Shown here in pieces: positions 1-30,359 of a stretch of DNA of 30,359 bases. The notes beneath the pieces were generated by a model that did no database searches, was not told where the DNA came from, and saw only the letters and a program-made list of their open reading frames with translations. A program made the position numbers and the translations under genes. This DNA comes from a virus, in IMG/VR virus record IMGVR_UViG_3300030451_001460, positions 1 to 30,359 of that record. The stretch is one strand, 5' to 3'. The number at the start of each line of letters is the position of its first letter. Position 1 is the first letter of the stretch.

Positions 1-400
1 TCAGGAGAGGTGGTTAACTTGGCAACCATATCAAGTGACAGTAGGTATGGTATATTATCCAAGTCCGGTCCTGATGCGAAAACCATGTTCACAGATAAGG
101 TGGTACCCATATCAGTTAATTATCCCTTCTTTTTCAAACCGATACAGGACGGAATGGACCGTCCAAAGACCGAGCTTGCCTACCGTGTCCCCGCAAGTAA
201 ACTTACCAGACGTAAGCTTACCGCCAACGAAACCGCGCCCGATTTACAGGGACTTGACACGACCATCGATTGGAAAAACACCGGTGATAACTCCTACGAT
301 GGGGAGAAACTCAAACTCCTCGTTCATGACGAGTCCGGTAAGTGGGAAAGGCCGAACAATATCCTCAACAACTGGAGGGTTACGAAAACCACGTTAAGGT
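1..400 (+). other. GC-rich, codon-shifted segment inside the terminase gene
   Basis: Hand counts give about 48% GC for 1-360 (57% at 181-240), 38% for 361-660 and ~30% downstream. Codons in 1-360 favour ACC, CTC, CCC, TCC and CGT, whereas downstream uses AGA, TTA, ACA and CCT. The protein frame and motifs are intact across the change. Recombination with a relative of different composition and a chimeric assembly join are both possible. Confidence 0.7.
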
Positions 401-1656
401 TAGGTAGTAGAATTATTGGTAAATGTATGATGGGTTCAACCTGTAATGCATTAGATAAAGGTGGTGATAATTTTAAAAAATTATACTATGACTCAGATGT
501 CACAAAAAGAAATGCGAATGGACAGACTCGTTCGGGACTCTATTCTTTGTTCATTCCTATGGAATGGAACTACGAAGGATACATTGATTCTTATGGAATA
601 CCTGTATTCGACACTCCGACCGACCTTGTTAAAGGACCGCAAGGAGTACCTATAACTTTAGGAGTTATAAACTATTGGCAAAACGAAGTTGATGGATTAA
701 AAGATGATCAAGATGCTTTAAATGAATTTTATAGACAGTTTCCTAGAACTGAAGAGCATGCATTTAGAGATGAAGCTAAATCATCATTATTTAATCTTAC
801 AAAAATATATGAGCAAATTGATTGGAATGCTGATTTAAAACATTCATCGATGGTAACTCAAGGTAATTTTCAGTGGCTAGGCGGTATAAAAGATACATCA
901 GTTATGTTTGTACCACAAAATAATGGTAGATTTTTTATATCTTGGACACCACCACAAAGATTACAAAACAATATAATACATAAATTAGGTAAAAAATATC
1001 CAGGTAATGAGCATCTTGGTGCTTTTGGTTGTGATAGTTATGATATATCTGGTACAGTAGACAAGCGTGGATCAAAAGGATCATTACACGGACTTACTAA
1101 ATTTAGCATGGAAGATGTACCACCTAATCATTTCTTTTTAGAATATATAGCTAGACCACAAACAGCTGAAATATTTTTTGAAGATGTATTAATGGCTTGT
1201 GTATTTTATGGTATGCCTATACTTGCAGAAAACAATAAACCAAGGCTTTTATATCATTTTAAACGTAGAGGATATAGAGGTTATGCAATGAATAGACCTG
1301 ATAAAATATATAATAAGTTATCTGTAACAGAAAGAGAGATTGGTGGAATACCTAACTCTAGCGAAGATATTAAACAAGCACATGCTGCAGCAATTGAAAG
1401 TTACATAGAAACATATGTAGGATTACGTAATGATAATACTTATGGTGATGTATATTTTCAAAGAACATTAGAAGATTGGGCAAAATTTGATATAAATAAT
1501 AGAACAACACACGATGCTTCTATTAGTTCAGGATTAGCAATTATGGCTTGTAATAAAAATAAATATAGACCTGTTCCTAAAATTGTAAGAAAAAATTATG
1601 ATTTAGGAATAAAAAAATTTGATAATAGTGGGTTGTTATCTAAAATTATAGATTAA
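1..1656 (+). CDS. terL: Phage terminase large subunit, 5'-truncated by the window edge
   Basis: DNA-packaging motor: an N-terminal ATPase drives DNA into the prohead and a C-terminal RNase H-like nuclease cuts concatemers. The frame is open through base 1, and the Walker A region that should precede it is absent, so the start lies outside the window; the GTG at 10 is not taken as the start. Visible motifs are a Walker B (LLVHDE, acidic pair at 328-333), a coupling motif MMGSTCNA (427-450), and nuclease acidic residues: Asp in GAFGCDSYD (1033), Glu in ILAEN (1228) and Asp in THDASIS (1513). All expected active-site elements after Walker A are present. The wording around SYDGEKL, NNWRVTKT and FKKLYYDSD recalls crAss-like and marine Bacteroidota phage terminases. 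The portal ATG follows the TAA directly. The first ~360 bases are about 48% GC by hand count, against ~30% downstream, with different Arg, Thr and Leu codons. Confidence 0.93.
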   Translation, partial: SGEVVNLATISSDSRYGILSKSGPDAKTMFTDKVVPISVNYPFFFKPIQDGMDRPKTELAYRVPASKLTRRKLTANETAPDLQGLDTTIDWKNTGDNSYDGEKLKLLVHDESGKWERPNNILNNWRVTKTTLRLGSRIIGKCMMGSTCNALDKGGDNFKKLYYDSDVTKRNANGQTRSGLYSLFIPMEWNYEGYIDSYGIPVFDTPTDLVKGPQGVPITLGVINYWQNEVDGLKDDQDALNEFYRQFPRTEEHAFRDEAKSSLFNLTKIYEQIDWNADLKHSSMVTQGNFQWLGGIKDTSVMFVPQNNGRFFISWTPPQRLQNNIIHKLGKKYPGNEHLGAFGCDSYDISGTVDKRGSKGSLHGLTKFSMEDVPPNHFFLEYIARPQTAEIFFEDVLMACVFYGMPILAENNKPRLLYHFKRRGYRGYAMNRPDKIYNKLSVTEREIGGIPNSSEDIKQAHAAAIESYIETYVGLRNDNTYGDVYFQRTLEDWAKFDINNRTTHDASISSGLAIMACNKNKYRPVPKIVRKNYDLGIKKFDNSGLLSKIID

Positions 1657-4050
1657 ATGAAAAGTGTATATACAAATGGTAATAGTATTTTTCCTAGCCA
1701 AGTAGTTAGTGACGCAGAAAAATCCAGTTGGGAATATGGTGAAAGAGTAGCTCAAGCCATAGAACAAGAGTGGTTTAGTCAGGGTAGAACAAATGGTAAT
1801 AGATATTTGACTACTTGGAATAACTATAATAGATTAAGATTATATGCAAGAGGTGAACAACCTACTCAAAAATATAAAGATGAATTATCTATTAATGGTG
1901 ACTTGTCTTATTTAAATTTAGACTGGAAACCAGTACCTATTATTTCTAAATTTGTAGATATACTTACAAATGGTATTTCTAATAAAGAATATGATATTAA
2001 TGCTTTTGCTCAAGATCCAGCGTCTTTACAAAAGCGAACTAATTATGCAGAGTTATTAGCTCAAGATATATTTGCTAGAGATACAATGAATAAGATTAAC
2101 GCTCAGTTAGGTGAAAACTTATTTAATACTCAAATACCAGAGGAACAAATGCCTCAAACACCAGAGGAACTTGAGTTGCACATGCAATTATCTTATAAAC
2201 AAAGTGTAGAGATAGCAGAAGAAGAAGTTATTGATCAAGTATTAGATTATAATAAATGGGAATTAACTAAACGTAGAATAAATTATGATTTAGTTACATG
2301 TGGTATAGGTGCAGTAAAAACTGATTTCAACGTATCAAATGGTATAACTATAGACTATGTAGATCCAGCTTACTTAATATATTCTTATACAGAAGATCCT
2401 AATTTTGAAGATATATATTATGTAGGTGAATTAAAAGCAGTTACATTACCAGAAATTGCTAAACAGTTTCCTAATTTAGATGATGCTACATTAAAGAAAA
2501 TACAAGAATATCAAGGTGATAAAACTTATATGTATGGTTATGGTTATGGTCCATGGGATCAAAACACTATTCCTTTATTATACTTTGAGTATAAAACATA
2601 TAGCGATCAAGTATTTAAAATAAAAGAAACTGATCAAGGTTTAATGAAGGCTATTGAAAAGCCAGATACATTTAATCCACCTGAAAGTGAAAACTTTGAA
2701 AGAGTGGGTAGAACTATTGAAACATTATATAGAGGTGTAAAAGTTTTAGGTACTAATTTATTATTAAGATGGGAATTATGTCCTAACATGACTAGACCAA
2801 TGGCTGATACTACAAAAGTAGAAATGAATTATGCTATTTGTGCACCGCGTATGTATAAAGGACGTATTGATTCAACTGTTAGTAGAATAACTGGTTTTGC
2901 TGATATGATTCAAATAACTCATTTAAAACTACAACAAGTTATAGCTAGAATGGTGCCAGATGGTGTATTCTTAGATATGGACGGACTAGCTGAGGTTGAT
3001 CTTGGTAATGGTACAAATTATAATCCAGCAGAAGCATTGAACATGTATTTTCAAACAGGTTCTGTTGTAGGTAGATCATTAACTCAAGACGGTGAATTAA
3101 ATAGAGGTAAAATACCTGTACAAGAATTACAAACCTCTGGTGGTCAAGCAAAAATACAAAGTTTAATTAGTACATATAATTATTATTTACAAATGATAAG
3201 AGATGTGACCGGATTAAACGAGGCAAGAGATGGAGCGCTAGCAGACAAAGATACATTAGTAGGTTTACAAAAAATTGCTGCTCAAGCTTCTAATATTGCA
3301 ACTAAACATATAAATAACGCTAGTTTATATTTAACTTTAAGAATATGTGAAAACATATCTAAAAAAGTTAATGATATGTTAGAATATCCATTAACGGCTA
3401 ATGCATTAAATCAAAGTATAACAATATTTAATAGCAAAACATTAGATGGATTAAAACAATTAAACTTACATGATTTTGGTATTTTCTTAGATCTTGAACC
3501 AGATGAAGAAGAAAAAGCACAACTTGAACAAAATATACAAGTAGCTTTATCTAGTGGTGGTATAGATTTAGAAGATGCTATTGAAATAAGACAAATACGT
3601 AATTTAAAATTAGCAAATCAAATGCTAAAAATGAAACGTAAACGTAAGTTACAAAGAGAAAGACAAATGCAGGCTGAAATGAATCAACAGCAAGCTCAAG
3701 CTAATGCAATGGCAGCGGAAAAAGCAGCAGAAGCAGAAGTTCAAAAACAACAAGCTTTAACTAGTGAAAAAGTTAACTTTGAACAAGCTAAATCTCAGTT
3801 TGAAATACAGCGTATGCAAACTGAAGCTGAAATTAAACGTCAGTTAATGGCTGAAGAATTTAATTATCAGTTACAACTAGAACAAATGAAAAATCAACGT
3901 GAGTCTCAAAAAGAGCAAATGATTGAAGATCGTAAAGATAAAAGAACAAGAATAGCTGGTACACAGCAAAGTCAAATGATAGATCAGAGACAAAATGATC
4001 TAATGCCAATTGATTTTGAAGCTCAAGGTGAGCAACCACCAGTTATGTAA
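1657..4050 (+). CDS. Portal protein
   Basis: Dodecameric portal forming the DNA channel at one capsid vertex and docking the terminase and neck. The 797-residue size and the position directly after terL, before scaffold and capsid genes, fit portals of crAss-like and related phages. The N-terminal half is a mixed alpha/beta portal core, including a YYVGELK segment near residue 255 and an Arg-, Pro- and aromatic-rich segment around residues 370-400 (LLRWELCPNMTRP, APRMYKGR). From about residue 660 the protein becomes a long Gln/Glu/Lys/Arg-rich coiled coil of some 110 residues, starting with a basic patch KMKRKRKLQRERQ. The tail ends in an acidic, Pro-rich peptide. The coiled coil would extend inside the capsid or contact the scaffold or ejection proteins; this is inferred. 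ATG abuts the terminase stop (TAAATG), suggesting translational coupling. No Shine-Dalgarno sequence is present. Confidence 0.85.
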   Translation: MKSVYTNGNSIFPSQVVSDAEKSSWEYGERVAQAIEQEWFSQGRTNGNRYLTTWNNYNRLRLYARGEQPTQKYKDELSINGDLSYLNLDWKPVPIISKFVDILTNGISNKEYDINAFAQDPASLQKRTNYAELLAQDIFARDTMNKINAQLGENLFNTQIPEEQMPQTPEELELHMQLSYKQSVEIAEEEVIDQVLDYNKWELTKRRINYDLVTCGIGAVKTDFNVSNGITIDYVDPAYLIYSYTEDPNFEDIYYVGELKAVTLPEIAKQFPNLDDATLKKIQEYQGDKTYMYGYGYGPWDQNTIPLLYFEYKTYSDQVFKIKETDQGLMKAIEKPDTFNPPESENFERVGRTIETLYRGVKVLGTNLLLRWELCPNMTRPMADTTKVEMNYAICAPRMYKGRIDSTVSRITGFADMIQITHLKLQQVIARMVPDGVFLDMDGLAEVDLGNGTNYNPAEALNMYFQTGSVVGRSLTQDGELNRGKIPVQELQTSGGQAKIQSLISTYNYYLQMIRDVTGLNEARDGALADKDTLVGLQKIAAQASNIATKHINNASLYLTLRICENISKKVNDMLEYPLTANALNQSITIFNSKTLDGLKQLNLHDFGIFLDLEPDEEEKAQLEQNIQVALSSGGIDLEDAIEIRQIRNLKLANQMLKMKRKRKLQRERQMQAEMNQQQAQANAMAAEKAAEAEVQKQQALTSEKVNFEQAKSQFEIQRMQTEAEIKRQLMAEEFNYQLQLEQMKNQRESQKEQMIEDRKDKRTRIAGTQQSQMIDQRQNDLMPIDFEAQGEQPPVM

Positions 4051-4057
4051 TACTAAT

Positions 4058-4080
4058 TATTTAATTATATTTTATTATGG
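4058..4080 (+). promoter_or_regulatory. A/T-only leader shared with the leader at 6789
   Basis: The sequence TATTTAATTATATT followed by TTATTATGG precedes the scaffold-like gene. It matches the leader of the 274-residue gene (6789-6811) at all but one position, including the start codon and second codon. It could be a translation-initiation leader for a host that does not use Shine-Dalgarno pairing, or part of a phage late promoter. I see no Bacteroidota TAnnTTTG -7 box. Confidence 0.35.
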
Positions 4081-5291
4081 CAGAACAAAAAGCGGCCGTA
4101 GAGGTCAAACAAGAAGGTGAATTTACCTTGAAAGGTAAAAATGTACCTAAACGTAAGGTAAAAGACTTAGGTAAAACTAGTAAAGAACCTGTAAAAATGG
4201 AGATGAAAAAACCTGTAGAAGAAAAGGTTGAAGCTCCTAAAATTGATTTAACTAAAAAAGAAGACAATGCCGTTCAAGAGCGAAAAACAGAGGAGATACC
4301 TGTGGGCGACAAACCCGAAGTTAGCAGAGAAGTGGACAAAGAAGTACGGGTCAGCGATACAGATGTTAAAGAAGAATCTCCGATCCAAGTAATTGAAGAG
4401 ATAACAGAAGAAGAAGTTAAACCAGTTGAAACTAAAAAAGAAGATACTCCAATAATTAAAATGCCTGAATTACCAGAAAATGTAGAAAAACTGGTAACAT
4501 TCATGAATGAAACAGGTGGAACAGTTGAGGATTATGTAGAACTTAATAGAGATTATAGTAAGTTAGATGACGATCAATTATTAAAAGAGTATTTAAGAAA
4601 AACTAAACCTCATTTAGATTCAGAAGATATTAATCTTATAATGGAAGATTATAAAGTTGATGAAGATTTAGATGAACAAAAAGATATACGAAGAAAAAAA
4701 TTAGCTTATAAAGAGGCTGTTGCTTCAGCTAAACAAGATTTAGAAAATAGAAAAACTAAATACTATGCTGAAATAAAGAACAGACCTGGAGTTACTCAAG
4801 AGCAACAAAAAGCTATGGATTTTTTCAATCGTTATAATAAACAGCAAGAAGATATAAAGCAGTCTCAAGAAACTTTTAGACAGAGGACAAACGATTTATT
4901 TAATACTGATTTCAAAGGTTTTGATTATAATGTAGGAGATAAACGTTTTAGATACAAAGTAAAAGATCCAAAGGCAGTTGCTAATTCACAGTCCAATATA
5001 GAAAACTTTGTAAGTAGATTTTTAGACAAAGAAGGAAACATTGGAGATCCTGCGGGTTATCATAAAGCTTTATATGCTGCGATGAATGCTGATAAACTAG
5101 CGTCTCATTTTTATGAGCAAGGTAAAGCTGACGGTGTTAAATCATTAGTTCAGCAATCTAAAAATCCATCTGCGGATGCGCCAAGGCAGGTTGCCAGCGG
5201 GGATGTTTACGTAAGTGGATTTAAGGTAAAAGCCATTAGTGGAGCAGATTCGTCAAAACTAAAAATCAAAAAGAGAACATTTAATAATTAA
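4077..5291 (+). CDS. Putative capsid scaffolding / head assembly protein
   Basis: A 404-residue, highly charged protein between portal and major capsid genes, the standard place for a scaffold in podovirus-like phages. Residues 1-140 are Lys/Glu/Pro-rich and look disordered, with repeated TKKED motifs near residues 59 and 119. Residues ~140-270 are mostly helical and charged (LDEQKDIRRKKLAYKEA, then QEQQKAMDFFNRYNKQQED). The C-terminus, about residues 285-404, looks more folded and ends in a Lys-rich tail (KLKIKKRTFNN), reminiscent of scaffold C-termini that bind capsid protein. No protease motif was recognised. The function is inferred from position and composition, and it could instead be a head-maturation or internal core protein. 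A GC-richer block (4251-4430) between two short direct repeats lies in the disordered part. The capsid gene starts 11 bases after the stop. Confidence 0.6.
   Translation: MAEQKAAVEVKQEGEFTLKGKNVPKRKVKDLGKTSKEPVKMEMKKPVEEKVEAPKIDLTKKEDNAVQERKTEEIPVGDKPEVSREVDKEVRVSDTDVKEESPIQVIEEITEEEVKPVETKKEDTPIIKMPELPENVEKLVTFMNETGGTVEDYVELNRDYSKLDDDQLLKEYLRKTKPHLDSEDINLIMEDYKVDEDLDEQKDIRRKKLAYKEAVASAKQDLENRKTKYYAEIKNRPGVTQEQQKAMDFFNRYNKQQEDIKQSQETFRQRTNDLFNTDFKGFDYNVGDKRFRYKVKDPKAVANSQSNIENFVSRFLDKEGNIGDPAGYHKALYAAMNADKLASHFYEQGKADGVKSLVQQSKNPSADAPRQVASGDVYVSGFKVKAISGADSSKLKIKKRTFNN
4251..4444 (+). repeat. In-frame 14-base direct repeat flanking a GC-richer block
   Basis: ACTAAAAAAGAAGA occurs at 4251-4264 and again at 4431-4444, exactly 180 bases (60 codons) apart and in the same frame, encoding TKKED-type residues both times. 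The first 120 bases after the first copy are about 46% GC by hand count, against ~28% just upstream. Confidence 0.6.
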
Positions 5292-5302
5292 AATTTAAAA
5301 TT

Positions 5303-6742
5303 ATGGCTTTAAATCCCCAGTTTGGCTCGATTATACCTAGTCAAACTCAAGAAGTCTTACAAACTAACTATTTACAGTGGACTGATCCTGCTGCAGCTGA
5401 TTTTACATCATTTGCTCAACAGTATTTACCAGAGATCTATGAAGCTGAAGTTGAAAGATATGGTAACAGAACTTTATCTGGATTCTTAAGAATGGTTGGG
5501 GCGGAGCTTCCAATGACAAGTGACCAAGTAATCTGGTCTGAACAAAATAGATTACATATTGCATATGACAACTGTACGTTTGTTAGCGCTACAGGTGTTA
5601 TTACACTTAACCCAGGTGCGGTTGCAGGAATCTTCAATGTTATTTCTGTTAACTCTACTGTTGTAGTAATGGACGACTTTGGTAACGAAGCAAAATGTCT
5701 TGTTACTGCTAGTACTCCTGGTGCTGCTGGTACAATTACTGTACAGGTTTATACAGCTGCTAACTTAGCAGGTGCTGGACTAGTTGGTAATGTAAAAGTA
5801 TTCGTATATGGTTCTGAGTATAGAAAAGGATCTACTACTCCTAACTACGATGCTGCTACTGCTCCAAACGGTTATATCAGTGTTGATCCACAGTTTACTC
5901 AATTCTCTAACTTACCTGTAATCATCAGAAACAAATACGTAGTAAATGGTTCTGATACTGCACAGATCGGTTGGGTTGAAGTTTCAACTGAAGACGGAAC
6001 TGGAGGATACTTATGGTATCTAAAAGCTGAGTCTGAAACTAGATTAAGATTTGAGGATTATTTAGAAATGATGTGTGTAGAAGGTGAATTAGTTGATGCA
6101 GCTGTTTCTCCTATTGCAAACTTAAAAGGAACACAAGGTTTATTTGCAGCTATCGAAGATAGAGGTAATGTACAAGTTGGTTTCTCTGCAGCTACAGGTA
6201 TCAGTGATTTTGATGACATCCTTAGAAACTTAGACACTCAGGGTGCAATTGAAGAGAACATGTTATTCTTAGACAGACAAACTGCTCTTGATTTTGATGA
6301 TATGCTTGCTGCTATTTCATCTGGATCTTCAGGTGGTACTGCTTATGGATTATTTGAAAACTCTGAAGAAATGGCGTTAAACTTAGGTTTCAGCGGTTTC
6401 AGAAGAGGTTCATATGACTTCTATAAAACAGATTGGAAATACTTAAACGATGCTTCTACAAGAGGTGCGATGGTAGGACCAAACTCAATTGAAGGAGTTT
6501 TAATTCCAGCTGGTACTACAACTGTTTATGACCAAATTTTAGGAACTAACATCAGAAGACCTTTCTTACACGTAAGATATAGAGCTTCACAAACTGATGA
6601 TAGAAGAATGAAGTCTTGGTTAACAGGTTCTGTTGGTGGTGCATTTACTAGTGATCTTGATGCAATGGAAGTAAACTTCCTTTCAGAAAGATGTTTAGTA
6701 ACTCAAGCTGCTAACAACTTTGTATTATTCAAAGGAGTGTAA
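5303..6742 (+). CDS. Major capsid protein (HK97-fold expected)
   Basis: Main shell subunit, 479 residues. It follows the scaffold-like gene and is closed by a strong terminator. The N-terminus (MALNPQFGSIIPSQTQEVL, then YLPEIYEAEVERYGNRT) resembles capsid proteins of crAss-like and marine Bacteroidota phages as I recall them. Residues ~92-175 are a Gly/Ala/Val/Thr-rich beta segment that may be a surface insertion. The middle has an acidic helix (LEMMCVEGELVDAAVSP) like the spine helix of HK97-type proteins, and the C-terminus ends in a compact beta region (VLFKGV). Codon use is visibly biased to AAC, TTC, GAC and TAC compared with its AU-ending neighbours, as expected for the most highly translated late gene. 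No N-terminal delta domain was recognised, fitting a separate scaffold. The start context is AAAATTATGGC, without a Shine-Dalgarno sequence. Confidence 0.85.
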   Translation: MALNPQFGSIIPSQTQEVLQTNYLQWTDPAAADFTSFAQQYLPEIYEAEVERYGNRTLSGFLRMVGAELPMTSDQVIWSEQNRLHIAYDNCTFVSATGVITLNPGAVAGIFNVISVNSTVVVMDDFGNEAKCLVTASTPGAAGTITVQVYTAANLAGAGLVGNVKVFVYGSEYRKGSTTPNYDAATAPNGYISVDPQFTQFSNLPVIIRNKYVVNGSDTAQIGWVEVSTEDGTGGYLWYLKAESETRLRFEDYLEMMCVEGELVDAAVSPIANLKGTQGLFAAIEDRGNVQVGFSAATGISDFDDILRNLDTQGAIEENMLFLDRQTALDFDDMLAAISSGSSGGTAYGLFENSEEMALNLGFSGFRRGSYDFYKTDWKYLNDASTRGAMVGPNSIEGVLIPAGTTTVYDQILGTNIRRPFLHVRYRASQTDDRRMKSWLTGSVGGAFTSDLDAMEVNFLSERCLVTQAANNFVLFKGV

Positions 6743-6750
6743 CTATTGAT

Positions 6751-6785
6751 AAAGGTTAGGGCGCTTCGGCGCCCATATACCTTTT
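6751..6785 (+). terminator. Rho-independent terminator after the capsid gene
   Basis: A perfect 6-bp GC stem GGGCGC / GCGCCC (6759-6764 and 6769-6774) closes a TTCG loop, giving the extra-stable C(UUCG)G form. An outer stem AAAGGT (6751-6756) pairs with ACCTTT (6779-6784), and a short T-run follows. The hairpin lies just after the capsid stop, so it probably limits read-through from abundant capsid mRNA into the tail genes. Confidence 0.85.
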
Positions 6786-6788
6786 AAC

Positions 6789-6811
6789 TATTTAATTATA
6801 TTATATTATGG
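6789..6811 (+). promoter_or_regulatory. A/T-only leader repeated from the scaffold-like gene
   Basis: It is nearly identical (one mismatch) to 4058-4080 and ends in the start codon of the 274-residue gene. Because it follows a strong terminator, a new transcript may begin here, making it a candidate phage late promoter or leader. Translation-leader function is equally possible. Confidence 0.35.
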
Positions 6812-7632
6812 CAAAAAAGAAACAACAAGAAGAAATAGTTGTGGAGGAAGTAGCTGTTGCTACTCCAAAACCTAAAACTATAAAACCAGTTAAAAAAGAT
6901 GACTGGGAAGTAAAAGATAGAACTTATATACTAACTGCAAATAAAGAACCTTTAACGTTTACTATCCCTGCTAAACATACTAGAAGACATCCGTTATTAT
7001 GGTATGATACAGTAAAGGGTGAACAAAGAGAACTTAGATATGCAACTAACATGTCTAGTCCATTTGTAGATGAGCAAAAAGGTGAAGTAACATTAGGACA
7101 TATAACTTTTAGAGATGGAACACTAAGTGTACCAAAAGAAAAAATTGCTTTGCAAAAATTATTATCTTTATATCACCCTATGAAAGATCAAAGATATAAA
7201 GAGTTAATTCCACAAAAAATAGCTGATGATGAAATTGATGCAATTGAGTGGGAAATTGAAGCTTTAAATGCTGCAAGAAACATGGATATAGATGTAGCTG
7301 AAGCAATTGTAAGAGTTGAGTATGGTTCAAAAGTAAATAAAATGTCTTCTAAAGAATTAAAAAGAGATTTATTACTTTTAGCTAAACAAAATCCTAAACT
7401 ATTTTTATCACTAGCTGCTGATGAAAATGTACAATTAAGAAACTTTGCAATCAACGCTGTTGAAGCAAATATTATTAGAATATCACCTGATAATAGATCT
7501 GTACATTGGTCAAGCAATGATAGAAAATTAATTAATGTTCCATTTGAAGAAAATCCATATTCAGCAATTGCTGCGTGGTTTAAAACTGACGAAGGAATAG
7601 AAGTATTTAAGTCTATAGAAAAAAGACTATAA
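6808..7632 (+). CDS. Conserved-looking phage protein of unknown function (274 aa), own transcription unit
   Basis: I do not recognise a named family, though the order of motifs is familiar from marine phage contigs near the capsid gene. Residues 1-35 are a Lys/Glu/Val/Pro-rich, probably disordered arm. Residues ~40-115 are beta-rich (YILTANKEPLTFTIPAKH, LRYATNMSSPFVDEQKGE, ITFRDGTLSVPKEK). Residues ~115-210 are helical and charged. The C-terminal part (NAVEANIIRISPDNRSVHW, ENPYSAIAAWFKTDEGIEV) looks like a small winged-helix or helical domain. There are no cysteines, no membrane segment and no signal peptide. The gene is bracketed by two GC-rich hairpin terminators, so its dose is probably set independently of capsid and tail. 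It could be a head-completion or decoration protein, or a DNA-binding late regulator. The flexible basic/acidic arm would suit binding a partner. Role unresolved. Confidence 0.75.
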   Translation: MAKKKQQEEIVVEEVAVATPKPKTIKPVKKDDWEVKDRTYILTANKEPLTFTIPAKHTRRHPLLWYDTVKGEQRELRYATNMSSPFVDEQKGEVTLGHITFRDGTLSVPKEKIALQKLLSLYHPMKDQRYKELIPQKIADDEIDAIEWEIEALNAARNMDIDVAEAIVRVEYGSKVNKMSSKELKRDLLLLAKQNPKLFLSLAADENVQLRNFAINAVEANIIRISPDNRSVHWSSNDRKLINVPFEENPYSAIAAWFKTDEGIEVFKSIEKRL

Positions 7633-7640
7633 TAATGATA

Positions 7641-7668
7641 ATAAGGCGGGTTCGCCCGCCTTTTATTA
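7641..7668 (+). terminator. Rho-independent terminator after the 274-residue gene
   Basis: An 8-bp stem AAGGCGGG / CCCGCCTT (7643-7650 and 7655-7662) closes a TTCG loop and is followed by TTTTATT. With the hairpin at 6751-6785 it isolates the gene between them. It ends just before the first neck gene. Confidence 0.88.
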
Positions 7669-7681
7669 AAATAACACTATA

Positions 7682-8416
7682 ATGATAAACGTAAATTCAG
7701 TATATCAAACCGTTTTATTAATACTCAATCAACAACAAAGAGGTTATATAACTCCAGATGAATTTAATAGAATAGGCACTCAAGCTCAATTAAATATTTT
7801 TGAGGCGTATGCTAGTGATTTAAATCAACAATACCGCCTGCAGCAAAATGATACTGAATATTCTAATCGTGTAAAAAATATTGAAGAAAAACTACAATTC
7901 TTCCAAAGAACAGCTAATATACCTTATGATGCTGTAGCTGAAAATTTTCCTTTATTAGATTTTGCAGTTGTTGACGCACCAGTTGTAATTGGTACTACTG
8001 ATACTTTATACAGACTTGGATCTGTATTTTACAGAGATTATGACTTAGGTCAATACGTTCAACCTAATGAGTTAAAACAATTAATTCTTTCTCCATTAAC
8101 TCAACCTACAGATAAATTTCCAATATATACATATGAGAATAATGTTTTAAAATTATATCCTAATAGTATACAATCAGGAATAAGTATTGCTTATTTAGCT
8201 AAACCTAGAAATGTAGTTTGGGGTTTTACTACAGGACCACAAGGTCAATATCTATATTCACAAGGTACATCAGTACAGTTTGATTTAGATGTAACTGAAC
8301 AAGATGAGTTAATAATGAGAATATTAGCATATGCTGGAGTAATAATACAAGATCCTAGTATTGTACAAACTGCTTCACAAGCAATTGCTAATCAAGATAA
8401 CAACGAAAAACAATAA
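7682..8416 (+). CDS. Putative head-tail connector / neck protein
   Basis: A 244-residue protein at the head of the tail gene block, 4 bases before an adaptor-like gene. The N-terminus is helical (VYQTVLLILNQQQRGYITP, then FNRIGTQAQLNIFEAYASDL) with a short coiled coil near residues 60-80. The middle is beta-rich with the repeated-hydrophobic pattern LYRLGSVFYRD and ELKQLILSPLTQP. A segment IYTYENNVLKLYPNSIQSG followed by ISIAYLAKPRNVVWGF is typical of neck and ring proteins in which strand-loop-strand units stack in rings. The C-terminus ends with a helix and a Gln/Asn-rich tail. The phage position and the fold pattern suggest a ring or connector protein between portal and tail in crAss-like phages; this is inference from order and style, not from a clear motif. 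A GC terminator lies upstream and no Shine-Dalgarno sequence is present. Confidence 0.6.
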   Translation: MINVNSVYQTVLLILNQQQRGYITPDEFNRIGTQAQLNIFEAYASDLNQQYRLQQNDTEYSNRVKNIEEKLQFFQRTANIPYDAVAENFPLLDFAVVDAPVVIGTTDTLYRLGSVFYRDYDLGQYVQPNELKQLILSPLTQPTDKFPIYTYENNVLKLYPNSIQSGISIAYLAKPRNVVWGFTTGPQGQYLYSQGTSVQFDLDVTEQDELIMRILAYAGVIIQDPSIVQTASQAIANQDNNEKQ

Positions 8417-8419
8417 GAT

Positions 8420-9688
8420 ATGCCAATGCCAAATGGTGGGTTAATCACCGAAACTAATGCACAATATTACGCGGGCGCGCAGGGATTTACAACAACTGCT
8501 CCACAGCAGAATTTTACATTTACATTTGATACTCCATTAAATTTAGGTGATCCAGATCCTGCGGCTGTAGATTATGCTTTAAATAATTTTAAGTTATATG
8601 CTAGTGCTGATGGTATAACATATGCAGAAGTTACTGCTGCTAATTGGCCAGCACAATTTCCCTATACATTAGATGTACAACCAAATAATGATAGTGTAAT
8701 TAGTTTAGCGGCAAACTTACCAGCTAATCATGTATTAGTTTGTCAATTAAAAACTATTGATGGTGGTAGTTTTGGAGCTAGAGATGCATATGGTATGACT
8801 ACAGAAGAAAATTATGGTAGTTATGGGTATACAACATTACAAGATATAGTTAATAATTTTATTGTAGGATATGTTGGTCAAGACAAATTAATAGCAAGAG
8901 CAAACAGAACTGATATAATTTTTCACGCTAAAAGAGGTTTACAAGAATTTAGTTATGATACTTTAAAATCTATTAAATCACAAGAATTAACAGTACCTCA
9001 TACGCTTAGTAATATATTACCTCAAGACTATGTTAACTACGTAAGAGTATCACGTATAGATAATTTAGGTGTCAAAAGAATTATATATCCAGCTAATAAC
9101 CTAACTATTTCACCTTATGAAACTCCTATACAAGATAATTTAGGACAACCAACTCAAGATAATTTTGAAGATAATTTAGAAGGAACTTCACAAACAGAAA
9201 GAAAATGGAAAGCTGCTAATACAAACCTAGTTAACGGTTTACCTAGTTTTGCTTTATATAATGAAGGTATGGACTGGGCTGGTTATAATTGGGGTTATGG
9301 TGGTTTCTGGTATTGGGGTTGGGGTGAACAATATGGTATGTCACCACAATATGCTCAATACAACGGTTGGTTTAATATGAATGCTAGAGAAGGTAAAATA
9401 TCTTTTTCTAGTAATTTAGTTGGTGCACAGATAGTATTAGAATATATATCTGATGGACTTGCTTATGATTTAGATAGTAGAATACCTAAATTAGCAGAAG
9501 ATGCGCTATACTCATATATTTCACATGCTATAATTTCTACTAGAATTAATCAACCTGAATATATCGTACAAAGATTAAGACAAGAAAAAAGTGCTAAACT
9601 TAGAAACGCTAAAATTAGATTATCTAATATTAAGTTAGATGAAATAGTACAAGTAATGCGTGGAAAAGCTAAATGGATAAAAAGATAA
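8420..9688 (+). CDS. Putative tail adaptor / tubular protein (T7 gp11-like), with an N-terminal beta domain
   Basis: A 422-residue protein. Residues ~135-235 carry the typical adaptor pattern GYTTLQDIVNNFIVGYVGQD, then FHAKRGLQEFSYDTLKS and LPQDYVNYVRVSRID, known from podovirus head-tail adaptors. The C-terminal helices (RIPKLAEDALYSYISHAI, then ISTRINQPEYIVQRLRQE) complete the adaptor-type helical bundle. The first ~115 residues are an extra beta-rich domain (FTFTFDTPLNLGDPD, then ALNNFKLYASADG and VLVCQLKTIDGG) that faintly recalls podoviral fibre-attachment domains. Residues ~283-315 form a striking Trp/Tyr/Gly cluster with eight tryptophans. The gene begins 3 bases after the connector stop, and the next ATG comes 3 bases after its own stop, so the three genes are almost certainly cotranslated. 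The adaptor role is fairly confident; the N-terminal domain's role is not. Confidence 0.68.
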   Translation: MPMPNGGLITETNAQYYAGAQGFTTTAPQQNFTFTFDTPLNLGDPDPAAVDYALNNFKLYASADGITYAEVTAANWPAQFPYTLDVQPNNDSVISLAANLPANHVLVCQLKTIDGGSFGARDAYGMTTEENYGSYGYTTLQDIVNNFIVGYVGQDKLIARANRTDIIFHAKRGLQEFSYDTLKSIKSQELTVPHTLSNILPQDYVNYVRVSRIDNLGVKRIIYPANNLTISPYETPIQDNLGQPTQDNFEDNLEGTSQTERKWKAANTNLVNGLPSFALYNEGMDWAGYNWGYGGFWYWGWGEQYGMSPQYAQYNGWFNMNAREGKISFSSNLVGAQIVLEYISDGLAYDLDSRIPKLAEDALYSYISHAIISTRINQPEYIVQRLRQEKSAKLRNAKIRLSNIKLDEIVQVMRGKAKWIKR

Positions 9689-9691
9689 TAC

Positions 9692-12600
9692 ATGCCACAA
9701 ATAGTTAATACTTTTCTAAAGTCTAAGATGAATAAAGACTTAGATAATAGATTAATACCAAATGGCGAATACAGAGATGCTAATAATTTACAAATAAGTA
9801 GATCACAAGGATCAGAAGTAGGAGAGTTTGAGAACATTTTAGGTAATGAACAGTTAACTTATTTATATACTGGTAGAAACGGTGCTTCATATACTGGTAA
9901 AATTATTGGTCAGTTTACAGATGAAACTAATAATATACTTTATATATACAGTGCTGGTTATAATGGCGATGGTAGATGTCCAAGAGATTTAGTAGTTACA
10001 GCCGAGCCTAACTCAGCTCAAACAGGAGTTACTACTTTTAGTTTGCATGATGCTAATGGTATTTTGATAAATCCTATAGTAGCAGGTGTTGAAGAAGGAA
10101 TGTTGTTGTGGGGAGATAATTGGAATGGTCAACCATCAGCATTAGGTGGTCAAGAAGTAGATCCTATAGTTACAAATGTAAGTGCTAATGATATAACTGT
10201 TAGTCAACCTTGTGATTTTGCTGATAGTGGTGGTATAGCTATACCAGGAGATACTATTTATATAGGTTTTGCTAATACAATACATAGATATGAAATAGAT
10301 TCAAATTTATTAACTCTTTTTGTAAGAGGTTCATTTTTGAATTTTCATCAAGATTTTAGAATATTTGGTATAAATTTAATAGAAGATTTATTGTTTTGGA
10401 CAGATAATCGCAATCAACCAAGAAAAATAAATGTTAGTTTAGCTAATCCAGGATCTTTACCAAATCCAACTCATTATGTAAATGAAGACCAAATATCAGT
10501 TGCTAAATATTATCCATATGAAACTCCTGTAGTTTTAAAACAAACAATACGTGAGATAACAGCTGGTGCTCAAGATGCAACAAGAAAAGGATACAGTCTA
10601 ACAATGGCTGATACAACCGCAATAAATATAGGTGATATTGTTACAGGTTTTCCAGATCAAGAACCAAATGAATATTGGGAAGTTATATATATTGATCCAG
10701 GTGCTTCAGTTACTATTTATAACAATTTTAAAGATGGTGGTGTTGGTCAAACACCAGGTACTTATACGAGTCCTAGCACTATAGATATTACATTTAGTAA
10801 TACTACAATGAAAAACTCTGCAGCAAGATTATTAGATAGAGGATTTGATAGCGTTATAAATTTAGCAACTCCTCCAGCAGCTTATCCAGCTTTTAGTGAT
10901 ATATCTGTTAATTATAATTTTAATAATCAACCTACAGACACAACTCCACAACCAACACCACAAGTAGGAGATTTTATAACAAGTGAAGATTTAACTGGGC
11001 CTAGTGGAGTAGGTATTACACTTGCTGATGAAGTAATAATAACTGAAATAAATACTATAACACCGGGTAGTCTTATAACTATTAAATTAAGTAAAGATAT
11101 TACTGTTAATGCTATAGGTGATGATATAACTTTATCTGCAAATCCTAATTATGATGATCAGTTTACAGGTGATCCTGATTTAATTGAAGAAAAATTTATA
11201 AGATTTAGTTACAGATATAAATTTGAAGATGATGAATATTCACTAGCAGCTCCGTATACTCAAATTCTTTTTATACCTAAACATGAAGGTTATTATGGTA
11301 TGGGTAAGAATGATCAATTACAAGACATGGCTAATAACTATGATTCGAGTGTATTAGAGTGGTTTACAAATAGTATTGATACAATATCTCTTAAAATTCC
11401 ATTACCTGATAATAATACCTCAGCAAGCGACGCTGTAGATGGTTTAATAAATAATTATAAAGTAAAAGATATAGAAATATTATATAAAGAATCTGATGCT
11501 TTATCTACAAAAATATTAGAAGTAATAAATGTAACAGGAGCATTAAGTTCATTTGTAGAAGAAATACCTAACACTGTTGCGGCAGCTGGACCTAGATGGT
11601 ATTATAATTTTGATTATAAATCTATAAAACCTTATAGAACTTTACCAACTAGTGAGCAAAATAGAGTTTATGATAATGTTCCATTAAAAGCTTTAGGTCA
11701 AGAAATAACTGGCAATAGAGTTATTTATGGTAATTTTTTACAAAAACATACACCACCTCAAACATTAAATTACGAGGTTATAGAAGATAATAAATCTTTA
11801 GAATATAATAATTATGCACAATACCCTAATCATTCTATAAAACAAAACAGAAATTATCAAGTTGGTTTTGTACTAGCTGATAGATATGGTCGAGCATCAA
11901 GTGTTGTATTATCTAGTAATGATGATAACCCTGCTTTAGCTGGTTCTACAATATACGTTCCATATAAATCATGGCCAGATATTGGTGGTCCTGAAGCTGA
12001 TCCAACTACAGGGCTAACACCTTCAGCACTAGAAAGAACTTACTCGTGGTTAGGTAGTGTTTTAAGAGTAAAAGTAAATAACGGTATAACACAATTAACT
12101 AATAATGAATTAACTGGAGAACCTGGGCTTTACAAGTCTGAAGATGATACAAGTGTAGATCAAGTTGTATTATTAGGAGGTGGTAATGGTCATGCGGTTG
12201 GTGATATATTAGGTTTTGGTTATCCTCCAGGTAATCGTGCATTAGGTAGTGGTTTAACTGTAGAAGTTGTAAGTGAAGCTGCTGGTGTAATAACTGGTTT
12301 AAAAATATTAACTAGAGGAAGTGGCTATGCTAATGGTCAAACTTTATTTCAAACATCTACTACTGGAGCTGGTGTTTCAGCTGTAGTTGAAACAGTTGTA
12401 TTCGATGCTAATCCTACTGGTTGGCAATCTTACAAACTAGTTGTTAAACAACAAGAACAAGAATATTATAATGTATATTTACCAGGATACATATCAGGTT
12501 ATCCTGTAACTATAACAACAGATCTCGGTAGAGTTGCATTTGCTAGTTTAATAGGTGATAATATAAATAAAGTACCAAGAGATTTAAATGAAGTAGGTCC

Positions 12601-14686
12601 ACTACAAACAGAATTTTCTGCTTCAGTAAAACTTTTTGGTAGAGTAAATAATCCTGATATAAACAATACAAACAAAGGAGCTTTAAATTATTATTATAAT
12701 AATAGAGAGTTTGCGTGGAATACTCAATATTTTCCAGGAAGATTAAATGACGAAGCAGTTACTGTTGGAGCTGTGGGACAAGGTGGCTTAGAATTAGCTA
12801 ATTCACCATTTGATCCTGGTGCAACTAAAGGTGCCTTTTTTAATGATCCTGCATTGACCGCTTCAAAATTACCATGGGGTATTGCTGGAGAATTACAAAG
12901 TTTTTATAATGTTGAACAAAATCCTTTAGCTTTAGGTTTAAAAGTAGGAGCTGAAGAAACCCAACCTCAACTTACACAACCTAATAGTCCACAATTAAAT
13001 ACTTTAGGCGCTAGAGTAAGTGGTAATCCTGTTCCGCCCGGTGGAGCACTTATAGGTTGTATGATACCATTTTTAAGTATATCTGAAACTCTACCTGTAG
13101 AAAGTCAATTAGAAATATTTTATGAATCATCTACGACAGGTAACTTTGTAGAGTTAAATAGACAAGTAACTGCGGATTACGGAGGAGTAACAGGTGTTAA
13201 TGCAACTACAGGTAATTTTGATGAAAGTGATCCTATCAGTACAGACATTATAACTAGTTTTAGTTTTACAGATTCAGCTGGTAATCAATTAACACTGGTT
13301 AATGTACCTACAATTTCACTAATATTAGATTCAAACGGTAATGATGTTACAGGTATATTTGATATTGTACAAAATGGTGGTACTCCTTTAAACTTTGATT
13401 TAAGAACTACTCAATTATTTTGGTATGGTAAATCATCGGGCACTAAATCTAATCAATGGCAAGTAAGTTTTCAAACTGAATACAATGATGGATCTCAAAC
13501 ATATTTTGATACTCTATCAAACATAATGACTATTGATTTAAATAATATAGCTCCTAGTATAGGAGGTTTTACACCTGCTTATGGACCTGACGCAGGAACA
13601 GAACAAGCTTGTGGTGCTGCGGGTGGTTCATCAGGTTACAATACTACAATAACTGGTATAGTAGGTCAATTTACAAATGTAGTTAATGGAAGCGCAGATG
13701 TAACTAATGAACAAGAAGAATTATGCTATTCTTTATCTTTAGATAGCGCTCCACCAGGTTCAACTTCAGTATTTAGTATTGATCAAAGTGGTAATGTATC
13801 TATTACAGCTGGTGCAGTAAATGGTAGTTATCTATTTACATGTACAGTAACTGACGCATCACCGGGTTGTAGTAATGATGTTAATAGTTTAACAGCTACA
13901 TGTCAATATGAAATAGTGTTTGGAACGCCTCCTGTAAATCAAGCATTATGTTTTGGTGCTTCTGCAGCAATGGCCTTATTAGATAATACATGTAATTTTA
14001 ACAGTGGTGGTGGAACTTGTATACCAACAGGTGAACCTTTAGAAGTATTTTTTGGAGCAAGTTTATCTACCAGTACTATAACTAATGGAACTAATTCAGC
14101 TTTTTCAACTATTGATGCTAGTGGTATACCAATATCAAGACAATATTTATTTAATAGCAATGCTGATACACAATTAACATATTATAATGTTTTACAAGAA
14201 GGTAGAAATGCTTATCCACCTGATTTAAGATTTGGTTGTGGTTTACCACCAGTTAATCCAGTCTTTTCAACAGCCGCATTATTCCAAGGAGTGTTAGCTA
14301 TAAGAGTTACTTTATCAAAAGGAGTAACAGCAGCTTCACCATCTACATTTAATACAGATTTTACAATATTATTTAGAGCAACCGCAGCTGATCCATGGCA
14401 ATTAGCTACTTACGATCAAGTTAATGGTGGAGGTGTGTCAGCAGTAATAGGTAATCTAAATAACATGTCGGTTTCAGGAGGTCCAGCTAATACAACAGCA
14501 GCGGTATTTGAATTTAGTGCTACAGGAGAATATGTAGTAAGAAACAACGGTGTGCGTGGAGTTGGTTGTTCACAATTCTGTCCAGACGCAGAGTTTAAAG
14601 TAGATTGGTATGACGCTACAACATATGTATATCCAGCTGTTGGACCTCCAGGAGCACCGTGTACAGCTTGTAATGGACCATTGTAA
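9692..14686 (+). CDS. Large tail/stabilisation protein with a Cys-rich Ig/cadherin-like C-terminus
   Basis: A 1664-residue tail protein. The N-terminus (FLKSKMNKDLDNRLIPNGEY, then ANNLQISRSQGSEVGEFENI) is the signature opening of tail tube/stabilisation proteins in crAss-like and marine Bacteroidota phages as I recall them. The core continues through FVLADRYGRASSVVLSS (near residue 730) to ISLIGDN-like DNINKVPRDLNEVGPLQTEF (near residue 955). Inserted at about residues 820-905 is a Gly-rich GSGY-type beta repeat. From about residue 1290 the protein changes style: an Ig/cadherin-like unit (CYSLSLDSAPPGS, FSIDQSGNVSITAG, CTVTDASPGC; ~1343-1400), then Ser/Thr/Asn/Gly-rich beta regions ending CTACNGPL. 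Thirteen of its sixteen cysteines fall in the last ~360 residues. The C-terminal part probably faces outward and touches the host; that is inferred. No protease or glycan hydrolase motif was seen. Confidence 0.72.
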   Translation: MPQIVNTFLKSKMNKDLDNRLIPNGEYRDANNLQISRSQGSEVGEFENILGNEQLTYLYTGRNGASYTGKIIGQFTDETNNILYIYSAGYNGDGRCPRDLVVTAEPNSAQTGVTTFSLHDANGILINPIVAGVEEGMLLWGDNWNGQPSALGGQEVDPIVTNVSANDITVSQPCDFADSGGIAIPGDTIYIGFANTIHRYEIDSNLLTLFVRGSFLNFHQDFRIFGINLIEDLLFWTDNRNQPRKINVSLANPGSLPNPTHYVNEDQISVAKYYPYETPVVLKQTIREITAGAQDATRKGYSLTMADTTAINIGDIVTGFPDQEPNEYWEVIYIDPGASVTIYNNFKDGGVGQTPGTYTSPSTIDITFSNTTMKNSAARLLDRGFDSVINLATPPAAYPAFSDISVNYNFNNQPTDTTPQPTPQVGDFITSEDLTGPSGVGITLADEVIITEINTITPGSLITIKLSKDITVNAIGDDITLSANPNYDDQFTGDPDLIEEKFIRFSYRYKFEDDEYSLAAPYTQILFIPKHEGYYGMGKNDQLQDMANNYDSSVLEWFTNSIDTISLKIPLPDNNTSASDAVDGLINNYKVKDIEILYKESDALSTKILEVINVTGALSSFVEEIPNTVAAAGPRWYYNFDYKSIKPYRTLPTSEQNRVYDNVPLKALGQEITGNRVIYGNFLQKHTPPQTLNYEVIEDNKSLEYNNYAQYPNHSIKQNRNYQVGFVLADRYGRASSVVLSSNDDNPALAGSTIYVPYKSWPDIGGPEADPTTGLTPSALERTYSWLGSVLRVKVNNGITQLTNNELTGEPGLYKSEDDTSVDQVVLLGGGNGHAVGDILGFGYPPGNRALGSGLTVEVVSEAAGVITGLKILTRGSGYANGQTLFQTSTTGAGVSAVVETVVFDANPTGWQSYKLVVKQQEQEYYNVYLPGYISGYPVTITTDLGRVAFASLIGDNINKVPRDLNEVGPLQTEFSASVKLFGRVNNPDINNTNKGALNYYYNNREFAWNTQYFPGRLNDEAVTVGAVGQGGLELANSPFDPGATKGAFFNDPALTASKLPWGIAGELQSFYNVEQNPLALGLKVGAEETQPQLTQPNSPQLNTLGARVSGNPVPPGGALIGCMIPFLSISETLPVESQLEIFYESSTTGNFVELNRQVTADYGGVTGVNATTGNFDESDPISTDIITSFSFTDSAGNQLTLVNVPTISLILDSNGNDVTGIFDIVQNGGTPLNFDLRTTQLFWYGKSSGTKSNQWQVSFQTEYNDGSQTYFDTLSNIMTIDLNNIAPSIGGFTPAYGPDAGTEQACGAAGGSSGYNTTITGIVGQFTNVVNGSADVTNEQEELCYSLSLDSAPPGSTSVFSIDQSGNVSITAGAVNGSYLFTCTVTDASPGCSNDVNSLTATCQYEIVFGTPPVNQALCFGASAAMALLDNTCNFNSGGGTCIPTGEPLEVFFGASLSTSTITNGTNSAFSTIDASGIPISRQYLFNSNADTQLTYYNVLQEGRNAYPPDLRFGCGLPPVNPVFSTAALFQGVLAIRVTLSKGVTAASPSTFNTDFTILFRATAADPWQLATYDQVNGGGVSAVIGNLNNMSVSGGPANTTAAVFEFSATGEYVVRNNGVRGVGCSQFCPDAEFKVDWYDATTYVYPAVGPPGAPCTACNGPL

Positions 14687-14715
14687 TAATTAATAAAAAC
14701 GAGTAATAATAATAT

Positions 14716-16125
14716 ATGGCAACTACACTAGAAGTATCATATTTTAATACGTTTTGGGTGAAAAGATTAAAAAATCTTACACAATATCAAGATAGAGAAG
14801 GTGATGGATCTGTAGCTAATCAATTAGGTGGAATAACTACAGGTACACCTGATCCAACTACTGGAGCAGGATATGTTGATTCTAATGTATTTGAAGATTG
14901 GTTTGTTGAAGAATCTAGAATACAAGGTGGTTTTAATAATACTAGTGTAGACTTTGGTAACAAAGCGTATATTGTAGAAGAAGAAGAAAAACAAACTAGA
15001 AGACAAAACGCTTTAATATACTCAGGAGTATATAATGCTAAAAATGGTATTAATAATAGTAATCAATTTCCAATTGGTGAAGATATAACAAGAGCTGTTG
15101 ATCCAGCGTCTGGAAGTATACAAAAACTTTTTGCTGAAAATACTAATTTAATTATACTACAAGAAAGAAAAGTAAATAGAGCACCAATAGATAAAGATGT
15201 TATATTTACTCAAGAAGGTTTACCAGTAACAACAGATAGCACTCAAGTTATAGGAACACCTAGTGCTTTTGAAGGTAACTTTGGTATATCAAGAGATCCA
15301 GGATCATTTGCGGTATATGGTTATAATAAATATTTTACTGATAGAGATAGATCTGTAGTAATGCAGTTAGGACCTAATGGTTTAAATCCTATTTCTAATT
15401 ACGGTATGATAGATTATTTTAGAGATACTTTAAATAGAGGTGGTGAAATAACAGGTGGTTACGATGTATTTAATAAAAATTATGTTTTAACAATTAACAG
15501 TACTCCTAAACCAACAGTTGTGTTTGATGATATAATAAATGGTTGGGTTAGTTTTGTTAGTTATGTTCCACAGTTGATGACAAGTTCTCAAGGTGAATTT
15601 TATACATTTAAAAATAATGCAGTGTGGTTGCATTATGCTCCTACAGCTAGTTATAATAATTTTTATACAATTCAATATGAATCTAATGTACAATTTGTAT
15701 TTAACCCTGAGCCAACACGAACAAAAACATTTAAAACAATAAGTTATACTGGAAGTAATGGGTGGGAAGTAAGTAGTATTATTTCTGATTACACAGGTGT
15801 AGATACTAATCCACAACAACCAGTATTAGGAGATACAACTCATATTGATGAATCTGCAGAAATACTTAGTTATGATGAAGGATATTATACAGATCCTACT
15901 ACACAGATACAATATAGAGCTGGGTTTGATAGAAAACAAAATGTTTACTATGCTGCAATTAAAAATGCTTCTCAAACTTTAGCACAAGAAGTTGTAACTC
16001 CAGGGCAAACCGTAAGTGGTATAAAAGGTCAATACGCTGTAGTAACATTTAGTCAAGACAGCACAACAGATATAACCGGTGCCAAACAACTATTTAGTGT
16101 AGGTGCTGAGTTTAATACTAGATAA
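14716..16125 (+). CDS. Putative tail tube / stabilisation partner protein
   Basis: A 469-residue beta-rich protein directly after the large tail protein. Motifs that I associate with the same phage tail family are NALIYSGVYNAKNGINNSNQ, FAENTNLIILQERKVNRAPI, FAVYGYNKYFTDRDRSVVMQ, LNPISNYGMIDYFRDTL, GGYDVFNKNYVLTIN and VSGIKGQYAVVTFSQDS. Repeated four-strand units with a conserved aromatic and Gly pattern suggest a beta-propeller- or nozzle-like fold, as in T7 gp12 and P22 gp10 tail nozzle proteins; this is inference. There is no signal peptide, membrane segment or enzyme motif. The gene is 29 bases after the 1664-residue gene in another frame, so the pair may be two halves of one assembly. The start context is AATAATATATGGC without a Shine-Dalgarno sequence. 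The downstream GNAT-like gene starts 4 bases after its stop. Confidence 0.62.
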   Translation: MATTLEVSYFNTFWVKRLKNLTQYQDREGDGSVANQLGGITTGTPDPTTGAGYVDSNVFEDWFVEESRIQGGFNNTSVDFGNKAYIVEEEEKQTRRQNALIYSGVYNAKNGINNSNQFPIGEDITRAVDPASGSIQKLFAENTNLIILQERKVNRAPIDKDVIFTQEGLPVTTDSTQVIGTPSAFEGNFGISRDPGSFAVYGYNKYFTDRDRSVVMQLGPNGLNPISNYGMIDYFRDTLNRGGEITGGYDVFNKNYVLTINSTPKPTVVFDDIINGWVSFVSYVPQLMTSSQGEFYTFKNNAVWLHYAPTASYNNFYTIQYESNVQFVFNPEPTRTKTFKTISYTGSNGWEVSSIISDYTGVDTNPQQPVLGDTTHIDESAEILSYDEGYYTDPTTQIQYRAGFDRKQNVYYAAIKNASQTLAQEVVTPGQTVSGIKGQYAVVTFSQDSTTDITGAKQLFSVGAEFNTR

Positions 16126-16129
16126 TTAT

Positions 16130-16528
16130 ATGAAATTTAATGTAAGAAACTTAACAGAGAATGATTACAAAACTCTTGTTGAGTGGTGGGATTGGTGGCC
16201 TGGATGGGTTGCACCACCTAAAACTTTTTTACCAGAAACAGGATTAATGGTAACTAAAAATGATATTGACGTAGCAGCTTGTTATTATTATTTAACTAAT
16301 TCACAAGCAGCGTTAATCGAATGGGTTATATCAAACCCACAATATAGAGATAAAGATAGAACAGAGGCTTTAGCTACATTAATAATGGTGGCTGAACAAG
16401 TGTTAAAAAATCTAGGTGTTGTTCATGTAATGACTATGAGCAGACACCCAAGTTTATTAAAAATACATAAAGAGTTAGGTTGGACAATAGACCCCAAACC
16501 TTCTCATGAAATAATTAAAAATTTATAA
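16130..16528 (+). CDS. GNAT-fold acetyltransferase-like protein with degenerate CoA loop
   Basis: A 132-residue protein. The start is ATG 16130 (GATAATTATATG), which begins right after the upstream stop; an upstream in-frame ATG at 16103 would overlap the previous gene. The order of elements fits the GNAT fold: an N-terminal strand-helix with a Trp-rich stretch (VEWWDWWPGWVAPP, residues 17-30), a central strand ALIEWVISNP (61-70), the motif-A loop and helix QYRDKDRTEALATLIMVAEQ (71-90), then VVHVMTMSRHPSLLKIHKEL ending in GWTID (97-121), like the final strand-helix pair with the aromatic ending. The usual RxxGxG/A loop that holds the CoA pyrophosphate is replaced by RDKDRTEA, so ordinary acetyl-CoA binding may be lost. 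It lies between tail and internal virion genes, and may modify a virion protein or act as an assembly factor. Fold moderately sure; activity unknown. Confidence 0.55.
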   Translation: MKFNVRNLTENDYKTLVEWWDWWPGWVAPPKTFLPETGLMVTKNDIDVAACYYYLTNSQAALIEWVISNPQYRDKDRTEALATLIMVAEQVLKNLGVVHVMTMSRHPSLLKIHKELGWTIDPKPSHEIIKNL

Positions 16529-16529
16529 T

Positions 16530-17282
16530 ATGGCAGCAGTAGCAGCAATCGTCGGTGGAGTAGCAACGGCAGTAGGTGGAGCAGTTCAAGCAGGGCAAGC
16601 ACATAAAGCTATGCGTGGCGCTCGTAATGCTAAAAACGAAGCTAAGATGAAGATGGAGCAAGCTATACTGGATAGACGAGAAATAACTAATCCATACGCG
16701 GGAGTTACAGATCTATCAGGATTAGCTAGTGATTTATCTTCACAAATAAGTAATCCATTTAATAATATCACTGTATCTACAGCTGCAGCAGAAATGCAAG
16801 CAGAAGAAGCAGATATTGCTTTAGCAAATACATTAGATACTTTAGAGCAAACTGGTGCTAGTGCTGGTGGTGCTACAGCTTTAGCAATGGCAGCATTAAA
16901 ATCTAAAAAAGATGTTGCGTCTAGTATATCTGAACAAGAAGCTGCTAACTCAAAATTAAGAGCAGAAGGTGAAGCTGCTATGCAAAGAGAAAAAGTTGCT
17001 GCTACTACAAGATATCAAGATCTTTTAATTGAACAAGGTGAAAGAACTCAACAAGCTGATATTGAAGGAGAAATATTTTTATATCAAGCTAACGAAGCAA
17101 GATCTAATGCCGATATAGAAAGATATCAAGGTATGTATCAAGGATTCGCGGCTCAAGAAGGTCAAGCAAGAATTGCTAAAGGAAAAGCCTCAGCTAGTAT
17201 GATTGGCGGTATAGGCGATGCCGTTGGTGGAATGTTTTCGTCTGATGGTATTGGGAAAAAATTCGGTAATTCATACTTTTAA
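16530..17282 (+). CDS. Putative internal virion / ejection protein (T7 gp14-like)
   Basis: A 250-residue Ala/Gly/Gln/Glu-rich helical protein. The N-terminus has a glycine-zipper-like hydrophobic helix (AAVAAIVGGVATAVGGAV, residues 2-19) able to enter a membrane. The central ~120 residues are a charged coiled coil (ISEQEAANSKLRAEGEAAMQ to ERYQGMYQGFAAQEGQ), and the end is Gly-rich with another glycine-spaced segment (MIGGIGDAVGGMFSSDG). This pattern is that of small T7 gp14-type ejection proteins, which leave the capsid with DNA and form part of a conduit through the outer membrane. The position directly before two large virion-type genes supports this. There is no signal peptide. The ATG lies 1 base after the preceding TAA, suggesting coupled translation with the GNAT-like gene. 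Confidence 0.66.
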   Translation: MAAVAAIVGGVATAVGGAVQAGQAHKAMRGARNAKNEAKMKMEQAILDRREITNPYAGVTDLSGLASDLSSQISNPFNNITVSTAAAEMQAEEADIALANTLDTLEQTGASAGGATALAMAALKSKKDVASSISEQEAANSKLRAEGEAAMQREKVAATTRYQDLLIEQGERTQQADIEGEIFLYQANEARSNADIERYQGMYQGFAAQEGQARIAKGKASASMIGGIGDAVGGMFSSDGIGKKFGNSYF

Positions 17283-17292
17283 AATATAAATA

Positions 17293-18843
17293 ATGAATAC
17301 ATTAATACAAGCACATAATGACAAAATGAATCGATTGGTTAACGTATCTTCTGAAAGACGCGTTAATGAATTAGATTTTTTTACTGAATGCAGCATTAAA
17401 TATCGTAAATATTTAAATGCACCATTAGCACTTAATCCTAATGAAGGTAAAAAATTATCAGATGTTATAAAAGATGATTTTATTCAACAAGCTCAAGATC
17501 AAGAGTTTGGTGTAATTGTAAGATCTACTAGACTAGCAACTGATATTAAAAACATGAGTCAAGAACAAATTAAAGAAGATAAAAAATATATTGATCAATT
17601 TTTTGGTAGATTAGATAAAATACAAAAACTTGGAGGATATTTAATCGTTGCTGTAGAAAATATAAGACCTGAAACATTACCCGCGTTTATATCTAATTAT
17701 AGAAATCTTAATATTAACGGTACAAATGAAGAGAGTAGAGATAGAAATATGTTTATGCTATCGGCTTGGGCTAATTTATTTGATTACTTTGAAGATGTAA
17801 AGGTTGAAAAAGGTTTTACATTTAGACAAACTAATAATGGTGAAATAGCTGTATTAACTCAAAGAATTAAATTTTTGATTACAGGTGAAACATTTAGAAA
17901 ATATCTGCATAAAAAAGATTATATAGTAAGAGATTTTTTAAATCAGAAAAATATTACTTTTGATGAAGCAGGTAATGGTTATTATACTATATATGGAGAG
18001 GTAGATAGTACACAAGTAGATAATGGTGATTTATTAAGTTTATATATAAGTGATGTTCCTGAAAGTATGGATTTAGAACAAACTTTTGAAGATGGTGGGA
18101 TAACTAGAAACTCTACATTACAACCACAATTTTTCTTAGGAGGTACAGTACCATCTGAAGATCCTAATAATCCTGATCAAGACACATCGATAAAAATACC
18201 TATGTATAAGGTTAAAGACAATAAAGTAAAAAGATTTTTTGTAAAACCTATAAATACAGTAGCTATAAATACTACACCTGCTTATAATGCTGAGGTTAAT
18301 GCTCATGTAGCTGGATTATTTGCTATTGCTAGTGGTAATATATCTGTATTATCAGGTTATACAAATAAAAGATTAGGTATTGATTTACCGCTAGGTATGA
18401 ATGAAATAGTTACTGAAGATTTAATAGCGTTGTATGAAATGTTATCACCAGAAGGTAAAGTTGGGTTTGTAGGTAATAGATACATGTTTAATACTACAGG
18501 TTTAGATAAAAAAAGAATAAGTTTAGTTGATGCTCAAAAAGCATTTGTAATGGATTTAATTTTAGATTCTAATCTAGATATTAAGTTAGTACAAAACAAT
18601 GTGCCAGGACAACCTCAAATGATTAAAGAAGTACTAAGAGATGATACTCCACAAGGTAGAGATTTAATAAAAGCATTAAATGATAATGAAATGCCTATAC
18701 CTGAATATTATAAAAACATGTTGGGTATAACAGAGTGGCAAACAGGTATGCCGGTTTATTTACAAAAATTACCAGAAGAGGTTAGTGAATTACCTAAAGA
18801 ACAAAACGAGCAAATAGCCGCATTTGTAGAACAATATTCTTAA
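17293..18843 (+). CDS. Virion protein of unknown function (516 aa), possible internal protein
   Basis: I do not recognise a family. The N-terminus has helical, charged segments (MNTLIQAHNDKMNRLVNVSS; QEQIKEDKKYIDQFFGRLDK). Residues ~215-265 hold a beta-like region (FLNQKNITFDEAGNGYYTIY then GEVDSTQVDNGDLLSLYISD). The middle (~270-300) is acidic and Pro/Asn-rich and probably flexible. The C-terminal third is helical with LFAIASGNISVLSGYTNKRL, MNEIVTEDLIALYEMLSPEG and a final Glu-rich tail. Cysteine occurs once, near the N-terminus. There is no enzyme motif, signal peptide or membrane helix. The gene starts 10 bases after the gp14-like gene, and the giant polyvalent gene starts 9 bases after its stop, so it lies in the ejection-protein block and may be a core or scaffold for it. 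Function unknown; late virion role inferred from position. Confidence 0.6.
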   Translation: MNTLIQAHNDKMNRLVNVSSERRVNELDFFTECSIKYRKYLNAPLALNPNEGKKLSDVIKDDFIQQAQDQEFGVIVRSTRLATDIKNMSQEQIKEDKKYIDQFFGRLDKIQKLGGYLIVAVENIRPETLPAFISNYRNLNINGTNEESRDRNMFMLSAWANLFDYFEDVKVEKGFTFRQTNNGEIAVLTQRIKFLITGETFRKYLHKKDYIVRDFLNQKNITFDEAGNGYYTIYGEVDSTQVDNGDLLSLYISDVPESMDLEQTFEDGGITRNSTLQPQFFLGGTVPSEDPNNPDQDTSIKIPMYKVKDNKVKRFFVKPINTVAINTTPAYNAEVNAHVAGLFAIASGNISVLSGYTNKRLGIDLPLGMNEIVTEDLIALYEMLSPEGKVGFVGNRYMFNTTGLDKKRISLVDAQKAFVMDLILDSNLDIKLVQNNVPGQPQMIKEVLRDDTPQGRDLIKALNDNEMPIPEYYKNMLGITEWQTGMPVYLQKLPEEVSELPKEQNEQIAAFVEQYS

Positions 18844-18852
18844 TAAAATTAT

Positions 18853-21800
18853 ATGGCAGATAAAGATGAAATAGTAGGAACTGATAAATTTTGGGATCCT
18901 GCAATGATATTTACCAACTATGAACCTGAAGAAGAGGAAGAAGATGAGTCAATTGAAGATGTGATTTTTGGAAAAGGGTCTGCTGTGTTGCCTGCAATTG
19001 AAACACCGATAGGACCAATGCCTGTTGTTAAAGAAAATGATGATGTAATTATTCAATGGGTAGAAAACGAAGATGGAGGTAAATCTCCTGTTCCAGTACA
19101 AGTAGGTGACCCTGCTAAAAGTGAATTTTATCAACAAACACTTGAAGTAGTAAATGAGTTAAATGACATTCAACTAGAACCTATAATGCAAGGTACTACT
19201 GATGTTCCAGCTGGTAGATTAAAACATTATTTTCCAGATATTAAATTTGAAGATGTAGAATTAATTGATGTAGATAAAACTATTGCTCAAGTAGATAATG
19301 CGTTAGAAAATACTCCAGATATTTTAGTAGAAAAGAAGAAACTTGAAAGAAATTATTGGGAAGGTGAATATCCTACTGAAATTGTAACAAATCCATTAAC
19401 CTGGGAGGAACTTCAAATTATTAGAGAAGCAGATAAAAAAAGAGGAAAATATGGTCCTATTACTAAAGACGATATAGGCAGAGAAGGTTTTGTTCAAGAT
19501 GCTTTTGAAGATTTACCTATTGACGAACAAGCAATAGGTGAAATGATGTTTAATGTAGCAGAAAGAGATGCCTTTATAAACAAATATCATGATGAAATTC
19601 AGGCAGCAATTGCAGCGGGTGCTAACGTTAATGAAGCTATTAATAAAATTCTTTATGGAGACCTAATTGATTCAGACAGAATAAGTTTGTATAATATGGT
19701 GTATGAGCGTCAAGGTTTTCTTAATAAAGAAGATTTTGATTTATTTAACAGTAATCTTAGAGGTTTTACAAAAAAATTAGATCCAACTGGAGAATATTAT
19801 ATATATGAAGAAATAGCAGAAATAGATTATTTAGAAGACACGTTTACAGTAGATGAAAAAGCTTATGAATATATAAGAGATGCTATAGTTAAAAAATTTG
19901 ATTTTGCAGACTATGATACTTATGAAGAATATGTAGATGCTGTTGCTCAATATACTCAAACTCTTACAGCGATAGATCCATTAATGCAGCGAACAGTAAT
20001 AAATGCTAATTTAGTTTTAGCTAATGAAGCTAATGTAAAGTATTTAGAATTGCTTGATGAAGCTAGAAAAAACGGAGCATTAGATGATCCTAGAGCTTTA
20101 GAAAATTTAAACCAAGAGTATAGTAAATGGCAGCAAAATAGATATATGGAATTGTTAGATGGCAGTGACTATGAAGCTAGATCTCTTCAATATGAATTTG
20201 CTGTTCATCAAGTTTTAAAAGATTTATATGTAAGTTTTGGTAGAAGTAAAGATGATAGATATGCAGAATTAGATAAAGAATTAGCAGAGGGAAAAACATC
20301 AGAGTGGTGGTATAGAATTAGAAACACAGCTTCAAACTCTTACACTAAATGGAAACAAGGTTTAAGAGGATTAGGTATGAAACCTAGAGCTAGCCAGCAT
20401 GCTAAGTTTACCAGTGATGTTGAGACATTGAATGAGTTTGCAGAAGATATTGAAAAATATGATTTAGGTGACTATACCGTTCATCAACTTAGAGCTTGGT
20501 TAGACAATAATAAAGATGAATTAGGTGATGCTAAATATACTGTATTAAAACAACGTTTAGTCCCTTTATTTGACGGAAGAACTAAGATAGTTGGTGGTTA
20601 TGAAACGCTTGATGAACTTAACAAAAATCTAAACAAAACATTAGAGAGGAATACAAAGTATTTAGCGGAAAGTATAAATGCTAATATATTAGACAATGAA
20701 AGATTATCTTTAGTAGAGCAACTAGGAGACGATGATAGTATATTAGGATTAGTAGAAAGTATTATAGACCAATCAAACATGATATTTATGTTTAGTGGTA
20801 TGGCTTTAAAACAAACAAGAAATCCTTATGCTTATGGTATTGGTACAATATTAGATGCTTTAGGAACAGCAGATATTGTAGCTAAAACAATGTCTGGAGA
20901 TATGTGGGCTGTTTTAGATGGTAAGATTAAAGAAAGAGAAGGTGAAGATTATGTTCCTACAAGAGATGATTATTTAGCTGAATTAGAAGATCCTGATTCT
21001 ATTAATATGCTTGCTAATATGATTAGCACTGGTGTACAATTAGCAGGTGAAAGATTTTCATTAGGTAAAATATTAAAATATGGTGAAGTAGGTAGAAGAA
21101 GAGTTGCCTCTATACTAAGAGGTCAATTTAAAAAATACCTATATACAGTACCAGTGATACTAGGAGCTAGTCAATTATCTGGTTTACAAGAATATCTTGT
21201 TGAAGGAACTCAAGGTTTAATATCAGATATAAATCAAAAATATCAAATTGGTGGAAATAGAGGAACTATATTTGATGCTGTACAACAAGGTAAATTTGAT
21301 TATGAAGGAGCTAAACAAGGAAAAAAAATAGGTCAATTTTTACCAGTCGCTGGAGCGATAGTTAATCAATCATACATAGAATTAACTCAAATATCTGAAA
21401 TAGTTGTATCAAGATTTAATCAAAATAGTAATGCAGCTGCTAATGAAGCTTTTTATAACCAAGCATTAGAAAAAATAAGATTAGATATTAAAAACAAAAA
21501 AATAACGCCTGAACAAGGAAATGAAGCTATTGATATAATTTCTCACTATAGAAATATTGGTTTAAAAATACCTAAAAATTTAGATGGTAGAAAAAGAGGA
21601 AGATTAATAAGACTTTTAGTTGAGAAAAAAAATTTAGAAGAAGAAATAAATTCAATTAATGATAAAGATTTAACTGTAGATCAAAGATTAAAATTAGCTG
21701 AAACCTCAGCAGAAATACAACTTATTATCGCTGATACTAAAGCAAAAGAAGAATATGTTAAACAAGTTGGAAATGTTTTAGATATAATTAATGAAAGCGA

Positions 21801-24800
21801 GAATAGTAATGTAAAAGTTATACGTTCAAGAAATGCTGATGGAATTGAAAAACAAAGACAAAAACTTAATAAAGAAGGTTGGAAAATAGCTGCGTCAAAA
21901 GGTTTAAGTACTAATTACGGTACAATATTTCAAAAAGGTGATCAACAAGTAATTCTTTTAAATGATCAAGAAATATTAAAAGACGGCGCGATAAACACAG
22001 CTGCTCATGAATTTTTACATGCAGTACTTTGGAACACTGTTAAAAATAGTAAAGGAACAGCGTTATCATTAGGTAATAATTTATTAGAATATTTAAATGA
22101 AGTTGATACTAGTTTACTTAAAGATTCTGAATTAGCGACTAGAATACAAGCTTATAAAGATGATCCTAATGTAACAAGCGAACAACAAGCAGAAGAGGTG
22201 TTAACTTTATTTTCAGAAGCTTTATTAGATGGAGCAATTGCTGAGTCTGCTTTTGATGGTAATTTTGGTCAAAGATTAGGAGATTTATTTACAAGAATAT
22301 TACAAACATTAGGTTTTTCTAGTGATATTAGATTTGACACCGGTAGAGATGTATATAAATTTGTAAAAGGATTTAATGAGAGTATTAAAAAAGGTAGATT
22401 TACCGCAGCGCAAAAGAAAGTATTTGAACAAGGAGCAGAAGGTAAATTAATTAAAAGAAAATATACTACTCAAGAAATGCGTGACCGTGATGCTGCAGTA
22501 GAAAAATCTAGTAAAAAACTTACAGAACTAACTAATGAATATAAAGATGGTAATTTTGATAATGTAGAAGATTTAACTGTTCAATATCAAAAAACCGGTA
22601 AAGATGCTTTAAAAAGATGGGCTGCTTCAAAAGGTGTTACTATTAATCTAGGTAATCCACAAGTTGATAAAGAAGTTACAAGTCTTTTAAATAAAGAGTT
22701 TGATAGTTTTACAAGAAACTTTGATTCTAGTAAAGCAGAAGCTTCTACTTACATGGAAAATATTGCAAAACGTATTGGTCCTGAAATAGTAAAAGAAGCA
22801 ACTAGAAAAGGTAAACAAGTTAGTCAAGATGTATTAACTGAAAAAGGTGTATCACCAGAAGTGTCAGTTCAACCAGACATAGATCAAAAGCAAGCACCTA
22901 CAGGACAAAGAGCGAAAGTATTTCCTAATTCTGTAAAAGTAATAGCAGATAATATAACAGGTGAAACAAGAGGTGAGCAAATAGCAATGCTTAAAAACGA
23001 TATACAAGAAGCTATATTAAGAGTAGGTACAAATCCTAAAGCAGTTGCTAAATACATAGTAGAAAAAACTAAAACTAAAGAATATAGAAAACTTATTAAA
23101 GATAAGTTAGGTGCGTTTGGTAGTCAAGAGTATATTGATAATGTAAACAAATTATTTAATAATACTAACTTTATTAAATCTATACCGGTTGCTAATATTA
23201 AAAGAAGATTTGGTAAACTGTTTGGTATAAAGCAAATAGGTACTACTCCTACTATTAAAATTACAGATGGTAAGCGTACTGATTTTAAGAAACAAGTTTT
23301 TAAAATACCTGCAGTATCACAAGCTAAACTAAACAAAGTAAAACAATACTTTTTAGCAGGTGAAAAACGTCATCAATCATTAATGAGTATAATTGGTGAA
23401 GGTATTGCGGTAGAAGCAATGCAAGAATTAAGAGCTGATACACAGTTTATGAATGAGTTACAAAATAGATTAGATTTTAAAAAATCTAATTTAAGTGCTC
23501 AGGATTTTATGCAAGAAGTAGAATTTAATCTTGATAAAAGAAACTTAGAAGACACATCGTTAGATGTAGTTAAGGCGAATAAAAAAAGACAAAGAAGTTT
23601 TCAAGAAGTTGGATTAAAAACAGCGGCTAGATCTACAATGCGACAGGTAGCGGGAGATAACGCTGTGTTTAATTATAAAAATATAAAAGACAGTCAAAAA
23701 AGTGCTAGAAGAACAGGTGCTATTATAATGATCCATAGATTTGGAAAAGACTTTCAAAAAACAGGTAACTATGGAAATAAAGAAAGTATTTATAAAAATA
23801 AAGCAGAGTTTAATAAAGATGTATTTGAAACACCTTTAACTAAAGATGAAATAACATTATTAAATAAATATAATATACCATTAGTTACAAGAAAGGGTAA
23901 AACATACTATGATAAATCACAAAGCCAAACAGCTTTTGAACTTGGTGTTGATGAACAAATTATGGTTGATGGTAAGCCTAAATCTGTGTTACAATTAGCT
24001 AGAGCAGAACAAACATCATATAAATTCTTAAGTCCAGGTCAAGCTAGAAGAAGACTAACTAATACAGAGTTTACAGAGTTACAAGAAGCTAAAATTAGAG
24101 TACTTAAAAATATTGCAAAAATGATTGAGGCAGACTTAGCAGTAGACCCAGCATTAAAAAATTATTGGGCTGCTTGGTTAAATCAGTCAGGTGACAATGT
24201 AGTTCACCCAGTTAGATCATTAGCTCCAGTAGAGTTTTTTGAAACACGTAAAGGAGAAAAAGTAGCTGAGCATACTTTACCTGCAAACCAAGTAGGTACT
24301 ATGATAATGAGAATGGCTATAGATAACAAAGTTGATGATAACTTTGAGTTTATTGAAAAAGATTATTTTCAAGGTTCTATTTTAGAAAGAGATGATAATA
24401 AATTAAAAGGCGAAGGATATACATACAAAGCTGATATGCCTGGTATTTTCTTTGATATAAAAAATCCTACTACTTGGATGCGTTATGTTGATAGAATGGT
24501 TAACAATGGTAAAAGTGGAGGAATAAATCTCAATAATATACTTGTTAAGAAAGATGGTAAAGTTATGACATTAGCTGAATCATTAGGTTTACCTCTTACA
24601 AAAAGAGCTATTCCAGGTTTAATAAGATATCAAAATAATTTATTATACGATGTGTTTAGAGGGGAAATGACTATTGAAGAAGCTCGAGCTAGATTAGAAG
24701 TTGCAGAAAATACAGGAATAAAAGAAGCAGAAAATATACAAGTAATATACAATGGTAAATTCTTAGCGCCAGGTGTATTACCCGGGGATTCTACGCCAGA

Positions 24801-27606
24801 GTATTCCAAACAAGTTCAAGAAAATAGTTTAGAAACTAGAGTAAACGCTTTTAAAGAAAATAAGAAAAGAAAAGGTATAAGTGTATTTGATTTTGACGAT
24901 ACACTAGCTAAGACAAAAGAAAAAGTTATAGTCATAATGCCTAATGGCAAGCGTAGTAAAATAAGTGCTAGTCAATTTGCAATTAAAGCAGAGTCATTAA
25001 AAGAAAGAGGAGCAGAGTTTGATTTTAGTGAATTTGATAAAGTATCTAAAAGTACTGCTGAAGGACCACTAGCTGATCTTGCTAGAAAACGTCAAGGTAA
25101 ATTCGGTAGCGGTGACATATTTGTATTAACTGCTAGACCACAAGCATCAGCAGAATCTATTAAAGAGTTTTTAGATGGTATTGGAATAAATATACCGCTT
25201 GAAAATATTACAGGATTGTCAGATGGTTCACCACAAGCTAAAGTTGATTGGATGTTAAACAAAACTGCGGAAGGGTATAATGATTTTTATTTTGCAGATG
25301 ATTCATTAGCTAATGTAAATAGTGTAAAAAATATATTAGATGCTATTGATGTTAAAAACGAAGTTTACCAAGCTAAAGCAAGTAAGAAAAAAGATTTAGA
25401 TAAAGACTTTAACGAAATGTTAGAGTACGCTACAGGAAAAGAAGCATTTAAAACATATTCTAATGCTAGAGCAAGATTAGAAGGAGCTCAAAAAGACGCT
25501 GGTTTATTTAAAAGATTTTTACGTCAATTCCAAATAACTGCTTCTGCAGAAGATTTTTTAGGATTAACATATGCGTTCTTAGGAAAAGGTGAACAAGGTA
25601 GTAGAAATATGAGGTGGATTTATGACAACTTATATGGTCTATATTCTAAAGCTGAGCAAGAATTATTATCAGCTAGAGTTTCTGTATCTAATGATTTTGC
25701 TGCTTTACGAGCTAAGTTTCCTTCATTAAAAGGAAAAAAGTTTAGTTTTAAAAATCCTTTATTGCAATCAATAGGTGTTGGACCTTATAATAAATCTCAA
25801 GCTGTTAGAGTTTATTTATGGAATAAACAAGGTATGGAAATACCTGGAATGTCTAAAACAGATATTAAAAGGTTAGTAAAAGCTGTAGAGTCTGATCCTG
25901 AGTTAAATGTATTTGCAGACGAATTACAGTTGATAAACAAAACTCAAACTTATCCTAAACCAGATACTAATTGGTTAGCAGGTACTATTAAAGATGATGT
26001 ATTAAGAGGTATTGATACAGAATTTAGAAGTAAATTAATGGCTGAGTTTGACGCTAATGTAAAAATAATATTCAGCGATAAAAATTTAAATAAAATACAA
26101 GCTTTATTTGGAACTAAATTTAGAGAAGCTTTAGAAGATTCTTTACGTAGAATGAAGTCAGGTAGTAATAGACCTGTTTATATAGGTGGTGGCTCACGTA
26201 TAGTTAATGAAATGTTAGACTATATGAACGCTTCTGTTGGTGTTACTATGTTCTTAAATATGAGATCTGGTTTACTTCAGTTGATTTCAAATGTAAATTT
26301 TGTAAATTGGGGTGATAATAATATATATAACGCTGCTAAAGCTTTTTCAAATCAGAAACAATATTGGAAAGATGTTGTTTATTTAATGAACTCAGACTAC
26401 TTAGTAAACAGACGTGATGGTTTAAAAATAAATGTAAATGAAGCTGAACTAGTAGATGCAGGTAGAAAAGGTGGATTTAAAGGTGTATTATCTTATTTAC
26501 TAGATAAAGGTTTTATTATTACAAGAACAGTGGATAGTTTAGCAATAGCAACAGGTGGAGCTACGTTTTATAGAAATAGAGTTCAAACTTATATAAAACA
26601 AGGAATGACTCAAACAGAAGCTGAGACACAGGCTTTTAGAGATTTTTATGATATTGCAGAAGAAACTCAACAGTCTAGTAATCCAGCTAAAATATCACAA
26701 CAGCAAGCTAGTTTAGCAGGTCGTTTTATATTATCATTTCAAAACGTTACAATGCAGTACAATCGTGTAACTAAAAAAGCTGTATTAGATTTATATAATA
26801 GACGTAGAAGACCTGGACAAACTCAAAGAGAAGCTGATCTTAGTAATATATCTAAAATTATATATTACACTACTATGCAAAACTTGTTGTTCAACGGTCT
26901 ACAAAATACTTTATTTGCTGCATTATTTGAAGATGATGAATTAGATGAGTCAGAAATAGATTCTACAGTAAATGGTATGCTTGATTCATTATTATTTGGA
27001 CTTGGTTTTGGTGGTGCTGTTATTTCAACAGTTAAAAATGTATTAATGGTAGTTGCTACTGAATCTGAAAAGAAATCACCAGACTATGAAGAAGCTGTAT
27101 TTGAATTAGCTAATATATCTCCAGTACTAGATATAAAAGTACGTAAATTTAGAACAGCCGGTAAAACATTTTCATGGAACAGAAAAGAAATAGCTAGAAG
27201 AGGTTGGAGTATAGATAACCCAGCTTATTTAGCAGTAGCACAATTAGTTTCAGCAACTTTTAATGCACCAATAGATAGAGTACTAAGAAAAATGATGAAT
27301 GTAGCTCAAGCTTTAGACGCTGAAGTACAAACATGGCAAAGAGTAGCATTGTTTTTAGGTTGGACAGGTTGGAACTTAGATCTTCCTTATTGGGGTAGAC
27401 AAAGTACTGTAAGAAAAGAAGCTGAAGAAGATGCTAGATTAGAAGCTGCTTACAAAAGAGAGTTTGGTAGATTAAAACGTGGTGGATATAGAAGAAGACC
27501 TATGACTAAAGGAAAACCTAAAGGTAAATTAGGCGTAGATTATATTGAAGTAAAAAGACCAAACGGTAAAATTGAATATTGGTTAACACCAGAAAACACT
27601 GATTAA
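18853..27606 (+). CDS. Giant polyvalent virion protein: metallopeptidase + HAD phosphatase + C-terminal polyvalent domain
   Basis: A 2917-residue protein, nearly 30% of the window. Domains in order: a helical N-terminal region with an acidic start (residues 1-560); a hydrophobic stretch near 761-783 (KYLYTVPVILGASQL); a zinc-metallopeptidase domain with HEFLH at 1052-1056 and candidate third-ligand glutamates at 1114-1115 or 1122; a long helical region; a HAD-family domain with all four motifs, DFDDT at 2013-2017, Thr in VLTAR at 2093, Lys 2130 and FADDS with Asp 2149-2150; and a C-terminal region whose TGGATFYRNR, EETQQSS and QQQASLAGRFILSFQN (about 2563-2640) resembles domains of large polyvalent proteins. 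Further hydrophobic stretches sit at ~2677-2692 and 2709-2735. Polyvalent proteins are known to be delivered with phage or plasmid DNA and to act early in the new cell. Delivery here is inferred from position next to gp14-like genes. The C-terminus is basic. Confidence 0.75.
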   Translation: MADKDEIVGTDKFWDPAMIFTNYEPEEEEEDESIEDVIFGKGSAVLPAIETPIGPMPVVKENDDVIIQWVENEDGGKSPVPVQVGDPAKSEFYQQTLEVVNELNDIQLEPIMQGTTDVPAGRLKHYFPDIKFEDVELIDVDKTIAQVDNALENTPDILVEKKKLERNYWEGEYPTEIVTNPLTWEELQIIREADKKRGKYGPITKDDIGREGFVQDAFEDLPIDEQAIGEMMFNVAERDAFINKYHDEIQAAIAAGANVNEAINKILYGDLIDSDRISLYNMVYERQGFLNKEDFDLFNSNLRGFTKKLDPTGEYYIYEEIAEIDYLEDTFTVDEKAYEYIRDAIVKKFDFADYDTYEEYVDAVAQYTQTLTAIDPLMQRTVINANLVLANEANVKYLELLDEARKNGALDDPRALENLNQEYSKWQQNRYMELLDGSDYEARSLQYEFAVHQVLKDLYVSFGRSKDDRYAELDKELAEGKTSEWWYRIRNTASNSYTKWKQGLRGLGMKPRASQHAKFTSDVETLNEFAEDIEKYDLGDYTVHQLRAWLDNNKDELGDAKYTVLKQRLVPLFDGRTKIVGGYETLDELNKNLNKTLERNTKYLAESINANILDNERLSLVEQLGDDDSILGLVESIIDQSNMIFMFSGMALKQTRNPYAYGIGTILDALGTADIVAKTMSGDMWAVLDGKIKEREGEDYVPTRDDYLAELEDPDSINMLANMISTGVQLAGERFSLGKILKYGEVGRRRVASILRGQFKKYLYTVPVILGASQLSGLQEYLVEGTQGLISDINQKYQIGGNRGTIFDAVQQGKFDYEGAKQGKKIGQFLPVAGAIVNQSYIELTQISEIVVSRFNQNSNAAANEAFYNQALEKIRLDIKNKKITPEQGNEAIDIISHYRNIGLKIPKNLDGRKRGRLIRLLVEKKNLEEEINSINDKDLTVDQRLKLAETSAEIQLIIADTKAKEEYVKQVGNVLDIINESENSNVKVIRSRNADGIEKQRQKLNKEGWKIAASKGLSTNYGTIFQKGDQQVILLNDQEILKDGAINTAAHEFLHAVLWNTVKNSKGTALSLGNNLLEYLNEVDTSLLKDSELATRIQAYKDDPNVTSEQQAEEVLTLFSEALLDGAIAESAFDGNFGQRLGDLFTRILQTLGFSSDIRFDTGRDVYKFVKGFNESIKKGRFTAAQKKVFEQGAEGKLIKRKYTTQEMRDRDAAVEKSSKKLTELTNEYKDGNFDNVEDLTVQYQKTGKDALKRWAASKGVTINLGNPQVDKEVTSLLNKEFDSFTRNFDSSKAEASTYMENIAKRIGPEIVKEATRKGKQVSQDVLTEKGVSPEVSVQPDIDQKQAPTGQRAKVFPNSVKVIADNITGETRGEQIAMLKNDIQEAILRVGTNPKAVAKYIVEKTKTKEYRKLIKDKLGAFGSQEYIDNVNKLFNNTNFIKSIPVANIKRRFGKLFGIKQIGTTPTIKITDGKRTDFKKQVFKIPAVSQAKLNKVKQYFLAGEKRHQSLMSIIGEGIAVEAMQELRADTQFMNELQNRLDFKKSNLSAQDFMQEVEFNLDKRNLEDTSLDVVKANKKRQRSFQEVGLKTAARSTMRQVAGDNAVFNYKNIKDSQKSARRTGAIIMIHRFGKDFQKTGNYGNKESIYKNKAEFNKDVFETPLTKDEITLLNKYNIPLVTRKGKTYYDKSQSQTAFELGVDEQIMVDGKPKSVLQLARAEQTSYKFLSPGQARRRLTNTEFTELQEAKIRVLKNIAKMIEADLAVDPALKNYWAAWLNQSGDNVVHPVRSLAPVEFFETRKGEKVAEHTLPANQVGTMIMRMAIDNKVDDNFEFIEKDYFQGSILERDDNKLKGEGYTYKADMPGIFFDIKNPTTWMRYVDRMVNNGKSGGINLNNILVKKDGKVMTLAESLGLPLTKRAIPGLIRYQNNLLYDVFRGEMTIEEARARLEVAENTGIKEAENIQVIYNGKFLAPGVLPGDSTPEYSKQVQENSLETRVNAFKENKKRKGISVFDFDDTLAKTKEKVIVIMPNGKRSKISASQFAIKAESLKERGAEFDFSEFDKVSKSTAEGPLADLARKRQGKFGSGDIFVLTARPQASAESIKEFLDGIGINIPLENITGLSDGSPQAKVDWMLNKTAEGYNDFYFADDSLANVNSVKNILDAIDVKNEVYQAKASKKKDLDKDFNEMLEYATGKEAFKTYSNARARLEGAQKDAGLFKRFLRQFQITASAEDFLGLTYAFLGKGEQGSRNMRWIYDNLYGLYSKAEQELLSARVSVSNDFAALRAKFPSLKGKKFSFKNPLLQSIGVGPYNKSQAVRVYLWNKQGMEIPGMSKTDIKRLVKAVESDPELNVFADELQLINKTQTYPKPDTNWLAGTIKDDVLRGIDTEFRSKLMAEFDANVKIIFSDKNLNKIQALFGTKFREALEDSLRRMKSGSNRPVYIGGGSRIVNEMLDYMNASVGVTMFLNMRSGLLQLISNVNFVNWGDNNIYNAAKAFSNQKQYWKDVVYLMNSDYLVNRRDGLKINVNEAELVDAGRKGGFKGVLSYLLDKGFIITRTVDSLAIATGGATFYRNRVQTYIKQGMTQTEAETQAFRDFYDIAEETQQSSNPAKISQQQASLAGRFILSFQNVTMQYNRVTKKAVLDLYNRRRRPGQTQREADLSNISKIIYYTTMQNLLFNGLQNTLFAALFEDDELDESEIDSTVNGMLDSLLFGLGFGGAVISTVKNVLMVVATESEKKSPDYEEAVFELANISPVLDIKVRKFRTAGKTFSWNRKEIARRGWSIDNPAYLAVAQLVSATFNAPIDRVLRKMMNVAQALDAEVQTWQRVALFLGWTGWNLDLPYWGRQSTVRKEAEEDARLEAAYKREFGRLKRGGYRRRPMTKGKPKGKLGVDYIEVKRPNGKIEYWLTPENTD

Positions 27607-27608
27607 TT

Positions 27609-27686
27609 ATGAAAAAATTTATTGACAAGCTGCAGCAGGCTTGGAACAAACTGCTGTATAAATTAATGTTTAAAAAATATAAATAA
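27609..27686 (+). CDS. 25-residue cationic amphipathic peptide
   Basis: A tiny ORF beginning 2 bases after the giant gene's stop (GATTAATTATG). It ends 1 base before the ATG of the next gene, so it fills the gap exactly and keeps the operon's tight spacing. It starts MKKFIDKLQQAWNKLLYK and ends in a Lys/Tyr-rich tail: about eight lysines against one acidic residue, with Phe, Ile, Leu, Trp and Met spaced to give a hydrophobic face on a helix. CTG and CAG codons are over-represented compared with its AT-rich neighbours. It has no signal peptide. It could be a membrane-active peptide in the lysis or envelope cassette, or a translational leader. It is short, so coding is uncertain. Confidence 0.45.
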   Translation: MKKFIDKLQQAWNKLLYKLMFKKYK

Positions 27687-27687
27687 A

Positions 27688-27921
27688 ATGAAAAAAACTA
27701 TTTTAATCTTATTACTATTAATTTCTTTCAGTGTATCTTCACAAGAGATCAGAAAGAAATGTATTACAATTACAGAAGAAAAATTACCTAACTATAAAGT
27801 AAAAGTAATTAAAACTAATCACTGTGTAGAACCTAAAGAAATAACAATTAGATCTTATGTTATTACAGAGTGGGAGAGAAAGAAAAGAAAAAAACGTAAA
27901 AAAAGAAAAAATGAAAAATGA
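27688..27921 (+). CDS. Small secreted protein with a polybasic tail
   Basis: A 77-residue protein. Residues 1-18 are a clear signal peptide (MKKTILILLLLISFSVSS) cut before Gln-Glu, the usual Bacteroidota pattern. There is no lipobox cysteine, so it should be released to the periplasm rather than lipidated. The mature part has two cysteines (C25 and C46), which could form one disulfide, around a short beta-like segment (KVKVIKTNHCVEPKEITIRS). It ends in a run of Arg and Lys (ERKKRKKRKKRKNEK). Such a tail could bind lipopolysaccharide, peptidoglycan or DNA. No family recognised. Its stop overlaps the ATG of the next gene (ATGA), so the two are translationally coupled. A-rich runs near the end are a possible slippage site, but alternate frames hit stops quickly. 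Confidence 0.68.
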   Translation: MKKTILILLLLISFSVSSQEIRKKCITITEEKLPNYKVKVIKTNHCVEPKEITIRSYVITEWERKKRKKRKKRKNEK

Positions 27922-29093
27922 AACAACTAATCCTTGTCCTCTTTGCGGCGGTTATTGCGGTATCTGCTAATGCACAAGAAAAGAAAAAGTTATTTAAAGA
28001 TTTTTTTAAGTATAGTACCCTGTATGTAGCAGGTGATATTAAAAATCCTAAAGAAAATTTACCTAATTATTTTGTAAGAACAAATCCAGACGGTGGACTG
28101 TATGATGTTCCTATTGTAGTAGACGGAACACAGTATCATGACTATGATTATAAGTATGGTTTTGGTATTCGTAAAATAGCAAGATTTGATTATGAAGTTA
28201 AAGGTAAATTATACTATGATGGGACTGAATCTAACGTAGGTATGACAGCTCCTAATTCATCTATTAAAGGTTTTGAATATGTATTTCATACTGAAAAAGA
28301 AAGATCCAGAGATGATGTATTTCAAAATCATCGATATTTCTTAAAACATAGCGGTAAATACCATATGGTGAAGGTAGAAAGCAGAAAACAAGGGAAAGTT
28401 AACTTCAATTACAAGTCTGCAGAGCTTAGAGCTAAACTACCTGTTGGCAAAAAATTAACACTTTCAGCTGGTGCTATATATCGTACACATGAAAGACCTT
28501 ATGGTTATAATCCTGTAGAAATATGGTTAAATGAAACTGACGCTAATGGTTATGCTGTTAATCCATGGTATACACTAGGTTTTTATTATGGGTATGATGA
28601 TATATATTATACACAACAAGATCAGTTTGGTAATGAAGTTTCTGATTGGTATTGGATAAATCCTGAAGGCGAAACTGTAGCTTATACAGATTTACAATTT
28701 AGACAAACAGTATTTACAGATCTTATGAATCGTTTTAATAATGAAGCATGGGCTGAGATCGATGCATTCGGTGTTATATCACCTGTGCTCGGTTTTGACT
28801 ATTATCATTATAAAAATAATTTCTGGTTACATGCTTATGGGTCTTATTTATTACCATACCACGATTATGTAAAAGGCGACGAGGCTTTTAGTTATCACAA
28901 TAGAAACAATTGGGGTCTTGGTGGATTACGTGAAGATGCAGAAAAAGAACAATGGGAGGATTTTCAAACAGGTATAGTATTTGGTTGGAAACTTAGCAAA
29001 AGCATAGGAGTATTTGTAGAAGGCGAATACACTAAGTTTTGGGATAGTAAAATATATAATAGTTCAGTTGGTTTAAATATAACACTTAAATAA
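27918..29093 (+). CDS. Secreted outer-membrane beta-barrel-like protein
   Basis: A 391-residue protein with a clear signal peptide (MKQLILVLFAAVIAVSANA, cut before Gln20). The rest has no transmembrane helix but many aromatic- and glycine-rich strands of alternating polarity (YKYGFGIRKIARFDYEVKG, SAELRAKLPVGKKLTLSAGA, FWLHAYGSYLLPYHDY, GIVFGWKLSKSIGVFVEGEY). The C-terminus is a final strand (SSVGLNITLK), ending in Lys rather than the classical Phe. The pattern is that of a Bacteroidota outer-membrane beta-barrel. Charged, Tyr/Asp-rich loops (YDDIYYTQQDQFGNEVSDWYW) between strands look like surface loops. I recall similar proteins in marine phage contigs but cannot check this. A phage could use it to alter or block the host surface, for example against superinfection, or to weaken the outer membrane during lysis. 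It has no enzymatic motif. Confidence 0.65.
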   Translation: MKQLILVLFAAVIAVSANAQEKKKLFKDFFKYSTLYVAGDIKNPKENLPNYFVRTNPDGGLYDVPIVVDGTQYHDYDYKYGFGIRKIARFDYEVKGKLYYDGTESNVGMTAPNSSIKGFEYVFHTEKERSRDDVFQNHRYFLKHSGKYHMVKVESRKQGKVNFNYKSAELRAKLPVGKKLTLSAGAIYRTHERPYGYNPVEIWLNETDANGYAVNPWYTLGFYYGYDDIYYTQQDQFGNEVSDWYWINPEGETVAYTDLQFRQTVFTDLMNRFNNEAWAEIDAFGVISPVLGFDYYHYKNNFWLHAYGSYLLPYHDYVKGDEAFSYHNRNNWGLGGLREDAEKEQWEDFQTGIVFGWKLSKSIGVFVEGEYTKFWDSKIYNSSVGLNITLK

Positions 29094-29094
29094 A

Positions 29095-29379
29095 ATGGCA
29101 AAGCAAATAGGTGAAGATACTAAAGTAACGTTAGATCTTAAAACAATAGGCATGATTGTAACTTTTGTAATTATGCTAGCAGGTATGTGGTATACATTAC
29201 AAGCAGATATAGCACAAGCAAAAGAATTACCGGCACCTGTAATTGATAGAATAGAGTATGATCTAAAAGATGAGTTGATCCGTCAAACAATTATGGATAC
29301 TCAAGAAGATGTAGAAGAAATAAAAGAAACAATTGATAAGATAGATCAAAGACTGTACGAGATACAAAAAAATAGATAA
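29095..29379 (+). CDS. One-span membrane protein with C-terminal coiled coil (holin or spanin-like candidate)
   Basis: A 94-residue protein. A short polar N-terminus (MAKQIGEDTKVTLDLK) is followed by one membrane helix (residues ~17-37, IGMIVTFVIMLAGMWYTLQ), then an acidic, helical C-terminal arm with heptad spacing (TQEDVEEIKETIDKIDQRLY, residues ~69-88). There is no signal-peptidase site and no lipobox, so the helix should remain in the inner membrane with the coiled coil on the far side. Single-span holins and inner-membrane spanins have this plan, and its place in an envelope cassette agrees, but no sequence motif proves lysis function. It may instead anchor a partner such as the secreted barrel or the Trx-like protein. 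ATG is 1 base after the barrel's stop, and its own stop overlaps the ATG of the next gene (TAATG). Confidence 0.6.
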   Translation: MAKQIGEDTKVTLDLKTIGMIVTFVIMLAGMWYTLQADIAQAKELPAPVIDRIEYDLKDELIRQTIMDTQEDVEEIKETIDKIDQRLYEIQKNR

Positions 29380-29777
29380 TGAAATATTTAAATATAATTT
29401 TAATTTTAATATCATTTAATATGTCTGCTCAAGAGTGGATAAGTGATATTGATTTTGAAAATAAAATAAATGAAAAGCAAGCTTTTGGTGATGATCAAAC
29501 TTTACCTGTAATAGTAGAATTTTACGCTAAATTTAACGATGCAAATAAATTTGATCAATGGCAAGAACTTACTAATGTAGTATATTATAGAGCAGATATA
29601 GCTAAATGTCCTGTAGCTAAAAAGAAATATAAAGTCCGCATGGCACCTACTTTAATTGTATTTAAAGATGGTATAAAAGAAGAAGTTTGGAAAGCAGGTT
29701 TAGATTTAGAATTACCTACAAACTTAGAAGAAATACAAGAAACAATAAACGAAATAAATAACGCAAGTAAATTTTAA
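29379..29777 (+). CDS. Secreted thioredoxin-fold protein lacking CXXC
   Basis: A 132-residue protein. Residues 1-17 are a signal peptide (MKYLNIILILISFNMSA) cut before Gln18, so it acts in the periplasm. The thioredoxin fold shows in the order of parts: strand LPVIVEFYA (42-50), the active-site loop KFNDANKF (51-58) where WCxxC would sit, helix, strand NVVYYRADIAK (66-76), then cis-proline element MAPTLIVFKDG (88-98) with Pro90. Both catalytic cysteines are missing; one cysteine remains at residue 77 (KCPVA). It probably keeps the fold but not disulfide chemistry, and may act as a binding protein or chaperone for the envelope cassette. The ATG overlaps the previous stop (TAATG), and the next gene is 3 bases downstream. 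Confidence 0.72.
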   Translation: MKYLNIILILISFNMSAQEWISDIDFENKINEKQAFGDDQTLPVIVEFYAKFNDANKFDQWQELTNVVYYRADIAKCPVAKKKYKVRMAPTLIVFKDGIKEEVWKAGLDLELPTNLEEIQETINEINNASKF

Positions 29778-29780
29778 ATT

Positions 29781-30239
29781 ATGAGTAATCACATTAAAAA
29801 ATTCACACAAGAACAAAAAGATGCTGCTAGAGTAGGAGCTGAAGGTGGATTAGGTTTAGTAGCTGGAACAATTGGTAGAATAGGTAAAGCATTTGGTAAT
29901 GCAGCTAAACAATATTTAAAGGGATTTAAAAAACCACAACCTAAAAGTACTTTTAAACCTTTTCATAGAGACGGTAGAATTTATGATAGAGCAGCTATTA
30001 ATGACGCTTTTAAAAAGAGGTTTGCAAAAGGAGCAGTACCAAATAAAGAAATTTTGAAAAAGAATAAACCAAGTGCAAAAGACATGGGTTTGACAGATGC
30101 AAGTAAAATTAATAGAGGTGCTCCAAATCCTAGCCAATGGACTAATTTTGGCAGACCAGATGCTGTATCTAGTATGCGTAATGTTATGAAAAAAAGTGGA
30201 CAGTATCCAAAATCAGATCCTTTCCGAGGTGGTAAATAA
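29781..30239 (+). CDS. Basic phage protein of unknown function (152 aa)
   Basis: No family recognised. The first ~45 residues have a short helix (HIKKFTQEQKDAARVGAEGG) and a Gly/Ala-rich, weakly hydrophobic segment (LGLVAGTIGRIGKAFGNAAK), then a polybasic linker (KGFKKPQPKSTFKPF). The rest is Lys/Asn/Pro-rich and lacks cysteine, with a repeated short pattern of charged helices (INDAFKKRFAKGAVPNKEI). It has no signal peptide; the Gly/Ala segment is too short for a confident membrane helix. The strongly basic composition would suit nucleic-acid or membrane-surface binding, or a packaged internal protein. It ends overlapping the ATG of the next gene by one base (TAATG). Confidence 0.58.
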   Translation: MSNHIKKFTQEQKDAARVGAEGGLGLVAGTIGRIGKAFGNAAKQYLKGFKKPQPKSTFKPFHRDGRIYDRAAINDAFKKRFAKGAVPNKEILKKNKPSAKDMGLTDASKINRGAPNPSQWTNFGRPDAVSSMRNVMKKSGQYPKSDPFRGGK

Positions 30240-30359
30240 TGAAAAAAAGAAAATTAAATAGCACGAATCCTAAGTACTATCCTGTAAAAGAAGAGGAAGT
30301 TAAAGATCGTAAAGAACTAATAGCTACAATACGCAAGGGCAGAAAAAGAAATATACATG
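30239..30359 (+). CDS. Partial basic gene running off the right edge
   Basis: ATG at 30239 overlaps the last base of the previous stop (TAATG), the same coupling seen at 29379. Forty codons are visible and remain open to the edge. The N-terminus is basic (MKKRKLNSTNPKYYPVKEEE) and continues with VKDRKELIATIRKGRKRN. Too short to name. It is not a shadow of another frame, because it continues the operon's tight spacing. Confidence 0.5.
   Translation, partial: MKKRKLNSTNPKYYPVKEEEVKDRKELIATIRKGRKRNIH

Follow-up and report, generated by a model that had tools for sequence, protein, structure and literature searches.

The breach of the outer membrane is a general part of lysis in Gram-negative hosts. 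A spanin was not found in 91 of 677 phages of Gram-negative bacteria (about 13%), including Bacteroides and Croceibacter phages, and Kongari et al. (2018) named an outer-membrane protein in the role of the o-spanin only as an untested possibility (PMC6139136). Disruptins are short amphipathic peptides whose diversity makes them hard to predict, and how other phages without spanins proceed has been described as open (PMC12819732). For this open question of how spanin-less phages breach the outer membrane, we present two specific candidates, a gene trio and a peptide of 25 aa, both of which are widespread among marine phages that have not been cultured.

The window, i.e., the whole stretch of 30,359 bp that was analyzed, is the linear virus contig IMGVR_UViG_3300030451_001460. 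The gene at position 14716 encodes a crAssvirus muzzle domain (PF25729, E 2.1e-13; Pfam), and PHROG matches were obtained for TerL (phrog_6681) and the portal protein (phrog_6547), both of which may not be exclusive to Crassvirales, as well as for several further structural genes. The muzzle domain together with these PHROG matches identifies the window, on sequence grounds, as a fragment of an uncultured marine crAss-like phage. Bacteroidota are the known hosts of Crassvirales (PMC10136315), and a Bacteroidota host is presumed for the window phage. A giant protein of 2917 aa, which is conserved in most crAss-like relatives, is encoded at positions 18853-27606. It lacks a Pfam match, contains the motifs HEFLH (residue 1052) and DFDDT (residue 2013), and could be a virion protein that is ejected and combines peptidase and HAD-like parts; a search of phage isolates returned no match. 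GroEL homologues and a GroES-like gene are present in relatives (L018:2271-4257; L364:13736-15001, with a phrog_5725 match of 1.1e-118 in L364).

Organization and conservation of the gene set

The genes downstream of the giant gene are the following.

27609..27686, plus strand: 25-aa cationic amphipathic peptide, net charge +7, disruptin-like candidate
27688..27921, plus strand: 77-aa secreted protein with a polybasic tail; two conserved Cys and a conserved Trp in an alignment of 28 distinct homologues
27918..29093, plus strand: 391-aa predicted outer-membrane beta-barrel with signal peptide (AlphaFold2, Foldseek)
29095..29379, plus strand: 94-aa membrane protein with one N-terminal TM span and a coil, probably of i-spanin-like topology (alignment)
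29379..29777, plus strand: 132-aa secreted thioredoxin-fold protein (PF00085), NxxN (N53, N56) in place of CxxC, cis-Pro P90 kept
29781..30239, plus strand: small basic protein of 152 aa, encoded by a linker gene that separates the thioredoxin-like gene from the endolysin; homologues upstream of M15 in L027, L048 and L066
30239..30358, plus strand: truncated ORF at the window edge that marks the place of the missing endolysin (M15 downstream in 59 of 60 relatives)

The five tightly coupled genes of the original prediction (27609-29777) are all present at these positions, and both overlaps that it had recorded are exact, with ATGA joining the polybasic-tail gene to the barrel gene and TAATG joining the coil gene to the thioredoxin-like gene. 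The three predicted signal peptides were recovered and end with SSQE, ANAQE or MSAQE. The descriptions of the products likewise hold for the secreted protein with a polybasic tail, which extends across the 28 homologues, for the secreted barrel-like protein (signal peptide, AlphaFold2 beta-barrel), for the one-span coiled-coil membrane protein (TM span, 3-4 heptad) and for the secreted thioredoxin-like protein without CXXC (PF00085 match, CxxC absent). The cationic amphipathic peptide is confirmed in length and charge, and its amphipathicity is clear over the N-terminal two thirds only. No family match above the cut-off was obtained for the 77-aa protein in Pfam or PHROG.

The proposed co-occurrence of the genes is borne out by homologues in the same order in dozens of other marine phage contigs, the recurrent arrangement being giant gene, 25-aa peptide, 77-aa secreted protein, barrel, coil and thioredoxin-like gene. 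The 52 aligned loci of the peptide ORF differ by 3914 synonymous versus 1822 non-synonymous codon differences. Because the order is kept in dozens of contigs and the changes in the 25-aa ORF are mostly synonymous, the arrangement must be regarded as far beyond chance. Relatives of the barrel are encoded on 151 stretches in IMG/VR, and the 80 barrel loci that were kept contain the coil gene in 75, the thioredoxin-like gene in 75 and the giant gene in 62 cases. A second sample was drawn through the coil gene in order to escape the bias of barrel-based sampling, and here the barrel was found in 74 of 79 and the thioredoxin-like gene in 79 of 79 loci, counted without dereplication; this second sample includes contigs of 164 and 180 kb. 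Altogether, the trio of barrel, coil and thioredoxin-like gene is present in hundreds of marine phage fragments.

Nearly all coil genes are separated by -11 to +10 bp from the thioredoxin-like gene. One example of reshuffling is a rearranged clade (L017, L018, L036, L062 and others) with the order coil, thioredoxin-like gene, barrel. Homologue distances, calculated from non-independent pairs, run in step for coil and thioredoxin-like protein (rho 0.72) and for barrel and M15 endolysin (rho 0.66), and less so for the barrel versus the coil or thioredoxin-like protein (rho 0.43-0.49). This pattern suggests two co-inherited units, coil plus thioredoxin-like gene and barrel plus M15 gene, rather than one fixed complex. 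About 13 of the 80 barrel loci also harbor, within about 3 kb of the barrel, a VanZ/DUF2279-like gene for a small exported protein or lipoprotein (L031:13069-13437 and others).

Linkage to endolysin and holin genes

The original prediction had seen no endolysin and no recognizable lysin. This absence is an artefact, because the fragment of 30,359 bp stops where its relatives encode the enzyme: an M15 endolysin follows the homologue of the last ORF of the window in the 59 of 60 relatives listed above, often 29-36 bp past its matched part, and is missing from the window only because the contig ends. One example is L006, whose M15 peptidase (PF08291, E 1.7e-16; endolysin phrog_894, 1.3e-32) is located two genes past the thioredoxin-like gene, separated from it by the homologue of the truncated ORF. 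Of 56 unique loci that contain both the giant gene and the trio, 45 have an endolysin no more than 4.5 kb downstream, compared with 40 of 462 control stretches taken away from the trio. An endolysin-adjacent position is hence presumed for the cassette of the window itself.

The linkage extends to relatives with a different architecture. In the rearranged relatives (L017, L018, L062 and others) the trio abuts an M15 or Amidase_2 gene (L062: phrog_822, 1.7e-54), located behind the barrel, and is accompanied by a holin (phrog_3427, 2.9e-12). In L304, a phage of 164 kb, the genes directly behind the trio encode a peptidoglycan-binding amidase and a holin. The near-complete 63-kb relative G001 contains exactly one M15 gene, which adjoins the cassette, and its holin (phrog_3427, 1.3e-17) is located close to TerL about 30 kb away. 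The canonical cluster of holin, endolysin and spanin genes is thus not what we observe: the endolysin is just outside the window and the holin of G001 is distant. In other clades (L334, L350 and others) a recognized endolysin is absent within about 5 kb of the trio, and the M15 genes of G017 and G019 are some 20-30 kb away from it, which indicates that the trio also occurs outside lysis cassettes. A family scan of the neighbors of 14 trio loci without recognized endolysin yielded, among the matches listed, only one peptidoglycan-binding domain and DUF5675 as candidates for a lysis function. The latter (PF18925, phrog_1501) is located near the trio in L285, L305 and L309, where the endolysin is unrecognized, and is possibly an unrecognized lysis enzyme.

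The 25-aa peptide, with the motif DK[LI]QxxWNxLLYKLMFK[KN]Y, has a near-invariant C-terminal half in the 52 aligned loci. W12, N13, Y17, K18, L19, M20, F21 and K22 are invariant in 43 distinct peptide sequences with mainly synonymous differences, an invariance that has to be read in the light of the fact that part of the motif also served as a selection criterion. A DNA pattern scan of viral contigs detected its coding pattern on at least 119 stretches, and many of the occurrences are behind the giant gene. In L205, L208 and L217 the peptide gene is located between a one-span gene of 49-52 aa and the M15 endolysin, and it shares an ATGA overlap with the start of the endolysin gene. In L208, the one-span gene of 52 aa is related to the holin family phrog_920 (7e-5) and is accompanied by an M15 gene of phrog_894 (1.8e-21), the gene past the endolysin of L217 matches phrog_3427, and L221 and L240 have the same spacing of peptide and endolysin according to distance data. 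The alternative that the peptide is a programmed extension of the giant gene was rejected on account of its own start codon and its occurrence at other sites (L065, L208). The coil gene and the barrel were not found in the contigs of the peptide-endolysin operon type (G020-G025), which are fragments and were searched for the barrel without a positive control. The best candidate for the outer-membrane disruptor of these operons is thus, by elimination, the peptide.

The hydrophobic moment of residues 3-20 is reached by 0.12% of the shuffles, compared with 5.9% for the whole peptide and 37% for residues 8-25, so that only the N-terminal two thirds can be called clearly amphipathic. A short cationic amphipathic helix and an encoding lysis operon (L208, L205, L217) are two of the attributes of disruptins, and both were found here, so that the peptide may act like one of them.

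The unusual lysis module that had been proposed is supported by the endolysin linkage and the presence of the peptide in holin-endolysin operons, but it does not lack a lysin; the other proposals, superinfection exclusion or surface remodelling, neither gain nor lose support. The module idea had been made dependent on the absence of an ordinary holin-endolysin-spanin set and on conserved linkage; an ordinary holin and an ordinary endolysin do exist, but an ordinary spanin was not found and the linkage is strongly conserved. It is this linkage that points to a role of the cassette in lysis.

Proposed crossing of the outer membrane

The AlphaFold2 model of the barrel, calculated from 70 homologues, represents a beta-barrel of the outer-membrane type (pLDDT 79.5, pTM 0.70). 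Its Foldseek matches are the barrels of NanC, autotransporters and OmpG with E values from 1e-6 to 1e-4 and TM-scores below 0.4 by query length, and a sequence family match was not obtained. On the basis of the significant E values and the low TM-scores, the predicted protein can be assigned fairly securely to the barrel class, but not to a family. The thioredoxin-like protein exceeds the Pfam cut-off for PF00085 (E 1.8e-5), and its model (AlphaFold2, pLDDT 84.9) retrieves thioredoxins with Foldseek (E about 1e-6). N53 and N56 are present in 23 of 23 close homologues, and in a wider set of 54 homologues N53 is found in 44, N56 in 50 and the cis-proline P90 in all. The asparagines at the CxxC positions in combination with the retained cis-proline indicate that the protein is redox-dead and that its fold probably serves binding.

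We regard it as rather probable that the window harbors an endolysin-linked lysis region whose products breach the outer membrane without a lipoprotein spanin, via a bridge formed by the trio and a disruptin-like peptide. A holin, which is encoded elsewhere in the relatives, would open the inner membrane, and the M15 enzyme would cut the peptidoglycan. The outer membrane would then be breached by two systems in place of a classical lipoprotein spanin. A spanin-like bridge across the periplasm would consist of the barrel in the outer membrane, the coil protein with its anchor in the inner membrane and, placed between these two, the redox-dead thioredoxin-fold protein, and the cationic amphipathic peptide would act in the manner of a disruptin. 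A physical interaction of the three proteins is assumed in this scheme; a fixed three-protein complex is not favored, because the barrel diverges out of step with the coil and thioredoxin-like proteins. The more specific proposal of a new spanin-like system, in which the barrel replaces the o-spanin, the NxxN thioredoxin-fold protein serves as adaptor to the coil and the disruptin-like peptide acts as a backup, widespread in uncultured marine phages, is put forward only tentatively.

The trio loci without adjacent endolysin keep other envelope roles alive, such as superinfection exclusion or receptor masking. A late phage barrel would block the adsorption of other phages, the coil and thioredoxin-like proteins would help to place or fold it, and the endolysin linkage would reflect shared late expression. 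A secreted barrel is what one would expect for this function, its homologues recombine independently of the coil and thioredoxin-like genes, and the trio is located away from a recognized endolysin in some clades. However, the barrel is highly conserved across very different phages (33 invariant columns in an alignment of 70 sequences), and exclusion proteins should be variable. It diverges, moreover, most in step with the endolysin, and the position of the peptide in lysis operons is left unexplained. We consider this explanation unlikely.

The coil protein, for which we found at least 569 relatives, has its predicted TM span at about residues 18-37, and its residues 62 to 90, 29 in number, form a regular 3-4 heptad (I62, I66, T69, V73, I76, I80, I83, L87, I90). 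It could accordingly be a plain i-spanin with a lipoprotein partner elsewhere, and the barrel and the thioredoxin-like protein would then be unrelated to it, serving for instance envelope maintenance or the folding of host surface proteins. The i-spanin-like layout and the location at the side of the endolysin are in agreement with a two-component spanin, as is a Pro-rich lipoprotein gene between barrel and coil in L006, L008, L009 and L015. Matches to known families are weak (phrog_1009, 2.5e-5; the best spanin match, the Rz-like phrog_739, reaches only 0.061), and the periplasmic part of about 57 aa is short for an i-spanin that spans the periplasm. In a six-frame scan, the coding strand of the window proved free of lipobox ORFs, and no ORF of the window combines a lipoprotein signal with a C-terminal TM span as in unimolecular spanins. 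Of 132 trio loci, 83 lack a lipoprotein gene within 2.5 kb of the coil gene; in the other 49 the lipoprotein could be an ordinary o-spanin, but these lipoproteins are of several unrelated kinds and occupy varied positions. The coil gene occurs, moreover, together with the barrel and the thioredoxin-like gene in 74 of 79 loci. An ordinary two-component spanin is therefore an improbable explanation, and the absence of a lipoprotein from the window and from the 83 loci favors an outer-membrane disruption of the non-lipoprotein type. A function of the coil protein as holin was rejected, since the relatives carry a separate one. In large phages a second one-span coil protein (L307:7090-7422, phrog_20984 in L307; L309:6347-6670) is encoded near a lipoprotein that has the motif ISLDGESFDPxERYA, and the two could be a true i-spanin/o-spanin pair additional to the trio.

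That the peptide, the barrel and the others belong with the 2917-aa giant protein as virion-associated genes that act on the envelope at entry and not at exit is highly improbable: crAss-like members do have the cassette immediately behind the giant gene, but in many relatives a giant homologue is not near the trio, the peptide is found in holin-endolysin operons without the giant gene, and the signal peptides suggest that the infected cell exports the proteins.

Comparison with known systems

A tblastn search of 50,697 phage isolate records, with five barrels as queries and a 25-aa peptide query that is near the limit of tblastn and of the low-complexity filter, returned no homologues of the barrel, the coil protein or the peptide, and the thioredoxin-like protein obtained only one weak match in Erythrobacter phage XM05. 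The sole matches in genome collections are three contigs (L162-L164) of the Woesearchaeota MAG RS366 from the Red Sea, which carry the phage gene family with 84-94% identity and are most likely phage contigs that were binned into this MAG by mistake. No paper describing the outer-membrane gene set was found in the open-access papers that were searched. Lysis cassettes are known in themselves; the composition of the outer-membrane part of this one is, judging from these searches, undescribed. The peptide alone provides a new lead to a lysis peptide of Bacteroidota phages, and its motif is searchable.

The M15 endolysin gene that adjoins the cassette in the relatives corresponds to those of other phages (PF08291, phrog_894) and shows nothing unusual. 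The barrel shares with the phage-encoded outer-membrane proteins in BFVD, i.e., porin and OmpW-like barrels, that it is a secreted phage-encoded beta-barrel, but it has only one close structural relative among them (A0A516LKJ4, E 8e-26, 25% identity). With thioredoxin (PF00085) the window protein has the fold, the cis-proline and the Pfam match in common; it differs in the replacement of both catalytic cysteines (NxxN), in its secretion and in a C-terminus that is mostly SKF or SQF. The peptide resembles, by description, the phiKT-type disruptins (PMC12819732) as a short cationic amphipathic peptide encoded in the lysis operon of phages in which no spanin is evident, but it has only 25 aa and is very strongly conserved across many phages. 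Finally, the cassette resembles the two-component spanins Rz/Rz1 of lambda and PseT.3/PseT.2 of T4 in that a small inner-membrane protein, which has one span and a heptad coil in the periplasm, is encoded near the endolysin together with an exported partner, but its constant partner is a predicted barrel plus a thioredoxin-fold protein instead of an outer-membrane lipoprotein.
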